DNA of 64,000 nucleotides from Bauldia sp. (GTDB lineage Bacteria > Pseudomonadota > Alphaproteobacteria > Rhizobiales > Kaistiaceae), in the NCBI GenBank assembly GCA_037200845.1, contig JBBCGQ010000001.1:496001-560000 (forward strand), in the 5' to 3' direction. Position numbers and translations under genes: made by a program. The notes beneath the pieces were generated by a model. The model searched no databases, was not told the origin of the DNA, and saw only the letters and a program-made list of their open reading frames with translations. Shown in pieces: positions 1 to 64,000 of this stretch; positions within the stretch are counted from its first letter, which is position 1, and each line of letters begins with the position of its first letter.

Positions 1-189
1 GGAGAGACGATTGTGTATGTCTATCCAGAAAGCCTTCCCCGTGTCGCTCTCGTTGCCCCCGACATAGAAGGGGCATACCTGCTCGGCCAATATTCGGAAG
101 GCCTGAACAATCAGGCGGCGCTGTTGTTCGCCAAATGAAGTCCAGATTTGGGTTGATGCATAGCGGTGGGCAAAGATATCGGTCAGCAT
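1..189 (-). CDS. N-terminal fragment of an unrecognised protein, runs off the window
   Basis: An open frame starts at ATG 189-187, has no stop, and leaves the window at position 1 (63 codons). The protein begins MLTDIFAHRYASTQIWTSF and continues with GEQQRRLIVQAFRIL and a charged stretch ending WIDIHNRLS. The amphipathic, tryptophan-containing sequence reads like a genuine globular protein. It lies 25 bp downstream of the REase-nSTAND3 gene, on the same strand and in the same frame, so it is probably the next gene of the same operon. I do not recognise the family with certainty. The plus strand is also open over positions 1-138 (45 codons), but operon context and composition favour this strand. 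Confidence 0.55.
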   Translation of the reverse strand, partial: MLTDIFAHRYASTQIWTSFGEQQRRLIVQAFRILAEQVCPFYVGGNESDTGKAFWIDIHNRLS

Positions 190-213
190 GCGAGCATCGC
201 GCGCGGGTGCCCC

Positions 214-1705
214 TTAAGTTGGCTGCAGCAGCGGTGCGAAAAGTGCGCGCAAATCATCATCATCAAACGCGTCAGACTGCTCGGACGACCTAAGGCCAAC
301 GGATGGTGAATTTGACCGCCCGTGGGTGTCTTCAAGCCATTCTCTCTTCTTCTCGACTGCCTCGACGGCGTGTTCGATTGCGACAGCCGAAACGCTGGCT
401 CGAGCCCCGAGCTTTCGCAGCGTTCCCGCATAGTCATTCAACGTAGACTCTGAATCGATGTCAGATATTGCTTCTCCTACGTTCGCAATCTCACTGCGGA
501 TCGCCGCGTCTACCGCTTCAAGCGCATCCGTGCTTAGGGCATATCGCCATCTCTCGACGGCGTCGGACACATTCTCAAGCTCGTCCCCCGGCATTCCAGT
601 TTCCAACATCCCAATAAAGTGTTGCTCCAAGAGGTCCGCCATTCGAGCGGCATTTGGGAACTCGCCGTAGTAGCCATCGTCGCGAAGCTTTCCCATCAAT
701 CCGACGACCTCTTCGCCGTCGCGCCAAGAGTCCAACCCTCCGATAGGGTACTCCGACAGTGACAGAGCCGTTTCGGCGAAAACATCTTCCTTGGCTTCAA
801 ACCACCAGCAGATCAGAAGGTCGATTCGGGCAACATTGTTTAGCCCATAGGCCCTGCCTATCCGAACATTGTTCTCCAGCGCGTACATGTAGATCGGTTC
901 CTGCGCGAACTGGGCAGCGACCGAATCGAAAGCTGCGGCTAAGCTGGCGACATTACCCCGCTCCTTGATCTGCTTGCCCTGTTCCCAAACTGCGGCCGCC
1001 CATTTCGTGGAAACCGCTGCCCGCGCTAGGTCGCAGAGCAAGTGAAAATCGTTCACGTATCCGGCTAGGTAGTCCCGAAGCGAAGGATTAATAAATGTGA
1101 CCGTCCCATCCTCGATGGAAACGAATCCACCTTCGAGAATGCGTAGTGCTTCTTCAAAATCCTTTGGATCGTGTGAATCTCCATACTTCGCCGATAGCGC
1201 TGAGTGCACCGCGCGGTAGTTAATTCGAAGCACGTCGACTGATACGCCGTACTCTGAACAGAAATATAACGTCAGCAACAAGTGCTGGCAGGCTTTGGAT
1301 ATGTGAGTTCGAAACGCGATGTCCCAAAGACGGGTCGGATGATCGAGCAGGTTCTTGAACTGCCTTGGATAATCTGCAGCCGGAATGTCGTGGACATGGG
1401 AGATATCCGTCATCCACTCAATTAGCCGTGGATTATAATGCTCGTGATCGACGACTTCCACGAGGCTGCCGCTGTTGATAAGCGACGCGATATGCGCTTG
1501 AGGCGTGCCAGAGGCAACGAGATGATTATAGAGAATTCGCGCCCTTATTCGTCGATCGTACACCTCAACATCGAGGACATACTTCGCAATTTCCAGACGA
1601 CGATCGGCGAGGTGCTCTGAAACTCGACGAGCTTCTTCGAAGATGTATGCGCGAGTCGTTAGGATAAACCGGGCGTTGGGCGACGAGCGCACACGGCTTA
1701 TGAAA
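214..1705 (-). pseudogene. 3' part of a REase-nSTAND3 NTPase gene split by an IS1595-family element
   Basis: This is the C-terminal two thirds of the gene whose 5' part lies at 4219-5009. Reading starts in SSPNARFILTTRAYIFEEAR, the segment that normally follows Walker B in novel STAND NTPases (nSTAND3). It then passes through a helical effector-type region of about 480 residues to a stop at 214. Removing the insertion plus one copy of the target duplication joins the halves as DSDLARFISRVRSSPNARF in perfect frame, giving an intact protein of 760 aa. The family pairs a PD-(D/E)XK nuclease-like domain with a sensor NTPase and is often found in defence islands. A shorter product starting near 1692 could still be made, but it would lack the nuclease and P-loop. 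Confidence 0.85.
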
Positions 1706-1713
1706 CGTGCAAG
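1706..1713. repeat. Left 8-bp target-site duplication of the IS1595-family element
   Basis: CGTGCAAG immediately outside the left inverted repeat is repeated exactly at 4219-4226. An 8-bp duplication is usual for the IS1595 family, and it shows a single simple insertion. Confidence 0.93.
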
Positions 1714-1738
1714 GGCGATGTTTCACTTGACATACCCA
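1714..1738 (+). repeat. Left terminal inverted repeat of the IS1595-family element
   Basis: The repeat begins GGCGATGTTTCACTT and matches the reverse complement of 4194-4218 (GGCGAAGTTTCACTT...) at 22 of 25 positions. The right partner is 4194-4218. Confidence 0.9.
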
Positions 1739-1775
1739 CGCCCAATACCTAGATTCTTGGCCAAGGAGACAGTCC

Positions 1776-2699
1776 ATGGCCATCTCGGTTCTTTCCGCAC
1801 CGCATTTTCATAACGAGGAAGCCGCTTTCGAGTACGTCGAAGCGCACCTCTGGCCTAATGGCCCGGTCTGCCCGCATTGCCAGAACGCGGACGGTACTAA
1901 AATCGGGCGTCTCAATGGCAAGACCACTCGCGCGGGCCTTCGCAAGTGCTACGTCTGCCGGAAACCTTTCACCGTCCGCATAGGTTCGATCTTCGAGGAC
2001 AGCCACCTTGCGCTTCGGCTGTGGCTTCAGGCCATCCATCTGCTTTGTTCGTCAAAGAAAGGCATCTCCACTCGCCAGCTTCAGCGCACGCTTGGCTGCG
2101 GGATGAAGACTGCTTGGCACCTCGGCCACCGTATCCGCCTCGCCATGGACCCCGGCGCGGTCGGTCCCTTGGGTGGCGAAGGCGTCACCGTCGAAGCCGA
2201 CGAAACTGCCATCACGAACTCGCGCAAGACCAAGCGCCAGCCCGGTCGGAAGAAGCCCAAGCAGCACGTTATGAGCCTTGTTGAGCGCGGCGGCTCCATT
2301 CGTTCCATGAGCATCGACCACACCAACGTCGGCGCGGTGCTGCACCAGCACGTTCACCGGGATAGCCGCCTCGTGACCGACAGTGCGCAGCACTACAAGC
2401 ACCCGCCGGTCGCCAGCCACGGTGCCGTCGACCATTCAAAGTTTGAGTGGGTGCGAGACGACATTCACACCAACACGCTCGAAGGCTTCTTTTCGATCTT
2501 TAAAAGAGGTTTGGTCGGCATTTATCAGCACATGGACGCCAAGCACATCGACCGCTACTTGGCCGAATTTGATTTCAGACAGAACACCCGCGCGAAGCTT
2601 GGGATCAATGATGTGCAGCGATCCGAGATCGCGCTAAAGGGTTTCAAGGGAAAGCGCCTTACCTATCAAACAACTAGTGCGGGGGTGGCGCAGGATTGA
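1776..2699 (+). CDS. IS1595 family transposase (ISXO2-like DDE)
   Basis: 307 aa. It moves the element at 1714-4218 by cut-and-paste or related chemistry. The N-terminus has the zinc ribbon typical of the family (VCPHCQN near residue 32 and KCYVCRKPF near residue 60). A helical DNA-binding segment follows (GISTRQLQRTLGCGMKTAWH). The ISXO2-like catalytic core shows acidic residues at VTVEADETA and LVTDSAQHY, and the family C-terminal block HTNTLEGFFSIFKRGLVGIY. The start ATG has a good ribosome binding site (AAGGAGA, six bases upstream). Length is normal and no frameshift is seen, so it is probably functional. Confidence 0.95.
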   Translation: MAISVLSAPHFHNEEAAFEYVEAHLWPNGPVCPHCQNADGTKIGRLNGKTTRAGLRKCYVCRKPFTVRIGSIFEDSHLALRLWLQAIHLLCSSKKGISTRQLQRTLGCGMKTAWHLGHRIRLAMDPGAVGPLGGEGVTVEADETAITNSRKTKRQPGRKKPKQHVMSLVERGGSIRSMSIDHTNVGAVLHQHVHRDSRLVTDSAQHYKHPPVASHGAVDHSKFEWVRDDIHTNTLEGFFSIFKRGLVGIYQHMDAKHIDRYLAEFDFRQNTRAKLGINDVQRSEIALKGFKGKRLTYQTTSAGVAQD

Positions 2700-2799
2700 T
2701 TAGATTGGGGATTATCTATGCGTGCTGCTTTGGAGGCCTTGTAGGCACGACGGCTGCCTGCTACCGACGATATCTCAGCACGCATGAGGTGATTCGGTC

Positions 2800-3825
2800 A
2801 TGAGCACGGACGCAACGAAGAAGGACTCGCCGCAACGCCGCGGTGGCTTGGCGCGCCGCGAAAGTCTTTCACCGAACGAGAGACGGCGCGCCGCGCGTCA
2901 AGCTGCCATCGCCCGCTGGAAGCAAGTAGGCGATGTTCCGGAGGCCAGTCACCATGGCGTGCTAGAAATCGGAGATCGGCAGCTTGAGGTCTATGTCCTG
3001 GAAGATGGACGGCGGCTGTTCCACAAGCGCGTGATGGGGCACGCCTTGGGCCTTAAATCGGAAGGCGGCAACGCCTTCATGAAGATGATCTCCGGCCAGA
3101 AGATAAGATCCGAGATCCCCGCAGATCTCGCCGACAAGCTCGCAAAACCCGTAGTTTTCCGCGGTTTCACTGGAGATCCGGTTCACGGCTACGAAGCATC
3201 GGTTTTGATCGAAGTTTGCGAGGCTTTGATCCGCGTGCGCGATAGCGACAGCTTGACGAAGCGCCAGATGTTTTTGGCGGTCCAAGCCGAATTCCTCTTA
3301 AGAGCCGCGGCCAAGCTCGGCATCACGGCGCTGATCGATGAGGCGACCGGCTACTCCGACAACAAGCGGAAGGATGAATACCGGCAACTCTTCCAAGAAT
3401 TCCTGCGCGATGAGTTCGCCCAATGGGAGCAAGACGAGTACCCCGACCGCTTCTTCGACATGATCTACAAGCTGTACGGACTTAAGCGGAAGAACCCGGA
3501 CTCAACCAAGCACCCACGGTTCTTTGCGAAATTCATTCGCAAATACATCTACTACCCGCTCGCGAATTCGCACGGCGCAATTCTGGAACAGCTCGATCAG
3601 AAGAATCCTACCGTTTATACGAACGGCGGTCGCCGGTACAAAATGTACCAGTTTCTTTCCGAGAAAGTCGGGCTTCCGGCGCTGCGCGCACACCTCTGGC
3701 AGACGATAGGCATCGGCGCGGTGGTGTCGGACAACGAGAGCTTCGACAAGCTGTTCTACAAGGCGTTCCCGGAAGCCATCCCGGCCCCGCGCAATGCCGC
3801 ACAGCTTCGCTTCGACGGGATCTAG
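2800..3825 (+). CDS. P63C domain-containing passenger protein of the IS element
   Basis: 341 aa. The basic N-terminus (RRGGLARRESLSPNERRRAA) is followed by a region resembling a KilA/Bro-type antirepressor fold, then the P63C region with ALIDEATGYSDNKRKDEY and EYPDRFFDMIYKLYGLK. P63C proteins are recurrent cargo next to IS1595 transposases in Rhizobiales. Their role is unknown; a DNA-binding or regulatory role in transposition is only inference. The gene lies 100 bp after the transposase stop and 3 bp before the small gene at 3829, so the two passengers are probably co-transcribed. Confidence 0.85.
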   Translation: MSTDATKKDSPQRRGGLARRESLSPNERRRAARQAAIARWKQVGDVPEASHHGVLEIGDRQLEVYVLEDGRRLFHKRVMGHALGLKSEGGNAFMKMISGQKIRSEIPADLADKLAKPVVFRGFTGDPVHGYEASVLIEVCEALIRVRDSDSLTKRQMFLAVQAEFLLRAAAKLGITALIDEATGYSDNKRKDEYRQLFQEFLRDEFAQWEQDEYPDRFFDMIYKLYGLKRKNPDSTKHPRFFAKFIRKYIYYPLANSHGAILEQLDQKNPTVYTNGGRRYKMYQFLSEKVGLPALRAHLWQTIGIGAVVSDNESFDKLFYKAFPEAIPAPRNAAQLRFDGI

Positions 3826-3828
3826 CCC

Positions 3829-3987
3829 ATGCCAGAGAAACCCGAACAGAAGCCCGCCGATGCAGATCAATCGAAACGGTTCATCGACATGGCCCGAAAG
3901 GTCGAGGTCGATGAGACAGCGACCGAGGCAGATCGGATCTTCAAGAAGATCGTGAAACCCAAGCCCCAGAACGACAAGGGCCGCTAG
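3829..3987 (+). CDS. Small hypothetical passenger protein (52 aa) of the IS element
   Basis: It starts ATG at 3829, three bases after the P63C stop, and ends TAG at 3985-3987. The sequence is strongly charged (MPEKPEQKPADADQSKRFID, later EADRIFKKIVKPKPQ) and has no membrane segment. The arrangement directly behind a P63C gene, in the same element, suggests a conserved transposon-associated partner. Its function is unknown. The tight spacing implies translational coupling to the P63C gene. Confidence 0.7.
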   Translation: MPEKPEQKPADADQSKRFIDMARKVEVDETATEADRIFKKIVKPKPQNDKGR

Positions 3988-4074
3988 GCCAAAGAGATCG
4001 GGGCGTAGCCCACTACGCGCCCGAATGGCTGGGAGACAGACCTAGCTAAAGTCCCGGCCCCTTAGTCTGGGGCA

Positions 4075-4130
4075 ATGGAGCCGCCACCTACGATCAACCC
4101 GCAAAGACGACGTGGGTGGCGGTGCTCCAT
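4075..4130. other. Large stem-loop in the non-coding tail of the IS element
   Basis: The arms ATGGAGC-CGCCACC (from 4075) and GGTGGCG-GT-GCTCCAT (to 4130) pair over about 14 bp with a two-base bulge and a loop of roughly 25 nt. It lies between the last passenger gene and the right inverted repeat. It could be a terminator-like structure, an end-proximal recognition structure or a small RNA. No T run follows. Confidence 0.5.
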
Positions 4131-4218
4131 TAGCAAGATCCATGAGTCCGATCAAATTGTGGTCCGAACCGACGGACGACAAGATCTCGTGGCTGGGTAT
4201 GGGAAGTGAAACTTCGCC

Positions 4219-4226
4219 CGTGCAAG
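4219..4226. repeat. Right 8-bp target-site duplication of the IS1595-family element
   Basis: An exact second copy of CGTGCAAG (1706-1713), immediately outside the right inverted repeat. The duplicated bases belong to the interrupted nSTAND3 gene. Confidence 0.93.
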
Positions 4227-5009
4227 ATCGGAGTCCTTGTGCGATAGCGCGCGCCGGTCTAGCGCGACCTTCCCCAGAAAATCGTCAAAGAGAAATACTT
4301 GCTTTTTGGCATCTACTATCGAAGCGAATCCGTCCTCGAGATCGCGGATTGCCACTAGGTCCCAACCTTGAGCCATGTGAGCAAATGCAAGGACCTCAGC
4401 TAGCGTCGTCTTGCCCACTCCGGGAGGTCCGGAAATAATAAGGATATGCTGGGCATCTAAGATCGATGACGCTTGAGTCAAACTCGGATTGGCTGCGTAA
4501 ACTCGGAGCTTCGCGGTTATTCCATCGCTGGTGATGCTGTTGAATGCATTCGCACCAGCGTGAACGATTCGATCGAGCACGGCGGCGCTCGTAAGCCAGA
4601 GTTTGAAGTTTGCTTTCTCGATGTCCGGATATCGGCGGAGCAGAGCGTTCAAGTCTGCGGGCGAAAAAATGTCCGACTCGCTCTGCAGCGAAGGACCGAT
4701 GATATCGGCCAGCTTCTTCTTGTTTGCCGGCGACAATGGCCGAGAGGTCGCCAACACGTAGCGGCTAGGTGCGAGCTGTTCGATCGCCTTGCGCTCAATC
4801 TTCATCCTTGATGTGAGCTGAGCGTAGGTTGAGCCCACATAGTGCTTTGCCTGCAGGATCGTTTCGCCTGCATCAGAATGGCGTCCGTCCATGCCGCCAT
4901 CGGGACCCGACGCGAAAGCTTCAAATCGAAGTCCAAGTTCCCGCCCGATAAGGTCGCGGACCAAATCCTCAAAGTCCGCCCAATTTAGATTCGCGAAATC
5001 GTAGGACAT
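4219..5009 (-). pseudogene. 5' part of a REase-nSTAND3 NTPase gene split by the IS1595-family element
   Basis: The fragment starts ATG 5009 and holds two domains. Residues 1-115 are an Mrr-like PD-(D/E)XK nuclease domain (NWADFEDLVRDLIGRELGLR, then GPDGGMDGRHSDAG and TILQAKHY). From about residue 185 comes a P-loop NTPase with Walker A ISGPPGVGKTTLAE and Walker B QVFLFDDFLG. Translation now runs about 22 codons into the element and stops at 4152. The remainder lies at 214-1705, and deleting 2513 bp rejoins the halves in frame. Nucleases fused to STAND NTPases act as sensor-effector proteins, so the intact gene was plausibly an anti-phage or anti-plasmid protein. The present product would keep the nuclease and both Walker motifs but lose the regulatory half. 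Confidence 0.88.
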
Positions 5010-5142
5010 GAACGTCTCTGCGTGTGAGGTTTGAGGTTAGACTCGGAATCCATCGCTCGGGGAAGGGCGGGACGCGTGGTGGGCAGTCCTGTTTGTGGGC
5101 GCAGCATTGATCCCGCGCCGCGACTCGGTCTAGTCCAAATAC

Positions 5143-6708
5143 ATGCCGCCTAAAGAAGAAGCCCAAGAACAGATGCGTGTCTTCGCGGAGCGTGCTGACG
5201 CGCAAGAACATCAACGCCGCTTATTGCAGGGTCTAGGCCGGCGGATCACATCGTTCGTAACGGCCGAGGGCGTTCGCGTCGTCAGGGTAGGAGGCGCAGT
5301 CTATCAGTCGAAGGTGTGGCGGACGTTTCACGAATTTCTTGCAGACTACATCCAGATCGCCCTCACCCAAGAGTGGGGCAGGTCGGAACTATCAAAGCCT
5401 GAAAGTGAAAGGCATCCTCTGCTGATCTGGTGGGCCAAATCTCAGGATTTCGCTGCTGAGCAAGTGGGGCAGAAGCGCGGCCCCGTTAAGACCGACTTGA
5501 TGCCGGGTGCGACCGAAGCCTATCTCCAACTCGCCTACAGCCTTTATCTCTCCGCGCACAATGCCGGTCTGCCAGAGCTTCTTTTGAAGCGGCTGCGGAA
5601 CCGTGATCAGTTTGAAGGTGCGGTCTATGAGGCGTTCGTAGTTGGCTTGTTCGCCAAAGCTGGCTTCACGATCGAGTTCGAGGATGAGGGCGACTCGTCA
5701 TCCAGTCACTGTGAGTTCATCGCCGCGCATGGGGAAACTAAGCGCCGCTTCTCCGTCGAGGTGAAGGCGATCGGCTCGTCCTCGAAAAGGGCCGGTGCCA
5801 GTGTCCAGCCTCCAAAGGTCAGAGGTCTCTTTCGGAGGGCTTTGAGCAAAAGCGCCGCACATCCTCGAATAGTGTTCATTGATCTAAATCGGGCTCACCA
5901 TCCTCTAGGCCCTGGAAATGAACCTATCTGGCGATCCTCAATCGAGTCGGAGATCAATCGAGCCGAGGGTGAGATGTTGGTCGATGGTTCGCCTGCGCCT
6001 CCCGCGTACCTCTTCGTGACCAATCGCGGTGCGATGCTGCATGACCTCGACCGCCCCGCCGTGCCGCAGGCGTGGTTGACGATGGGTTTCAAAATCCCGA
6101 ACTATCCTGTGGGTAAGCGCTCCTCCGCTATGATCGACATGTACCGTGCGAGAAAGGAGCACATCGAAGCTCATGTGCTGATGAAAGCGCTGGAGACGGG
6201 TGGCCGCGTACCTGCGACCTTTGACGGGCGTCTTCCGGAAGAAGCATTTGGTCTACAGACCGAACCTCGCCTTCTTGTCGGCAACGCCTATTTGCTTCCT
6301 CCGCCGCCAGAGGGAAACAAAGAAGTTGTCGGCGTTCTAACAAGCGCGATCGTTCTTGAGCCGGAGCGCAACGCATACGGCGTCTATCGCCTGGCAGATG
6401 GAAAACACGTCATTTGCACGACGCCCTTGACGGACGTGGAGATGGACCTTTACCGCGCCTCACCTGCCACATTCTTCGGCGTGGTCCGGAGTGAGACGAA
6501 GAAGGGGTTCACTGATCCATTGGATGCTTTTGACTTCCTGCATGAGACATACTCGCAGACTCCGCGCGAGAAGCTCCTGGAGTTCATGGCTGATTGGCCA
6601 AACCAGGACCTGTTGCAGAAGCTCGATCAAGCACGACTCTCCGAGCACTACTGCGCCCAAATGGCGACCCAAATCTGGCGCGAGCATCAGGCACGCATCG
6701 CGGCTTAG
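5143..6708 (+). CDS. Hypothetical protein with a PD-(D/E)XK nuclease-like core
   Basis: 521 aa, family not recognised. The central part, near residues 165-210, has the order expected of a PD-(D/E)XK nuclease: GAVYEAFVVGLFAKAGFTIE, then SHCEFIAAHGE, then RRFSVEVKAIG, that is a helix with Glu, an acidic strand and an ExK strand. The N-terminus (MPPKEEAQEQMRVFAERADA) is charged and helical. The C-terminal half carries no motif I know. It is transcribed away from the split REase-nSTAND3 gene. The lower GC matches the island rather than the chromosome. A DNA-targeting role is inference. Confidence 0.75.
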   Translation: MPPKEEAQEQMRVFAERADAQEHQRRLLQGLGRRITSFVTAEGVRVVRVGGAVYQSKVWRTFHEFLADYIQIALTQEWGRSELSKPESERHPLLIWWAKSQDFAAEQVGQKRGPVKTDLMPGATEAYLQLAYSLYLSAHNAGLPELLLKRLRNRDQFEGAVYEAFVVGLFAKAGFTIEFEDEGDSSSSHCEFIAAHGETKRRFSVEVKAIGSSSKRAGASVQPPKVRGLFRRALSKSAAHPRIVFIDLNRAHHPLGPGNEPIWRSSIESEINRAEGEMLVDGSPAPPAYLFVTNRGAMLHDLDRPAVPQAWLTMGFKIPNYPVGKRSSAMIDMYRARKEHIEAHVLMKALETGGRVPATFDGRLPEEAFGLQTEPRLLVGNAYLLPPPPEGNKEVVGVLTSAIVLEPERNAYGVYRLADGKHVICTTPLTDVEMDLYRASPATFFGVVRSETKKGFTDPLDAFDFLHETYSQTPREKLLEFMADWPNQDLLQKLDQARLSEHYCAQMATQIWREHQARIAA

Positions 6709-6838
6709 TCGCTTGGCCTGCTGCAGGGCCAGTAGGGCGAACGTTCGCAGTGGTTTCCAATGCTGGCGAAAAATGAATCGCTCACGTGAGAGCCCATACG
6801 TGAACGTGCGGATCGCGATTTCCCCCCCGTGGGGTGGC

Positions 6839-7425
6839 TCACAGGCTCGCCGCGTTGAGCGCCCGCTGAACCTGCACAGCGGACCATGAGCCAATACCCC
6901 GGGCAGTCGGGATGCCTCGCGTCGTCAACTCCCGCGCCATACTGCGTAGCGAAAGGCCCTCGCGCTGCAGGGCAACAAGCGTGGGCTTCAGGTCGGTAGC
7001 GCGAGCCGCGATCCTCTCCATCACCGCTTCCCTCGCCCTCTGTTGAATAGCCCTTGTGGGCCTTTGCCCCCGATCGCCTCCAAGCTTTCGTCCGCGTCGC
7101 TTCGCTGCCGCAAGGGCAACCTTCGTGCGCTGCGAGATCAACCCCGCCTCAAGCTCCGCAACCGCCACCATACTGTTCAGGAGAAAGCGTCCCTGCGGGC
7201 CTTCGACCTGGGGGAGGTCGCAGAAGCGAACATCGACTCCCGCCTCCAACAGCCGCGATAGGAACGCCACAGATCGCGTCAACCGATCCAGCTTCGCCAC
7301 TACGAGCGGAGCACGATGGAGCCGGGCGGCGGCCAGCGCTTGCTCCAACTCGGGGCGATCGGACTTCCGGCCACTCTCAATCTCGGTGAACTCCGCGACG
7401 ATCGACCAATCCCCGCCGTTGAGGA
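6839..7425 (-). pseudogene. Serine recombinase (resolvase) remnant, 5'-truncated
   Basis: Recognisable sequence runs from LNGGDWSIVAEFTEIESGRK through LVVAKLDRLTRSVAFLSRLL and AVAELEAGLISQRTKVALAA to a C-terminal helix-turn-helix (EGLSLRSMARELTTRGI). These are the latter part of the resolvase catalytic domain and the DNA-binding tail. The first 40 or so residues, including the catalytic serine segment (normally YxRVSTxxQ), are missing. They are replaced upstream of 7425 by unrelated sequence, leaving an open frame back to 7531. Without the nucleophile it cannot recombine DNA. The break coincides with the 5' break of the gene at 7443, which reads the other way. Confidence 0.8.
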
Positions 7426-7442
7426 GTCTCCCAAAGGCAGAG

Positions 7443-7964
7443 CGACATCGGATCAGGATCAACGGCGAGGAGGTAATCGACCTGGACTTCGCCAGCATGT
7501 TCCCGCGCCTCGCCTTCTTGAAGCTTGGCATGATGCCGCCTTCAGGAGACCTCTACGCGGTGCCTGGGCTGGAAGATCCAAAGTATCGGGATGGTGTGAA
7601 GGGAGCGATGAACACCCTCTTCTTCGCCGATCGTCCCAAGGCGCGGCTACCTAGCGAGTTCCGAAAGCAGCTGCCTCAAGGTTGGACCTTAGCTCGCGTT
7701 AGGACCGCCATCCTCTCTCGGCATCCAGACCTTGAGCCGGCCTTCGAGCGTGGCCTTGGGCTTGAGCTGATGTTCATCGAGAGCACCATCATGGTGAAGG
7801 TGCTGATACGACTGATTGGTGAGGGAGTGGTCGCTCTCCCCATGCACGATGGTCTCATGGCTCCAGCCTCTAAGAGGGATGAGGTGAGGGCAGCGATGGA
7901 GGATGTGGCTGAGGAGGTAGTGGGATATAGGCTGCCTACCTCTGAGAAGGCCTTGAAGCATTAG
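7443..7964 (+). pseudogene. Polymerase-palm-like protein remnant, 5'-truncated
   Basis: About 173 codons of clear coding quality, starting without a start codon at the scar near 7440. The order of motifs resembles a family A polymerase palm: VIDLDFASMFPRLAF (motif A-like, catalytic Asp), KGAMNTLFFADRPK (motif B-like), and VVALPMHDGLMAP (motif C-like, comparable to the HD of DNA polymerase I). Proteins of this kind occur on rhizobial and sphingomonad mobile elements. The assignment rests on motif order only. An open frame extends back to 7056, but that part is antisense to the recombinase and not real. Confidence 0.6.
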
Positions 7965-8002
7965 CCCTAGAGGCAGCCTGACAGGAGGGGGGTTAGGGAA
8001 GG

Positions 8003-8035
8003 GAGATGGGTGTCATCCCTCCCTCCTCCCATCTC
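8003..8035 (+). terminator. Stem-loop after the polymerase-like remnant, possible terminator
   Basis: GAGATGGG (8003-8010) pairs with CCCATCTC (8028-8035) around a pyrimidine-rich 17-nt loop. There is no following T run, so it is at best a weak terminator. The rest of 7965-8204 shows no gene. Confidence 0.3.
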
Positions 8036-8204
8036 TACCCCAAGGCAGCTCATAGGACACCTCTGTGAGTTCCTCCGCCGAGCTACTCCTTAAGTGGGGC
8101 AGGTAACTCCGAGATTGCTCTCACTCTCAAGTCGGTGTGACTGCACGAACGAGGCAAGCCCATGCCGTCGCTAAACCAACAAATCGCCGACGAAACTTAG
8201 AACG

Positions 8205-9614
8205 ATGACCAAACAACACTCGCAAAGACGCAAGTCGCGGGCCGTAACTAGCGTCGCTAATGGCGTTGGCGGCATGACCGAAGTTAGGGATCAGAGATTC
8301 AGTAGGGAACCAAGACCGATCACGTTTGAGATCGACGCCGAGAGCGCGGACGCATGGATGCGGTACCTGGGCGCTGAAACCTTGCGACGTGGTTGGTCTC
8401 ACGGCGGGATGTCTGAGCTTGGCTCACGCGAAAACAGCGGTAGCGTGACGTTGAGCGACGCCGCCGGGCCGCGTCTTCACGTTATCTGGGAGCGCAAACG
8501 GCTGGGCCCACTTCTGGTCGAAGTCGCACTGGCTGACACGCCGGAACTTCCTCTTGCGGACGCCATCGAGTTCTTTGACCGGGTGAACGCTGACTGTCGA
8601 AACCGCGTGGTCGAAGAATACCATCGTCGGAGCTTCTTAACCTACGAAGGCCTCGCATGGCGAGGTGAGCTCTGGCTGGACGCGGATACACGGCTCGGGC
8701 CCCCCGAGCGTCAATTCGGCGCCGCCTTACTTGGCCCTCGTGCGGTGGTCGTGGACATGTTGATTGACGCCGTTGACGCGCTGCACGTGGGCGAGTTGCT
8801 CGAAGCCCGCCTTGCGGAGGTAGCCGCGTTTATGAGCGTGATACTGCGCATCTCATTTGATCCATTCAGAAATGGCAGGGCGGTTTGGGCATGGACGCTG
8901 GACGATCGAGGGGGAGTGACGACGAGTATTCAGCAGATAGGATACCTGCAAACCGACAATCCTGGGACGATGCCAACACCGGGACATGATCCGGCAATCC
9001 CGATTTTACACGTCACTCGTCCAGACTTTTCACATGTAGGAATCGACGGCTCGACAACCGAACAGACAGTGCCAGATGACATTCAAACGCTCTGGGCTGC
9101 GTATCGCCAGCTGACTCCGAACTTACGCCGACAGTTTCTCAGCGCTGCCGCGAAGTGGCAAGAATCTAGCGATGCATGGCAAATACGCCGGACTCTCAGC
9201 TTCGCCCTGAGGGTGGTGGCTTGTGAGGCCCTTAAGCCACCAGGACCTGAGTACAACGATCACAACATCTACGATGTGATTGAAGCCCTAATCGACAAGG
9301 CAGCAAGCGAACGGCTTCGCGCGCCGGGCTTTGAGGCGCAGGACGTTCGCAACGCCCATCTTCACGTCGGCGCTTTTCGAAGCACAGAGTTCGCCGAGCA
9401 GATGGCTATGAGCACCTTTATTGACCCGTCCTTTGACCAAGCGAGCCGAGACCTAGCGCGAATCACGCAAGCAGCGATCATCGAGTGGCTGCGGCGCGGA
9501 GGAGTCTACGCACTTCCGCCCAAGAAACGGAAAAAAGCAGGGCCGCCCGCCCAATCCGATTCGGATAAGACTAAACTAGCCGGTCCTGCCGCCAATCGCA
9601 TAGCGCGGGAATGA
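8205..9614 (+). CDS. Hypothetical protein with a possible HEPN-like C-terminal domain
   Basis: 469 aa, family not recognised. Residues 1-300 show no familiar motif and no membrane segment. Near residues 325-400 a helical region (TLSFALRVVACEALKPPGPE) leads to DVRNAHLHVGAF, which has the R-x4-H spacing and Asn-after-Arg of HEPN ribonuclease sites, as seen in ApeA-type defence proteins. The tail is lysine-rich (LPPKKRKKAGPP). It lies in the island and its last 39 bp overlap the 3' end of the integrase gene on the other strand. The HEPN reading is an inference from one motif. Confidence 0.65.
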   Translation: MTKQHSQRRKSRAVTSVANGVGGMTEVRDQRFSREPRPITFEIDAESADAWMRYLGAETLRRGWSHGGMSELGSRENSGSVTLSDAAGPRLHVIWERKRLGPLLVEVALADTPELPLADAIEFFDRVNADCRNRVVEEYHRRSFLTYEGLAWRGELWLDADTRLGPPERQFGAALLGPRAVVVDMLIDAVDALHVGELLEARLAEVAAFMSVILRISFDPFRNGRAVWAWTLDDRGGVTTSIQQIGYLQTDNPGTMPTPGHDPAIPILHVTRPDFSHVGIDGSTTEQTVPDDIQTLWAAYRQLTPNLRRQFLSAAAKWQESSDAWQIRRTLSFALRVVACEALKPPGPEYNDHNIYDVIEALIDKAASERLRAPGFEAQDVRNAHLHVGAFRSTEFAEQMAMSTFIDPSFDQASRDLARITQAAIIEWLRRGGVYALPPKKRKKAGPPAQSDSDKTKLAGPAANRIARE

Positions 9615-11252
9615 CTTGATCGCGCGTGTCTTCGCCTTGAGCGTCACGCCCCCGTATCCCACGCCCACCGTGCGCGGATCATGCCCGCAGATCGCATCCA
9701 GCACCTTGTCCTGAATGCCGACCTCTGAGCCGATCGTCTTGAAGGTGTGACGCCACGCATGGTTCGGCTGTATGTGCGGGTCCTTCACTACGGTCCTTAC
9801 GAAACGCGTCACGTGGTTTTTCGCTGTGCGCCACGCGGCACGACCATTGCCGGTCCACATGAATAGCTGCCCCTTGGGAGCATTATTCACGAAGGCGAGG
9901 AACCCCATGTCGATCAGATGCCGGTGGACTGGTACATCGCGTCGTTCTTTGTCCTTCACCGTGCCGGCTTCAGGCGTGATCGAGAGCGTCCACACTCCGT
10001 CTTCCTCGCGCACGTCTGCCTTCCGAAGTTGAACGATCTCCCCAACACGGGCTCCGGTATAGGCACAGAGCCACGGCACCCAATGCTTCAACGCGTACCG
10101 CTATCCCGCCTCACGCGGCCCTCGATGCACACTGCGAGCCGCGCCCAAGATGGCGGTGATTTCCGCGGCCGAGAACCAAGTGTCACGAAGCTTCCTTCGC
10201 TTGGCCATTTTGATTGTAATGCCCTGTGCCGGGTTCTTTGGGAGCCTCCGATTTCGGACCGCCCACGCGAAGACGCTTCGAAGTCCTGCCAGGTAGCTGT
10301 CCTTGATCGTCTTGGCGCTCAGTTCGTAAGGCGATGCCGCCAGGTGGTCTTTGAACGCTACAATGTCCTCAGGCGTGATCTTGGTCGCATCATCGTGCTT
10401 CAAGAATGAGCCCAGCGCAGCGCCGGCCTTGGCATAGCTCGCGTAGGTGCTCTCAGAAAACCCTGCCGCCTTCGCCTCGCGCCACCAAGCCTCGATAAGT
10501 CCCTTGAGTGACGCCGCGCTTTGCGACTTCTCCGCCGACTCGACTTGCGGTGGACGCCATTCCGGGAACCGTTCCGCACGGGGGTCGGGCCTGTAGTCGC
10601 CACCGGCTTTACGCTCGCCAACTTCCATTCCTTGCACGATCGCCTTGAGCAACTCCGGGAGCAACTTGCGGCGAGAGGAAGGATCAAGGCTCGTAATGCC
10701 TTCCTTCACCAGCATGTTGTCCGCGAGTGTCGCCAGCGCCCGCTCAAGCTCGTCGTGCGAAGCGCCACTAAGCGGCTTCAGCCTCTTCAGTGTGGTCTCA
10801 TAGGCGACTTCGAGTTCCTCGGCTGTAAGCTCGTCGTCGCGCTCCCACTTTCCGTCGCTCCACACCATGCCAGTCACGGAGCCGGCGTCGGGATCGCTTG
10901 CCCACGCACGGTAAAGGCGTCCTGCCAGCGCGACGGCCTGGCGAAGCGAGAGGCTTACCGGCTTGTTGCGTCTCAGAGACTCGAAGATCGAATCCATATA
11001 AGCGCTGGCCTCTGCCTGACGCTGCCTGATGGTGAGTGGGTCGCTCGCTCGAAGCGAAAGTCGGATGCTTTCCATCTTGGCGGAGACGACAACGAACGCT
11101 GTCTCATCACCAATCGGAATCGCGAGCTTCATGCCTACCATCCGCTCTCGGAGATCGGCCGGAATGCGCTTCACGAAATAGCGGTTTGAGGAACCCGAAC
11201 GCTTCACGGGACGGACAAGCCTGAAGAGCAATGTTGCGCACCTTTGTAGCAC
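9576..11252 (-). pseudogene. Tyrosine-type site-specific integrase interrupted by an amber stop
   Basis: The gene reads 11252 to 9576 in one frame, except for a TAG at 10103-10101. The N-terminal 382 residues include a DUF6538-like start (NRYFVKRIPADLRERMVG) and the core-binding domain (STYASYAKAGAALGSFL). The part after the stop has the catalytic set: Arg in AYTGARVGE, the HxxR box in HAWRHTF, and the C-terminal GHDPRTVGVGYG with the tyrosine. The sequence resumes RYALKHWVPWL directly after the stop, so a single base change is the likely cause. A TTG at 10091 could restart the catalytic part, which would then lack the arm domains. It lies next to tRNA-Leu, the expected place for an island integrase. 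Confidence 0.88.
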
Positions 11253-11264
11253 AGTGTGGCTACA
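11245..11264. promoter_or_regulatory. Inverted repeat at the integrase start, possible operator or attachment-arm site
   Basis: TGTAGC (11245-11250) and GCTACA (11259-11264) flank an 8-bp spacer. The site overlaps the upstream-most integrase start and lies 55 bp from the tRNA 3' end, where integrase or excisionase arm sites and autoregulatory operators usually sit. Function inferred from position only. Confidence 0.3.
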
Positions 11265-11318
11265 CGCAACCCTCTGATGTGGCTTACCTTATTGACCCGA
11301 TTGCGGAACTCGTCGGGG

Positions 11319-11403
11319 TGGTGCCCAGGAAAGGACTCGAACCTTCACGCCTTGCGGCACACGGACCTGAACCGTGCGCGTCTACCAATTCCGCCACCTG
11401 GGC
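11319..11403 (-). tRNA. tRNA-Leu (anticodon CAG), CCA encoded
   Basis: On the minus strand the acceptor GCCCAGG (5' end 11403) pairs with CCTGGGC, followed by discriminator A and an encoded CCA (11321-11319). The anticodon arm is CACGG-TTCAGGT-CCGTG with anticodon CAG, reading CUG. The long variable arm (TGCCGCAAGGCG) is typical of leucine tRNA, and the T arm is AAGGTTCGAGTCCTT. The 3' end faces the island and its integrase, so the gene is the likely attachment site. Confidence 0.97.
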
Positions 11404-11413
11404 ACGGGGCGGA

Positions 11414-11442
11414 TGCTTAAGGTTGGCGTTTCGGCTTGTCAA
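11414..11442 (-). promoter_or_regulatory. Sigma-70-type promoter of tRNA-Leu
   Basis: On the minus strand a perfect -35 box TTGACA (11442-11437) is followed by a 17-bp spacer and a -10-like TAAGCA (11419-11414), ten bases before the tRNA 5' end. Confidence 0.7.
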
Positions 11443-11476
11443 ACCGGCCGTTCGGGCCTCGGCCGGCCGGTGCGCT

Positions 11477-13273
11477 ATGGTTGCCGCCATGATTCTCCGG
11501 GCGGGGCGGAACGAGGGCGCGGGTTTGGCGTGGGCCGCGGTGGCGCTGGCCTTCGCCGCATATCTCTGGATCTTCCTGCCGCTCATCCCGGCCGATGGCC
11601 GCGGCCTCGGCGCCGACTATTCGCTCCACCTGCCGAACCTGCTCGCCGGATATTTTCTCTACCTGCAGAACGGGCTGCTCGCGGTCCCCTGGTTCAACCC
11701 GGGCCAGTGCGGCGGCGTGCCGTTCATCGCCGATCTCAACGTCGGCTATTATTCGCTGCCGCAATTCCTGGCGTTCGTCGTCGATCCGCTGATCGCGGTG
11801 CGCGCGACATTCGTCGTCTTTGCCGCGATCGGCGCGCTTGGCTTCTACGCGCTGGCGCGGCGCGCCTTCGCGTTGTCGCCGGCGGCCTCGGCGGTTGCGG
11901 CGGTGCTGTTCCTGTTCAACGGCACGTTCGCCTATCGCATGGCGATCGGGCACCTGACGTTCCACCCGCTGATGCTGGCGCCCTGGATCGCGCTGTGCCT
12001 GATCCGCGGCACGACGCTCGGCGCGCTGCTCGCCGGCGCGCTGTTCGCGTACGCCTTCCAGGCCGGCATGATCCACGGCATCGGGCCGGTCGCCTTCGCC
12101 GTCGCCATCGTGATTCTCATCCACGGCATCCGTTCCGGGCAATCGGCGCGGCCGTGGATCGCGTTCGCCGGCGCGGCGGTGGTCGCGGTTGCGCTGTCCG
12201 CGACGCGTCTCGCCGCGGCGCTGGCGCTCGCCAAAAATTTCCCGCGCAATGAATACGCGCTGCCCGGCTTCCCCAATCTTTTCGCGGCGCTCCGCGTCGC
12301 CTTCCTCAGCCTCATCGACCTGACGCCGGTCGCCGAGGCGTGGCAGTCGCTCGCCAACACCGACATATTTCTGGATCGTCCCGAGTGGGAATACGCCGTC
12401 GGCCCGATCGCCGCGCTGCTCATCGTCGCCGGCGCGGCGGTGCTCGTCGCGCGTCGTGGCCGCGTGCGGCGCCACGCTCCCGCGGTTGTCGCGATCGCGG
12501 CGATCCTGGCGCTGCCGCTGCTGCTCAACTGGTATGTGCCGGCGTGGAATGCGCTGCTCAAGCACGTGCCGCTGCTCGGCTCGAGCACGACGCTGGTGCG
12601 CTGGTTCATGCTCTACGTTCCGGTCGCGGTGTTCGCCGCCGCGCTGGCGTTCGACACGCTGTTTCCGCGGGCGCTGCGTGCGCCGGCGATGGCGCTGGCG
12701 GTGCTCGCGATCGTCGCGCCCAACGCGCTGGTCGAGAAGGGCACCTACCGCGCGCAGCGCTACGACGCGACGCCGATCGTCGCCGCCTGGCATGGCGGGC
12801 AGGCGATCCCGGTTACCGACATCGTCGTCGATCCGCAGTCGACGCCCGAGCGCCGCGTCCGCCTCGGCGGCAACAACGCCATCGCCGCCGGCCAGTCGCA
12901 ACTTTATTGCTACGCCCCGGTTTTCGGCTACCAGCTCGAGGCGCTGCCGATCGGCGATCTGCACGCCGGCCCGATTTCCGACCTGTCCTCCGACGGCGCC
13001 CTCAACCTGAAAAATCCGTCCTGCTACCTGTTTCCGGGCGCCAACAGTTGCCGGCCGGGCGACGCGTTCAGCGTCGAGCAGGCGGGCGCGGCCGACTCGT
13101 TCGTCCACTACGAACAGTTCCCGTTCGGCCTGCCGCCGCTGCAGGTCGCCGCCAACTGGCTCAATCTCCTTGCCCTTGTCGGCTTCGTTCTGGCCGTGCC
13201 GATTCTGATGGTGCGCAATCGGTCGCGGGGCGCTCCTTTCCGCGGTCTGGACGCCATGCCGCCCGCCCGCTAA
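11477..13273 (+). CDS. Polytopic membrane protein, function unknown
   Basis: About 598 aa. Many hydrophobic segments alternate with short loops, starting at WAAVALAFAAYLWIFLPLIP and ending with LNLLALVGFVLAVPILMV. The large first loop (YSLHLPNLLAGYFLYLQNGL, then FNPGQCGGVPFIADL) recalls the lipid-linked glycosyltransferase/YfhO-type superfamily, where an acidic loop after helix 1 is catalytic. Here that is only a resemblance. The open frame extends upstream through the tRNA, so the start must be internal: ATG 11477 or ATG 11489, neither with a strong ribosome binding site. The gene is followed after 44 bp by the NAD(P)-binding gene. Confidence 0.75.
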   Translation: MVAAMILRAGRNEGAGLAWAAVALAFAAYLWIFLPLIPADGRGLGADYSLHLPNLLAGYFLYLQNGLLAVPWFNPGQCGGVPFIADLNVGYYSLPQFLAFVVDPLIAVRATFVVFAAIGALGFYALARRAFALSPAASAVAAVLFLFNGTFAYRMAIGHLTFHPLMLAPWIALCLIRGTTLGALLAGALFAYAFQAGMIHGIGPVAFAVAIVILIHGIRSGQSARPWIAFAGAAVVAVALSATRLAAALALAKNFPRNEYALPGFPNLFAALRVAFLSLIDLTPVAEAWQSLANTDIFLDRPEWEYAVGPIAALLIVAGAAVLVARRGRVRRHAPAVVAIAAILALPLLLNWYVPAWNALLKHVPLLGSSTTLVRWFMLYVPVAVFAAALAFDTLFPRALRAPAMALAVLAIVAPNALVEKGTYRAQRYDATPIVAAWHGGQAIPVTDIVVDPQSTPERRVRLGGNNAIAAGQSQLYCYAPVFGYQLEALPIGDLHAGPISDLSSDGALNLKNPSCYLFPGANSCRPGDAFSVEQAGAADSFVHYEQFPFGLPPLQVAANWLNLLALVGFVLAVPILMVRNRSRGAPFRGLDAMPPAR

Positions 13274-13317
13274 AGACGCTGCAAGACCGCATTTTCCGCG
13301 GCATTCCGGAGTGGACG

Positions 13318-14307
13318 ATGCCAATTGCCACCAGCGACAAGGGTCTGGTCACCGTCTTCGGCGGCACGGGGTTCCTCGGCCGCCATGTCGTCCGCGCGCT
13401 GTTGAAGCGCGGCTGGCGCGTCCGCGCCGCCGTTCGCCGGCCCGATCTCGCCGGTCACCTCCAGCCGCTCGGCATGGTCGGTTGGGTGCAGCCGGTGCAG
13501 GCCAATCTTCGCTACCGCTGGTCGGTCGACCGCGCCGTGATGGATGCCGACGCGGTCGTGAATCTTGTCGCGATTCCCTCCGAGCGCGGCCGCCAGCGTT
13601 TCGATGCCGTCCACGTCTTCGGCGCGCGCGCCGTGGCCGAGGCCGCGCGCGGCGCCGGCATCGACAGGCTGGTGCACGTCTCCGTGCTCGGTGCCGCCAA
13701 GGATTCAGCCTCCGACTACTACCGCTCGAAGGCGGAAGGCGAGGCGGCGGTGTTCGAAACCGTGCCCGGCGCCGTGGTGTATCGGCCGTCGCTGATGTTC
13801 GGGCCGGAGGATCATTTCTTCAACCGCTTCGCCGCGATGGCGCGCGTGTTGCCGGCGCTGCCGCTGTTCGGCGGCGGCGAGACGAAATTCCAGCCGGTGT
13901 TCGCCGGCGATGTCTCGACCGCGATCGCCGATGCGGTCGAGGGCCGCGTGCCAGGCGGCAAGGTGTTCGAGCTCGGCGGCAAGGAAACCAAGACCTTCCG
14001 CGAGCTGCTCGAGCTGATGCTGCGCACCATCGAGCGCCGCCGCCTGCTCGTGCCCGTGCCGTGGTTCGCCGCGCGCGCGATCGCGGCCGTTGCGCAATAT
14101 CTGCCGGGCGCGCTGGTCACGCCCGATCAGGTGCGTCAGTTGATGCTCGACAACGTCGTGTCGGAAGCCGCGACCCGCGAAGGCCGCACGCTACGCGGCC
14201 TGGGCGTCGATGCGACCAGCCTGGAGGCGATCCTGGAGTCGTATCTCTACCGCTTCCGCCAGCACGGCGAGTTCGACCGTCCGAAGCCCGTGCAGGGGCA
14301 GGGCTGA
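13318..14307 (+). CDS. NDUFA9-like NAD(P)-binding complex I-associated protein
   Basis: 329 aa. The N-terminus has an extended-SDR Rossmann motif (VTVFGGTGFLGRHVV near residue 10). The SDR region continues with ADAVVNLVAIPSERGRQRFD, LVHVSVLGAAKDSASDYYRS and the atypical YRSK active-site variant, followed by VVYRPSLMFGPEDHFFNRF. This pattern fits the complex I NDUFA9 subfamily, which binds NADPH structurally, supports complex I assembly and is common as a single gene in alphaproteobacteria. The ATG at 13318 places the Rossmann motif at the usual distance. The last 117 bp overlap uppP on the opposite strand. Confidence 0.88.
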   Translation: MPIATSDKGLVTVFGGTGFLGRHVVRALLKRGWRVRAAVRRPDLAGHLQPLGMVGWVQPVQANLRYRWSVDRAVMDADAVVNLVAIPSERGRQRFDAVHVFGARAVAEAARGAGIDRLVHVSVLGAAKDSASDYYRSKAEGEAAVFETVPGAVVYRPSLMFGPEDHFFNRFAAMARVLPALPLFGGGETKFQPVFAGDVSTAIADAVEGRVPGGKVFELGGKETKTFRELLELMLRTIERRRLLVPVPWFAARAIAAVAQYLPGALVTPDQVRQLMLDNVVSEAATREGRTLRGLGVDATSLEAILESYLYRFRQHGEFDRPKPVQGQG

Positions 14308-15138
14308 GGCCGTCGCCACCGGTTGCCGGTCGGCGCCGAAGAAGACCACGGCGATAAGGCCGAGGACGCCGACCGCGATCCGCCAGTAGCCGAAAGGCGC
14401 GAAGCCGTAGCGACCGACGAAGGTCAGGAACGTCCGCACCACCACCAGCGCCGACAGGAACGCCACGACGAACCCGATGGCGATCAGCCCGGCGGAGGTG
14501 CCGCTCATGGTGTCCATGCTTTTGTAGAATTCGTAGGCGAAGGCGCCAAGCATCGTCGGCATCGCGAGGAAGAACGAATATTCCGCGGCCGAGCGCTTGT
14601 CGGTGCCCAGAATCAGCGCCCCGGCGATGGTCGCGCCCGAACGCGACACGCCGGGTATCAGCGACAGGCACTGGAACAGGCCGATGCCCAGCGCCAGGCC
14701 CAATGGATACTGCATGATATCCAGATGGCGCTGCGGCAGCTTCATCCGATCGAGCGTGATCAGCACGACGCCGCCGAGGATCAGGGCGATCGAGATCAGC
14801 GTGACCGAGTTGAAGAACACCTCGGTGATCAGGCGGTGGAAGATGACGCCGAGGATAGCCGAGGGCAGGAACGCGATGATGACGCCCAGCGCAAATCGCT
14901 GCGTCGTCGGATCGCGCGGCAGGTCGCGCAGCAACTGCCAGAGCCGCGCTGCGTAGACGCCGAGCAGCGCCAGGATCGCGCCGAGCTGGATCAGCACCTC
15001 GAACGCCGGTCCGGCGCTGGTGAAGCCGAGCAGGCGCGCCGAGAGCAGCAGGTGCGCCGTCGATGACACCGGGATGAATTCGGTGACGCCCTCGACGATG
15101 CCGAGAACGATCGCATCGAAGATCGATTTTGGATCCAT
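14191..15138 (-). CDS. uppP: Undecaprenyl-diphosphatase UppP (BacA)
   Basis: 315 aa inner-membrane enzyme that dephosphorylates undecaprenyl diphosphate to recycle the lipid carrier for peptidoglycan and O-antigen; it also gives bacitracin resistance. The diagnostic motifs are present: GIVEGVTEFIPVSSTAHLLL (residues 13-32) with the catalytic glutamates and serines, and LIPGVSRSGATIAGALILG near residue 165. Eight or so membrane helices are visible. The usual length is about 265-275. The extra C-terminal 45 residues (from ADRQPVATASALPL) are hydrophilic and encoded antisense to the neighbouring gene, which suggests loss of an earlier stop codon. Confidence 0.95.
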   Translation of the reverse strand: MDPKSIFDAIVLGIVEGVTEFIPVSSTAHLLLSARLLGFTSAGPAFEVLIQLGAILALLGVYAARLWQLLRDLPRDPTTQRFALGVIIAFLPSAILGVIFHRLITEVFFNSVTLISIALILGGVVLITLDRMKLPQRHLDIMQYPLGLALGIGLFQCLSLIPGVSRSGATIAGALILGTDKRSAAEYSFFLAMPTMLGAFAYEFYKSMDTMSGTSAGLIAIGFVVAFLSALVVVRTFLTFVGRYGFAPFGYWRIAVGVLGLIAVVFFGADRQPVATASALPLHGLRTVELAVLAEAVEIRLQDRLQAGRIDAQAA

Positions 15139-15264
15139 CTTTGTCCCCGTCGCGCGCCCAAATCGCAGCAGCGAATCGCGCCTTGTTCCCGCCCGATGCG
15201 GGTTCTATACCGAAATTCCTTTCGCCCGCCTTGCGGCAAAATTCCGGGAAATCGTCAGAGCCTC

Positions 15265-15957
15265 ATGCCGACACTGCATCACTATCCTTTGCACCCCGGC
15301 TCCCGCTTCGTCCGTCTGATTCTCGCCGAGTATGGTGAGGAGGTCGTGCTCGCCGAGGAGGCGCCGTGGGAGCGCGACGAGGCGCTGCTGAAGCTCAATC
15401 CGTCGGGCGAGCTGCCCATCTTCGTCGACGACGATGGCACGATCGTTTCCGGCGCCACCGTGATCGCGGAATATCTCGCCGAGACCCGCGGCGCCCGCGT
15501 CGGCGAGGCGACGCTGATGCCCAAGACGCCGGCCGAGCGTGCCGAGACGCGCCGCCTGATGGCCTGGTTCCTGTCCAAGATGGATGCCGAGGTAACCGGC
15601 TACCTGCTGACCGAGAAGGTCTACAAGCGCCGCATGACCGTCACGAATGGCGGCGCCGAGCCCGATTCCGCGGCGATTCGCGCCGGGCGGCTGAACATCA
15701 AGTATCATCTGCGCTATATCGGCTACCTCGCGGCCCGGCGTAATTGCCTCGCCGGCCGCGAACTGACCTTCGCCGACCTCGCCGCAGCCGCGGAGGTGTC
15801 GACGCTGGATTATCTTGGCGAGGTGCCATGGGACGAGGACGCGATGGCGAAGGCCTGGTACGCGCGAGTGAAATCGCGGCCGTCCTTCCGCGCCCTGCTG
15901 ACGGACCAGGTCCGCGGCATGCCCGCCGCCACCCACTACGCCGACCTGGATTTCTGA
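15265..15957 (+). CDS. Glutathione S-transferase family protein
   Basis: 230 aa, cytosolic. The N-terminal thioredoxin-like half starts TLHHYPLHPGSRFVRLILAE and contains the cis-proline region NPSGELPIFVDDDGTIVSG. The C-terminal all-helical half includes GRELTFADLAAAAEVSTLDY with the conserved Asp of the GST fold. The ATG at 15265 follows a region transcribed divergently to uppP. A GST directly before queG is a common arrangement in Rhizobiales, though the substrate is not known. Confidence 0.9.
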   Translation: MPTLHHYPLHPGSRFVRLILAEYGEEVVLAEEAPWERDEALLKLNPSGELPIFVDDDGTIVSGATVIAEYLAETRGARVGEATLMPKTPAERAETRRLMAWFLSKMDAEVTGYLLTEKVYKRRMTVTNGGAEPDSAAIRAGRLNIKYHLRYIGYLAARRNCLAGRELTFADLAAAAEVSTLDYLGEVPWDEDAMAKAWYARVKSRPSFRALLTDQVRGMPAATHYADLDF

Positions 15958-15990
15958 TCGATACGAGTTCCGCCGAGCAAAGTGAGGCGT

Positions 15991-16060
15991 CCCCTCTCCC
16001 CGAAGGCGAGAGGGCCGCGAGCCTTGCCGAGCGAAGCGAGCTAGGCGAACGGGGTGAGGG
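15991..16060. repeat. Intergenic palindromic repeat (CCTCTCCC / GCGAAGCGA type) upstream of queG
   Basis: It begins with a CCCTCTCCCC...GGCGAGAGGG hairpin and continues CCTTGCCGAGCGAAGCGAGC to GGGGTGAGGG. The same plan is seen at 43415-43485 (CCTTATGAGCGAAGCGAATT). It fills the space where the 5' end of queG should be. Confidence 0.7.
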
Positions 16061-16073
16061 CACTTCCGCACCC

Positions 16074-17150
16074 ATTCTCTACCCTCGCAAAGGCGAAGGC
16101 ATCCCCGCCGAGTTCAAGGCCGCCTTCATCGCCGACTGCAAGCGCGAAGGCTTCGACGTCGTCGGCATCGCCGCGCCGGACGCGATCCCCGAGGCCGCGC
16201 CGCGCCTCCGCGAATTCCTGAACCAAGGCCGCCACGGCACGATGGCGTGGCTTGAGACGGAAGCCGACCGCCGCGCCGAGGTGAAGGCGCTGTGGCCACA
16301 GGCCGGCGCCGTCGTCATGGTCGGGATGAACTATGGTCCGGACCACGATCCGCGCACAGCACTGGCGCGGAAGGATCGCGCCGCGATCTCGGTCTACGCG
16401 GGCAACCGCGACTACCACGATCTCATCAAGGGCAAGCTCAAGGTGCTCGCCGGCCGCTTCAAGGCGCGGACCGCGAGCGAGGTGAAAGTCTTCGTCGACA
16501 CCGCGCCGCTGATGGAGAAGCCGCTGGCTGAGGCCGCCGGCCTCGGCTGGCAGGGCAAGCACACCAATCTCGTCAGCCGCGAGTTCGGCTCGTGGCTGTT
16601 CCTCGGCGCCATCGTCGTCGAGATGCCCCTGCCGCCCGACGCCGCCGAGGTTGATGCCTGCGGCACCTGCCGCGCCTGCCTCGACGTCTGCCCGACCAGC
16701 GCGTTCCCCGCGCCCTACCAGCTCGATGCCCGCCGCTGCATCTCGTATCTGACGATCGAGCACGAAGGCCCGATCCCGCACGAATTCCGCAAGGCGATCG
16801 GCAACCGCATCTACGGCTGCGATGATTGCCTCGCCGTTTGCCCGTGGAACAAGTTCGCGCAGGCGACGAAGGAGATGAAGCTTAAGGCGCGCGAGGACCG
16901 CATCTCGCCGCGCCTCGCCGATCTCGCCGCGCTGGACGAGGAAGGCTTCCGCCGGACGTTCTCCGCCTCGCCGATCAAGCGCATCGGCCGCGACCGCTTC
17001 GTCCGCAACGTCATGATCGCGGTCGGCAACTCGGGCGACGCCAGCCTCCTCGCCACCGCGCAGGCCCGCGCCAACGATGCTTCGCCGCTGGTGCGCGAAG
17101 CAGCCGAATGGGCGCTGGCTGAACTCATGAGTGAAACCAATGTCGCGTAG
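16074..17150 (+). CDS. queG: Epoxyqueuosine reductase QueG, start uncertain
   Basis: About 358 aa. It performs the last step of queuosine synthesis in tRNA, reducing epoxyqueuosine with cobalamin and two 4Fe-4S clusters. The DUF1730 domain (FDVVGIAAPDAIPEAAPRL, then VFVDTAPLMEKPLAEAAGLG with the catalytic Asp) is followed by CGTCRACLDVCP and CDDCLAVCPWNKFA, the cluster ligands. A HEAT-like tail ends at 17150. Homology begins near 16107, but there is no in-frame ATG, GTG or TTG between there and ATG 15827, which is inside the GST gene. The given start is an ATT at 16074 with GGTGAGGG upstream; translation may instead come from further up. The repeat at 15991-16060 may have displaced the original start. 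Confidence 0.88.
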   Translation: MLYPRKGEGIPAEFKAAFIADCKREGFDVVGIAAPDAIPEAAPRLREFLNQGRHGTMAWLETEADRRAEVKALWPQAGAVVMVGMNYGPDHDPRTALARKDRAAISVYAGNRDYHDLIKGKLKVLAGRFKARTASEVKVFVDTAPLMEKPLAEAAGLGWQGKHTNLVSREFGSWLFLGAIVVEMPLPPDAAEVDACGTCRACLDVCPTSAFPAPYQLDARRCISYLTIEHEGPIPHEFRKAIGNRIYGCDDCLAVCPWNKFAQATKEMKLKAREDRISPRLADLAALDEEGFRRTFSASPIKRIGRDRFVRNVMIAVGNSGDASLLATAQARANDASPLVREAAEWALAELMSETNVA

Positions 17151-17379
17151 CCGCCGAACGGCACAAAGCACCGATACCAAGCGGCTGGGCGCCGTCGCGC
17201 TCGGCGCGCTTGCACTTGGCGCGTTCGCCGTCGGTGCGGTGGCCATAGGCGCGCTTGCCATCGGCAGGGTCGCCGTCGACCGTGGCAAAATCCGCCGCAT
17301 GCGCATCGGCACGCTTCAGGTTGGGCGGATCGAACGCTTGCCACGCGCTCCCTCCAGCGGCCCGCGCCGCGACGCATGA
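17140..17379 (+). CDS. Small hydrophobic repeat protein (79 aa)
   Basis: It starts ATG 17140, inside the last codons of queG, and ends overlapping the start of the next gene, so it is tightly packed in the operon. The centre is a regular five-residue pattern (LGAVALGALALGAFAVGAVA) followed by GKIRRMRIGTLQVGRIERL. The Ala-x-Gly periodicity can be read as one or two membrane hairpins or as a short left-handed beta-helix. Its function is unknown. The overlaps at both ends support a real gene rather than a composition artefact. Confidence 0.6.
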   Translation: MSRSRRTAQSTDTKRLGAVALGALALGAFAVGAVAIGALAIGRVAVDRGKIRRMRIGTLQVGRIERLPRAPSSGPRRDA

Positions 17380-17960
17380 CCGAGCCGCGTTTCTTCAAGT
17401 CGCAGAAAGAGTGGCGCGCGTGGCTGACAAAGAACCACGCCACGGCGACCGAGCTTCTGCTCGGCTTCCATAAGGCGAGCTCCGACGAGAAGGGCATCAC
17501 CTACAAGGAGGCGCTAGACGAGGCGCTGGCCTTCGGCTGGATCGATGCCGTGCGCGCCGGCGGCGACAAGACCTGGACGATCCGCTTCACGCGGCGTAAG
17601 GCGCGCAGCATCTGGAGCGCGGTCAACATCAAGCGCATCGCCAAGCTGAAAGCTGAAGGCAGGATGCACACCGCGGGACTCGCCGCTTTCGAGGCGCGCG
17701 ATCCGAAGCTGCAGAAGAAATATTCCTTCGAGAATCCCGACGCCAAACTCTCACCGGCGGATGCCAAGCGTTTCCGTGCCGACAAGCAGGCGTGGGCGAA
17801 TTTCGAAAGGATGCCGCCGTCGTACCGACACCCCGCGATATGGTGGGTGGTGAGCGCCAAGCAGGAGGCGACGCGCGAGCGCCGCCTCGCAACGCTGATC
17901 GCCGACTCCGCCGCCGGCGTCCGCCTGAAGCATCTCCGCCGCCCGGGAAAATCAGCATGA
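17376..17960 (+). CDS. YdeI/OmpD-associated family protein
   Basis: 194 aa, soluble. Family features are LLLGFHKASSDEKGITYKEA, DEALAFGWIDAVRAGGD and RFTRRKARSIWSAVNIKRI in the first half, and FERMPPSYRHPAIWWVVSAK near the C-terminus. The family is linked to stress or bacteriocin protection in name only; its biochemical role is not established. The ATG at 17376 overlaps the preceding stop by 4 bp and its own stop overlaps the next ATG by 4 bp, so four genes here form one translationally coupled run. Confidence 0.85.
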   Translation: MTEPRFFKSQKEWRAWLTKNHATATELLLGFHKASSDEKGITYKEALDEALAFGWIDAVRAGGDKTWTIRFTRRKARSIWSAVNIKRIAKLKAEGRMHTAGLAAFEARDPKLQKKYSFENPDAKLSPADAKRFRADKQAWANFERMPPSYRHPAIWWVVSAKQEATRERRLATLIADSAAGVRLKHLRRPGKSA

Positions 17961-18772
17961 GCGCGCCGCGCATTTTCGTCTTCGGCATGGGCTACACGGC
18001 GCGTGCCTTCGCGCGCGCGATGGACGGCCGCGCCGCGTCGTTCGCCGGCACGATGCGCGCCGATTTCGAGGCCGCGAATTTCGCCGACGCCACGCACATC
18101 GTCGTCTCGATCCCGCCCGGCGAGGCCGATCCGGTGCTCGCCCGCTACCGCGACGCGCTGCTCGCCGCGCCGGCGCTGCAATGGATCGGCTACCTGTCCT
18201 CGGTCGCCGTCTACGGCAACTACGGCGGCGCATGGGTCACCGAACGCACGACGCCGCACCCGAAACAGGCGCGTTCCACCGAGCGCCTCGCCGCCGAGAA
18301 AGCGTGGGCGAAATTTGCCCTCGATCGCAGCATCCCGCTGGCGACGTTCCGCATCGCCGGCATCTACGGCCCGGGGCGCAACGCCTTCGTCAATCTCGCC
18401 GAAGGCAAGGCGCACCGCATCGTGAAGCCGGGCCAGGTGTTCAACCGCATCCACGTCGGCGACATCGCCGCAGCTCTGGTCGAGGCCGTGGACCGCAACG
18501 CCGCCGGCATCTTCAATCTCGCCGACGACGAGCCGGCGCCGCCGCAGGACGTGGTGGCGTACGCGGCCGAGATGATGGGCGTCATCCCGCCGCCCGAGGC
18601 GCCGTTCGCCGGGGCCGACCTGTCGCCGATGGCGCGCAGTTTCTACGCCGACAACAAGCGCGTCTCGAACCGCCGGATGAAGGAGGAACTGGGCATCGCG
18701 CTCCGCTATCCGACTTACCGCGACGGCCTCGCCGCGCTCTGGCGCAACGGCAACTGGCGGGGCGAGACATGA
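17957..18772 (+). CDS. NAD(P)-dependent epimerase/SDR family protein (YeeZ-like)
   Basis: 271 aa. A short Rossmann start (IFVFGMGYTARAFARAMDG) is followed by HIVVSIPPGEADPVLARYR, WIGYLSSVAVYGNYGGAWV (the serine of the extended SDR triad) and RIAGIYGPGRNAFVNLAEG. The usual YxxxK appears weakened (RSTERLAAEKAW), as in the YeeZ group of SDR-like proteins. The substrate is unknown. The ATG at 17957 overlaps the upstream stop (ATGA), and the downstream gene starts inside its own stop region. Confidence 0.85.
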   Translation: MSAPRIFVFGMGYTARAFARAMDGRAASFAGTMRADFEAANFADATHIVVSIPPGEADPVLARYRDALLAAPALQWIGYLSSVAVYGNYGGAWVTERTTPHPKQARSTERLAAEKAWAKFALDRSIPLATFRIAGIYGPGRNAFVNLAEGKAHRIVKPGQVFNRIHVGDIAAALVEAVDRNAAGIFNLADDEPAPPQDVVAYAAEMMGVIPPPEAPFAGADLSPMARSFYADNKRVSNRRMKEELGIALRYPTYRDGLAALWRNGNWRGET

Positions 18773-19626
18773 CCAACAGGATCCAGCCACCCGCCGATGC
18801 CGCCGCCCGCCGGGCCGTGCCGCCGGTGATCGCCTACTCGGTCGACGGCCTGCCGCCGTTCGACGCCAAGTTCTATGCGAAGGCGCGCGACGGCGCCGAG
18901 AAGGTCTCCGAGGTCATCGTCCCGCCACGCGACGGCCGCGCCATCAGCATCCCCGCCGGGCATTTCTTCCGCATCGTCAGTGTCGATGGCCCGCAGGTCG
19001 GTGACCTCAATCTATGGAACGCGCACGACCTGTCGGAGCGATTCTTCTCGGGCAAGACGCGCGCCCTCCACGCGACGCATGTCTCCACCGGCGCGCGCCT
19101 GTGGAGCACGTTGCCGTATCTCCGCCCGCTCGCCACCATCACGAACGACACGCTCGGCTGGTACGGCTTCGACGCCGACGGCGCCGGCATCCACGACGTG
19201 ATCGGCACGCGCTGCGACCCGTACACCAACCTGCTGCTCAAGGGCGACGAGTATCATCACTGCTGCCATTCTAACCTGACACGCGCGCTCGCCGCCGAGA
19301 CCGGCATGCCGATCGCCGAAGCCGAAATGCACGTGCATGACGTGCTCAACGTCTTCATGTGCACGGGCTTCACGCACGACACGCACCAATATTTCATGAA
19401 GGCGAGTCCGGTGCGCCCCGGCGATCATCTCGAGATGTTCGCCGAGATCGACCTGATCGCGGCGCTGTCGGCGTGCCCGGGTGGCGATTGCGGCGCCAGC
19501 CACTCGGACGACGTCGCCGCCTGCTATCCGCTGAAGGTCGAGATCTGGCGGCCGCGCGCCGAGGCACTCGCCGGCTGGCGGCCGCCGCAGCCGAGCGCCT
19601 ATTCGCGCAACCATGGCGCGACCTGA
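18769..19626 (+). CDS. DUF1989 / urea carboxylase-associated family protein
   Basis: 285 aa, cytosolic. The family signature is clear: VIVPPRDGRAISIPAGHFFR, GDLNLWNAHDLSERF, a metal-binding-like cluster in LLKGDEYHHCCHSNLTRAL, and EMHVHDVLNVFMCTG with HTHQYF nearby, then LSACPGGDCGASHSDDVAAC. The His and Cys residues suggest metal binding. DUF1989 proteins accompany urea carboxylase or guanidine-degrading enzymes, but none is adjacent here, so the substrate stays open. The ATG at 18769 overlaps the previous stop by 4 bp. Confidence 0.85.
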   Translation: MTNRIQPPADAAARRAVPPVIAYSVDGLPPFDAKFYAKARDGAEKVSEVIVPPRDGRAISIPAGHFFRIVSVDGPQVGDLNLWNAHDLSERFFSGKTRALHATHVSTGARLWSTLPYLRPLATITNDTLGWYGFDADGAGIHDVIGTRCDPYTNLLLKGDEYHHCCHSNLTRALAAETGMPIAEAEMHVHDVLNVFMCTGFTHDTHQYFMKASPVRPGDHLEMFAEIDLIAALSACPGGDCGASHSDDVAACYPLKVEIWRPRAEALAGWRPPQPSAYSRNHGAT

Positions 19627-19736
19627 ACCCGTCGCGTCTGCCCTTGCTTTGCCGGCTCGGCGGGACATATCCTGTTGCAGCGCAAAACCCGGCCGGGGGG
19701 CTGGCTAAGCGCCCGTAACCGAAGGGTTTCTGCGGG

Positions 19737-20990
19737 TTGTCCTACTACCAGCTCTACGAACTCAATCATGCGGCAATGGGACCGTTCCGCGCCGCAGCGG
19801 ATGCGGCGAAGCTCTATTTCCAGAACCCGCTGAACCCGCTGTCGCAGACCCCGTTCGGCCGTTCGATGGCCGCCGCCGCCGAAATGTTCGAGCGCACGAC
19901 GCGCCGCTACGGCAAGCCGGAATGGGGCCTCGCCGACACGTTGCTCCACGGCGTCCGCGTGCCGATCGTCGAGCGCATCGTGTGGGAGCGTCCCTTCGGC
20001 CGCGTCATCCATTTCGAGAAGGGCGCCGCCAAGAACGTCAGCGCCGCCGGCCAGCCGAAGCTGCTGATCGTCGCGCCGATGTCGGGCCACTATGCGACGC
20101 TGCTGCGCGGCACGGTCGCCACCATGCTGCCCGACCACGACGTCTACATCACCGACTGGATCGACGCGCGCATGGTGCCGCTGTCCGAGGGCAACTTCGA
20201 TCTCGACGACTACATCGATTACGTCGTTTCGATTTTGCATTTCCTCGGCCCGGGCGCGCACCTGATGGCGGTGTGCCAACCCTCGGTGCCGGTGCTCGCC
20301 GCCGTCGCGCTGATGTCGACGCGCGGCGATCCCAATTTGCCGGCGACGATGACGCTGATGGGCGGCCCGATCGACACGCGCATCAACCCGACGGCGGTCA
20401 ACACCGTCGCCAATACGCACGACCTCGAGTGGTTCCAGAAGAACGTCATCATGAAGGTGCCGTTCCCGCATCCGGGCTTCATGCGCGAGGTCTATCCGGG
20501 CTTCCTCCAGATCTCCGGCTTCCTGTCGATGAACATGGAGCGCCATGTCGAGGCGCACCGCGAATTCTTCCAGCACCTCGTCGATGGCGACGGCGAGGAT
20601 GCCGCCAAGCATCGCGACTTCTACGACGAGTACCTGGCGGTGATGGATCTCACCGCCGAGTTCTACCTGCAGACCGTCGACACGGTCTTCCTGCGGCACG
20701 CCCTCCCGAAGGGCGAGATGACCCACCGCAACGAGAAGGTCGACACGGCCGCGATCACCAAGGTCGCGCTGCTCACCGTCGAGGGCGAGAACGACGACAT
20801 CTCCGGCCTCGGCCAGACCAAGGCGGCGCAGACCATCACGCCCGGCATCCCGGCGGAGATGAAGACGCACTACATGCAGCCGAAGGTCGGCCACTACGGC
20901 GTCTTCAACGGCTCCCGTTTCCGCGCCGAAATCGCCCCGCGCATCGCCGATTTCATCGCGACACACGGGCGCAAGGCATCCGGCAAATAG
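19737..20990 (+). CDS. phaZ: Intracellular polyhydroxyalkanoate depolymerase
   Basis: 417 aa cytosolic alpha/beta hydrolase that mobilises stored polyhydroxybutyrate granules. The conserved N-terminus MSYYQLYELNHAAMGPFRAA comes from a TTG start at 19737, so the non-ATG start is well supported. The nucleophile region AVCQPSVPVLAAVALM carries the cysteine used instead of serine by intracellular depolymerases. The Asp in TVEGENDDISGLGQT and the His in KVGHYGVFNG complete the triad. Length is as usual for the family. The gene stands alone, 110 bp after the DUF1989 gene. Confidence 0.95.
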   Translation: MSYYQLYELNHAAMGPFRAAADAAKLYFQNPLNPLSQTPFGRSMAAAAEMFERTTRRYGKPEWGLADTLLHGVRVPIVERIVWERPFGRVIHFEKGAAKNVSAAGQPKLLIVAPMSGHYATLLRGTVATMLPDHDVYITDWIDARMVPLSEGNFDLDDYIDYVVSILHFLGPGAHLMAVCQPSVPVLAAVALMSTRGDPNLPATMTLMGGPIDTRINPTAVNTVANTHDLEWFQKNVIMKVPFPHPGFMREVYPGFLQISGFLSMNMERHVEAHREFFQHLVDGDGEDAAKHRDFYDEYLAVMDLTAEFYLQTVDTVFLRHALPKGEMTHRNEKVDTAAITKVALLTVEGENDDISGLGQTKAAQTITPGIPAEMKTHYMQPKVGHYGVFNGSRFRAEIAPRIADFIATHGRKASGK

Positions 20991-21109
20991 GCAGGCGGCA
21001 ATCGGAGCGCGTCCGACTGCCCATTGCCGACTGCCGAATGCCGATTTTCCTCCCTCCTTGTCGCATTTTGCTTGAATCGACCCTCCCCGTTTCCCACGTC
21101 CAATTCGTT

Positions 21110-21129
21110 ACGTACGATTGACGTACGAT
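21110..21129. promoter_or_regulatory. Pair of 9-bp direct repeats upstream of the DUF2852 gene
   Basis: ACGTACGAT occurs at 21110-21118 and again at 21121-21129, an 11-bp period, directly before the ribosome binding site AGGAGGGG. Helically phased direct repeats next to a start suggest an activator or repressor site. No regulator can be named. Confidence 0.4.
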
Positions 21130-21151
21130 ATAGGAGGGGAAGGGTACTGAA

Positions 21152-21583
21152 ATGACCTACGCGCATGCCTTACGGCCGGCCTGGACGCCGTTGACCGTAA
21201 TCCTGATGGTCCTCGGGTTCGCTGTCGCTTGGCCGCTCGGGTTGCTGGTGCTCGCCTACATCCTCTGGGGCAGCAATTTTCCCGGTGTTCGCAGTCACTT
21301 CGACGGCATGAAACGGGACTGGAACGACGCCTGGTGCGGTCCGCGCAACGGCTTCCGCTCCGAGCGTTCGTCTTATGGGTCGCGGAGCGGCAACGCCGCC
21401 TTCGACGACTACCGCGACGCCGAACTGAAGCGTCTCGACGAGGAACGCCGCAAGCTTGAGGAAGAGCGGGCGAATTTCGAGACCTACGTGCGCGACCTGC
21501 GCCGCGCCCGCGACAAGGACGAGTTCGATCGCTACATGGCCGACCGCAAGAAGCGGAAGGGCGCCGAGACTATCGACCTCTAG
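21152..21583 (+). CDS. DUF2852 domain-containing protein
   Basis: 143 aa. The N-terminal half has one or two membrane segments (TVILMVLGFAVAWPLGLLVL). A linker with WNDAWCGPRNGFRSE is followed by a charged coiled coil (RLDEERRKLEEERANFETYV) and a basic C-terminus. This layout is typical of DUF2852 proteins, which are almost confined to alphaproteobacteria and have no assigned function. The start at 21152 is preceded by a strong AGGAGGGG, and a rho-independent terminator follows at 21604. Confidence 0.9.
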   Translation: MTYAHALRPAWTPLTVILMVLGFAVAWPLGLLVLAYILWGSNFPGVRSHFDGMKRDWNDAWCGPRNGFRSERSSYGSRSGNAAFDDYRDAELKRLDEERRKLEEERANFETYVRDLRRARDKDEFDRYMADRKKRKGAETIDL

Positions 21584-21603
21584 CGTTGCGTACGAGTAAG
21601 GAG

Positions 21604-21632
21604 CGGCGGGGCCCACAAGCCCCGCCGTTTTT
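21604..21632 (+). terminator. Rho-independent terminator after the DUF2852 gene
   Basis: CGGCGGGGC (21604-21612) pairs perfectly with GCCCCGCCG (21619-21627) around a 6-nt loop and is followed by TTTTT. Confidence 0.93.
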
Positions 21633-21696
21633 CGTTTCCGTTCTGTCCCGCTGTGCCATGATCCTGGGCACCCCGAACTGATTCGCGAATCTTTCC

Positions 21697-22455
21697 ATGG
21701 CCTTCTTTGCCCGCCGCGCGGCGGAGCCCATCCCCGACAGCTTCGAGATCGCCACCGGCGCAGGCGTCGTGTCTGTCGATCTCCGCCGCCATCCGCGCGC
21801 TCGCAACTACACCCTGCGCGTCGCGGGCCCGGCCAGGGCGCCGGTGCTCACCATGCCGAAGCGCGGCACGCTGCATGAGGCGCGCCGCTTCCTCGACCGG
21901 CACGTCGACTGGCTGCAGCGCCAGATGGAGAAGCTGCCGGCGCCGACCGTGATTGCCGACGGCGCCTCGATCCCGCTCCGCGGCGCCATGCACGTCATCC
22001 GCCACCAGCCCGGCACGCGCGGCACGGTGTCGATCGGCACCGACCCGACCGGCCCGGCCATCATCGTTCCGACGCCCGGCATGGGGGATGCCGGGCAGGT
22101 CCGCCGGCGCGTCGTCGAGTTCCTGAAGCGCGAGGCCAAGCGCGACCTCGAATGGGCAGTCATTCGCCATACGCTCGCCGCCGGTGTCCGCGCCAAGGCC
22201 GTGCGGCTGCGCGACCAGACCAGCCGCTGGGGCTCATGCTCGGCCGACGGGCACCTGTCGTTCTCGTGGCGGCTGGTGATGGCCCCGCCGGCGGTGCTCG
22301 ACTACCTCTCCGCCCACGAGGTTGCCCACCTTCGCGAGCTCAACCATTCCTATCGCTTCTGGCACATCTGCAAGGCGCTGGCGCCGCAGTCCGACGCCGC
22401 CCGCACGTGGCTGCAGCAGAACGGCCCGGCGCTGCACGCCATCGGCGCGGAATAG
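21697..22455 (+). CDS. YgjP-like M48-superfamily metallopeptidase (DUF45)
   Basis: 252 aa, soluble. The C-terminal half has the SprT/YgjP-type zinc site YLSAHEVAHLRELNHSYRFW, with HExxH (HEVAH) and a third His downstream. It is preceded by RLRDQTSRWGSCSADGHLSF, the family's other signature. The N-terminal half (SVDLRRHPRARNYTLRV, then RRFLDRHVDWLQRQMEKL) is the usual DUF45 leader. The physiological substrate is unknown. The start at 21697 follows the terminator of the previous gene, so this is a separate transcription unit. Confidence 0.92.
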   Translation: MAFFARRAAEPIPDSFEIATGAGVVSVDLRRHPRARNYTLRVAGPARAPVLTMPKRGTLHEARRFLDRHVDWLQRQMEKLPAPTVIADGASIPLRGAMHVIRHQPGTRGTVSIGTDPTGPAIIVPTPGMGDAGQVRRRVVEFLKREAKRDLEWAVIRHTLAAGVRAKAVRLRDQTSRWGSCSADGHLSFSWRLVMAPPAVLDYLSAHEVAHLRELNHSYRFWHICKALAPQSDAARTWLQQNGPALHAIGAE

Positions 22456-22562
22456 CCGCGCGCCGTATTCCGCTGAGCCGTATTGCGGCTATTTGGATTA
22501 GGCGGCACGGTCGCAAGGGCGTAAGGCTGAACCAGAGTTCCCGCCCGCGACCTTTTCCCTTC

Positions 22563-23753
22563 ATGCGCCTCAAGCCCGACACGCCCGCGTTCGTTCTGCT
22601 GCTCGCGTTCCTGACGATGATCGGGCCGCTGTCGACGGACATCTTCCTGCCGTCGATGCCGTCGATGGCGCTGATCTTCAACACCACGCCGGCCGGGATA
22701 CAGGCGACTCTCACCAGCTACTTCATCGGCTTCGCGCTGGCGCAACTGCTCTACGGCCCGATCTCCGATAGCATCGGCCGCCGCCCGGTGCTGCTCGGCG
22801 GCCTCGGCGCCTACACCGTCGCCAGTTTCATCTGCGTCGTCGCGCCCAGCATCGATGCGCTCATCGCCGCACGCTTTCTGCAGTCGGTCGCGGCCGCCGC
22901 GCCGGTCATCCTCGGCCGCACCATCGTGCGCGACATCCACTCCGGCGTCCGCGCCGGCCATCTCCTGGCGGTGATGGCGTCGATCATGGGCGTCGTCCCG
23001 ATCCTCGCGCCGGCGATCGGCGGCTTCCTCGAGACGCATTTCGGCTGGCAGTCGAGCTTCTGGGTGATGACCGCGATCGGCGTCGCCGGCACCGCCGTCG
23101 TCGCTTTTGCCTTGCCGGAGACGATCCGCGAGCGCCGCGCCGAGCGCCTGTCGCTGTCGAGCATCCTCGGCTCGTACGCGATCGTCGCGCGGAGCTCCGT
23201 CTTCCGCGCCTACGCCGCGTTCGTCTGCTGCGCCTACGCCGGCCTTATCCTCTACGTCGGCGTCTCGTCGTTCATCGTGCAGGGGCGCTACGGCCTGTCG
23301 CCGGTCGGCTACGGCCTGATCTTCGCGTTGGGTGCCGCGGCCTTCGTCCTCGGCACCTACCTCGGCCGCGTCGTCTCCCGCCGCAGCACGCTGCATCGCG
23401 CCGTCGGCGCCGGCGCGACGTTCCTGGCCGTCGGCGGCGCGCTGCTGCCGCTGGGCGTCGGCCTCGGTCCGGGCAACATCGCCGAATTCATCGTGCCGGT
23501 CGCGATCTTCATGACCGGCATCGGCATCATCATTCCACAGGCGCTGGCCGCGGCGCTGACGCCGTTTCCCGAGCGCGCCGGCGCCGCGTCATCGCTGATC
23601 GGCTTCCTGCACATGGGCACGGCGGCGATCGTGCTGATGCTGGCCGGCACGGTGTTCGGCGCCGATCCGCTGGCCAACGCCTGCCTGCTCGGCGTCAGCG
23701 GCATCGGCGCGGCCCTGATCTACGTCGCAACAAGAAAAGCGAGGCTGGCCTAA
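22563..23753 (+). CDS. Bcr/CflA-type drug efflux MFS transporter
   Basis: 396 aa, 12 predicted membrane helices, inner-membrane proton-driven exporter. The N-terminal helix TFLTMIGPLSTDIFLPSMPS-like segment and the motif A loop YGPISDSIGRRPVLLGG fit the Bcr/CflA (DHA1) subfamily. AVMASIMGVVPILAPAIGG-type motif C of drug:H+ antiporters is present. The open frame extends far upstream into the metallopeptidase, but the ATG at 22563 gives the normal N-terminus. The last 4 bp overlap the 3' end of the PBP gene on the other strand. The drug is not predictable. Confidence 0.9.
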   Translation: MRLKPDTPAFVLLLAFLTMIGPLSTDIFLPSMPSMALIFNTTPAGIQATLTSYFIGFALAQLLYGPISDSIGRRPVLLGGLGAYTVASFICVVAPSIDALIAARFLQSVAAAAPVILGRTIVRDIHSGVRAGHLLAVMASIMGVVPILAPAIGGFLETHFGWQSSFWVMTAIGVAGTAVVAFALPETIRERRAERLSLSSILGSYAIVARSSVFRAYAAFVCCAYAGLILYVGVSSFIVQGRYGLSPVGYGLIFALGAAAFVLGTYLGRVVSRRSTLHRAVGAGATFLAVGGALLPLGVGLGPGNIAEFIVPVAIFMTGIGIIIPQALAAALTPFPERAGAASSLIGFLHMGTAAIVLMLAGTVFGADPLANACLLGVSGIGAALIYVATRKARLA

Positions 23754-25873
23754 CCGCCGAACAGCCGCTCGAAGAAGCCGCGCCGTTTCGCCGGCGGCGC
23801 GTTGCCGCCGACGTCCGCAGGCGGCGTCGTGCCGTCGCTGGTCCAGCCGTCGTCTTCGGCCTGCGCCAGCGCATCGCCGATCGGATCGTCGTGCGTCAGC
23901 ACCAGCGGCCGCCCGTCCTCGCCGAGCGACACCGGCGGCGTCGGCAAGGCAGCGACCGCGCCGCTGCCGCCACCGTAGCGGTAGTTGCCGGGCAGCTCCG
24001 CCGTCTGCACGCCGGCAAGCGCGTCGGTCATGAACCGGTTCCACGCGATCGCCGGCAGGTTCGATCCGCTCGCCTTCTTCGTCGGCTTGTCGTTGTCGTT
24101 GCCGAACCACACGCCGGCGGTCAGCACGCGCGTGTAGCCGACGAACCACGCGTCGCGGAAATCCTGGCTGGTGCCGGTCTTGCCGGCGGCGTCCCAGTCG
24201 GCGAGCGCCGCCTTGCGCCCGGTGCCCGAGTTGATCGTCTCGCGCAGCATCGCGTTCATCATGCCGACGTACATCGGGTCGATCACCTGACCGGGGCCGG
24301 AGCCGCTGCGCTCGTAGAGCGTGTCGCCGTTGGCCGTCATGATCCGGTCGATGACGTGCGGAATGATCCCGCGCCCGCCGTTGGAGAACGGCACGAACGC
24401 CGCCGTCATCTCCAGCGGCGTCACCTCGGACGTGCCGAGCGCGATCGACGGCGTCGCCATCAGCGGCGAGGTGATGCCGAGCCGCCGCGCCGTGGCGACC
24501 ACGGCCTGCGGGCCCACTTCGGCGGTGAGCTCGGCCGAGACGGTGTTGAGCGACTGGGAGAGGGCGGTGAGCAGCGTCACCGGCCCCTTGTAATTCTTCG
24601 ACGAATTCTGCGGCTTCCAGCCGTTGATCGAAATCGGCTGATCGACGCGCACGGTCTCCGGCACGAGCCCGTTTTCCAGCGCCGTGAGATAGACGAACGG
24701 CTTGAACGCCGAGCCCGGCTGGCGCAGCCCATCGACCGCGCGGTTGAACGGCGAGGTGCCGTAGTCGCGCCCGCCGACCAGCGCCTTGACCGCGCCGTCG
24801 GGATCGATCGCCACCAGCGCCGCCTGGCTGGCGCCGAATTTCGCGCCGTCCTCGTTCAGCGTATCGGCGACCGCGCGCTGCGCCGACGCCTGCAGGCGGA
24901 GGTCGATCGAGGTGTCGACGATGATGTCCTGATCGACGCTGCCGATGTAGTTGGGCAACTGGTCCATCACCCAATCGGCAACGTAGCGACCGCTTCCCCC
25001 CGCAACGTCGCGCACCGGCTTCACCTCGGTCGATAGCGCCAGCGACGTTTCGCGGTCGCCGATGAAGCCGGCGTCATGCATCGCGGTCAGCACCTGCTGC
25101 GCCCGCGCCTCCGACGCCTGCGGATGAAGGATCGGCGAATAGTTCGACGGCGCCTTGAGCAGCGCGGCGAGCGTCGCCGCCTCCGCCAGGTTGACGTTGC
25201 GCGCCGACTTGCCGAAGTAGCGATGCGCCGCGGCATCGACGCCATAGGCGCCGGCGCCGAGATAGACGCGGTTGAGGTAGAGCTCGAGTATCTGCTTCTT
25301 GGTCAGCCGCGCCTCGAGCCACACGGCGAGGATCGCCTCCTGCACCTTGCGCTCGAAGGTGCGATCCGGCTTCAGGAACAGATTCTTGGCGAGCTGCTGC
25401 GTCAGCGTCGAGCCGCCCTGCACGACGCCGCCCGACGTCAGGTTGACGAACATCGCGCGCGCCAGCCCGATCGGGTCGATGCCGAAGTGCCAGTAGAAGC
25501 GCCGGTCCTCAATCGCGATCACGGCTTGAGGCAGGTACGGTGGCATCTCGTCGAGCGTCAGGCTCTGTCCGGAAGAATCGCCGCGGTTGGTGATCAGCGA
25601 TCCGTCGGCGGCGAGGATGCGGACGTTCGCGGCGCGCTGCGGCACCGTCCAGTCGGCCATCGGCGGCAGCGTCGAGGCGTAGTAGCCGGCGACCGCCGCC
25701 AGCGCCCCGGCACCGACGACGAACAGAACGAGGAACGCGCGCACCAGCCGGCTGACCAGGCCGCGCCGGCTCTTGTTTTTCTTCTTCTTTTTCTTGCCGC
25801 TGGATTTGCGGCCACGGGCCTTTTGCCCGTCACGTGAAGCCACGGCCCGCCCGGCGTCCTCGTCGTTCGTCAT
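23750..25873 (-). CDS. Penicillin-binding protein 1A family (class A, bifunctional)
   Basis: 707 aa inner-membrane enzyme that polymerises and cross-links peptidoglycan. A basic cytoplasmic leader (GKKKKKKNKSRRG) precedes one membrane helix (FLVLFVVGAGALAAVAGYYA). The glycosyltransferase 51 domain has IEDRRFYWHFGID, with the catalytic Glu, and GGSTLTQQLAKNLFLK. The transpeptidase domain has the SxxK box in RQPGSAFKPF, SxN in SQSLNTV and KTGT in AAGKTGTSQDF. All catalytic motifs are intact. The C-terminal tail is Pro/Gly-rich. Confidence 0.95.
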   Translation of the reverse strand: MTNDEDAGRAVASRDGQKARGRKSSGKKKKKKNKSRRGLVSRLVRAFLVLFVVGAGALAAVAGYYASTLPPMADWTVPQRAANVRILAADGSLITNRGDSSGQSLTLDEMPPYLPQAVIAIEDRRFYWHFGIDPIGLARAMFVNLTSGGVVQGGSTLTQQLAKNLFLKPDRTFERKVQEAILAVWLEARLTKKQILELYLNRVYLGAGAYGVDAAAHRYFGKSARNVNLAEAATLAALLKAPSNYSPILHPQASEARAQQVLTAMHDAGFIGDRETSLALSTEVKPVRDVAGGSGRYVADWVMDQLPNYIGSVDQDIIVDTSIDLRLQASAQRAVADTLNEDGAKFGASQAALVAIDPDGAVKALVGGRDYGTSPFNRAVDGLRQPGSAFKPFVYLTALENGLVPETVRVDQPISINGWKPQNSSKNYKGPVTLLTALSQSLNTVSAELTAEVGPQAVVATARRLGITSPLMATPSIALGTSEVTPLEMTAAFVPFSNGGRGIIPHVIDRIMTANGDTLYERSGSGPGQVIDPMYVGMMNAMLRETINSGTGRKAALADWDAAGKTGTSQDFRDAWFVGYTRVLTAGVWFGNDNDKPTKKASGSNLPAIAWNRFMTDALAGVQTAELPGNYRYGGGSGAVAALPTPPVSLGEDGRPLVLTHDDPIGDALAQAEDDGWTSDGTTPPADVGGNAPPAKRRGFFERLFGG

Positions 25874-26102
25874 GGGATGACGAAAACGACGCTAAATACG
25901 GCGATTTAAGGCGCGGTTAAGGGTGCGGCGCTCCAATCGAACGGAATCGAGGTGATTCCGATTTCGCGTATGTCAATCGCAGCGCGATCCTGTTCCGTTC
26001 ACATTTCGCCTAGCAACCGCATCCCGATCGTCAAAAAAGACTAATAAAATCAATTACATGATAGATGACATTCAGTCAGCCTTAAAAAAGCTAACACCAT
26101 GT

Positions 26103-26131
26103 TTGACTTTGGATTCCTGCGATCATATATC
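26103..26131 (+). promoter_or_regulatory. Sigma-70-type promoter placing transcription start at the ATG
   Basis: TTGACT (26103-26108), a 17-bp spacer and TATATC (26126-26131). The expected start point falls at about 26138-26139, which is the ATG of the following gene, so the mRNA should be leaderless. The surrounding 25874-26138 is AT-rich and otherwise shows no gene. Confidence 0.65.
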
Positions 26132-26138
26132 GTCCAAT

Positions 26139-26804
26139 ATGGGAAACGATCCTACTCTTTCCGTTGACGAAGCTCTGAAGGCGAAGCTGGACGATGTCCT
26201 CTCGCGTAAGGCAGACATTGCCAAGCGACGTGCTGCGTTAGCTGAAGAAGACCGATCGCTTGATCGCGATTTGGCGGATTTGCGTGCTGCGGTGCGCGTT
26301 TTTGGGGTTAATTTGGCAGTCCCGTCCCCCGAGAGAGTTGAGGGAGGATCGGGATTGTGGCGCGTTGTTCGAAATAGTGGAGGCGAAATCACGGGGCGTG
26401 TTCGCGTTGCCTATGGCAGTGCGGAACCAACAGCCCTGTCAGCGTCCGGTGGCGAAAGACCGCTGGCTGTCCCGGAGATAGCCATCGCAAAGTCGGCGGA
26501 TGTGACGGCGCAGCTAGAGGCGCCTTCGCCCACCAAACTGGTTCCGCCAGTTCGTCCGCCTATCCGCGACATTGTGTTGGATCGTCTCAAAGCCGCCGGG
26601 ACGAAAGGCGACAGGGCCACGCCCATCCGCAAGTTCATTGAACGTGTTTACGGCGGCAACATCCACGAAAAGACGGTGGGCATGACGCTATACAGATTGG
26701 CCAAGGACGGATTGGTTCGTCGACATGGCCGCACGTGGTTCCTCGCGGAAAACGCGGGGAGCCCCGGCGCTGACACGCCGGGACCCGAAGCCTCGCAAAC
26801 ATAG
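26139..26804 (+). CDS. Hypothetical protein, coiled coil plus winged-helix-like C-terminus
   Basis: 221 aa, family not recognised. Residues 8-60 form a charged coiled coil (LKAKLDDVLSRKADIAKRRA, then EEDRSLDRDLADLRAAVRVF). After a Pro/Ser-rich linker, the C-terminal 75 residues (PPIRDIVLDRLKAAGTKGDR to LYRLAKDGLVRRHGRTWFL) look like a winged helix. The ATG at 26058 would extend it by 27 residues, but the promoter at 26103-26131 lies between the two ATGs and favours 26139. GC content is visibly lower than in the flanking genes, suggesting transfer, and the gene sits directly before an unusual tRNA. Confidence 0.65.
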   Translation: MGNDPTLSVDEALKAKLDDVLSRKADIAKRRAALAEEDRSLDRDLADLRAAVRVFGVNLAVPSPERVEGGSGLWRVVRNSGGEITGRVRVAYGSAEPTALSASGGERPLAVPEIAIAKSADVTAQLEAPSPTKLVPPVRPPIRDIVLDRLKAAGTKGDRATPIRKFIERVYGGNIHEKTVGMTLYRLAKDGLVRRHGRTWFLAENAGSPGADTPGPEASQT

Positions 26805-26912
26805 AAGGAGACAGCACGATGCAGCACATCGTCCGCAGCAGCTAGGAAGCCGGGCTGGGCTGTGGTTGGGGGTCACTACTCCCCGCCACAGTCCGGTTCG
26901 GTCGCTACCCTC

Positions 26913-26989
26913 GGCCCAGTAGTTCAGTTGGATAGAACTGGGGATTACTAATCCCTGTGTCGTGGGTTCGAGTCCCACCTGGGCCGCCA
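26913..26989 (+). tRNA. Atypical tRNA, anticodon ACU, short variable loop
   Basis: A full cloverleaf is visible: acceptor GGCCCAG with CTGGGCC, D arm GTTC/GAAC, anticodon arm GGGGA-TTACTAA-TCCCT, variable loop GTGTC, T arm GTGGG-TTCGAGT-CCCAC, discriminator G and encoded CCA. By standard numbering positions 34-36 are ACU, which would read the serine codon AGU. Serine tRNAs need a long variable arm, absent here, and A34 is very unusual. It may be a diverged Asn- or Arg-like tRNA, a tRNA brought in by an element, or an inactive tRNA-like gene. The structure itself is well supported; its identity is not. Confidence 0.8.
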
Positions 26990-27021
26990 ATTCAAATAGC
27001 GTAAGCTAGCGGTCATTTCAA

Positions 27022-27052
27022 GCGGAAACCCTTGGGAATCAAGGGTTTCCGC
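27022..27052 (+). terminator. Perfect 13-bp stem-loop between the tRNA and polA
   Basis: GCGGAAACCCTTG (27022-27034) pairs perfectly with CAAGGGTTTCCGC (27040-27052) around GGAAT. After a 13-base gap a TTTTT follows. It probably terminates the tRNA transcript. Being only 28 bp before polA, it could also attenuate read-through into that gene. Confidence 0.7.
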
Positions 27053-27080
27053 GCCGTGATTGTTTTTGGAAATCTGACCC

Positions 27081-30056
27081 ATGCCCAATCCCCCCGATTT
27101 CGCCCGCGCCGTGAAGCCCGGCGACCATGTCTTCCTGGTCGACGGGTCCGGCTACGTTTATCGCGCCTACCATGCGCTGCCGCCGCTGACGCGGAAGTCC
27201 GACGGCCTGCCGGTCGGCGCGGTCGCCGGCTTCTGCAACATGCTGTGGAAGCTGCTGCAGGATGCCTCTGCCGGCGTGAAGCCGACGCATCTCGCCGTCG
27301 TCTTCGACAAGTCGGAGCACACGTTCCGCAATGAGATGTACGACCAGTACAAGGCGCACCGGCCCGAGGCGCCGGATGACCTCAAGCCGCAGTTCGGGCT
27401 GATCCGGAAGGCGGTGAAAGCATTCAACGTCGCATCGATCGAGCAGTCCGGCTTCGAGGCCGACGATCTGATCGCGACCTATGCGCGGCTGGGCGCGGCG
27501 GCGGGCGCGGACGTCACCATCGTCTCGTCCGACAAGGACCTGATGCAGTTGGTCACGCCGACCGTGACGATGTTCGACACGATGAAGGACAAGCGTATCG
27601 GCATTCCCGAGGTCGTCGAGAAATTCGGCGTGCCGCCTGAGAAGGTGATCGAGGTGCAGGCCCTGATCGGCGACTCGGTTGACAACGTGCCGGGCGTGCC
27701 GGGCATCGGCGTGAAGACCGCGGCGCAGTTGATCGGCGAGAATGGCGACCTCGAGGGCGTGCTGTCGCGCACCGCCGAGATCAAGCAGCCGAAGCGGCGC
27801 GAGGCGCTGGAGACTCATGCCGAGAACGCGCGCCTGTCGAAGCGGCTGGTGACGCTCGACACCAACGTCGCCCTCGACGTGCCGATCGAAGGGCTGGCGG
27901 TGCAGGAGCGCGACGGACCGCGTCTGGTCGCCTTTTGCAAGATCATGGAGTTCATGGCGCTCGGCCGCCGCGTCGCCGAGGCGACCAAGACCGACATCGA
28001 CGCAGTCGCGCCGGGCTTCCCCGACGAGACGCCGCAGGCGCTGCCGGCGAAGAAGGACAAGGCCGACGTCACCGAGGAGGCGGTGCCGGCGCGTCCTGTC
28101 TACCGCCCGTATTTCAACGCCGGCGACAAGCGTGCGCCGGGCGTCGATGGCGCCTCCGGCCCGATCGAGGGCGTAGCGGTCGGCGCCGCGCTGGCAACGT
28201 CAAAACCGTTCGACCACAAGGCTTACGAGACGGTGACCGACGTCGCCGCGCTCGACCGCTGGATCGACGCGGCGCGGTCGATCGGGCGCGTCGCCATCGA
28301 CGCCGAGACCAATTCGCTAGACCCGATGCGCGCCGAGATCGCCGGCGTGTCGCTGGCGCTGGAGCCGGGCAGGGCGGCCTACGTCCCGATCGGCCACAGG
28401 AGCGGCGCCAACGATCTTCTCGGCGGCGGTCTGGTCGAGGGCCAGATACCGGCAAAGACGGCGCTGGCGAAACTGAAGGCGCTGCTCGAGGACCCGTCGG
28501 TCATCAAGGTCGCGCAGAATCTCAAGTACGACTACGTCGTCTTCTCACGCCACGGCATCCACGTCGCGCCCTACGACGACACGATGCTGATTTCGTACGC
28601 GTTGGACGGCGGCAAGGGCGGCTCCGGCATGGACGCCTTGGCGAGCGACGTCCTTGGCCACACGCCGATCAGCTTCAAGGACGTCGCCGGCGCCGGCCAG
28701 AAGCAGGTGACGTTCGACCAGGTCGCGCTCGACAGGGCCACCGAATATTCCGCCGAGGACGCCGACGTCGCAATCCGCCTGTGGTCGGCGCTGAAGCCGC
28801 GGCTGACGGCGGAGCGCATGATGACGGTGTACGAAACGCTGGAGCGGCCGCTGATCCCGGTGCTGGCGCGCATGGAAGCGCGCGGCATCAAGGTCGATCG
28901 CCAGATCCTGTCGCGCATGTCGGGTGAGTTCGCGCAGAAGCTCGGCGGTCTTGAGCACGAGATCTACAATCTCGCCGGCGAGAATTTCAACATCGGCTCG
29001 CCGAAGCAATTGGGCGACATTCTCTTCGGCAAGTTCAATCTGCCCGGCGGCAAGAAGACCAAGACGGGCGCCTGGTCGACCGGCGCCGACGTGCTGGAGG
29101 AACTGGCGGCCGAGGGCAACGCGCTCGCCGAAGGCATCCTCGCCTGGCGGCAATTGTCGAAGCTCAAGTCGACCTACACCGACCTGCTGCCCGAATACAT
29201 CCATCCCGAGACCGGCCGCGTGCATACGTCCTACGCGCTAGCCTCGACGACCACCGGCCGCCTGTCGTCGTCCGATCCGAACCTGCAGAACATTCCCGTC
29301 CGCACCGACGACGGCCGCCGCATCCGCACCGCCTTCATCGCCGAGAAGGGCATGAAGCTGATCTCGGCCGACTACTCGCAGATCGAGCTGCGCATCGTCG
29401 CGCACGTCGCCGACGTGCCGGAATTGAAGCTGGCCTTCGCCGACGGCCTCGACATTCACGCCATGACGGCGAGCGAGATGTTCAACGTGCCGGTCAAGGA
29501 CATGCCGGTCGAGGTCCGTCGCCGCGCCAAGGCGATCAACTTCGGCATCATCTACGGCATCTCGGCCTTCGGCCTCGCCAACCAGCTCGGCATCCCGCGC
29601 GAGGAGGCCGGCGCCTACATCAAGCGCTATTTCGAGCGCTTCCCTGGCATCCGCGGCTACATGGACCGCATGCGCGCCGAGGTGAAGGAGAAGGGCTACG
29701 TCTCGACGCTCTTCGGCCGCAAGATTCATTTCCCGCAGGCGAAATCGTCCAACCCGTCGGAGCGCGCCTTCGTCGAGCGCGCCTCGATCAACGCGCCGAT
29801 CCAGGGCACGGCGGCCGACATCATTCGCCGCGCCATGATCCGCATGGAAGACGCGCTGGCCGGCGCGCGGCTGAACGCCAAGATGCTGCTGCAGGTGCAC
29901 GACGAGCTGGTCTTCGAGGCGCCCGAGTCCGAGGTGAAGAAGACGATGGATGTCGTCCGCGACATCATGGAGCAGGCGGCCCACCCGGCGATCCAGTTGT
30001 CGGTGCCACTGCAGGTCGATGCCAAGGCCGGCGATAACTGGGACGCCGCGCACTAG
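27081..30056 (+). CDS. polA: DNA polymerase I
   Basis: 991 aa repair and Okazaki-fragment polymerase. Three domains are present. Residues 1-300 are the 5' nuclease (FLVDGSGYVYRAYHALPPLT, VVFDKSEHTFRN, VSSDKDLMQLV, GDSVDNVPGVPGIGVKTAA). Residues 380-560 are the 3'-5' exonuclease with its acidic residues kept (VAIDAETNSLDPM, NLKYDYVVF, YSAEDADVAIRL), so proofreading is probably active. The rest is the polymerase with motif A (LISADYSQIELRIVAH), motif B (RRRAKAINFGIIYGISAFGL) and motif C (LLQVHDELVFEAP). Length is slightly above the E. coli enzyme owing to a linker near residue 310-370. Transcribed alone. Confidence 0.98.
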   Translation: MPNPPDFARAVKPGDHVFLVDGSGYVYRAYHALPPLTRKSDGLPVGAVAGFCNMLWKLLQDASAGVKPTHLAVVFDKSEHTFRNEMYDQYKAHRPEAPDDLKPQFGLIRKAVKAFNVASIEQSGFEADDLIATYARLGAAAGADVTIVSSDKDLMQLVTPTVTMFDTMKDKRIGIPEVVEKFGVPPEKVIEVQALIGDSVDNVPGVPGIGVKTAAQLIGENGDLEGVLSRTAEIKQPKRREALETHAENARLSKRLVTLDTNVALDVPIEGLAVQERDGPRLVAFCKIMEFMALGRRVAEATKTDIDAVAPGFPDETPQALPAKKDKADVTEEAVPARPVYRPYFNAGDKRAPGVDGASGPIEGVAVGAALATSKPFDHKAYETVTDVAALDRWIDAARSIGRVAIDAETNSLDPMRAEIAGVSLALEPGRAAYVPIGHRSGANDLLGGGLVEGQIPAKTALAKLKALLEDPSVIKVAQNLKYDYVVFSRHGIHVAPYDDTMLISYALDGGKGGSGMDALASDVLGHTPISFKDVAGAGQKQVTFDQVALDRATEYSAEDADVAIRLWSALKPRLTAERMMTVYETLERPLIPVLARMEARGIKVDRQILSRMSGEFAQKLGGLEHEIYNLAGENFNIGSPKQLGDILFGKFNLPGGKKTKTGAWSTGADVLEELAAEGNALAEGILAWRQLSKLKSTYTDLLPEYIHPETGRVHTSYALASTTTGRLSSSDPNLQNIPVRTDDGRRIRTAFIAEKGMKLISADYSQIELRIVAHVADVPELKLAFADGLDIHAMTASEMFNVPVKDMPVEVRRRAKAINFGIIYGISAFGLANQLGIPREEAGAYIKRYFERFPGIRGYMDRMRAEVKEKGYVSTLFGRKIHFPQAKSSNPSERAFVERASINAPIQGTAADIIRRAMIRMEDALAGARLNAKMLLQVHDELVFEAPESEVKKTMDVVRDIMEQAAHPAIQLSVPLQVDAKAGDNWDAAH

Positions 30057-30076
30057 CCGCCGGGTGTCCTCGCGGA

Positions 30077-30236
30077 GGATAGACACCCCTCCCCAAAACC
30101 GCTGCGCGGTTTTGGCCCTCCCGCAAGGGGAGGGCTCAAGCGGAGTTTGTTGGAACGTGATATTTCAACAGGCCGAACCCTCCCCTTGCGCGAGGGTCAA
30201 ACCGCCGAAGGCGGTTTGGGGAGGGGTGTCTCTCCT
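30077..30236. repeat. 160-bp palindromic intergenic repeat, copy A
   Basis: The outer arms AGGATAGACACCCCTCCCC and its complement (ending GTGTCTCTCCT) enclose two more GC-rich hairpins and a unique centre containing GGAGTTTGTTGG. The inner hairpins are AAAACCGC-TGC-GCGGTTTT and AAACCGCC-GAA-GGCGGTTT. A second copy lies at 42671-42840 in the opposite orientation, matching along its whole length. It fills the gap between polA and the DoxX gene. Confidence 0.85.
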
Positions 30237-30250
30237 ACGCTCCGGAGCAC

Positions 30251-30709
30251 CTACCGCCGCCGCTGCTGTGCGTCGATGCTCCACGGCCCCGGCCCCGCGG
30301 CCGCGATGTACAGGAACACGAAGCAGAACAGGATCGCCGGCTCGCCGAAATTGATGAGCGGGAAAAAACTCATCGGCGCGTGCGCGCTCCAGTACGCGAT
30401 CGCCATCTCGCCGGAGAGCACGAACGCCGCCAGCCGTGTGTAGTAGCCGCCGATCAGCGCCAGGCTGCCGACGAGCTCCAGTATCCCGATCAGCATGAAC
30501 CACGAGAAGCCGCCGGCCGGCGGCGGCATGCCGGCGCGCGCCGGGAAAGCCGGAAAGTGGAACAGCTTCTGCGTCGCGTGCTCGAGGTAGAGCAGCGCGG
30601 TCACGATGCGGAGGAGGGAGAGGAACTGCGGACGCCAGAGGGTCAGCCGATCGAAGAACTGTTCCAAGAAATACACCTGCCGAGTGCGAGGTCGCCGCCG
30701 CCCGGACAT
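30251..30709 (-). CDS. DoxX family membrane protein
   Basis: 152 aa with four membrane helices. It follows the DoxX pattern: LSLLRIVTALLYLEHATQKL in the first helix, then FMLIGILELVGSLALIGGYY, LAAFVLSGEMAIAYWSAHAP and PAILFCFVFLYIAAAGPGPW. Members are inner-membrane proteins of the DoxX/SURF4 group whose role is mostly unknown, sometimes linked to thiol or oxidative stress. The first 15 residues are basic and may not be translated: a GTG a little downstream, before YFLEQFFDRL, would also serve as a start. Confidence 0.85.
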   Translation of the reverse strand: MSGRRRPRTRQVYFLEQFFDRLTLWRPQFLSLLRIVTALLYLEHATQKLFHFPAFPARAGMPPPAGGFSWFMLIGILELVGSLALIGGYYTRLAAFVLSGEMAIAYWSAHAPMSFFPLINFGEPAILFCFVFLYIAAAGPGPWSIDAQQRRR

Positions 30710-30768
30710 GCCAGATCGATGCGCCGCCCGGAAGGGCCGCGAAGGTCACATCGCGGTGAACGTCTGCG

Positions 30769-31266
30769 TCAGATTGTATTGGCGAAGAACGAGCGGATGG
30801 TCGCCGCCATCTCCGCCTTGCCGACGCGCATCATGCCCCATGCGCTGCCGCCGGCCAGCCGGTCGAGCGCATGCTGCCGCTTTTCGATCAGCACGGCGAA
30901 GCGCTCGACCAGGTCGGGCGACTGCTTGAGCACATGCGCCAGTGCCACCTTGTTGACCTCGATCACCTCGAGCGGCGTCGCTGCCGTGACCGTGGCGCTC
31001 CGCCGCGCGCCGGTGAGCAGCGACATCTCGCCGACGATGTCGCCGCCGCTGAGTTTCGCCACCGGCCCATCGACGCCGTGCACCGTGACGTCCGCCTCGC
31101 CGGAGACCACGATGTACATCGCGTGCCCGGGCGCGTCTTCCTCGATGGGCTTCGCGCCCTGCTGGAAGCGGATGAAGTAGGCCTTGGTCGCCAGTTCCTC
31201 GATCTCCGCGCTGTCGAGCACGTCGGCGAAGAACGGCACGGTTTTCAGGATGTCCAGCGGTTCCAT
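30769..31266 (-). CDS. Cyclic nucleotide-binding domain protein
   Basis: 165 aa, a single cNMP-binding domain with little else. Helix-start MEPLDILKTVPFFADVLDSA leads into the beta roll. The phosphate-binding cassette GGDIVGEMSLLTGARRSATV keeps the Glu and Arg that bind the sugar-phosphate. A C-terminal helix (LKQSPDLVERFAVLIEKRQH) follows. There is no DNA-binding domain, so it is not a Crp-type regulator; it may sense a nucleotide for a partner. It lies in the minus-strand group with pheT and the DoxX gene. Confidence 0.88.
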   Translation of the reverse strand: MEPLDILKTVPFFADVLDSAEIEELATKAYFIRFQQGAKPIEEDAPGHAMYIVVSGEADVTVHGVDGPVAKLSGGDIVGEMSLLTGARRSATVTAATPLEVIEVNKVALAHVLKQSPDLVERFAVLIEKRQHALDRLAGGSAWGMMRVGKAEMAATIRSFFANTI

Positions 31267-31297
31267 GGCGGCAATCTCTTGTGGCAGGAGGTGAGGG

Positions 31298-31864
31298 TCA
31301 AGCCGCAGCGCGGCGCCAGGTGACCAGCGTCACACCGGCCGCGGCGTCGAGGGTCTCGGCCGGTCCGGATTCGAGGCCGGCGGCGGCGAGCAATGTCTCC
31401 GGCGTCTGCCCGTTGCCGAGCGCGGTGAACAGCGGCACGCCGCCGGGCAGCGTGACGCCGGCGACGCGGGCGAGGTGGAAGGCGTCGTAGCCCGAGGCGA
31501 GGAACAGGTCGAAGACCTCGCGCCCGCCGGGTACCGCGACGATGCCGCCGCGCGGCGCCGCGCTGTGCAGCGCCGCCGAAAGCGATGCCTGGCTGGGGTT
31601 CCACCACCACGCATCGGCGCGCCGCTCGACGCCGTGCGCCGAAGACGAAATCACCAATCGGTTGCGCCGCATCGTGTTGGGGTTCACCTCGTGGCTGTAG
31701 CGGCCGACGACGACCACGGCGGCCATGTCGAGCGCCGCCTGGAAGCGCAGCCAGTCGGCCTCGTTGTTGAGCGAAGCCGGCGTGTTGCCGTCGGCGCCGG
31801 CAATGCATCCGTCGGCCGAGACGATGGCGTGTCCTTCGATGCGGTAGCCGGGGAGGACGGTCAC
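31298..31864 (-). CDS. Dihydrofolate reductase-like / RibD C-terminal-like protein
   Basis: 188 aa. The order ADGCIAGADGNTPASLNNEA, AAVVVVGRYSHEVNP, LVISSSAHGVERRADAWWWN, GIVAVPGGREVFDLFLASGY and DAFHLARVAGVTLPGGVPLF matches the nucleotide-binding fold of the RibD C-terminal/DHFR superfamily, in which the GG pair binds NADPH. Similarity is recognisable but not strong, and the substrate is unknown. Its ATG at 31864 overlaps the pheT stop by 4 bp (ATGA), so it is co-translated with the phenylalanyl-tRNA synthetase genes. Confidence 0.65.
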   Translation of the reverse strand: MTVLPGYRIEGHAIVSADGCIAGADGNTPASLNNEADWLRFQAALDMAAVVVVGRYSHEVNPNTMRRNRLVISSSAHGVERRADAWWWNPSQASLSAALHSAAPRGGIVAVPGGREVFDLFLASGYDAFHLARVAGVTLPGGVPLFTALGNGQTPETLLAAAGLESGPAETLDAAAGVTLVTWRRAAA

Positions 31865-34284
31865 GTGCGCAGCGTTCCTCCCGTGGCCTCCTCGACGGCG
31901 GCAACCACGCGCGCGGCAACCGCCTCGATCTCCTGCTCGGTCATCGTGTGCTCCGTCGGCTGCAGCGTAACCTCGATCGCCACCGATTTCTTGTCGCGGC
32001 CGAGCGCCTCGCTTTCGAAGGCATCGAACACCGCCGCGCCGACGATCAGCTTGCGGTCGGCGCTCTCGGCGGCGCGCACGATCTTCGCCGCCTCCATCGA
32101 GCGGTCGACCAGGAAGGCGAAATCGCGCTTCACCGGCTGTAGGTCGGAGAGCATCAGCGCGCCCTTTGCCTTGGTCGCCTTCGCCTTAGGCAGCGGGATC
32201 GATTCGAGGATCAGCTCGAACCCGGCGAGCGGCCCCTCGGCGTCCAGCGCCTCCAGAATCTTCGGGTGGAACTCGCCGAACGTGCCGATGATCGTCTTCG
32301 GCCCCTGGCGGATCACGCCCGAGCGGCCGGGGTGATACCACGCCGGCGCATCTGCGCTGACCTGCACCTTCTCCGCCGCGATGCCCAGCGCATCGAGCAG
32401 CGCCAGCGCGTCGGCCTTGGCGTCGAACACCGACACCGCCGGTGCCGCGCCGGTCCAGTGGCGGCCGCCGCCGTTGACGGTTGCGGTCCCGGTGCGGATG
32501 CCGCTCGCCGCGGTGAATTGATCCTCCGGCCTGTCGCCGCGATAGATCTGGCCGACCTCGAACAGCGTGATGTCGGCGAAGCCGCGGTCGGCGTTGCGCC
32601 GCGCCGCCGCGATCAGGCCGGGGTAGAGGCTCGGCCGCATGTCCGACATGTCGGCCGCGATCGGATTGGCGAGCACCAGCGCCTTGTCGCCGCCGCCGAA
32701 GGCGACGGCGCGCGCGTGCGCCACGAACGACCACGTCACCGCCTCGACGAAGCCGCGCGCGGCGAGCGCACGCTTGGCCCGGCGCGTACGCTGCTGTATC
32801 GGGGTGAGCACGGGCTTCACCACGCCGGGCAAGCGGTCGAGCGGCGTCGAGGGTACCTTGTCGAGGCCGGAAATGCGCACGATTTCCTCGACGATGTCGG
32901 CCTTGCTGGCGGCATCCGGGCGCCACGTCGGCACGGTCACGATCATGTGGCCGGGCCCGCGCCCGGGCTTCGAGGTAAAGCCCAGCGCATCGAGGATGCG
33001 CGTCGCCTCGGGCGCCGCCACCTCGATGCCGGCCAGCCGCTTCACCTCGCCGAGCGGGAAATCGATCGTCGTCCGCGCGGTCGGAACCTCACCGGCGACC
33101 AGTATGTCGGTCGCCCGCCCGCCGCAGAGATCCATCACCAGCCGGGTTGCGAGTTCCAGTCCGGGGATCATGAACGCCGGATCGACGCCGCGCTCGAAGC
33201 GATGACGCGCGTCGGAGTTGATGCCGAGCTTGCGGCCGGTGTGCGCGATGTTGAGCGGCTCCCAGAGCGCCGACTCGATCAGCACGTCGGTCGTCGTCTC
33301 GCTGCAGCCGGAAGCCTCGCCGCCCATGACGCCGGCGATCGACTGCACGCCCTTGTTGTCGGCGATGACGCAGATGTCCGGGTCGAGCGTGTAGGTCTTG
33401 CCGTCGAGCGCCTTTATCGACTCGGTGAACCTGCTCCGCCGCACGACGAGGCTGCCCGAAATCTTGTTGGCATCGAAGACGTGCAGCGGCCGGCCGCGGT
33501 CGTAGGTGATGATGTTGGTGATGTCGACCAGCGCGTTGATCGGGCGAAGGCCGATGGCGCGCAGCCGCTTCTGCAGCCAGTCCGGCGACGGCCCGTTCTT
33601 GACGCCGCGCACCAGGCGGAGGCCGAAGGCCGGGCAGAGCGACGGCATCGAACCGAAGTCGAGCACGACCTTAACCGGGCAGGCGCCGACACCCTTCACC
33701 GGCTGCACCGTCCGGTCGATCAGGCGGCCGACGCCGGCCGCGGCGAGGTCGCGCGCGATGCCGGCGACGCCCAGCGCGTCCGGCCGGTTCGGCGTCACCG
33801 CGATGTCGATCACCGCCTCGCCGAGATTCGCGAAGGCCGCATAGGGCTGGCCGATCGGTGCGTTCGCCGGCAGGTCGACGATGCCGTCGTGCGCATCCGA
33901 GATGCCGAGCTCGCGCTCCGACAGCAGCATGCCGTTCGACTCGACGCCGCGGATGACACCCTTCTCCAGCGTGGCGCCGGTGCCCGGAATATGCGAGCCC
34001 GGCGGCGCGAACACGCCGATCATCCCGGCGCGCGCGTTGGGCGCGCCGCACACGACCTGAATCAGGTTGCCGTCGCCGGCGTCGATGCGACACACCTTCA
34101 GCCGGTCGGCATTCGGATGCTTCTCGGCAGTGACGACTCGCGCGATCTTGAACGGTGCAAATTCCCTGGCGCGGTCCTCGACGCTTTCGACCTCGAGCCC
34201 GACCTGCGTCAGCTTGTCGACGATGATCGCGAGCGGCGCCTCGGTCTCGAGGTGCTCCTTCAGCCACGGCAGGGTGAACTTCAC
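31861..34284 (-). CDS. pheT: Phenylalanine-tRNA ligase beta subunit
   Basis: 807 aa. Forms the alpha2-beta2 enzyme with PheS and charges tRNA-Phe; the B3/B4 domain edits mischarged Tyr. The start is GTG at 34284, giving the conserved [18 protein letters not shown]. An upstream extension exists but is antisense-like. Domains in order are the tRNA-binding (EMAP-like) domain ([19 protein letters not shown]), the B3/B4 domain ([19 protein letters not shown]), the B5 domain, the synthetase-like domain and the FDX anticodon-binding domain at the end ([16 protein letters not shown]). The 4-bp overlap with pheS indicates coupling. Confidence 0.97.
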
Positions 34285-35378
34285 GACGACAGCCCCCCGG
34301 CCAGCGTAGGCAGATCGAGCGGGCGGAAGCCGTAGTGGTTGAGCCAGCGGACGTCCGCCTCGAAGAATGGGCGCAGGTCCGGCATGCCGTATTTCAGCAT
34401 CGCGATACGGTCGACGCCCATGCCCCAGGCGAAGCCCTGGTACTTGTCGGGGTCGTGGCCGCCGGCGCGGATGACGTTCGGGTTGACCATGCCGCAGCCC
34501 AGAATCTCCAGCCAGTCGTCGCCCTCGCCGAAGCGGATTTCGTTGCCGACGCGCTTGCAGCGGATATCGACTTCCATCGACGGCTCGGTGAACGGGAAGT
34601 AGCTCGGGCGGAAGCGCATCTGCACCTTGTCGACCTCGAAGAAGGCGCGGCAGAATTCTTCCAGCACCCACTTGAGGTGGCCGATGTGGCTCTTCTCGTC
34701 GATCACCAGTCCCTCGACCTGGTGGAACATCGGCGTGTGCGTCTGGTCCGAGTCCATGCGGTAGGTGCGGCCCGGGATGACCACGCGGATCGGCGGCTTC
34801 TGCTTCTCCATCGTGCGTATCTGCACGGGCGAAGTGTGCGTGCGCAGAAGCAGGCGCTCGCCGTCCGGCTTGGTGTTGAAGAAGAACGTGTCGTGCATCT
34901 CGCGCGCCGGGTGTCCGACCGGAAAGTTGAGCGCGGTGAAATTATAGTAGTCGGTCTCGATGTCCGGCCCCTCGGCGATGGCGAAGCCGAGGTCGGAGAA
35001 GATCGCCGTGATCTCGTCGATCACCTGGCTGACCGGATGGATGCGGCCGGTTTCGAGCGGCGAGGGCCGCACCGGCAGGGTGACGTCGACGGCGTCGGCG
35101 ACGATGGCGCGCGCCAGCGCTTCTTCCTTCAGCACCTCGCGGCGCGCGCTGATGGCCGCGCCGACGCGATCCTTGAGGCCGTTCATCGCAGGCCCCATGA
35201 GAATGCGCGTCTCGATCGGCATGGTGCCCAGCGTCTTCATCAATTCGGAGACGACGCCCTTCTTGCCGAGCGCGGCGACGCGCTCCGCTTCCAGCCCGGC
35301 CTCGTCGCCGGCCGCGTTGACGCGCTGGACGATCTCCTTCTCCAGCGTCGCGAGGTGTTCGGTCGGATCCACAGCCAT
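34281..35378 (-). CDS. pheS: Phenylalanine-tRNA ligase alpha subunit
   Basis: 365 aa catalytic subunit. An N-terminal coiled coil (residues 1-100) precedes the class II synthetase core. Motif 2 is seen in [20 protein letters not shown] and [20 protein letters not shown], and motif 3 in [40 protein letters not shown] and [19 protein letters not shown] contribute to the Phe pocket. Length is as usual. The stop overlaps the pheT start by 4 bp. Upstream, a Rieske gene separates it from rplT, so the classical rpmI-rplT-pheST order is kept with one insertion. Confidence 0.98.
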
Positions 35379-35381
35379 GTC

Positions 35382-36437
35382 TCAGCTCTTCCAGCGCAGC
35401 GTCGCTGCCTTGATCGGGTTGACGAAATCGCGGCCCTCGTTGCCGGCCGCGACCCACTCGTCCTTGAGGCGCATCCACCAGCGGGCCTGGGTGTTGACGT
35501 CGTTGATCAGCATCATCTTGGGCGCGCGCACCAGCCCCTCGCGCTGCTTCTCGGCGATGGCGCGGTCCTGCCCGACGAAGACGTTGGCGACATAGCGCAC
35601 GATCGGCTTGACCAGATTGGCCCACGCCGGCGTCGCCCAGATGATCTGGTGGAACGCGGTCTCCTCGTCGCTGATCGGCGTCAGCGCCGAGACGGTGACG
35701 ACGGCATTGCGCTCGCCGTTGATGTCCTCGATGCGCAGCCCCGGCAGGCGGTAGCTGATCTCGGTGGTCACCTCGCGGCCGAGGAGACGGTAGAGCAGGT
35801 TCTGCGCCGTCACCTTGTGGCGCAGCATTCGGAATCCGAGATCGGAGGGCGCGAAGCTTTTTTCCTTCGGCTTCACCACGCCGACCTTGGCGCGGTACCA
35901 CTTGGAGGTATGCACGAAGGCGATGTGCCCCGGGTCCATCAGCCCGAAGGCGGCGTGATCGACCGAGCACGGGAACGTCTGCTCGACGTGCACCTTCGGC
36001 TGCGCGTCGGCGGCGAACAGCGGCATCATCGGCGGCTTCGCCATCTCGCCGGCCGGTGCCTCGCCGTCGCGCGCAAAGTAGACCCAGACCAGGCCCTGCT
36101 GCTCGACGCACGGGTAGGCGGCGGTGCGGATCTTGGCGAGGTCGATCTTCTGGTCGTCCATCGCCGAGGGGATGAACGCGCACGTGCCGTCGGAGCCGTA
36201 CTGCCAGCCGTGATAGGTGCAGGCGATGCGCTCGCCGTCGAAGCGGCCATGGTGCAGCGGCATGCCGCGGTGCGGGCAGATGTCGTTGATGGCGAAGACC
36301 GAGCCGTTCTTGCGCCGCGCCAGCAGGATCTGGTCGCCCAGCATGACGCGCACGGCGGTCGTGCCCGGGGCGAGTTCGCCGGCGGGCATCGCGACGTACC
36401 AGAAGCCACGCAGTAGTTCGGCTTTCAGGCCCTGCAC
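35382..36437 (-). CDS. Rieske 2Fe-2S ring-hydroxylating oxygenase, alpha subunit type
   Basis: 351 aa. The N-terminal Rieske domain binds the cluster through CPHRGMPLHHGRFDGE and CTYHGWQYGSDG (CxH...CxxH). The C-terminal domain has the mononuclear iron site SVDHAAFGLMDPGHIAFVH (Asp and two His). The layout matches the VanA/phthalate oxygenase class IA group, which needs a separate reductase; none is adjacent. The substrate is unknown. It lies 3 bp upstream of pheS on the same strand, an unusual companion for a tRNA synthetase operon and probably a recent neighbour. Confidence 0.92.
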   Translation of the reverse strand: MQGLKAELLRGFWYVAMPAGELAPGTTAVRVMLGDQILLARRKNGSVFAINDICPHRGMPLHHGRFDGERIACTYHGWQYGSDGTCAFIPSAMDDQKIDLAKIRTAAYPCVEQQGLVWVYFARDGEAPAGEMAKPPMMPLFAADAQPKVHVEQTFPCSVDHAAFGLMDPGHIAFVHTSKWYRAKVGVVKPKEKSFAPSDLGFRMLRHKVTAQNLLYRLLGREVTTEISYRLPGLRIEDINGERNAVVTVSALTPISDEETAFHQIIWATPAWANLVKPIVRYVANVFVGQDRAIAEKQREGLVRAPKMMLINDVNTQARWWMRLKDEWVAAGNEGRDFVNPIKAATLRWKS

Positions 36438-36465
36438 TTCGTGTTAACCCTCACCCACGCCCGGA

Positions 36466-36492
36466 CAAAAGTTTCGGGACTTCTATCCCGAA
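36466..36492 (-). terminator. Terminator after rplT
   Basis: On the minus strand TTCGGGA (36492-36486) pairs with TCCCGAA (36479-36473) and is followed by ACTTTTG. It would end the rpmI-rplT transcript before the Rieske-pheST group. Confidence 0.6.
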
Positions 36493-36523
36493 GCGCTTCC
36501 GCCGCGAAACGCTGGTCAGAGGG

Positions 36524-36883
36524 TCAGGCAGCGAGCGCGCCCGATGCCTTCTCGACCAGCGCCTTGAACGAGGCCGGCTCGCTGACGGCGAGCTCGGCCA
36601 GGACCTTGCGGTCAACCTCGACCCCGGCCTTGCCGAGGCCGCTGATAAATCGACCGTAGGTAAGGCCATGCTCGCGCACGGCGGCGTTGATGCGCTGGAT
36701 CCACAGGGCGCGGAAGGAGCGCTTCCGGTTCTTGCGGTCGCGGAAGGCATATTGCGCCGCCTTGTCGACGGCGGCCTTCGCGGTGCGGATGGTGTTCTTG
36801 CGGCGGCCGTAGAAGCCCTTGGCGCGCTTCAGGACCTTCTTGTGCTTGGCGTGCGATGTGACGCCACGTTTAACTCGTGCCAT
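36524..36883 (-). CDS. rplT: 50S ribosomal protein L20
   Basis: 119 aa. It binds 23S rRNA early in large-subunit assembly and in many bacteria represses its own operon. The canonical N-terminus [20 protein letters not shown], the central [20 protein letters not shown] and [19 protein letters not shown] are all conserved. It is 43 bp downstream of rpmI and clearly co-transcribed with it. Length is normal. Confidence 0.99.
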
Positions 36884-36926
36884 TTCTCAATTTCCTCGGA
36901 TGTTGGGTGCGGTTGACGGACGGGAG

Positions 36927-37127
36927 CTACGCGTTCGGAAGGAAGTACTTCCGGACGTTGTCGCCGTCGGTCTTGAACAGCACCTTGGTGCCGCGGAGAT
37001 TGCGGATTTGCTTGGCAGTGCGCCGGATCATCATGTGACGCTTGCCGCGCTGGGCATGCTTCACCTTACCGGTGGCGGTCACCTTGAATCGCTTCTTGGC
37101 GCCGCTCTTGGTCTTGAGCTTGGGCAT
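36927..37127 (-). CDS. rpmI: 50S ribosomal protein L35
   Basis: 66 aa. [20 protein letters not shown] and the basic middle ([20 protein letters not shown]) are typical of bL35. It heads the rpmI-rplT operon. infC lies about 2 kb further upstream and is separated by a methyltransferase and a lipid-kinase-like gene, so the usual infC-rpmI-rplT order is interrupted here. Confidence 0.99.
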
Positions 37128-37294
37128 TTTGCTTCCCTAAGGTTGGAGCTGAAACAGCGTCGCCACGGCATGCCCTTCCATGGCCGGGCGGCGCGAAACC
37201 GCGGGGTTTATAGCGGCGAGGGGTGCGGCGCACAAGGGCGGCGGAGGCGCGGCTGCCCGCCTGGAATCGTGCGTTTTCGGGCCTGGCGAGCGGC

Positions 37295-38110
37295 TCAGGC
37301 GGGTTTCTGGGCCGAGAAGAACAGCGTCTGCAGCGGGATCGACCGGCCGTCGGGGCCGAATTCGCGGTGATACGCCTCGGTGAGCTTGGCTACGAGCGCC
37401 TCCGGATCGACGCCGCCCCGCGCCTTGACCTGGTCGATGACCGGGGTGCCGTAGATGAAACCGCGCGCAAAGTGCCGGAAGTCGGGCACGGCCTTCTGCA
37501 GCCGGATGACCGAGGCGTTGATGTCGGCGAAGCCCGCCGCCGTCAGCGAATCCTTGATCGCCTCGAACGGATACGAGAACGGAATCTTCTGAAACTGCGG
37601 CGGATCCTTTGGGAAGAAGGCGGCGACGGTCTCGTAGGCGATCCGTCCATACGAGTTGTGGGCGTGGCTGTCCCAGACGCTGAACAGATACGTGCCGCCG
37701 GGCTGCAGCACGCGAAGCACCTCGCGGTAGCCCTTGTCCTTGTCGGGATAGAACATCACGCCGAACTGGCAGACCACCGCATCGAAGCTGTTGTCGCTAA
37801 AGGGCAGCGCGGTGCCGTCCGCCGGCTGGAAGGTCAGAGCCTCGCCGGGCCGGAACCGCTTGCGCGCGATGTCGAGCATGGCCGCCGCAAGGTCGGTGAC
37901 CGTCATGGGGATGCTGGCCGGCAGCGCATCGCGCATGGCGCGCGTGACGACGCCCGTGCCCGCCGCAGTCTCCAGCACATGCGTCGGCTTCAGCGCGGCG
38001 AGCCGCCGTGCCATCTCGGCCGCAAAGTCGACGAAGATGATCGGGACGAGCGCGTTGTCGTAGTACTCGGGAATGTTGCCGGAGAAAGACGTGCTGTTAT
38101 CGTTGCTCAT
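37295..38110 (-). CDS. Class I SAM-dependent methyltransferase
   Basis: 271 aa. Motif I is VLETAAGTGVVTRAMRDAL, then MTVTDLAAAMLDIARKRF (motif II Asp region) and SFDAVVCQFGVMFYPDKDKG with the following EVLRVLQPGGTYLFSVW. This is the UbiE/Methyltransf_11 type that acts on small molecules; the substrate cannot be told. The C-terminus contains family-specific sequence (HFARGFIYGTPVIDQVKARG). Its ATG overlaps the stop of the upstream kinase-like gene by 4 bp, so the two are coupled. Confidence 0.9.
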   Translation of the reverse strand: MSNDNSTSFSGNIPEYYDNALVPIIFVDFAAEMARRLAALKPTHVLETAAGTGVVTRAMRDALPASIPMTVTDLAAAMLDIARKRFRPGEALTFQPADGTALPFSDNSFDAVVCQFGVMFYPDKDKGYREVLRVLQPGGTYLFSVWDSHAHNSYGRIAYETVAAFFPKDPPQFQKIPFSYPFEAIKDSLTAAGFADINASVIRLQKAVPDFRHFARGFIYGTPVIDQVKARGGVDPEALVAKLTEAYHREFGPDGRSIPLQTLFFSAQKPA

Positions 38111-39012
38111 GCTGCGGCCTCGCTCGCCTTGGGCGCCAGCACCTTAAGCCCTCCCGCGACGATCTTCACCTCCAGCGGCCCCTGCAGCCGCACGAGCTCC
38201 CCGTCGAGCGTCGTCGGCACCGTGACCCGCCGGTGGAAACGTATGGTGGCTGCCGGAGTCTCCAGGTACGCGACCAGCGGATGCTCCTCCGCCGCCCCCA
38301 GCGCCGCAGCGGCGGTGACGCGCGCAAGCTGCACCCAGCCGCGCGCGGTCGTGACGTAGACGCCGAGCACGCCGCCGTCGAGGCGGTCGGCATACGGCAT
38401 GTGACCCTTGCCGAACGGGTTGTTGCTGATCACGACGCCGGCCGTGCGGCGCTCGATTTTCCGGTCGGCATTCTCGATCGACACGTCGAAGCGGTGCGAA
38501 TGGCGCACGACGCGCAGGAAGGCGCGCGCGCTGCCGATCATCTTGCCGATGCGCGAGCCGTACGCGAGCTTCTCGCGCTCCGCCACCATCGCCGGATGGA
38601 GACCGAGGGCGAGGGCGTGGACGAACAAACGGCCGTTGACGCTGGCGATGTCGACGGTGCGTACCTCGCCGCCGGCCAGCGCCGCGGCGGCCGCCTTCAT
38701 GTCCGGCGGGATGGCGAGCGAGTGCGCGAAAAAATTCATCGTGCCGAGCGGCAATACGCCAAGAGCAACACCGGCCTCGGCGGCGATCGCCGCGGCAGCG
38801 GAGATCGTGCCGTCGCCGCCGCCCACCACGATGGCCTCGCTTTGCTTCGCCGCCTTCTTGATCGCGGCAATCGCGTCGCCGCCCGCCGCGACATGCACCG
38901 TCACGTCGTGTCCGGCCTCGCGGAAAATCGCCGCGATCTGCTCGCCGACCTTCTCCGCATCGAGCGTGCGCAGCGTTCCGGCTTCGCGATTGAGGATGAG
39001 CGAAATCTTCAT
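38107..39012 (-). CDS. Diacylglycerol kinase catalytic-domain family protein
   Basis: 301 aa. MKISLILNREAGTLRTLDAE starts at ATG 39012; an upstream in-frame extension lacks conservation. The ATP site IVVGGGDGTISAAAAIA and the LGVLPLGTMNFFAHSLAIP segment define the DAGK/YegS family of lipid kinases. The C-terminal beta domain ends with LDGELVRLQGPLEVKIVAGG. It probably phosphorylates a lipid or sphingoid-like substrate. Located between infC and a methyltransferase. Confidence 0.9.
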   Translation of the reverse strand: MKISLILNREAGTLRTLDAEKVGEQIAAIFREAGHDVTVHVAAGGDAIAAIKKAAKQSEAIVVGGGDGTISAAAAIAAEAGVALGVLPLGTMNFFAHSLAIPPDMKAAAAALAGGEVRTVDIASVNGRLFVHALALGLHPAMVAEREKLAYGSRIGKMIGSARAFLRVVRHSHRFDVSIENADRKIERRTAGVVISNNPFGKGHMPYADRLDGGVLGVYVTTARGWVQLARVTAAAALGAAEEHPLVAYLETPAATIRFHRRVTVPTTLDGELVRLQGPLEVKIVAGGLKVLAPKASEAAA

Positions 39013-39031
39013 CGTGTTCCCAGAAATGCGA

Positions 39032-39053
39032 AAGCCGGCGAGGGCGCCGGCTT
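39032..39053 (-). terminator. Stem-loop after infC, probable terminator
   Basis: AAGCCGGCG (39032-39040) and CGCCGGCTT (39045-39053) form a perfect 9-bp stem with a 4-nt loop. On the minus strand it is followed by TCGCATTTCT, a weak T-rich tail. Confidence 0.5.
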
Positions 39054-39081
39054 CCAACTAGCGAACGGTACGGAGCGCGGA

Positions 39082-39618
39082 CTACCGCGGCGCCAGCACC
39101 ATCATCATCTGCCGGCCTTCCATCTTCGGCTCGGCCTCGACCTTGGCGATCGGCGCCGTGTCTTCCTTGACCTTGTCGAGCAGCTTGGCGCCGAGCTCGA
39201 TGTGCGCCATCTCGCGGCCGCGGAAGCGCAGCGTCAGCTTGACCTTGTCGCCGTCCTCGAAGAACCGCTTGATCGCCCGCATCTTCACTTCGTAGTCGTG
39301 AACGTCGATGTTCGGGCGCATCTTGATCTCCTTGATCTCGATGACCTTCTGGCGCTTGCGCGCCTCGGTTGCCTTCTTCTGCGCCGCATATTTGAAGCGG
39401 CCGTAGTCGAGAATCTTCGCGACCGGCGGGTCCTGGTTCGGCGAGATGACTACGAGATCCATGCCCGCTTCGCGGGCCATTTCGAGGGCGCGTTGAATCG
39501 GCGTATTGCCGTGATTCTCGCCCTTGTCGTCGATCAACTGGACCGCAGATGAGCGGATGTCCTCGTTGATCGCTGGGCCTTCCTTGGTGGTGGGCGGTGC
39601 TCTAAACGGACGGCGAAT
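39082..39618 (-). CDS. infC: Translation initiation factor IF-3
   Basis: 178 aa. Binds the 30S subunit and checks the start codon and initiator tRNA. The conserved rhizobial N-terminus [20 protein letters not shown] begins with an ATT codon at 39618, preceded at ideal distance by AGGAG. An upstream TTG (39642) has no ribosome binding site. A rare ATT start is the classical IF-3 autoregulation device. The N-domain ([20 protein letters not shown]), linker ([20 protein letters not shown]) and C-domain ([15 protein letters not shown]) are complete. Confidence 0.97.
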
Positions 39619-39714
39619 GGTGGTCTTCTCCTCGGTGGACAATGGGAGCGAGAGGATTCGGGCAAGCGGCGCGGGAAGTCAACCGCTGCCGGGCTGCATA
39701 AATGGGGTCCCCGC

Positions 39715-40488
39715 ATGGCTGACACAACGGCGGAACGCCTGACGGTGGATACAGGTTCCGCTGCCCGCGAGATCGCAGTGATCCGCCGCGCCGGCGGCTC
39801 GCCCGGGCTGTTCTGGCTGGGCGGCTTCATGTCGAACATAGAGGGCAGCAAGGCCGTCGCGGTCGACGCCTTCGCCGCCGAAAAGGGCCTCGCCGCCACC
39901 CGGTTCGACTATTCCGGCCACGGCGCCTCGGGCGGCGCCTTCACCGACGGCACCATAACGCGCTGGCTGCAGGAGGCGAGGGCGGTGTTCGATACCACCG
40001 CCGGCCCCCAGATCGTGATCGGCTCGTCGATGGGCGGGTGGCTGGCGCTGTTGTTCGCCGAGGCGATGCGCGGCACCGGCCGGGTTGCCGGCCTGCTGCT
40101 GATCGCGCCGGCCTTCGACATGACGCGCACGCTGATGCGCGACCGCATGACCAAGAAGGCGCGCGCGGCGCTGGAGCGCGACGGCTACGTCAACGAACCC
40201 AGCGCCTACTCCGATCAGCCCTACGTCATCACCCGCGCCGTGATCGAGGACGGCGAGGCCTACGTATTTGGCGACCGCCTGATCGAGGTCGGCTGCCCGG
40301 TCGTCATCCTGCAGGGTATTGCCGACCGCGAGGTACCGTGGCGCCACGCGGCGTCACTGGTCGAGAAACTCGCCTCCGACGACGTCGTGCTGACCCTGGT
40401 CAAGGACGGCGACCACCGCCTGTCGCGGCCGGAGGATCTGGAGCGCATCCGCGCCGCGCTCGCCGGCCTCGTCGCCGACGCCGGGTGA
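39715..40488 (+). CDS. Alpha/beta hydrolase
   Basis: 257 aa, cytosolic. Serine nucleophile in IVIGSSMGGWLALLFAEAMR, oxyanion region in LFWLGGFMSNIEGSKAVAVD, acid in ILQGIADREVPWRHAASL and histidine in VKDGDHRLSRPEDLERI. The family is related to palmitoyl-protein thioesterase ABHD10-type hydrolases. It is often found divergently next to infC in Rhizobiales, as here. The substrate is unknown. The 96-bp gap to infC must hold both promoters. Confidence 0.9.
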   Translation: MADTTAERLTVDTGSAAREIAVIRRAGGSPGLFWLGGFMSNIEGSKAVAVDAFAAEKGLAATRFDYSGHGASGGAFTDGTITRWLQEARAVFDTTAGPQIVIGSSMGGWLALLFAEAMRGTGRVAGLLLIAPAFDMTRTLMRDRMTKKARAALERDGYVNEPSAYSDQPYVITRAVIEDGEAYVFGDRLIEVGCPVVILQGIADREVPWRHAASLVEKLASDDVVLTLVKDGDHRLSRPEDLERIRAALAGLVADAG

Positions 40489-40495
40489 TGGCTTT

Positions 40496-40620
40496 CCTCC
40501 CCGCTCATCCCTGCGAAAGCGGGGACCCGGGTGGAGCGTCCTGCGCTGATCTTTGCGGTCCTTTCGCGTTGCCGCTCGTTAGTCCCCGCCTTCGCCGGGA
40601 AGAGCGGAGTGGAGGTAGAA
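40496..40620. repeat. Intergenic palindromic repeat, GGGGACCCGG / CCCCGCCTTCGCC family
   Basis: CTGCGAAAGCGGGGACCCGG near 40508 is matched as an inverted copy by AGTCCCCGCCTTCGCCGGGA near 40591, with unrelated sequence between. The same family occurs at 53385-53500 and 53600-53710. It fills the gap before regB. Confidence 0.65.
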
Positions 40621-40664
40621 GCACACCGTGAGACGCAACCGCCTGATCTGCTAGGATCGCGGCG

Positions 40665-42050
40665 ATGAGCGACATCGTCGTTGCCCCGACCCGCGCCTTC
40701 TCCCCGCGCAGCCTGCGTCTCGATACGCTGGTGCGGCTGCGCTGGCTGGCGGTCGGTGGCCAGGCGCTGGCCGTGCTGTTCGTTCGCTTTGTGCTGGTCT
40801 TCCCGCTGCCGACGACGCTCTGCCTCCTGCTCATCGGCCTCTCCGCCGGCATCAATCTCGTGCTCCGCGCCCGCTATCCGGCGACGCTCCGCCTCGGCCA
40901 GTGGCCGGCCTTCGCGCTGCTCGCCTACGACGTCGTGCAACTCGGAGCGCTGCTGTTCCTCACCGGCGGGCTGGAGAATCCGTTCGCCATCCTGCTGCTG
41001 GCGCCGGTCATCGTCTCCGCCGCGGCGCTCGCCTCGCGCCCGACCGCGGCGCTGGGCCTCCTGGTCATCGCCGTGGCGTCCGTGCTCGCCGTCTATCACT
41101 GGCAACTGCCGTGGTACGTCGGCGGCTCGGAGAACCTGCCGCTGCTCTACGTCGGCGGCGTCTGGGTGGCGCTGGTCTCGGCCTGCGTCTTCACCGGCGT
41201 CTACGCCTTCCGCGTCGCCGAGGAAGCGCGCCAACTGGCGAAGGCGCTGAACGCCACCGAGATGGTGCTGGCGCGCGAGCAGCACCTCTACGCCCTCGAC
41301 GGATTGGCGGCAGCCGCCGCGCATGAGCTCGGCACGCCGCTCGCCACCATCGCGCTGGTCGCCAAGGAAATGGAACGCGATTTCCCCCCGGGCAGCCCAC
41401 ATGCCGACGACGTCGCGCTGCTGAGGTCGCAGTCGCAGCGCTGCCGCGAAATCTTGTCCCGTCTCACGTCGATGTCCGGCCAGGTCGACAGGCACCTGTC
41501 GCGCCTGCCGCTCTCGCACCTGATCGAGGAGGTGGTCGAGGCCTATCGCGCCTTCGCCGCGAAGATCGAGGTGACGCCGCCGAACGGCAAGGGTCCGGAG
41601 CCGATCGGCATCCGCAATCCGGCGATCGTGCAGGGCCTCGTCAATCTCGTCGAGAACGCCGTCGACTTCGCCACCGAGCGGGTGACCGTCGGCACCGAAT
41701 GGAACGACACCGAGGTCGCGATCACCATCGCCGACGACGGGCCGGGATTTTCCTCGGCGATCATCGACCGCCTCGGCGAGCCCTACATCACCACCCGGCG
41801 CGATGCCGCCTCGGGCGAGGCCGACCACGAGGCCGGCGGCCTGGGCCTCGGCCTGTTCATCGCCAAGACGCTGCTGGAGCGTTCCGGCGCCGTCCTCGAC
41901 CTCGCCAACCGCGTCGCCCCGGCCAAAGGCGCGGTGATTCGCATAGCCTGGCCGCGCGCCCTCATGGACGCAGGCCCGGCCACGGCCGGTTCCGCCTCGG
42001 AAACCATCGATGATAGAACGCCTTGGCGGCGGCCGGTGGAGACCCTATAA
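40665..42050 (+). CDS. regB: Redox-sensing histidine kinase RegB/ActS/PrrB
   Basis: 461 aa inner-membrane kinase controlling redox-dependent genes with RegA. Six N-terminal helices include the quinone-binding signature LFLTGGLENPFAILLLAPV. The H box AAAAHELGTPLATIALVAKE holds the phosphorylated His. SQRCREILSRLTSM holds the redox-active cysteine (equivalent to Cys265 of Rhodobacter RegB). The ATPase part has N box LVNLVENAVDFA, G1 DDGPGF and G2 GGLGLGLFIAKTLL. All key residues are present, so the sensor looks functional. The regulator gene follows 72 bp downstream. Confidence 0.95.
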   Translation: MSDIVVAPTRAFSPRSLRLDTLVRLRWLAVGGQALAVLFVRFVLVFPLPTTLCLLLIGLSAGINLVLRARYPATLRLGQWPAFALLAYDVVQLGALLFLTGGLENPFAILLLAPVIVSAAALASRPTAALGLLVIAVASVLAVYHWQLPWYVGGSENLPLLYVGGVWVALVSACVFTGVYAFRVAEEARQLAKALNATEMVLAREQHLYALDGLAAAAAHELGTPLATIALVAKEMERDFPPGSPHADDVALLRSQSQRCREILSRLTSMSGQVDRHLSRLPLSHLIEEVVEAYRAFAAKIEVTPPNGKGPEPIGIRNPAIVQGLVNLVENAVDFATERVTVGTEWNDTEVAITIADDGPGFSSAIIDRLGEPYITTRRDAASGEADHEAGGLGLGLFIAKTLLERSGAVLDLANRVAPAKGAVIRIAWPRALMDAGPATAGSASETIDDRTPWRRPVETL

Positions 42051-42122
42051 CCCCTACCAACCCACCTAGCCGCCTGGCCTGCCGGACGCCCGCATTGGCG
42101 CGCGGGCCGATCCGAGGCCAGC

Positions 42123-42657
42123 ATGACCGGTACCGAGATGTCGCTGCTCATCGTCGATGACGACAAGGCCTTTCTCCAGCGCCTGGCCCGCGCCATGGAA
42201 ACCCGCGGCTATGTCGTCGATACCGCCGACACCGTCGCCGAGGGCATCAAGAAGGCCGAGGCCATGCCGCCCGCCTTCGCGGTCGTCGATATGCGCCTGG
42301 AAGACGGCAACGGCCTCGACGTGATCGAGCTGGTCCGCAAGCGCCGCCCCGACTCGCGCGTCGTCGTCCTCACCGGCTACGGCAACATCGCGACTGCCGT
42401 GACCGCGGTTAAGCTTGGCGCCGTCGATTATCTCGCCAAGCCCGCCGACGCCGACGAGATCCATTTCGCGCTCACCCCGCGAGCCCGGCGAGCGCGCCCC
42501 GCCGCCGGAAAATCCGATGTCGGCCGATCGCGTCCGCTGGGAACACATCCAGCGCGTCTACGAACTCTGCGACCGCAATGTCTCGGAGACCGCGCGCCGG
42601 CTGAACATGCACCGCCGGACGTTGCAGCGGATACTGGCGAAGCGCGCCCCGCGGTAA
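42123..42657 (+). pseudogene. regA: Response regulator RegA/ActR/PrrA with a +1 frameshift
   Basis: The receiver domain is complete (SLLIVDDDKAFLQRLARAME, phospho-acceptor in FAVVDMRLEDGNGLDV, VVVLTGYGNIATAVTAVKLG, Lys in YLAKPADADE). After residue 118 the frame goes wrong: the conserved linker and Fis-type helix-turn-helix (REPGERAPPPENPMSADRV, then NVSETARRLNMHRRTLQRIL) continue in the +1 frame to 42657. One extra C in the CCCC run at 42475-42478 explains the shift, and removing it gives 177 aa, near the normal 180-184. As written, the product (stop at 42671) has no DNA-binding domain. This could be a sequencing error, since RegA is highly conserved, or a real mutation. Confidence 0.9.
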
Positions 42658-42670
42658 GCCGCCCGAGGTG

Positions 42671-42840
42671 AGGAGGAGGGACACCCCTCCCCAAACGGCC
42701 TTTGGCCGTTTGACCCTCCCACAAGGGGAGGGTTCATCCTTGTTGAAACACCACGCTCCAACAAACTCCACTTGTTGAGCCCTCCCCTTGTGGGAGGGCC
42801 AAAACCGCATCGCGGTTTTGGGGAGGGGTGTCTCTCCTCC
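42671..42840. repeat. 170-bp palindromic intergenic repeat, copy B (inverted relative to copy A)
   Basis: The arms run from ACACCCCTCCCC (42681) to GGGGAGGGGTGTCTCTCC (about 42838). Inner hairpins are AAACGGCC-TTT-GGCCGTTT and AAAACCGC-AT-CGCGGTTTT. Its reverse complement aligns along its length with 30077-30236, including the central GGAGTTTGTTGGA and TTTCAACA. The hairpin stems differ between copies but keep pairing. Confidence 0.85.
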
Positions 42841-42870
42841 CATGAGTGGAGAAGGCGGGAGGGCGAAGCC

Positions 42871-43353
42871 CTACCCGAAAACCTCGCCAGCACCCGGATC
42901 GATCAGCCCGTGCAGCCTCAGCGCCGCGGCCTGGGCAAACCGCACCAGCATCGCCTTCCGCGTCGCACCGGGCAGCCGGTGTTCCGGCGCCTCGCGCAGC
43001 ACCTCGGCGCCGAACGCGTCGGCCATGATCAGGCCGGCGTCCTCCGGGAAAATCTCGGCCGGTACCGCGGTGTGCGAGGCGAAGAACAGCCGGTCGCACG
43101 AGAGGCGGTAGTCCGGCCACTTCTCGTCGGCGCGGAAATCCTCGATCGACGATTTGATCTCGACGATCCACAGGTCGCCCGACGGCCCTAGCCCGACGAT
43201 GTCGGCGCGGCGGCCGGTGGCGAGCGGCAGCTCGCTCACCACGACAAAGCCCTGCGTCCGTAGCAGCCGCCCGACCCCCCGCGCCACGGAAGCCGCGTGC
43301 GGCGATTGCCGTCCATCGACCGGCGGCACGAGGCCCGAATGATCCATCAGCAT
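42871..43353 (-). CDS. mmcB: MmcB family DNA repair protein
   Basis: 160 aa. A compact PD-(D/E)XK nuclease fold: VARGVGRLLRTQGFVVVSEL, then GRRADIVGLGPSGDLWIVEI and KSSIEDFRADEKWPDYRL, giving the D...E-x-K catalytic set. MmcB is restricted to alphaproteobacteria and was linked in Caulobacter to ImuABC-dependent mutagenesis after DNA damage. No imu genes are in the window. It starts at ATG 43353; an ATG six bases further in (43347) is possible. Transcribed alone toward the repeat at 42671-42840. Confidence 0.9.
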   Translation of the reverse strand: MLMDHSGLVPPVDGRQSPHAASVARGVGRLLRTQGFVVVSELPLATGRRADIVGLGPSGDLWIVEIKSSIEDFRADEKWPDYRLSCDRLFFASHTAVPAEIFPEDAGLIMADAFGAEVLREAPEHRLPGATRKAMLVRFAQAAALRLHGLIDPGAGEVFG

Positions 43354-43410
43354 GAGAACAAAAGTGGCACGCGAATCGCTTCGATGGAAGCGAAAAAGCG
43401 CGCGCCAGTT

Positions 43411-43613
43411 GCTTACCTCTCCCTGAGGGAGAGGGCTTTGAGCCTTATGAGCGAAGCGAATTAGGCGAAAAGGGTGAGGGGTTAGGGACAGGCGTTTTGA
43501 GCGATGGGCCCCTGACCCCTCCTCCCTTCCTCCCTTCCTCCCTTCCTCCCTTCCTCCCTAGGCTTACTTCGTTCGCCAAGTTCGGAAGCCCTCTCCCTCA
43601 GGGAGAGGTGACT
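43411..43613. repeat. Inverted pair of CCTCTCCCTGAGGGAGAGG repeats flanking a tandem repeat
   Basis: The gap 43354-43662 holds no gene. CCTCTCCCTGAGGGAGAGG at 43416-43434 continues with GAGCGAAGCGAATTAGGCGA. The mirror unit ending CTCTCCCTCAGGGAGAGGTGAC at about 43612 includes TTCGTTCGCC. The two units face each other around a tandem repeat at 43520-43558. The family also occurs upstream of queG. Confidence 0.75.
43520..43558. repeat. Tandem octanucleotide repeat, about 5 x CCTCCCTT
   Basis: An uninterrupted polypyrimidine run of an 8-bp unit repeated almost five times, ending in CCTCCC. Such runs vary in length by slippage and can form triplex DNA. It lies 105 bp upstream of the LysE-type exporter start. 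Confidence 0.88.
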
Positions 43614-43662
43614 CATCGGCATGGAGTTGGCTCGATGCGAGCACCGGCGCTACGATCCGCCT

Positions 43663-44286
43663 ATGTCCGACCTCCTCGCCCTTCTCGCACTCCTCGGCAC
43701 GCTGCTCATCGGCGCCATCAGCCCCGGTCCGAGCTTCGTCTTCGTCGTGCGCACTTCGGTCGCCCGCTCGCGCGCCGATGGCCTCGCCGCCGCGCTCGGC
43801 ATGGGTGTCGGCGCGCTCGTTTACGCGGTGCTGGCGCTGGTCGGGCTGCGTGCGCTGATGACGGAGGCGGCGTGGCTGTTCTGGGCGCTGAAGATCGCCG
43901 GCGGCGTCTACCTGCTCTACCTGGCGATCATGATCTGGCGCCACGCCAGCGAGCCGATCGCGGTGACCGAGAGCGGTGCGGCGGGCTCCGACGCCTGGCG
44001 CTCGTTCGGCATGGGGCTGGCGACGCAACTGGCGAACCCGAAGATCGTCGCGGCTTACGGCGCCGTGTTCGCGGCGCTGATGCCGGCGCATCCGCCGCTG
44101 TGGGTGGACTTCGCCATCCCGCCACTCGTCTTCGTCCAGGAAAGCGCGTGGTACGCGCTGGTCGCGCTCGCCTTCTCGGCGTCCCGCCCGCGCGCGGTCT
44201 ATCTCCACGCCAAGACGTGGATCGACCGCACCGCCGGCGCGGTCATCGGTCTGCTCGGGCTGCGGTTGATCCTCGAGGCGCGCTAG
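43663..44286 (+). CDS. LysE/RhtB family amino-acid exporter
   Basis: 207 aa with five or six membrane helices. The signature PGPSFVFVVRTSVARSRADG sits at residues 21-40, followed by GLAAALGMGVGALVYAVLAL and a conserved FGMGLATQLANPKIVAAYGA. LysE and RhtB proteins export amino acids or related metabolites; the substrate cannot be told. ATG 43663 gives the typical N-terminus MSDLLALLALLGTLLIGAIS, and upstream in-frame codons lie in a repeat region. Confidence 0.9.
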   Translation: MSDLLALLALLGTLLIGAISPGPSFVFVVRTSVARSRADGLAAALGMGVGALVYAVLALVGLRALMTEAAWLFWALKIAGGVYLLYLAIMIWRHASEPIAVTESGAAGSDAWRSFGMGLATQLANPKIVAAYGAVFAALMPAHPPLWVDFAIPPLVFVQESAWYALVALAFSASRPRAVYLHAKTWIDRTAGAVIGLLGLRLILEAR

Positions 44287-44289
44287 GCG

Positions 44290-45261
44290 TTAGTGCCGCC
44301 AGCGGTCGTGCAGCCAGAACCACTGGCCGGGATGCTCGCGCACCCAGCCTTCGACGATCCGGTTGATTTCGAGCGTCGCCGCTTCGACGTCGATCAACCC
44401 GTCGCTGTCGCGCGGCAGGGTGATCGGGCCGGTGAGCTCGAGGTGCAGCCGCCCGCCGGGCAGGCGGATGGCACGCGCGCCGTGCACCGGGCAGTCGTAT
44501 TGCCGCGCGAATTTCGCGGCGAGCGGATTGGTCAGCGCCGGCCGGCCGAAGAAGGGCACATCCAGCCCGCGCGTCAGGCGCTGGTCGACCAGCATGCCAA
44601 GGTGCTCGCCGCGGTCGAGGGCCGCCGCGATCTCGAACGAGGCGCCGCGCCCGCTTTCCACCAGCGTCCCCATCAGCGCTTCGCGCTTGGCCAGCACGTC
44701 CTCGGCGAGGTGAAAATTGCCGGGCGCGCGGAAGGGCAGCACGGTGCGCAGGCCAAAAGTCTGCGCGACGACGCCCAGAATCTCCCAGTTGGCGAGATGC
44801 GCCGCGATGATCACCGCCGGCTTGCCGTCGTCGCGCAGCGCCGCAAAGTGATCGATGCCGGAGATGGTCACCACGCCCTCGGTGGGATGCGCCGGATCGA
44901 ACTCGGCGGCGAGTTCCTCGAGGAACACGAACTCGACCACGACCGCGGCGAAATTCTCCCACGCACCGCGGAGTATCTCGGCGCGCTCGCCTTCGCTCCT
45001 CTCCGGGAACGACGCCGCGATGCTCGCTTGAGCCATGCGATGCTCCGGCAGCCACGGCCCGATCGTGCGGAGCAGCCCGCCGACCATGCGCAGCGCCCGC
45101 TCGCGGCCGAGCCGGCGGACGAGATTCATGCCGGCGCGCAGCGTCCCCGCGCTGAGGCGGTAGAAAAATTCGCTGCGCACGATGCGCGCGCCCAGCGTGC
45201 CGCCGCGGTTGACGCGCGTGCGCCGGCGCGTGGTTTGCGGTTTCTGCGGTCCGTCCGTCAA
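44290..45261 (-). CDS. lpxXL: Lipid A very-long-chain fatty acid acyltransferase (LpxXL type)
   Basis: 323 aa inner-membrane-associated late acyltransferase of the HtrB family. The active-site motif HX4(D/E) is IIAAHLANWEILG. Other conserved regions are LVDQRLTRGLDVPFFGRPAL and IRLPGGRLHLELTGPI. In this cluster it is expected to transfer the AcpXL-bound 27-hydroxyoctacosanoate-type chain to lipid A. The start TTG 45261 overlaps the stop of the dehydrogenase gene (TTGA), which fits translational coupling. In-frame upstream sequence is antisense to nothing conserved but overlaps that gene. It is the last gene of the operon. Confidence 0.93.
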   Translation of the reverse strand: MTDGPQKPQTTRRRTRVNRGGTLGARIVRSEFFYRLSAGTLRAGMNLVRRLGRERALRMVGGLLRTIGPWLPEHRMAQASIAASFPERSEGERAEILRGAWENFAAVVVEFVFLEELAAEFDPAHPTEGVVTISGIDHFAALRDDGKPAVIIAAHLANWEILGVVAQTFGLRTVLPFRAPGNFHLAEDVLAKREALMGTLVESGRGASFEIAAALDRGEHLGMLVDQRLTRGLDVPFFGRPALTNPLAAKFARQYDCPVHGARAIRLPGGRLHLELTGPITLPRDSDGLIDVEAATLEINRIVEGWVREHPGQWFWLHDRWRH

Positions 45262-46280
45262 AGGGTTACGATGATTTTGCCGAACACGTTGCGCGACTCC
45301 AGCCGCGACAGGGCGGAGTCTATATCGGCAAGTTTGATGGTCGTGTCGATCACCGGCTTGGCGATGCCCTCTGCCATCTTGCCGAGCACGGTCGCGAGGT
45401 TGCGCAGGTTGCAGCCGAACGAGCCGATCAGGCGAAGCTGCCGCTGGTAGAGCTGGAACAGGTTGATCTCGGTCGACACGCCGGTGGTCGAGCCGCACGT
45501 GACCAGGATGCCGCCGCGCTTCATGCAGAACATCGACTGCGCGAACGTGTCCGGCCCGACGTGCTCGAACACGACGTCGACGCCTTGCTTCTTGGTCAGC
45601 TTGCGCACGACACCCTCGAAGCGGTCTTCCTTGTAGTTGATGACGTAATCGGCGCCGAGCGCCTTCGCCTTCGCCGCCTTGTCCTCGGTCGACACCGTGG
45701 TGATGACGGTGGCCCCAACTGCCTTTGCTAGTTGTATGGCCGCCGTACCAATGCCCGAGCCGCCGGCCTGGATCAGCACCGTCTGCCCGGCTTCCAGATG
45801 CGCGTTGTCGAACAGCATGTGCTCGACCGTGCCGTAGGTGATCGGCGCGCAGGCCGCATCGACGACGCCGAGTCCGGGAGGCGCGGCGACCACGAGACGC
45901 GCCGGCAGCGTGATCCGCTCGCGCGCCAGGCCATCGACGTGGAAGCCGCGGATGCCGGCCACGTTTTCGCAGAAATTATCCCGTCCCTCGAGGCAGGCGC
46001 GGCACTTGCCGCACGTCTCCGCGCCGAACAGCGCCACGATCTGCCCAGCCTTCAGCGCAACGCCGGAGCCAACGGCAACGATGGTACCCGCGGCTTCAGC
46101 GCCGATGACGATGGGCAGCTTGCGCTTGGCGAAGGCCATGCCGCGCCAGCCCCAAACGTCGATATGGTTGAGCGCCACCGCGCCGATGGCGACCGTGACC
46201 TCGCCCGGCCCGGGGAGAGGGGCCTCCGGGAAATCGACGATCGCGAGGTTGCGGTTGTCGGTGAGCTGGAGCGCGCGCAT
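45258..46280 (-). CDS. Zinc-type alcohol dehydrogenase of the VLCFA cluster
   Basis: 340 aa MDR superfamily. The N-terminal GroES-like domain has VALNHIDVWGWRGM and the structural zinc-type cysteines CGKCRACLEGRDNFC. The Rossmann domain has TVLIQAGGSGIGTAAIQLAK and GVDVVFEHVGPDTFAQSM. In rhizobia a dehydrogenase of this family always sits between fabF1XL and lpxXL, and it is thought to act on the hydroxylated VLCFA precursor, though the reaction is unproven. A palindromic repeat (46301-46408) separates it from fabF1XL. Confidence 0.9.
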   Translation of the reverse strand: MRALQLTDNRNLAIVDFPEAPLPGPGEVTVAIGAVALNHIDVWGWRGMAFAKRKLPIVIGAEAAGTIVAVGSGVALKAGQIVALFGAETCGKCRACLEGRDNFCENVAGIRGFHVDGLARERITLPARLVVAAPPGLGVVDAACAPITYGTVEHMLFDNAHLEAGQTVLIQAGGSGIGTAAIQLAKAVGATVITTVSTEDKAAKAKALGADYVINYKEDRFEGVVRKLTKKQGVDVVFEHVGPDTFAQSMFCMKRGGILVTCGSTTGVSTEINLFQLYQRQLRLIGSFGCNLRNLATVLGKMAEGIAKPVIDTTIKLADIDSALSRLESRNVFGKIIVTL

Positions 46281-46300
46281 TTCAATCGCTCGCCAGTGCT

Positions 46301-46408
46301 GATCCTCCCCCGCAAAGCGGGGGAGGGGGACCGCCGAAGGCGGTGGAGGGGGCGGCCCCCTCCGTCGGCGCTGCGCGCTGCCCCCTCCCCCGTAAATGGG
46401 GGAGGATC
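46301..46408. repeat. 108-bp palindromic repeat inside the acpXL operon
   Basis: The arms GATCCTCCCCCGCAAAGCGG (46301) and its counterpart ending GTAAATGGGGGAGGATC (46408) enclose ACCGCCGAAGGCGGTGG and a GGCGCTGCGCGC hairpin. It fills the only sizeable gap of the operon, between fabF1XL and adh. It resembles copies A and B in building plan but with shorter spacing. Confidence 0.75.
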
Positions 46409-46438
46409 AAATCGGGCGCCGGATTCATGATGCGAGTC

Positions 46439-47710
46439 TCACGCCGGCTCGGCAGTCAGCACCAGGCACGCATTCTGCCCGCCGAAGCCGAACGAATTCG
46501 ACAGCACAGCCGACGCTTGCTGCTTGCGCGCGACGTTCGGCACCACGTCGAACGGGATCGCCGGATCGGGATGATTGTAGTTGATCGTCGGCGGGATGAT
46601 GCCGTCTTCCATCGTCTTGATCGAGAAGATCGCCTCGATCGCACCGGCCGCGGTCAGCGTGTGCCCGATCATCGATTTGTTGGACGACACCGGCGTCGTG
46701 CGGATGCGCTCGCCGAACACCGCCTCCAGCGACATCGCCTCCATCTTGTCGTTCTCCGGCGTCGAGGTGCCGTGCGCGTTGACGTAGTCGATAGCGTCGG
46801 GCGACAGGCCGGCGTCCTCGACCGTGGCGCGGATCGCGCCGATGATCGCAGAGCCGTCCGGCTTCGAGCGCGTGCGGTGGAAGTCGTCCGCCTTCTCGGC
46901 GATGCCGCGCACGATCGCGTGGATCGTCGCGCCGCGCGCCACTGCCGTATCGTAATTTTCCAGCACCAGCGCCGCCGCGCCTTCAGCGATGACGAAGCCG
47001 TCGCGGTCCTTGGCGAACGGTCGCGAGACTTCCTGCGGCGGCTCGTTGGTGCCGGAAAGTGCGGAGAGCAACCCGAAGCGGATCATCATCTCGGGATTCA
47101 CCGAGCAGTCGGCGCCGATCGAGATGGCGGCGTCGGTGTCGCCGCGGCGGATCGCCTCGACACCGAGCTGGATCGCGGTCGCGCCGGAAGCGCAGGCGGT
47201 GGTCAGCGAGATCGGCGCACCGCGCGTACCGATCTTCTCGGCGATGCCCTCGGCGATGAAGCCGAGCAGCGCATGCTTGAAGCCGTAATCGTCGTTCTTC
47301 CGACGCGCCGCCGCGATCATGCGGTCATAGGCGTCCCCGTCGATCGGCTGTGCGCCGTCGAAAAGCTGGCGGCGATAGGGCCACTCCAGTTCCGCCGGCG
47401 GCAGCGCCGCGTACATCGGGCCGGGAAAATCGCCGGGCGTGCCGATGCCCGCGCCGGCAATGGCTTCCTCGGCGGCAAGGATCGCGGCGCGCGTGGTGAT
47501 GTCCATGGCGGTGTCGTCGTCCTGCCAGAGATAATCGATGGCGCCGGCGATGACCGTGCGCATGTGCTCGGTCGGGAAGCGCGTGATCTTCTTGATGCCC
47601 GAGCGCCCGGCGGTGAGCCCGGCCCACGAGTCGGCGACGCCCTGACCGAGGGATGAAACCATGCCGTAGCCGGTGACGGCAACGACGGGACGGCCGCGAT
47701 GATCCTTCAT
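46439..47710 (-). CDS. fabF1XL: 3-oxoacyl-ACP synthase FabF1XL (catalytic)
   Basis: 423 aa condensing enzyme of the VLCFA pathway. The catalytic set is complete: Cys in SLTTACASGATAIQLG, His in YVNAHGTSTPENDKMEA, and Lys/His in SSNKSMIGHTLTAAGAIEAI. The ATG at 47710 follows GGGGAAG and gives MKDHRGRPVVAVTGYGMVSS; an ATG nine codons upstream is less likely. The gene follows fabF2XL by 10 bp, and the two probably form a heterodimer in which this one does the chemistry. Confidence 0.94.
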   Translation of the reverse strand: MKDHRGRPVVAVTGYGMVSSLGQGVADSWAGLTAGRSGIKKITRFPTEHMRTVIAGAIDYLWQDDDTAMDITTRAAILAAEEAIAGAGIGTPGDFPGPMYAALPPAELEWPYRRQLFDGAQPIDGDAYDRMIAAARRKNDDYGFKHALLGFIAEGIAEKIGTRGAPISLTTACASGATAIQLGVEAIRRGDTDAAISIGADCSVNPEMMIRFGLLSALSGTNEPPQEVSRPFAKDRDGFVIAEGAAALVLENYDTAVARGATIHAIVRGIAEKADDFHRTRSKPDGSAIIGAIRATVEDAGLSPDAIDYVNAHGTSTPENDKMEAMSLEAVFGERIRTTPVSSNKSMIGHTLTAAGAIEAIFSIKTMEDGIIPPTINYNHPDPAIPFDVVPNVARKQQASAVLSNSFGFGGQNACLVLTAEPA

Positions 47711-47720
47711 ATGCTTCCCC

Positions 47721-48926
47721 TCACTCGATCGCAGCAAATAGCGCGCTGCCTTCGCCGCGCCACATGCCGGCGGAGGTGACCGCGATCCGTGTCGGTTTGT
47801 CGGCCTTCGGCGTCTCGAAGCCGGTGGTGTCCACGCTCCGGTAGAAGCCGCCCCGTGACAGGGCCAGCGCCGCCAAACCTGCGGTCGCCGGGAAGGTCGC
47901 GCTCGTCGCCGTGCCGAGCATGGATCCGGTCGCCCGTACCGTATCGACCCGGCCCGCGGCGATCAATTGTGCCAGCAGGTCGCGCTCCTCGCGCGTCGCC
48001 TGGGCAACGCCGGTGGCCGCGGAAAGCACGGAGACCGGCGCCTGGCCGGCCGGCGCGATGATGTCGAGCTGGCGCGTCAGCTTGGCCGCGACGTCGCCCG
48101 GCCGCCGGCGGCTCTGGTCGGTCTCAACGTCGAGCAGGCGGGCGTAGCGCTTGGCGCCGCGCGCCTCGGCATGCTCACGCGCCTCCAGGATCAGGAAGGC
48201 ACCGACCGAGCCGAGCATGGCGCCGCCGCCGGCTTCCAGCCGCTCCCAGATCGGCTTGTGCTCGCCGGCCCACAGAGTGCCGCCGAGCGCGCAGTTCAGC
48301 ACCGAGTCTTTCCGTTCGGCGAGGCAGGCGCCACCGACGAGGAATATGTCCCCCTGCGAGGCGCCGATGCGCCGCCACGCGATCTCCATCGCCGAGGCGC
48401 CGGCGATCTCCTCGCCCATGAACGTACGCGACGAGCCGGTGACCTTGTGCACGATCGAGATGTTGCCGGCGACGAGATTGGGAAGCTGCGCCAGAAACAG
48501 GGTCGGGCGGAGATCGTTGGTCAGGTGCTCGTTGAGATAGCCGGAAGGATCGGCCGCCGTCGGCAGTCCTGCGAGGATCGCCGTATCGGTCGGCACGTCG
48601 CGCTCGCCGCCGTCCGCCGCGACCACGACATGCGTGTGTCCGAGAATATCGAGATTGCCCGCGATGCCCGCATCGCTGAGCGCCAGCCCGGCGGCATAGG
48701 TGCCGAGCCGCTGCCACGCCTCCATCTGGCGCTGATCGCTTTTCTTCGGGATCTGCGAATCGAGATTGAGCGGCACCAGCGGATGGATGCCGAACGGCGG
48801 CGTGAACTCGAGGTCGACTTTCGGCGCCGGCCGCTCGGCTTCGGCAAGCGCCTGCCAATGCGCGTCAAGACCTTCGCCGAGGCTGGAGACAAGCCCGATG
48901 CCGGTGACCCAGACCTCGCGCGCCAT
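47721..48926 (-). CDS. fabF2XL: 3-oxoacyl-ACP synthase-like FabF2XL, lacking the catalytic residues
   Basis: 401 aa, thiolase-fold protein (VWVTGIGLVSSLGEGLDAHW at the start, GFETPKADKPTRIAVTSAGM at the end). The nucleophile position reads HKVTGSSRTFMGEEIAG where FabF has TACAS, so there is no cysteine. The first catalytic His is replaced in SVLSAATGVAQATREE, and the GH of the second is replaced in GSMLGTATSATFPATAG. It therefore cannot condense alone. By analogy with the chain length factor of type II polyketide synthases it may set chain length as partner of FabF1XL; this is inference. Confidence 0.9.
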   Translation of the reverse strand: MAREVWVTGIGLVSSLGEGLDAHWQALAEAERPAPKVDLEFTPPFGIHPLVPLNLDSQIPKKSDQRQMEAWQRLGTYAAGLALSDAGIAGNLDILGHTHVVVAADGGERDVPTDTAILAGLPTAADPSGYLNEHLTNDLRPTLFLAQLPNLVAGNISIVHKVTGSSRTFMGEEIAGASAMEIAWRRIGASQGDIFLVGGACLAERKDSVLNCALGGTLWAGEHKPIWERLEAGGGAMLGSVGAFLILEAREHAEARGAKRYARLLDVETDQSRRRPGDVAAKLTRQLDIIAPAGQAPVSVLSAATGVAQATREERDLLAQLIAAGRVDTVRATGSMLGTATSATFPATAGLAALALSRGGFYRSVDTTGFETPKADKPTRIAVTSAGMWRGEGSALFAAIE

Positions 48927-48938
48927 GCTAGCGCCCGC

Positions 48939-49406
48939 TCACGCCGTGACCGGCGAGGCGGCCTCGAGGAAATCGGTGCTGCGCGCCAGGGCGGCCCTTG
49001 CTTCCGGCGTCGGGAAATCCTGCACGATCAGGATGATCTCCGCGTCGGCCGCGGACTCGCTGCCGGCCTTGAGGCTGGTTTCGGCGATGAAGAAGCCGGA
49101 GCCGTCGTGCGTGATGCGTCCGGTGATCTGCAGGCTGGTGCCCGGCTTCACCATGCGGCGGAACTTGGCGCGCTTGACGCCGCCGAGGAAGACGAACCGC
49201 TCGCGCTTGAAGCGGCGATAGAGCAGGTAACCCGCCGCCTGGTTCATCATCTCGAGCATCAGGACGCCGGGTAGGATCGGGAAGCTCGGGAAGTGGCCGT
49301 CGAACACCGGGCTGCGCTCGGGCAACGTCGAGCTTATGCGGATCGAGCCGCCCTCGAGATCAATTTCCTCGACCCTGTCCAGCAGTTCGAAATATTCGAG
49401 ACGCAT
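48939..49406 (-). CDS. fabZXL: 3-hydroxyacyl-ACP dehydratase FabZXL
   Basis: 155 aa hot-dog fold dehydratase for VLCFA elongation. The active-site helix is GHFPSFPILPGVLMLEMMNQ, with His and, downstream, the Glu of MLEMMNQAAG. VFLGGVKRAKFRRMVKPGTS is the next conserved stretch. It lies between acpXL (19 bp upstream) and fabF2XL (12 bp downstream) on the same strand, the standard rhizobial order. A C-terminal 20-residue tail is longer than in housekeeping FabZ. Confidence 0.94.
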   Translation of the reverse strand: MRLEYFELLDRVEEIDLEGGSIRISSTLPERSPVFDGHFPSFPILPGVLMLEMMNQAAGYLLYRRFKRERFVFLGGVKRAKFRRMVKPGTSLQITGRITHDGSGFFIAETSLKAGSESAADAEIILIVQDFPTPEARAALARSTDFLEAASPVTA

Positions 49407-49425
49407 GGCTTCCTGTGCGTCGCCT

Positions 49426-49710
49426 TTAGGTGGCGGACTTCGCGGCGACCAGTTCGTCGATGCGCGCGCAGAGGTTCTTCAGCACGAAATAGTCCTCGAC
49501 GTTCGCCTTGCCCTGATTCACTTCCTGCGTCCACTGCTCAAGCGGAATCTTGATGCCGAATTTCTTGTCGAGCGCGAACACGATGTCGAGGAAGTCGAGG
49601 CTGTCGATGCCGAGATCGTCGATGGCGTGCGCCTCGGGTTTGATATTTTCCAGAGGCACGTCGCTGGTCTCGGCGATGACCTTGGCGACGATATCGAAAG
49701 TCGAAGACAT
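49426..49710 (-). CDS. acpXL: Acyl carrier protein AcpXL
   Basis: 94 aa. The dedicated carrier for the very-long-chain hydroxy fatty acid of rhizobial lipid A. The phosphopantetheine serine is in [20 protein letters not shown]. The C-terminus [20 protein letters not shown] is diagnostic of AcpXL as opposed to AcpP. ATG 49710 gives [20 protein letters not shown], matching the family length; an upstream in-frame ATG adds 11 unlikely residues. It is the first gene of the operon, so the promoter should lie in 49711-49929, a region shared with a divergent gene. Confidence 0.96.
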
Positions 49711-49929
49711 GGCGCGCGCGTTCCCCTTGAAATCACTCGCCAATCGGGACGGTTTTCACTGGCGCTGCAGCCGCTTAGCCGTCGCCCGGAAGCCCCGATG
49801 GCCGGTCCAGAGGGTCCAATATAGACCTTAGCGCGGCCTGTCCACCGCCAACGCGGGGGCTGTTGTTGCGCCGCCGTGCCGGCGCCCGCAAGATGACGCC
49901 GCGCGCCGATCGAGACGAGGGGACCTGCC

Positions 49930-50889
49930 TTGGCTGCCATGCCCGCCGCGGCCGCGCCGCGCGCCGTTCCCCGCATCGCCGCCATCGACCTCGCCCGCGG
50001 CATCGCCATCGTCGCGATGGTCGTCTATCACACCTGCTTCGACCTCTCGGCGGATGGGCTGATCGCGGCCGACGTCGAGAGCGATCTGCCTTGGAAGATT
50101 TATGCGCGGCTGACGGCGGGTACGTTCCTCGTGCTGGTCGGCATCGCTCTGGTGCTGGCTAGCCGCGGCGGCATCGACTGGCGCCGCTACCTCCGTCGCC
50201 TCGCCTTCATCGCCGCCGGCGCGGCGCTGGTGACCGTCGCGACGGTCTGGTTCGACCGCTCCACTTTCGTCTTCTTCGGCATCCTGCACGAGATCGCGGT
50301 GGCGAGTGTCCTCGCGCTGCCGTTCCTGTGGGCGCCGGTCTGGCTGACGGCGATCGTCGCGGCCGCGATCGTCGCCGCGCCGTGGTTCCTCGCCGCCCCG
50401 ATTTTCGATCAGCCGTGGCTGTGGTGGGTCGGCTTGTCGCCTGAGCCGCCGCCGACCGTCGACTACGTGCCGTTGCTGCCATGGTTCGGCATCGTGCTCG
50501 CCGGCGTCGCCGCCGGCCGCGTCGTCGTCCGCCATGCCGATGCGCTGGCGCGCTTCCGGCCGACCGATGCCGTCTCAAATCTGCTGATGCTGGCAGGACG
50601 CTGGAGCCTCGCCATCTATCTTATCCACCAGCCGCTGATCGTCGGCGCGCTGTATGTCTTCACGCTGCTGCACCCGCCGGGCGTGGGCGTCATCCGCGAG
50701 CGCTGGGTCGGGCAGTGCACCACCGCCTGCGTCGGCGACCGCGACGCGCCCGCCTGCACCGCGCTCTGCGGCTGCCTGTTCGACGGCCTCTACGGCACCG
50801 ACCTGTTCAGGGCCGGCGCCGACATGACGGATGAGCAGCAGACGCGCTGGGATGCAATCGTCGACCGCTGCCGCACCCCGCAGCCCTAG
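49930..50889 (+). CDS. Heparan-alpha-glucosaminide N-acetyltransferase-like membrane protein (DUF1624)
   Basis: 319 aa with about seven membrane helices. The N-terminal signature RIAAIDLARGIAIVAMVVYH with FDLSADG is typical of the family, which includes eukaryotic HGSNAT and bacterial YeiB-like proteins. Later features are FFGILHEIAVASVLALPFLW and SLAIYLIHQPLIVGALYVF. The bacterial substrate is unknown. Starts are TTG 49930, well spaced from GAGGGGA, or ATG 49939. A cysteine-rich C-terminal tail (CTTACVGDRDAPACTALCGC) is unusual and would lie outside the helices. The 3' end overlaps the lactonase gene by 4 bp. Confidence 0.85.
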   Translation: MAAMPAAAAPRAVPRIAAIDLARGIAIVAMVVYHTCFDLSADGLIAADVESDLPWKIYARLTAGTFLVLVGIALVLASRGGIDWRRYLRRLAFIAAGAALVTVATVWFDRSTFVFFGILHEIAVASVLALPFLWAPVWLTAIVAAAIVAAPWFLAAPIFDQPWLWWVGLSPEPPPTVDYVPLLPWFGIVLAGVAAGRVVVRHADALARFRPTDAVSNLLMLAGRWSLAIYLIHQPLIVGALYVFTLLHPPGVGVIRERWVGQCTTACVGDRDAPACTALCGCLFDGLYGTDLFRAGADMTDEQQTRWDAIVDRCRTPQP

Positions 50890-51800
50890 CCGCCGGCAAC
50901 GCCCGTCGCCGTGACGTAGAACGCGTAAAGCTCGTGCGTGCAGGCGACGAAAATCCGGTTCCGCTTTGGCCCGCCGAAGCAGAGGTTTGCCACCGACTGC
51001 GGAAAGCGGATGCGGCCGAGCAGGTCGCCCGACGGCGCGTAGACGTTGATGCCGGAGCCGGCGCTGGTCCACACGTTGCCGTTGGTATCGACACGCAGGC
51101 CGTCCGGGATGCCGTCGGTGGTGGCGAAAACCTTGCCGCCCTTCAGCGTTCCGTCCCTGGAAACCTTGAAGGTGCGGATGTGCGACGGCGCGTCCGGATC
51201 GTGGCTGATTGCGGAGTCGGCGACGTAGAGAATCGATTCATCCGGCGAGAAGGCAAGCCCGTTCGGCATGACGAAATCGTCGACGACGGCGGTCAGCTTC
51301 CCGCTTTTCGGGTCGATCCGATAGACGTTGTTGGTCTCCTGCTCGCGCTCGGCCTTGTGGCCCTCGTAGTCGCTCATGATCCCGTAGTGCGGATCGGTGA
51401 ACCAGATCGAGCCGTCCGACTTCACCACCGCATCGTTGGGCGAGTTGAGCCGCTTGCCCTTGTACATCTCGGCCAGCACCGTGATCGAGCCGTCGGCTTC
51501 CGTCCGCGTCACGCGCCGCGCGCCGTGCTCGCAGGTGATCAGCCGCCCGTTGCGGTCGCGCGTGTTGCCGTTGGAATAGTTGGAGTCGGTGCGGAAGACG
51601 CTGACGCCGCCGCCCGGCGTCCAGCGCAGCATCCGCGAATTCGGGATGTCGCTCCACACGAGCTGGTTGGCGTCCGGCATCCACACCGGCCCCTCGGCCC
51701 ACCGGCATTGACCATAGAGTTTCTCGACCTCGACCGAGCCGTTGACGAGATGGATAAAACGCCGGTCGATGCGTTCCGCGATCTCCGCAAGCAGAGCCAT
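50886..51800 (-). CDS. SMP-30/gluconolactonase family protein
   Basis: 304 aa, six-bladed beta-propeller lactonase. Metal ligands are expected in CRWAEGPVWMPDANQLVWSD (Glu), NSPNDAVVKSDGSIWFTDP (Asn), FVMPNGLAFSPDESILYVAD (Asn) and TTDGIPDGLRVDTNGNVWTS (Asp). All are present. It would hydrolyse a sugar lactone to the aldonic acid, which fits the neighbouring FucU mutarotase and aldo/keto reductase in an oxidative sugar pathway. Transcribed after fucU on the same strand with a 27-bp gap. Confidence 0.92.
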   Translation of the reverse strand: MALLAEIAERIDRRFIHLVNGSVEVEKLYGQCRWAEGPVWMPDANQLVWSDIPNSRMLRWTPGGGVSVFRTDSNYSNGNTRDRNGRLITCEHGARRVTRTEADGSITVLAEMYKGKRLNSPNDAVVKSDGSIWFTDPHYGIMSDYEGHKAEREQETNNVYRIDPKSGKLTAVVDDFVMPNGLAFSPDESILYVADSAISHDPDAPSHIRTFKVSRDGTLKGGKVFATTDGIPDGLRVDTNGNVWTSAGSGINVYAPSGDLLGRIRFPQSVANLCFGGPKRNRIFVACTHELYAFYVTATGVAGG

Positions 51801-51827
51801 GGCGTGGGTCTCCCGGATGAGGTTGGG

Positions 51828-52253
51828 CTAGAGCAGGACGCCCTTGGTGAGGATCAGGTTGGCATAGGCGCGCGTGTCGCCGGTCGCCACGATGGCGTAG
51901 CAGGTGCGCGCCCGCTCGTAGAATTTCATCCGCTCGATGCGGCCGATCTTGAAGCCCTTGGCGTGCTTGTCGATCGCCTGCTGGAAGAGCCCGTAGACCG
52001 GCGGCGACTCCTTCGGCTTGCCGACCACCTGCATGACGAACGCGGCGTTGTCGACGAACGTGTCGAGCGGCATCACCGACAGGATCGCGTCGGCGACCCG
52101 CGTCGCCTCGATGCCGTCCAGCCGGATCAGGCGCCGCGCATTGGAGGTCGCCGGAAAATTCGCGTCCGCGATGCAGATTTCGTCGCCGTGGCCCATGGCC
52201 GCCAGCGCATGCAGCAGATCCGGCCCGAGGATCGGGTCAATTCCCTTGAGCAT
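51828..52253 (-). CDS. fucU: RbsD/FucU family sugar mutarotase
   Basis: 141 aa. Interconverts alpha and beta anomers of a sugar, usually L-fucose or related. MLKGIDPILGPDLLHALAAM with GHGDEICIADANFPATSNAR carries the family signature (His and Asp of the active site), and FYERARTCYAIVATGDTRAY is the conserved C-terminal part. FucU rather than RbsD is suggested by the AMGHGDEI segment and the length. ATG 52253 gives the family N-terminus; a longer in-frame version to 52469 is not conserved. It is divergent to the aldo/keto reductase. Confidence 0.9.
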   Translation of the reverse strand: MLKGIDPILGPDLLHALAAMGHGDEICIADANFPATSNARRLIRLDGIEATRVADAILSVMPLDTFVDNAAFVMQVVGKPKESPPVYGLFQQAIDKHAKGFKIGRIERMKFYERARTCYAIVATGDTRAYANLILTKGVLL

Positions 52254-52375
52254 CTGGAAGCTTCCCCCGAATTCTTCTTGAGCCGGATAACGGCGGAAAA
52301 TTGCGGCAACGTCAATTGGTGGCGTGGGCGGAGCCGCCGCGCTATGTCCCCATACAGCGCCGCCAGGAGAATTCC

Positions 52376-53302
52376 GTGGAACACCGCAAGCTCGGCTCAA
52401 GCAGCCTTTCCGTCTCTCTCGTCGGCCTCGGCACCAACAACTTCGGCGGCCGCATCGACCTCGAGGCATCGCGGAAGGTGATCCACGCCGCGCTCGACCA
52501 CGGCGTCACGCATTTCGATACCGCCGACATCTACGGCAACAGCGGCGGCTCCGAGACGATCATCGGCCAGGTGCTGGGCGCACGGCGGAGCGAGGTCGTG
52601 CTGGTCACCAAGTTCGGCAAGCCGATGGCCGGCATCGTCGAAGACCGTCGCGGCAGCCGGCGCTACGTCATGAGCGCGGTCGAGGCGAGCCTCGCACGCC
52701 TCAAGACCGACCGCATCGATCTGCTCGTCATGCACGAGCCCGATCCCGCGACGCCGATCGAAGAGACGTTCCGCGCGCTGGAAGAATTGAAGAAGGCCGG
52801 CAAGGTGCTCCACATCGCCTGCTCGAATTTCCTCGCCGACGAGATCGACGACGCCACGGCAGAGGCGAAGAAACTCGGCATCGAAGGCTTCGTCGCCGCG
52901 CAGGACGAATACAGCCTGACCCATCGCGACCACGAGAAGTCGCTGTTTCCGGCGCTGCAGAAGAATCGCCTCAGCCTCGTGCCCTACTTCCCGCTGGGTG
53001 GCGGCGCGCTCACCGGCAAGTACCGCAAAGGCGCGCCGCTGCCTGCCGGCACGCGCCACAAGGAAGCCACGAGCCGCTTCCTCGCGCCGCACTGGGACGT
53101 GATCGAGGCGCTGCACGCCTTCGCCGACAGGCATGGCCGCACGATGGTCGAACTGGCGATGAGCTGGCTTGCGTCGAAGCCGCTGGTCGCCTCGATCATC
53201 GCCGGCGCCACCAAGCCGGAGCAGGTCGCGTCGAACGCGAAGGCCGTGGAGTGGAAGCTGACCGCGGCGGAGATCGCGGAGATCGACCGGATCACGGCGT
53301 AG
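52376..53302 (+). CDS. Aldo/keto reductase
   Basis: 308 aa TIM-barrel NADPH enzyme. The start is GTG 52376, preceded by AGGAGA, giving MEHRKLGSSSLSVSLVGLGT. Catalytic residues are Asp and Tyr in HFDTADIYGNSGGSE, Lys in VVLVTKFGKPMAG and His in LDLLVMHEP-like DLLVMHEPDPATPIEE. KPLVASIIAGATKPEQVASN binds the cofactor phosphate. In context with FucU and a lactonase, a role as sugar (aldose) dehydrogenase is plausible, but the family has broad specificity. Confidence 0.92.
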   Translation: MEHRKLGSSSLSVSLVGLGTNNFGGRIDLEASRKVIHAALDHGVTHFDTADIYGNSGGSETIIGQVLGARRSEVVLVTKFGKPMAGIVEDRRGSRRYVMSAVEASLARLKTDRIDLLVMHEPDPATPIEETFRALEELKKAGKVLHIACSNFLADEIDDATAEAKKLGIEGFVAAQDEYSLTHRDHEKSLFPALQKNRLSLVPYFPLGGGALTGKYRKGAPLPAGTRHKEATSRFLAPHWDVIEALHAFADRHGRTMVELAMSWLASKPLVASIIAGATKPEQVASNAKAVEWKLTAAEIAEIDRITA

Positions 53303-53931
53303 GCAAGCGGCGCATAGATATCGGCGTCGCCGGGTAGGCGTGAATGTCACGGGCATAGGACGGGCAGGCGGAGCGCCACTCACTCTCCGCTTTGCCCGCG
53401 AAGGCGGGGACCCAGGTGAATCGACCGGGCACTGACGTACGAGGACCAAGCCAAGCTACCGCACCTGGGTCCCCGCTTTCGCGGGGAAAGCGGAGGGGAG
53501 GTTCGGTGCGCGCCGAGGCGCGGCAGTCCGAGGGTCTCGCGCGCCGGTCTCGAACGACCTCGGCCATTCGCATTTGCCCTGACAGGAGCCTGACCCCGTC
53601 CGCTTGCCCCGCGCAGGCGGGGGACCAGGTGCCAGATGCGAAGCACCAACCTTCGGGGTGTGCCCGGTTATCTACCTGATCCCCGCTTTCGCGAGGAAAG
53701 CGGAGGGGAGATTTGCTCGCGAGCTCCATGGGAAAGCGGTGGGGAGCCCGCCCGTGCGAGCGTGATGCGGAGGCAGGCGGGCCGGTGTGTCGCCACAACG
53801 CGTGACCCACGCCCGCCCATCATCGCAACCACCCGCCATGACCGAATCGTCCACCCCTTTCCGCACCGCTCTTCCGATGCCTCGAAATCCCCATCCAAGC
53901 CCATTCCCGCCTTGCCGCCCCTCGCTTTCAT
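53303..53931. repeat. Gene-free stretch with two palindromic repeats of the GGGGACCCAGG family
   Basis: No convincing coding region is seen. Copy 1 runs from TTTGCCCGCGAAGGCGGGGA (about 53391) to its inverted match CTGGGTCCCCGCTTTCGCGG (about 53464-53483). Copy 2 runs from GCTTGCCCCGCGCAGGCGGG (about 53601) to CCTGATCCCCGCTTTCGCGA (about 53676-53695). Both right arms end GGAAAGCGGAGGGGAG. The remainder (53710-53931) shows nothing recognisable up to the GntR-gene operator. Confidence 0.65.
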
Positions 53932-53945
53932 GCTAACATGTCAGC
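53932..53945. promoter_or_regulatory. Operator-like palindrome upstream of the GntR gene
   Basis: GCTAACATGTCAGC is a near-perfect inverted repeat (one mismatched pair) 40 bp before the GntR start. Its position suggests autoregulation by the FadR/FCD-type regulator. Confidence 0.45.
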
Positions 53946-53984
53946 CACAAAACCAGCGTCATTTCATATGGATAGGCGGCTCCA

Positions 53985-54680
53985 ATGGCCTCGGGATTTG
54001 TCGGTGCGGCGCCGCGGCGGGGGGTGTCCAAGGCGGTGCTGGTTTACGAGGATCTGCGCGCCTCGATCATCGATCTCGCGCTGAAGCCCGGCACCCGCCT
54101 CGACAAGCATGAGATCTGCGGCCGGCTCGGCATTTCGCGCCAGCCGCTGTCCGAGGCGGTGTCGCGTCTCGCCGGCGAGCGGCTGGTCGATGTCGAGCCG
54201 CAGAAGGGCACGTTCGTCGCTCGCATCCGCCTCTCCGACGTCGCCGAGGCATCGTTCGTCCGCCGCGCGCTGGAGGTTGCGACCGCCGCCGCCATCGCGA
54301 GCGCCATGGACGAGATGACCCTGAAGCGCCTCGACCGTCTGCTGACATACCAGGCGGCGACCATCGACGCGAAGGACTGGGAGGAGTTCTACGCCCTCGA
54401 CGTCCGCTTCCATTCGATGCTGTTCGAGCGCATCGCGATGTCGCGCGTCGCCGCCGCCGTCGAAATCTCGCGCGCCCCGCTCGAGCGTGCCCGCCGCCTG
54501 CTGGTTCCCTCGCCGGGTCGCTCGGCCGAGACGCTGAAGGAGCATCGCGCCATCTGCGCCGCCTTCTCCGCGCGCAATCCCGAGACCGCGGCCTCGGCGA
54601 TGGGCGCGCATCTCGATCGCGCGCTGGCTGAGATCAACCGCTTCGCCTCGCGCCAGCCCGATCTGTTCGAGGCGGCGTGA
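53985..54680 (+). CDS. GntR family transcriptional regulator, FCD (FadR-type) domain
   Basis: 231 aa. The N-terminal winged helix (VYEDLRASIIDLALKPGTRL, DKHEICGRLGISRQPLSEAV, SRLAGERLVDVEPQKGTFVA) is followed by the all-helical FCD ligand domain with metal-binding residues around FYALDVRFHSMLFE and LKEHRAICAAFSARN. FCD regulators usually sense organic or sugar acids. Placed between the aldo/keto reductase and the ABC transporter, it probably controls this sugar locus. Confidence 0.93.
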   Translation: MASGFVGAAPRRGVSKAVLVYEDLRASIIDLALKPGTRLDKHEICGRLGISRQPLSEAVSRLAGERLVDVEPQKGTFVARIRLSDVAEASFVRRALEVATAAAIASAMDEMTLKRLDRLLTYQAATIDAKDWEEFYALDVRFHSMLFERIAMSRVAAAVEISRAPLERARRLLVPSPGRSAETLKEHRAICAAFSARNPETAASAMGAHLDRALAEINRFASRQPDLFEAA

Positions 54681-54730
54681 GCGCCTGCCGCTCCGGCGCG
54701 GCTGACGAATAGCTACATCGCAAAAAGAAA

Positions 54731-54760
54731 CCGGGCCGGAGAGCATCCTCTCCGGCCCGG
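54731..54760 (-). terminator. Rho-independent terminator after the sugar-binding protein gene
   Basis: CCGGGCCGGAGAG pairs perfectly with CTCTCCGGCCCGG around a 4-nt loop. On the minus strand the hairpin is followed by TTTCTTTTTG. It sits 21 bp past the rbsB stop and also faces the GntR gene, so it may act in both directions. Confidence 0.9.
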
Positions 54761-54781
54761 CTTTGATTCTCGAACCTCGGC

Positions 54782-55726
54782 CTAGTCGTAGAGGTTCGGC
54801 TTGATCTTCGGATCGTCGATGTTGTTCTTGTCGTACCAGTAGAAGCCGGTGTCGATGTGCTTCGGCGTCGCCTCGCCCTTGGCGGCGGCCACGGCGGCCT
54901 TCACCGTCTCGTAGCCGATGCCGACCGGGTTCTGCGTGATGGCGCCGTTGATCGTGCCGTCGCGGACGAAGTCGAGCTGTTCCTTGCCCGAGTCGTAGCC
55001 GATCACGACCACCTGGCTGCCGGCTTCCTTCTTGCCGATGCCGGTGCCGATCGCCGCGCCTTCGTTGGTGGCGAAGATGCCCTTCAGGTCGGTGTGGGCC
55101 TGCAGGATGGCCTTGGTGATTTCAGCCGACTTCAGGTGGTCGCCGCCGCCGTACTCGATGTCGACGATCTCGATCTTCGGGTACTTCGCCTTGATCTGGT
55201 TGACGAAGCCGTCGCGGCGCTCGATGCCGGTCTGGCTGGTCTGGTCGAACGACACGATGGCAATCTTGCCTTCGCCGCCGATCAGCTCCGACATCTTGTC
55301 CGCGGCGAGCGCCGCCGAGGCAAGGTTGTCGGTCGAGCACGACGTCACCGGAATGTCGCTGGCGACGCCGGAGTCGAACGCGATCACCGGGATCTTGGCG
55401 TCCTTGAACTGCTGCAGCAGCGGGATCGTCGCCTGGCTGTCGATGGCCGCGATGCCGATGGCGGCCGGATGCTTGGCGAGCGCCGCCGAGATCATGTCGA
55501 GCTGCCTGTCGACGGCGCCTTCGCCGTCCGGACCTTCGAAGGTCACGTCGACGTTGAAGTCCTTGGCGGCCTGTTCCGAGCCAAGCTTCACCGCCTGCCA
55601 GAACTGGTGCTGGAAGCCTTTCGAGATCAGCGCGATATAGGGCTTGTCTGCCGCCGACGACATGCCGGTCGAGACAACCAGTGCCGTGGCCCCGAGCAGG
55701 CCGAGCACGAAACGTCTATTCAACAT
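54782..55726 (-). CDS. Sugar ABC transporter substrate-binding protein (RbsB type)
   Basis: 314 aa periplasmic binding protein. A signal peptide is clear (MLNRRFVLGLLGATALVVST, cut near SSAADKP). The mature part is a Peripla_BP_4 fold with FEGPDGEGAVDRQLDMISAA, GIAAIDSQATIPLLQQFKDA, IPVIAFDSGVASDIP and GIFATNEGAAIGTGIGKKEA. These are the ribose/galactose-type sugar-contact segments. It is the last gene of the rbsA-C-B order on the minus strand, 102 bp after the permease, and is followed by a strong terminator. The sugar cannot be fixed by reading. Confidence 0.93.
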   Translation of the reverse strand: MLNRRFVLGLLGATALVVSTGMSSAADKPYIALISKGFQHQFWQAVKLGSEQAAKDFNVDVTFEGPDGEGAVDRQLDMISAALAKHPAAIGIAAIDSQATIPLLQQFKDAKIPVIAFDSGVASDIPVTSCSTDNLASAALAADKMSELIGGEGKIAIVSFDQTSQTGIERRDGFVNQIKAKYPKIEIVDIEYGGGDHLKSAEITKAILQAHTDLKGIFATNEGAAIGTGIGKKEAGSQVVVIGYDSGKEQLDFVRDGTINGAITQNPVGIGYETVKAAVAAAKGEATPKHIDTGFYWYDKNNIDDPKIKPNLYD

Positions 55727-55828
55727 GGTTCCTCCGAGGAAGGTTGTTTGTTTCTCTGTGATTGCGTTTTTGTGGGGCGTTCGCCCTTCTTGCTCTTGGC
55801 GTCCCCTTCGGGTGACGCGGGTTGATCC

Positions 55829-56833
55829 TCATGCGCGACGGCGCCTCAGGATGTCTGCGTAGACGGCGACGATGATGATCGAGCCGGTGACGACGATCTG
55901 CCATTCCTGCGGCACCGACAGGATGCGCAGGCCGTTGGCGACGACGCTGATGATGAGCGCGCCGATCATGGTGCCGAGCATCGTGCCGCGCCCGCCGCTG
56001 AGCGACGTGCCGCCGATCACCACCGCGGCGATGGCGTCGAGCTCGTAGCCCTGGCCGATCGACGGCTGCGCCGAATTGATGCGCGATGCGATCAGGATGC
56101 CGGCGACGCCGCAGACGCAGCCGGCGAGCGCGTAGATCGCGATCTTCCAGCCGTCGATGTTGACGCCGGAGAGGCGCAGCGCCTCCTCGTTCGAGCCCAT
56201 CGCGAAGGTGAAGCGGCCGAGCGCGGTGCGCGCCAGGATGAACGCCGCGAGCCCGGCGACGGCAAAGAGGATGACCACGCCGTTCGGGATCGGCACTCCT
56301 GGAATTACCGCGCCGATGACCGAGCCGGTGGATATTTTTATGAAGTCCGGCGTGCCGGTGAAATAGATCGGTTTGGCGCCGCAGATCGCCAGCGACAGCC
56401 CCTTGTAGATCAGCATCATGCCGAGCGTGGCGATGAACGGCGGGATCTTGAGCTTGGCGATGAAGACGCCGGACACCGCGCCGCTGGCAAGCCCGACGAG
56501 CAGCGCGCCGGGCACGCCGATCCAGATAGGCAGGCCCCAGTTCGTGATGAACACGCCGGCCATCACGGAGCAGAACGTCATCAGCGTGCCCACCGAAAGA
56601 TCGATGCCGCCCGATATGATGACCAGCGTCGCCGCCACGGCGAGCACGCCGTTCACCGACGTCGCCTGCAGGATGTTGATGATGTTTGCCGTCTGATAAA
56701 AATTGGACGACGCGATGCTGAAGCCGATGAACAGGACGATCAGCCCCGAGAACGCCAGCAGGCGGTGATAGACCGGCGAGCCGCGGAAATTCGCCGACGT
56801 GCCGGGCAGCGGCTCAGTGCGCGCTTCAGTCAT
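55829..56833 (-). CDS. Sugar ABC transporter permease (RbsC type)
   Basis: 334 aa with eight to ten membrane helices. Conserved segments are AVAATLVIISGGIDLSVGTL, FIATLGMMLIYKGLSLAICG and the cytoplasmic coupling loop TFAMGSNEEALRLSGVNIDG. VVIGGTSLSGGRGTMLGTMI is the usual C-terminal motif. Its start at 56833 is next to the ATPase stop at 56835, so the genes are tightly linked. It forms the membrane channel with the neighbouring ATPase and binding protein. Confidence 0.94.
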   Translation of the reverse strand: MTEARTEPLPGTSANFRGSPVYHRLLAFSGLIVLFIGFSIASSNFYQTANIINILQATSVNGVLAVAATLVIISGGIDLSVGTLMTFCSVMAGVFITNWGLPIWIGVPGALLVGLASGAVSGVFIAKLKIPPFIATLGMMLIYKGLSLAICGAKPIYFTGTPDFIKISTGSVIGAVIPGVPIPNGVVILFAVAGLAAFILARTALGRFTFAMGSNEEALRLSGVNIDGWKIAIYALAGCVCGVAGILIASRINSAQPSIGQGYELDAIAAVVIGGTSLSGGRGTMLGTMIGALIISVVANGLRILSVPQEWQIVVTGSIIIVAVYADILRRRRA

Positions 56834-56834
56834 C

Positions 56835-58349
56835 TCAGGCAGCCTCCTCCACAGAGCTTTGCCGTAGCGTCGCCAGCCGCATGATCTCCTCCTGTGACGA
56901 GCCGCCCGGCAGTACGCCGGTCAGACGCCCCTCGCACATCACCGCGATGCGGTGGCTGAGGCGGAGAATCTCCGGCAGCTCCGAGGATATCATGATGATC
57001 GCGCGGCCCTGGCCGGCGAGCGCGTTGAGCAGCTTGTAGATTTCGGATTTCGCCCCGACGTCGATGCCGCGCGTCGGCTCGTCGAAGATCAGGATCGGGC
57101 AGTCGCGCAGCAGCCACTTGGCGATGACCACCTTCTGCTGGTTGCCGCCGGAAAGGAACCGCGCCTCCTGCGTATCGGACGGCGTCTTGATCGCGAGCTG
57201 GCGGATGTATTGCCGCGCCGAGTCGCGCATCCTGTCTTCGTGCAGCCAGCCGATCGGGCCCATGAACCGCTCGATCGAGGCCATGGCGATGTTGTTGCGC
57301 ACGTCGAGGCCGGTGACGAGGCCGAAGTGCTTGCGGTCCTCGCTGAGGTAGCCGATGCCGGCCTGCACCGCGTCCTTTGGCGAGCGCACCGAGACCTTCT
57401 TGCCGTCGACGTAAATCTCGCCGCCCTCGACCGGATCGGCGCCGAAGATCGCCCGCGCCACTTCCGTCCGCCCGGCGCCCATCAGGCCGGCGAGGCCGAG
57501 AATCTCGCCCTTGCGGACGCTGAACGAGACGTCGCGAATTTCCTTGCCGCGCCGCATGCCGCGCACTTCGAGCGCGATCGGCGTGTCCTCGCCGCCGCGT
57601 GCGCTCGCCGTCTCGTTGGTCAGCGTGCGGCCGACCATCATCGAGATGATCGTCTCGATCGGCGTCGTCGCCGCCGGCACGGTGCCGACGTATTCGCTGT
57701 CGCGCATCACCGTCACGCGGTCGGCGATGCGTTTGATCTCGTCCATCTTGTGCGAGATGTAGACGATGCCGACGCCGTCGGCCTTGAGCCGCGCGATGAT
57801 CGCGAACAGCTCGTTGATCTCGGCGTCGTTCAGCGCCGCGGTCGGCTCGTCCATGATGAGCACGCGCGAGCTGAAGCTCAGCGCCTTGGCGATCTCTACC
57901 ATCTGCTGCTTGGCGATGGTCAGCGTCTCGACCAGCGCGCGCGGGTCGAGCTTAAGGTGCATCGAGTGGAAGATCGCCGCGACGTTCGCGTTGAGCTTCT
58001 TCTCGTCGAGCAGCAGACCGCCGAAGGTGCGCGGCTCGCGGCCGATGAAGATGTTCTGCGCGGCGGTCAGGTGCCGCATCAGGCTCAGTTCCTGATGGAT
58101 CATCGCGATGCCGAGGCGCTGCGCCTGGTGCGGGGTCGCGATCTCGACCGCCTCGCCGGCGAGCCGGATCTCGCCGCTGTCGCGCCGGTAAACCCCGGCG
58201 AGAATCTTCATGAGCGTCGACTTGCCGGCGCCGTTCTCGCCCATCAGGGCGTGGACTTCGCCGGGCATGAGTTCGAAGCGCGCCTTCGACAGCGCGCGCA
58301 CGCCCGGGAAGGACTTATCGACATTGACCATTTCGACGAGGGCGGTCAC
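56835..58349 (-). CDS. Sugar ABC transporter ATP-binding protein (RbsA type, two ATPase domains)
   Basis: 504 aa. The first ATPase half has Walker [19 protein letters not shown], signature region [17 protein letters not shown]. The second half has the usual degenerate Walker A ([18 protein letters not shown]), the signature [17 protein letters not shown] and Walker [15 protein letters not shown]. The start chosen is GTG 58349 after GAGGG; ATG 58331 ([10 protein letters not shown]) is possible, while longer frames to 58424 are not conserved. First gene of the transporter operon, divergent from the IclR gene. Confidence 0.93.
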
Positions 58350-58426
58350 GAGACCCTCGCTCGAATGGCTGGACACAGGGATGGGAAGCGCATGCGTATG
58401 GCCCTCCCAGCCCATATGCTGCAATC

Positions 58427-58443
58427 ATAGACAAACAATCTAT
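58427..58443. promoter_or_regulatory. AT-rich inverted repeat between the ABC operon and iclR
   Basis: ATAGA-n7-TCTAT lies in the only AT-rich part of the 58350-58525 divergent region. Its position fits an IclR operator controlling both directions. No match to a known consensus is claimed. Confidence 0.45.
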
Positions 58444-58525
58444 TCACAAATGAAAGCCTGTGGCAATATCGATTTCGCTCGTGCCGGCAGCAGCGATGGC
58501 GGCACAGGGGGCCTTGGGAGGGCGC

Positions 58526-59293
58526 ATGAACATCGCGGAAGACCTCGAAAAGTATCGGGCCCCCGCGCTCGATAAGGGCCTCGACATCCTCGAACTGCTC
58601 GCCGGAACCGACGAGGGCCTCAGCCAGGCCGAGATTGCGAAATCCCTGGAGCGATCGCCGGCCGAGATCTACCGGATGCTCGACCGCCTGGTGCGCCGCG
58701 ACTACGTCCGCCGCACCAGCGCCGACCGCTACGAGCTGACGCTAAAGCTGTTCGAACTGGCGCACACCTCGCCGCCCATCCGCCGCCTGGTCAGCCAGGC
58801 GACGCCGGTGCTCCGCCGCTTCGCCCGCGACGCCGAGCAGGCGGTGCATCTTGTCATCCATGACCGCAACATCCTGGTCGTGGTCGCGCAGGTCGACAGC
58901 CCGGGCTACTGGAACGTCTCGGTCCGCGTCGGCTCGCGTATCGGCCTCGTCAACACCGGCTCCGGCCACGTCTTCCTCGCCTTCGCCAGCGACGAGGAGC
59001 GCGCCTTCATGCTGGAAAACGAGCGCCAGCAGCGCAAGCTGCCCACCAATCTCCTGACGCGTTTCGCCCAGGTGCGCGAGCGCGGCTACGAGATCATGGA
59101 AAGCCAGCAGGTCGCGAGCGTGACCAACTTGTCCGTCCCGATCCTCGGCCCCCTGGGCAGCATCGTCGCCGCGCTCACCTGCCCCTATACGGTGCGCCTC
59201 GATAAGGCCGATGCTCCCGACCAGGCAGGCACGCTCAAGCTGCTGATCGCCACCGGCAACGAGATTTCGCAGCGCTCGCTATCCAAGGACTGA
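58526..59293 (+). CDS. IclR family transcriptional regulator
   Basis: 255 aa. The N-terminal winged helix is ALDKGLDILELLAGTDEGLS with QAEIAKSLERSPAEIYRMLD and RLVRRDYVRRTSADRYELTL. The C-terminal effector domain has HLVIHDRNILVVVAQVDSPG, VNTGSGHVFLAFASDEE and SVTNLSVPILGPLGSIVAAL. The start ATG 58526 has a perfect GGGAGG five bases upstream; a longer frame from 58460 is not conserved. It is divergent from the sugar ABC operon and likely senses a pathway intermediate. Confidence 0.94.
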   Translation: MNIAEDLEKYRAPALDKGLDILELLAGTDEGLSQAEIAKSLERSPAEIYRMLDRLVRRDYVRRTSADRYELTLKLFELAHTSPPIRRLVSQATPVLRRFARDAEQAVHLVIHDRNILVVVAQVDSPGYWNVSVRVGSRIGLVNTGSGHVFLAFASDEERAFMLENERQQRKLPTNLLTRFAQVRERGYEIMESQQVASVTNLSVPILGPLGSIVAALTCPYTVRLDKADAPDQAGTLKLLIATGNEISQRSLSKD

Positions 59294-59384
59294 GTCTCAC
59301 GCGGATGATCGTGCCCGACAGATTGACGCGACTCAGGCCCGCCTCTAGCACCGCCTTCAATTGCGCGAAGCAAACGGGGCGCCA

Positions 59385-60464
59385 ATGCGACGGCTGGCTT
59401 TTGTCGGGTGGCTTCGCGTCTTCCTCATCGCGGTAGTCGTCGCGCATCACGCCGCCCAGGCCTATGGCCCGACCGCCGATCAATGGCCGGTCGAAGACCC
59501 CGCGAAGGCAGAGTGGTTCGGAGCGTTCTTCGCGCTGAACGCCACCTACTTCATGGGCTTCTTCTTCCTCATCGCGGGCTACTTCACCGGCAGCTCCTAT
59601 GACCGCAAGGGGGGTGCCGCCTACGTCCGCGACCGGCTGGTGCGCCTCGGCGTCCCGCTTCTCTTCTTTGCGTTCATCGTCTTCCCGCTGTTCATCTACT
59701 ACCAGCCCGGCCAGGTGACGCGGTTCGTCTCGCTGTACGTCACGGACTACATCGGCCACTGGAACATCGTCGTCGGCCACCTCTGGTTCGTGGAGCAGAT
59801 TCTGGTTTACGGCCTGCTATACGCGCTGTGGCGCACGTTCCGCCCGCAGGCCGAGAGCGCATTGCCGCCGCCGAACTACTGGACCGTTCTGTTCTACGTG
59901 CTCGCGCTTGGCATCGTCGGCGTGCTGGTGCGGATCGCCTACCCGCAAGACGTTTGGGTCCATGTCCTGTGGCTTGTGCCGGTAGAGCCGGCCCACCTGC
60001 CGCAACACCTGAGCCTGTTCGTGATCGGCATCGTCGCCGGCCGCGGCGATTGGTTCAACAAGATCCCGGCGCGGATGGCGTGGTGGTTCCCGGTCGGCGT
60101 TGCCGCATTCGCGCTGGCGCTCGCCGTCAACGCGCTTCAGGGGCGGTCGCCGGCGCTGCTGGCCTTCCAGCCGCTCTGGGGCTTTTTCGAAGCCTTCGTC
60201 TGTGTCGGCGTGATTCTGGGGTCGACCGTGCTGTTCCGCACGTATTGCAATCGCCCCGGCCCATGGCTCGATCGCCTCGACGGCAACGTCTACGGCGTCT
60301 ACCTGATCCACTGGTTCGTGGTGCTCGCGATCCAGGCCGCGATCCTGAATCTCGCAGCTTCAGCGACCGCGAAATTCGCGATCGTCACGGTCCTCGCGCT
60401 GGCGGTGAGCTTCGCGCTGTCCGTGTCCCTCAGGATACTGCCGGCCGTGCGCCGCGTCGTCTGA
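59385..60464 (+). CDS. Acyltransferase-3 family membrane protein
   Basis: 359 aa with about ten membrane helices. MRRLAFVGWLRVFLIAVVVA followed by HHAAQAYGP has the expected HH near the N-terminus. YFMGFFFLIAGYFTGSSYDR and ERLVRLGVP-like DRLVRLGVPLLFFAFIVFPL are typical of the OafA/NodX-like group, and YLIHWFVVLAIQAAILN of the C-terminus. Such proteins O-acylate sugars or lipids in the envelope. ATG 59385 is preferred over the TTG at 59361. The stop is 3 bp from the end of efp on the other strand. Confidence 0.88.
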   Translation: MRRLAFVGWLRVFLIAVVVAHHAAQAYGPTADQWPVEDPAKAEWFGAFFALNATYFMGFFFLIAGYFTGSSYDRKGGAAYVRDRLVRLGVPLLFFAFIVFPLFIYYQPGQVTRFVSLYVTDYIGHWNIVVGHLWFVEQILVYGLLYALWRTFRPQAESALPPPNYWTVLFYVLALGIVGVLVRIAYPQDVWVHVLWLVPVEPAHLPQHLSLFVIGIVAGRGDWFNKIPARMAWWFPVGVAAFALALAVNALQGRSPALLAFQPLWGFFEAFVCVGVILGSTVLFRTYCNRPGPWLDRLDGNVYGVYLIHWFVVLAIQAAILNLAASATAKFAIVTVLALAVSFALSVSLRILPAVRRVV

Positions 60465-60467
60465 GGG

Positions 60468-61034
60468 TCAGTCCTTGGCGCGCTCGGCGTAGGAGCCGTC
60501 TTCCGTCATCACGATGATGCGCGTGCCGGCGACGATGTGACCTGGCACCAGCGTGCGCACGCCGTTCGACAGGATCGCCGGCTTGTAAGATGACGACGCG
60601 GTCTGCCCCTTCATCGTCGGCTCGGTCTCGACGACTTCGAGCGTCACGCGCTGCGGCAGCTCGATCGCGATCGGGATGCCGTTGTAGAGCGACAGATGCA
60701 CGCTCATGTTTTCCTGCAGGTAGGGCGCATAGTCGCCGACGACGCTCTCCGGCACCGTCACCTGCTCGAAATTCTCGCCGTTCATGAACGTGTAGCCGTC
60801 GGCGTCCTTGTAGAGGTACGAGTAGTCGTGCTCATCGACGAACGCCCGCTCGAGCTGCTCGGTCGTCTTGTAGCGCTGCGACACCTTCACCCCGTCCGAG
60901 ATGCGGCGCATGTCGATCTGGGTCGTCGGCGTGCCCTTGCCGGGATGGAAATTTTCGGCGGTCAGCACGACGAAAAGCTGGTTATCGACCTCGACGACGT
61001 TGCCCTTGCGGACCTGGCTGGCGATGACTTTCAA
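60468..61034 (-). CDS. efp: Translation elongation factor P
   Basis: 188 aa, exactly the standard length when started at TTG 61034 (GAGGG just upstream), which gives [20 protein letters not shown]. An upstream ATG at 61073 would add 13 unconserved residues. The modification loop [17 protein letters not shown] carries the lysine (Lys34 of E. coli) that EpmA and EpmB beta-lysylate, so ribosomes can pass polyproline stretches. The three OB-type domains are complete. Both modifying enzymes are encoded right next door, on the opposite strand. Confidence 0.97.
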
Positions 61035-61135
61035 GGCACCCTCGATTATGGCTGGCCGGAAATTTGGCGGCACAATAGCGATTTTGGGCTACTCCGCCAG
61101 TGGGCCGGGGCGCCCGGACGTTAAGGATTGGCAGG

Positions 61136-62152
61136 ATGGACGGACCACGGTTCTGGGACAGGGAGCGCCACGCCGACCGCCGGCCGTACCTGCTTTTCCG
61201 CAACCGCACGGTGGCGGCGCTTCGCAATGTGTTTGAGGCGGAAGGCTTCGTCGAGGTCGATACCGCGGCGCTCCAGGTGTCGCCGGGCAACGAGACGCAC
61301 CTCCACGCCTTCGCCACCGAGATGATCGGCACCGGCGGCGCCCGCGTGCCGCGCTACCTGCACACCTCGCCCGAGTTCGCGATGAAGAAGCTGCTCGCCG
61401 CCGGCGAGGAGAAGATTTTCACCTTCGCCCACGTTTTCCGCAATCGCGAGCGCACGGCGCTCCACGCGCCCGAATTCACGATGGTCGAATGGTATCGCGC
61501 CAACGCGCCCCACGAGACCATCATGCAAGATTGCCTGACGCTGTTGCCGGTGGCGGCCGACACGCTGCGCTGGCGCGGCCGCGAGGCCGATCCGCATGCC
61601 GAGCCGGAAGTCCTCACCGTCGCCGAAGCCTTCGCCCGCCACGCCGGCATCGACCTCGCCGCGACGCGCGGCGATCGCGATCGTTTCGCGAAGGTCGCCG
61701 GCGTACGCATCGCCGCCGACGACACGTGGTCGGACATCTTCAGCCGCGTGCTCAGCGAAAAGATCGAACCCAATCTCGGCATCGGCCGCGTCACGCTGCT
61801 GACGGAATATCCGGTGAGCGAAGCCGCACTCGCCCGCGCCAAGCCCGGCGATCCGTCCGTCGCGGAACGCTTCGAGCTCTACGCCTGCGGCGTGGAACTT
61901 GCCAACGGCTTCGCCGAGCTCACCGACGCGGCCGAGCAGCGCCGCCGCTTCACCGCCGACATGGACGAGAAGGCGCGTATCTACGGCGAGCGCTGTCCGA
62001 TCGATGAAGACTTCCTCGCCGCCCTCGCGCACATGCCGCCGGCCAGCGGCGTCGCGCTGGGCCTCGACCGGCTGGTGATGCTGGGCAGCGGCGCGACCGA
62101 TATAGATCAGGTGCAATGGACCCCGGTGGATGCCACCGGGCTGGAGCAATGA
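61136..62152 (+). CDS. epmA: EF-P lysine ligase EpmA (PoxA/GenX)
   Basis: 338 aa, class II LysRS-like enzyme without an anticodon-binding domain. It attaches (R)-beta-lysine to EF-P. Motif 1 region is ALRNVFEAEGFVEVDTAAL, motif 2 is FTFAHVFRNRERTALHAPEF with TMVEWYR, and motif 3 is SGVALGLDRLVMLGSGATDI. Substrate-pocket residues lie in ELYACGVELANGFAELTDAA. ATG 61136 is well spaced from AAGGA; longer frames are unconserved. The stop overlaps the epmB start by 4 bp (ATGA). Confidence 0.95.
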   Translation: MDGPRFWDRERHADRRPYLLFRNRTVAALRNVFEAEGFVEVDTAALQVSPGNETHLHAFATEMIGTGGARVPRYLHTSPEFAMKKLLAAGEEKIFTFAHVFRNRERTALHAPEFTMVEWYRANAPHETIMQDCLTLLPVAADTLRWRGREADPHAEPEVLTVAEAFARHAGIDLAATRGDRDRFAKVAGVRIAADDTWSDIFSRVLSEKIEPNLGIGRVTLLTEYPVSEAALARAKPGDPSVAERFELYACGVELANGFAELTDAAEQRRRFTADMDEKARIYGERCPIDEDFLAALAHMPPASGVALGLDRLVMLGSGATDIDQVQWTPVDATGLEQ

Positions 62153-63348
62153 CGATGCTGGATGAACAAACGCGGGCACCCAACCTCCCCCTTGAGGGGA
62201 GGTCGAAGGTCGCCGATCGCAGCGATGGCGAGCTTCGGGAGGGGGGCGGGCCGGTTGAGCGAAATACCCCCTCCCGAAATCGCTCCGCAATTTCGACCTC
62301 CCCTCATGGGGGAGGTTTGCCCGGCCGTGCGACCCTCCGCCGTCCCGCCGACCTCGCCGCCGCCGATCTCATCCCGCCAACCGACGTCGCCGCACTGGAG
62401 CAGGTCGCCGCCCGCTACGCCGTCGCCATCACGCCCGCGATGACGGTGCTGATCGACCCTGCCGACGCCGGCGACCCGATCGCGCGCCAGTTCGTGCCCG
62501 ATGTCAGCGAACTACACACCACGCCGGACGAACTCGCCGACCCGATCGGCGACGGCGCCCACGAGGTGACGCCCGGGCTGATCCACCGCTACCCCGACCG
62601 CGTGCTGCTGAAGTTCGTGTCCGCCTGCGCCGTCTACTGCCGCTTCTGCTTCCGCCGCGAGAGCGTCGGGCAGGGCGATGGCCTGTCGCGCGCCGAACTT
62701 GCGTCCGCGCTCGACTACATCCGCGCCCACTCCGAAATCTGGGAGGTCATCGTCTCCGGCGGCGATCCGCTGATCGCCACGCCGCGCCGCCTCGCCTCGC
62801 TCGTCGCCAACATCGCCGCGATCCCGCATGTGAAGATCGTGCGCTTCCACACGCGCATCCCGGTCGTGGCGCCCGAACGCGTGACGCCCGAACTGATCGC
62901 ATCGCTGAAGGCCGACGGACTGACGCCGTGGGTCGCGATCCACGCCAACCATCCGCGCGAGTTGACGGCGGAGGCGCGCGGCGCGCTGGCCCGCCTCGCC
63001 GATGCCGGCATCCCGCTGGTCAGCCAGACCGTGCTGCTCCGCGGCGTCAACGACGATGCGGCAACGCTCGCCGCGCTGATGCGCGCCTTCGTCGAGGCGC
63101 GCGTGAAGCCGTACTACCTGCACCACGCCGATCTCGCGCCGGGCACCGCCCATTTCCGCACGACCATCGACGAGGGGCAGGCGCTGATGCGGGCGTTGCG
63201 CGGCACGCTGTCGGGCATTGCCCAGCCGACCTACGTCCTCGACATCCCCGGCGGCCATGGCAAGGTGCCGATCGGCCCGACATATGTCGGCGAGCGCGAG
63301 GTGAAGGATCCGGCGGGCGCGACGCACGTCTATCCGCCAGAGGCGTGA
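62149..63348 (+). CDS. epmB: EF-P beta-lysylation protein EpmB (lysine 2,3-aminomutase family)
   Basis: 399 aa radical SAM enzyme converting alpha-lysine to (R)-beta-lysine for EpmA. The cluster motif is CAVYCRFCFRRES (CxxxCxxC), SGGDPLIATPRRLASLVANI follows, and the PLP lysine is in DIPGGHGKVPIGPTY. Conserved sequence begins around LRRPADLAAADLIPPTDVAA. Before it, residues 12-57 are translated from a palindromic repeat (62182-62318) and have no counterpart in the family (about 340-350 aa). The start ATG 62149 overlaps the epmA stop. Confidence 0.94.
   Translation: MTMLDEQTRAPNLPLEGRSKVADRSDGELREGGGPVERNTPSRNRSAISTSPHGGGLPGRATLRRPADLAAADLIPPTDVAALEQVAARYAVAITPAMTVLIDPADAGDPIARQFVPDVSELHTTPDELADPIGDGAHEVTPGLIHRYPDRVLLKFVSACAVYCRFCFRRESVGQGDGLSRAELASALDYIRAHSEIWEVIVSGGDPLIATPRRLASLVANIAAIPHVKIVRFHTRIPVVAPERVTPELIASLKADGLTPWVAIHANHPRELTAEARGALARLADAGIPLVSQTVLLRGVNDDAATLAALMRAFVEARVKPYYLHHADLAPGTAHFRTTIDEGQALMRALRGTLSGIAQPTYVLDIPGGHGKVPIGPTYVGEREVKDPAGATHVYPPEA
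62182..62318. repeat. Palindromic repeat inserted within the coding region of epmB
   Basis: The arms AACCTCCCCCTTGAGGGGAG (62182) and the mirrored CGACCTCCCCTCATGGGGGA (from about 62294, ending at 62318) enclose GGTCGCCGATCGCAGCGATG and GAAATCGCTCCGCAATTTCG hairpins. It resembles the intergenic repeats of the window, but here it is translated as part of EpmB. Confidence 0.8.
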
Positions 63349-63462
63349 TCCTCGCGCTCGTGGTGCCGCCCGATGCACGCCTGACGGCCTGAAGCCGCCC
63401 CGTCACAGGACTGTCATCTGCCTCCGCCAAATAGCCGGCTGGCTAGACGGGAGCGCGAAAAA

Positions 63463-63972
63463 GTGGCCGATCCGGTTTATAACGTACTCTTTCTCTGCTC
63501 GGCCAACTCGGCCCGCTCGATCATGGCCGAGGCGATCCTCAACCGCGACGGCAAGGGCCGCTTCCGCGCCTTTTCGGCCGGCAGCCGTCCGTCCGGCACC
63601 GTCGCCGAGCACGCGCTGACGCTGCTGAAGACGCTGAACTACGACACCGCGTCGTTCCGCTCGAAGGGCTGGGACGAGTTCGCGCGGCCGGGCGCGCCGG
63701 AGATGGATTTCATCTTCACGGTTTGCGACGAGGCCGCCGGCGAAACCTGCCCGGTCTGGCCGGGCCATCCCGCGAGCGCCCACTGGAGCGTCCCCGATCC
63801 GGCCAAGGCCACCGGCACCCACGCCGAAGTCTCCGCTGCCTACGACGACGCCTACCGGATGCTCGCCACCCGTATCGGCCTCTTCATCAACCTGCCGCTC
63901 GCGAAGCTCGACCACGTCGCGCTCCACAAGCACCTCACCGACATCGGCGCCGGCCGAAGCGTCTCCGCCTGA
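63463..63972 (+). CDS. Low-molecular-weight phosphatase / ArsC-type arsenate reductase family
   Basis: 169 aa, cytosolic. The P-loop NVLFLCSANSARSIMAEAIL has the CX5R catalytic motif of LMW protein tyrosine phosphatases and thioredoxin-type arsenate reductases. Further features are FRAFSAGSRPSGTVAEHALT and DFIFTVCDEAAGETCPVWPG with a Cys pair suggestive of ArsC. HWSVPDPAKATG provides the catalytic Asp. The start is GTG 63463. No other ars gene is in view, so function as arsenate reductase is likely but not proven by context. Confidence 0.88.
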   Translation: MADPVYNVLFLCSANSARSIMAEAILNRDGKGRFRAFSAGSRPSGTVAEHALTLLKTLNYDTASFRSKGWDEFARPGAPEMDFIFTVCDEAAGETCPVWPGHPASAHWSVPDPAKATGTHAEVSAAYDDAYRMLATRIGLFINLPLAKLDHVALHKHLTDIGAGRSVSA

Positions 63973-63973
63973 C

Positions 63974-64000
63974 CTAGCTCCCGTCCGCCTCGAAGCCGAC
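63974..64000 (-). CDS. Possible C-terminal end of a gene running into the window
   Basis: On the minus strand the last codons read VGFEADGS followed by TAG at 63976-63974. The frame is open to the window edge. With only eight codons visible this is a guess based on tail-to-tail packing next to the ArsC-like gene. Confidence 0.25.
   Translation of the reverse strand, partial: VGFEADGS

Follow-up and report, generated by a model that had tools for sequence, protein, structure and literature searches.

REPIN-RAYT pairs consist of two inverted repeat units with preferred spacers, together with a nuclease gene, that of a Y1 transposase, bracketed by the same units. What becomes of a conserved protein when a palindromic repeat is found in frame within its gene? 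The literature describes in-frame palindromic repeats in Rickettsia and Wolbachia as well as in several free-living species (PMC10969869, PMC4224334, PMC3733652), the free-living cases being listed in PMC3733652, and further small-repeat cases are described in PMC5896051 and PMC2759123. Nearly half of the Rickettsia palindromic elements (RPEs) of R. conorii are in frame in genes according to a review (PMC10969869), and Di Nocera et al. 2013 (PMC3733652) attributed many N-terminal REPs to start misannotation, the repeat itself being untranslated; all of this is cited from the accessible portions of these papers. Palindromic insertions that are translated are known chiefly from the obligate intracellular Rickettsiales, whereas the putatively translated insertion described here lies in an epmB-like gene of Bauldia sp., of the Hyphomicrobiales family Kaistiaceae, whose genomes measure 3.0-7.1 Mb.

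The epmB insertion adds a further example to a known phenomenon, in-frame REP and RPE insertions having been published. Like the Rickettsia and Wolbachia palindromic elements, as far as the available parts of PMC10969869 and PMC4224334 describe them, the epmB repeat is a dispersed palindrome that stands in frame in a conserved protein without destroying it. The initial annotation was correct as to the fact of the insertion and for the most part in its interpretation; the resemblance to RPEs in another order of bacteria, which it had proposed, holds for behaviour, and no membership by sequence is claimed. Unlike the RPEs, it is found outside the Rickettsiales, and 3 of 112 screened places are in frame in conserved genes, far from the half approached in R. 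conorii. With the GTAG/CGTC-tagged REPs, in the accessible text of PMC3733652, the A and B types of repeat found here have in common short units that form hairpins, dimers whose units point in opposite directions, a location mostly outside genes with some copies in frame, and several families per genome. However, the A/B unit ends carry no GTAG or CGTC tag, judging by eye from the alignment and flanks, each unit has two hairpins, and the genome is without a RAYT match. The likeness to REPIN-RAYT pairs lies in dimers with preferred spacing and in a nuclease gene between the same units, but the bracketed gene encodes a DUF559 protein of the PD-(D/E)XK type and not a Y1 transposase. DUF559 as a possible partner of the repeats is the new lead to come out of this locus.

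The window analysed, a 64,000-nt stretch of the Bauldia genome, contains epmA (genX) at 61100..62152 on the plus strand and, overlapping its stop, the epmB-like gene at 62149..63348 (+), whose product is a radical SAM protein resembling lysine 2,3-aminomutase, with a repeat-encoded N-terminal extension. The gene would start at ATG 62149 or ATG 62155: the epmA TGA at 62150-62152 overlaps the first of these (ATGA), and a candidate ribosome binding site, GGAG at 62143..62146 (+), lies 2 nt 5' of ATG 62149 and 8 nt 5' of ATG 62155. The frame is open to 63348, with the conserved part of the enzyme at 62329..63345 (+). Identification of the protein as EpmB was only partly sustained. It scores 505 bits with TIGR03822 (AblA_like_2; cut-off 396) and misses the cut-off of the EpmB model TIGR03821 (278 bits against 369), and the name is based on position beside epmA and an EF-P-like ORF, the latter recognised by eye. 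The TIGR03822 match starts at residue 63 of the 399-residue ORF, which places the repeat-encoded part outside the family. In an AlphaFold model made with 30 aligned sequences, residues 1-59 have pLDDT below 50 and the remainder forms a confident fold (pLDDT 69-98 by blocks of ten). The low confidence in the insert stems partly from the absence of aligned sequences there, and a single-sequence model was uninformative (mean pLDDT 37); with these reservations, the repeat-encoded residues are probably a floppy, disordered tail.

The palindromic element between the start codon and the first conserved residues, initially described as 137 bp long, occupies 62182..62317 (136 nt, AACC...GGTT) and is read in frame as about 45 residues. 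Its layout is that of an A unit, a short spacer and an inverted A unit, head to head, the units being of about 50 nt. Unit 1 (62183..62244, +, 62 nt) has a longer second hairpin, and unit 2 (62268..62316, -, 49 nt) matches covariance model R1 with an E value of 3.4e-12, the model having been built with this unit among its members. The RNA of 62140-62340 is predicted to fold at -111.7 kcal/mol (z -5.5), as good a value being reached by 0 of 200 shuffles. The element DNA has at least 45 matches in the 3.15-Mb genome (40 of 68 candidates scored), a count that covers both strands and may include one place twice, and the covariance model, made from 33 units, finds at least 150 unit matches (150 of 2330 candidates scored). 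Together with seven units added by hand these 150 make 157 units in 112 places, 68 of them single, 43 paired and one triple. Spacing in the 35 "-+" pairs is clustered, with a coordinate difference of 42-43 in 17 and of 33 in seven. The proposal that such repeats are insertional is supported by the dispersal of at least 150 units and by in-frame copies in cobN and mtaB; the queG case that had been advanced alongside was looked for briefly and not located. No target site duplication could be resolved in the flanks of 42 dimers, for which there was no empty site for comparison.

Subfamilies B, C, D and E, read by eye, are alike in plan, with a CCTCCCC-type hairpin, a second hairpin and a G-rich end. 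Two B-type dimers lie between genes in the window, at 30086-30226 and 42684-42828, following a polA-like and a response-regulator-like ORF, respectively; a D-type pair is found at 43415-43610, and a C-type pair at 46303-46407 is partly in an open frame just 5' of an alcohol-dehydrogenase-like ORF (all three ORFs recognised by eye). At Rfam gathering thresholds the window yielded two tRNAs and nothing else.

Very probably, a REP-like dimer has inserted in frame in the epmB-like gene at a permissive site and is translated as a disordered tail, with the enzyme fold kept. The dimer would have entered after the start codon and ahead of the conserved part with the frame preserved, translation would begin at the old epmB start, still coupled to epmA through the overlapping ATGA, and the ribosome would read through the repeat, adding its residues to an enzyme that retains its fold. 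The inserted repeat may itself be a gene-less copy of an element in which inverted units stand around a DUF559 gene. We infer tolerance from the intact conserved regions; there was no other genome of the genus in the comparison, so the empty epmB site has not been seen.

Is the repeat in fact translated? The frame through it is open, and use of a downstream start, which the initial annotation had named as grounds for refutation, depends on a single codon, TTG 62317..62319 (+), the sole in-frame ATG/GTG/TTG between the repeat and the conserved part. Ribosomes might restart there, leaving the repeat untranslated and the palindrome as an intergenic RNA structure controlling epmB. The TTG is in frame with GGAGGT before it, N-terminal REPs of other bacteria are often non-coding (PMC3733652, in the portion available), and in three relatives (G007, G008 and G009) the epmA coupling is lost and a later start is apparently used. 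We nevertheless hold a restart at the TTG to be unlikely, because its GGAGGT directly abuts it, with 0 nt spacing, within a predicted stem, because the epmA/epmB ATGA overlap is retained, and because no later start offers an escape in mtaB or cobN of the same genome or in epmB of the relative G004. Translation of the epmB repeat is likely, since ATG 62155 is the better spaced start, with GGAG at 8 nt, and since the mtaB and cobN copies have no alternative. It is not proven: the TTG remains, and there is no peptide evidence.

To find other coding insertions of the same repeat, all 112 places were put through a screen that used a codon model, trained on sequence of the window, and required at least 40 open codons 3' of the repeat, so that repeats at gene ends go uncounted; an earlier codon-frame screen, using flanks of 50 codons, lacked the power to detect the cobN copy and was replaced. 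The repeat was open in 423 of 672 frames, 26 of which had a coding-like 3' side of at least 40 codons. Three places proved to be in frame within a conserved gene: that in epmB, one in mid-cobN (G000:C1:2084326-2084472) and one at the start of mtaB (G000:C1:146018-146065). At the others among the 26 the repeat apparently lies 5' of a gene start or in a shadow frame, as judged by eye. The cobN gene (G000:C1:2083015-2086800, minus strand) also has, some 360 residues before the A-type copy, an in-frame C-type unit, and so holds two different palindromic repeats in two loops. In mtaB the sole in-frame ATG/GTG/TTG ahead of the conserved part is a GTG 5' of the repeat, the next in-frame start codon being an ATG that lies 51 nt inside the conserved part; from the sequence, this copy must be translated provided that MtaB is made whole.

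Have the repeats become adapted to translation? Nothing suggests it, since they are no richer in open frames than shuffled sequences: at two-unit places 3.14 of six frames are open, against 3.86 in dinucleotide shuffles, and avoidance of stops was rejected as an explanation. The peptide read from the first arm is N-L-P-L-x-x-R-S-K in all four proteins concerned, EpmB, CobN, MtaB of this genome and the MtaB of G004 described below. We draw no inference of selection from this shared frame: the A consensus is open in only two of its three sense frames, and such agreement is expected about once in eight by chance.

All 28 family genomes compared have the enzyme. In 27 of them, the Bauldia genome included, the interval between the epmA stop and the conserved part was measurable (G010 was the exception). 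This distance is 11-83 nt in 21 of the 27 and 179 nt here, and no in-frame copy of the epmB repeat was seen by reading at this site in the other 26 measured genomes; these measurements bear on the second ground for refutation named in the initial annotation, relatives that have the same extra sequence and lack the repeat. The six longer spacers belong to this genome, G004, G006, G003, G008 and G007. Strongly folding in-frame inserts occur in this genome (z -7.1), G004 (z -6.6) and G006 (z -5.3). The G004 insert is a different repeat, with no in-frame start from +8 to +293 nt and the conserved part beginning at +218; G006 is less telling because of a TTG at the first conserved residues. The long spacers of G007 and G008 contain stops (G007 z -2.4; G008 not folded), that of G008 holding a similar repeat. 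It is also conceivable that the N-terminal extension is ancient and lineage-specific and merely resembles the repeat, epmB N-termini of relatives being short and variable and the in-frame insert of G003, of 45 residues, not being palindromic (z +1.4). We find this hardly credible, as the recurrence is at the level of DNA and not of protein, the element DNA matching many places in the genome that are mostly outside conserved frames. In a wider search of 80 named EpmB loci, 74 could be measured, with a median of 21.5 nt; ten of the 74 exceeded 100 nt, these loci having been read for N-terminal length only and not for repeats.

Insertion of the repeat in the epmB-like gene, the reading we prefer, has counterparts in the other two proteins. 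CobN was matched at E 1e-50 in 24 of the 28 family genomes, and its two repeat-holding loops were readable in 20 and 23 genomes, all 43 loops being multiples of three without stops. In a solved CobN structure (9uk9) the loops have 6 and 9 residues, as against about 38 and 50 in the protein of this genome. Twenty-four of the 43 are at least 100 nt long, and 17 of these 24 fold at z -3 or below (60 shuffles each) and seven do not, whereas none of the 16 loops tested below 100 nt does so. The 24 long loops and the three epmB inserts fall into seven groups by blastn at E 1e-4, which indicates that several unrelated repeat families have entered the same CobN loops; the largest group, of 16 members, may mix types and may in part reflect inheritance. 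Mapping the CobN insertions by alignment column was uninformative, with only four near-complete proteins. The inserts of three relatives are multi-copy in their own genomes, with 82 matches in G023, 40 in G006 and 73 in G004 (both strands), and those in CobN of G001 and G006 contain CGTC-led hairpins on reading. In G004, which belongs to another genus, the start of MtaB holds an in-frame A/A dimer (G004:C180, upstream of 9329), one unit of which was also found by the covariance model; no such dimer is present there in G001, G002 and G005 of the same genus, and in G003 another repeat stands just 5' of the MtaB ATG. On this sequence comparison the epmB N-terminus, the MtaB N-terminus and the two CobN loops are permissive sites that palindromic repeats have entered repeatedly in the family. 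With unrelated repeats at the same protein sites across species, tolerance becomes measurable by comparison. Our literature search yielded no account of this repeat from cobN or from Kaistia.

These recurrent sites, and above all the bracketing of DUF559 genes by the repeats, are the reason to follow up the epmB insertion. DUF559 is a Vsr-like PD-(D/E)XK family that has been treated as Vsr-like repair (PMC12907096); the text of that paper contains no word starting with "palindrom", and its accessible part does not mention flanking repeats. Eight DUF559 matches exceed the cut-off in the genome (G000:C1 366030, 853864, 890035, 977743, 1621894, 1826116, 2211076 and 2849683), and on reading all eight are flanked, on one side or both, by palindromic repeats no more than about 230 nt away. 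Five of them are bracketed on both sides by inverted repeats, three by a + and a - unit of the A or B type 11-37 nt away, one by D-type and one by C-type repeats. For the remaining three, a repeat pair stands on just one side. The A/B brackets meet a MITE-like criterion, a gene lying between inverted units of the dispersed kind, without the gene having been shown to be the mover.

To what extent does this bracketing exceed expectation? A lenient test accepted any left-right repeat at E 1e-3 in 300-nt flanks, and a strict one, chosen after the lenient result had been seen, required inverted repeats on both sides, at E 1e-6 and no more than 150 nt away. The outside set, of public plasmid records, came from one tblastn query, 25 of the 40 listed among its 43 matching records being picked so as to cover many genera; one Sphingomonas strain accounts for three of the 15 alphaproteobacterial plasmid records, and for unannotated outside genes DUF559 identity is a tblastn match only. 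In the lenient test five of eight genes were bracketed in this genome, nine of 15 in the alphaproteobacterial plasmid records, six of seven in Deinococcus and cyanobacteria and one of three in E. coli, Neisseria and Photobacterium (Neisseria, a direct repeat), with shifted intervals giving 10/225 in the plasmid records and 8/207 in the window. The strict test gave 5/8, 9/15, 5/7 and 0/3 for the same sets, a total of 19 of 33 against none of 688 shifted intervals (0/440 and 0/248). With annotated gene bounds the figures were 4/7 against 5/57 (p 0.006) in the lenient test and 7/14 DUF559 genes against 4/111 neighbouring genes (p 1e-5) in the strict one, some of the control hits being neighbours that share a DUF559 flank. 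No DUF559 gene was detected among 179 loci from relatives and from named genomes; those loci had been chosen for other reasons or for repeat copies at the right distance.

Mobilisation by a RAYT was rejected, the genome having no match to the Y1 transposase family (PF01797) at E 0.001, where five of 14 control genomes were positive. DUF559 genes may move the palindromic repeats, an inference that rests on association only. In its full form, to which we give somewhat less than an even chance, DUF559 would be the mobilising partner of a large class of repeats without RAYTs. The complete element would run unit, DUF559 gene, inverted unit, and the 136-bp dimer of epmB would be its gene-less short form; nuclease lineages would pair with repeat subfamilies, and insertions would repeatedly add disordered segments at the same permissive sites. 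A real possibility, if a still more doubtful one, is that DUF559 is an associate and does not move the repeats, either inserting into existing dimers or standing between repeats for some other cause, transcription termination for instance. REPs are known targets of insertion sequences (PMC3733652 and PMC5896051, in their available parts), 14 of the 33 DUF559 genes fail the strict test, those of E. coli, Neisseria and Photobacterium included, and the contrast is weaker with annotated gene bounds. Mere association accords less well with the relationships of the genes within this genome: the two A-bracketed DUF559 proteins are the closest mutual relatives among the eight (69% identity; next best 53%), and all three A/B brackets have the order + unit, gene, - unit, as in the epmB element. 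A repeat-bracketed nuclease family in Alphaproteobacteria, Deinococcus and cyanobacteria offers a testable candidate for what moves such repeats. No earlier report of a DUF559-repeat link was found in a literature search that left most subscription papers and bioRxiv preprints out of its scope.

Two observations concern the placement of DUF559 genes elsewhere. Sphingomonas parapaucimobilis has such genes within its suf operon, where they separate sufB from sufC, and within its transhydrogenase operon, where they separate subunit genes, a placement that looks like insertion into conserved operons. In three Deinococcus species DUF559 stands at different points of the hpa clusters, bracketed by inverted repeats.
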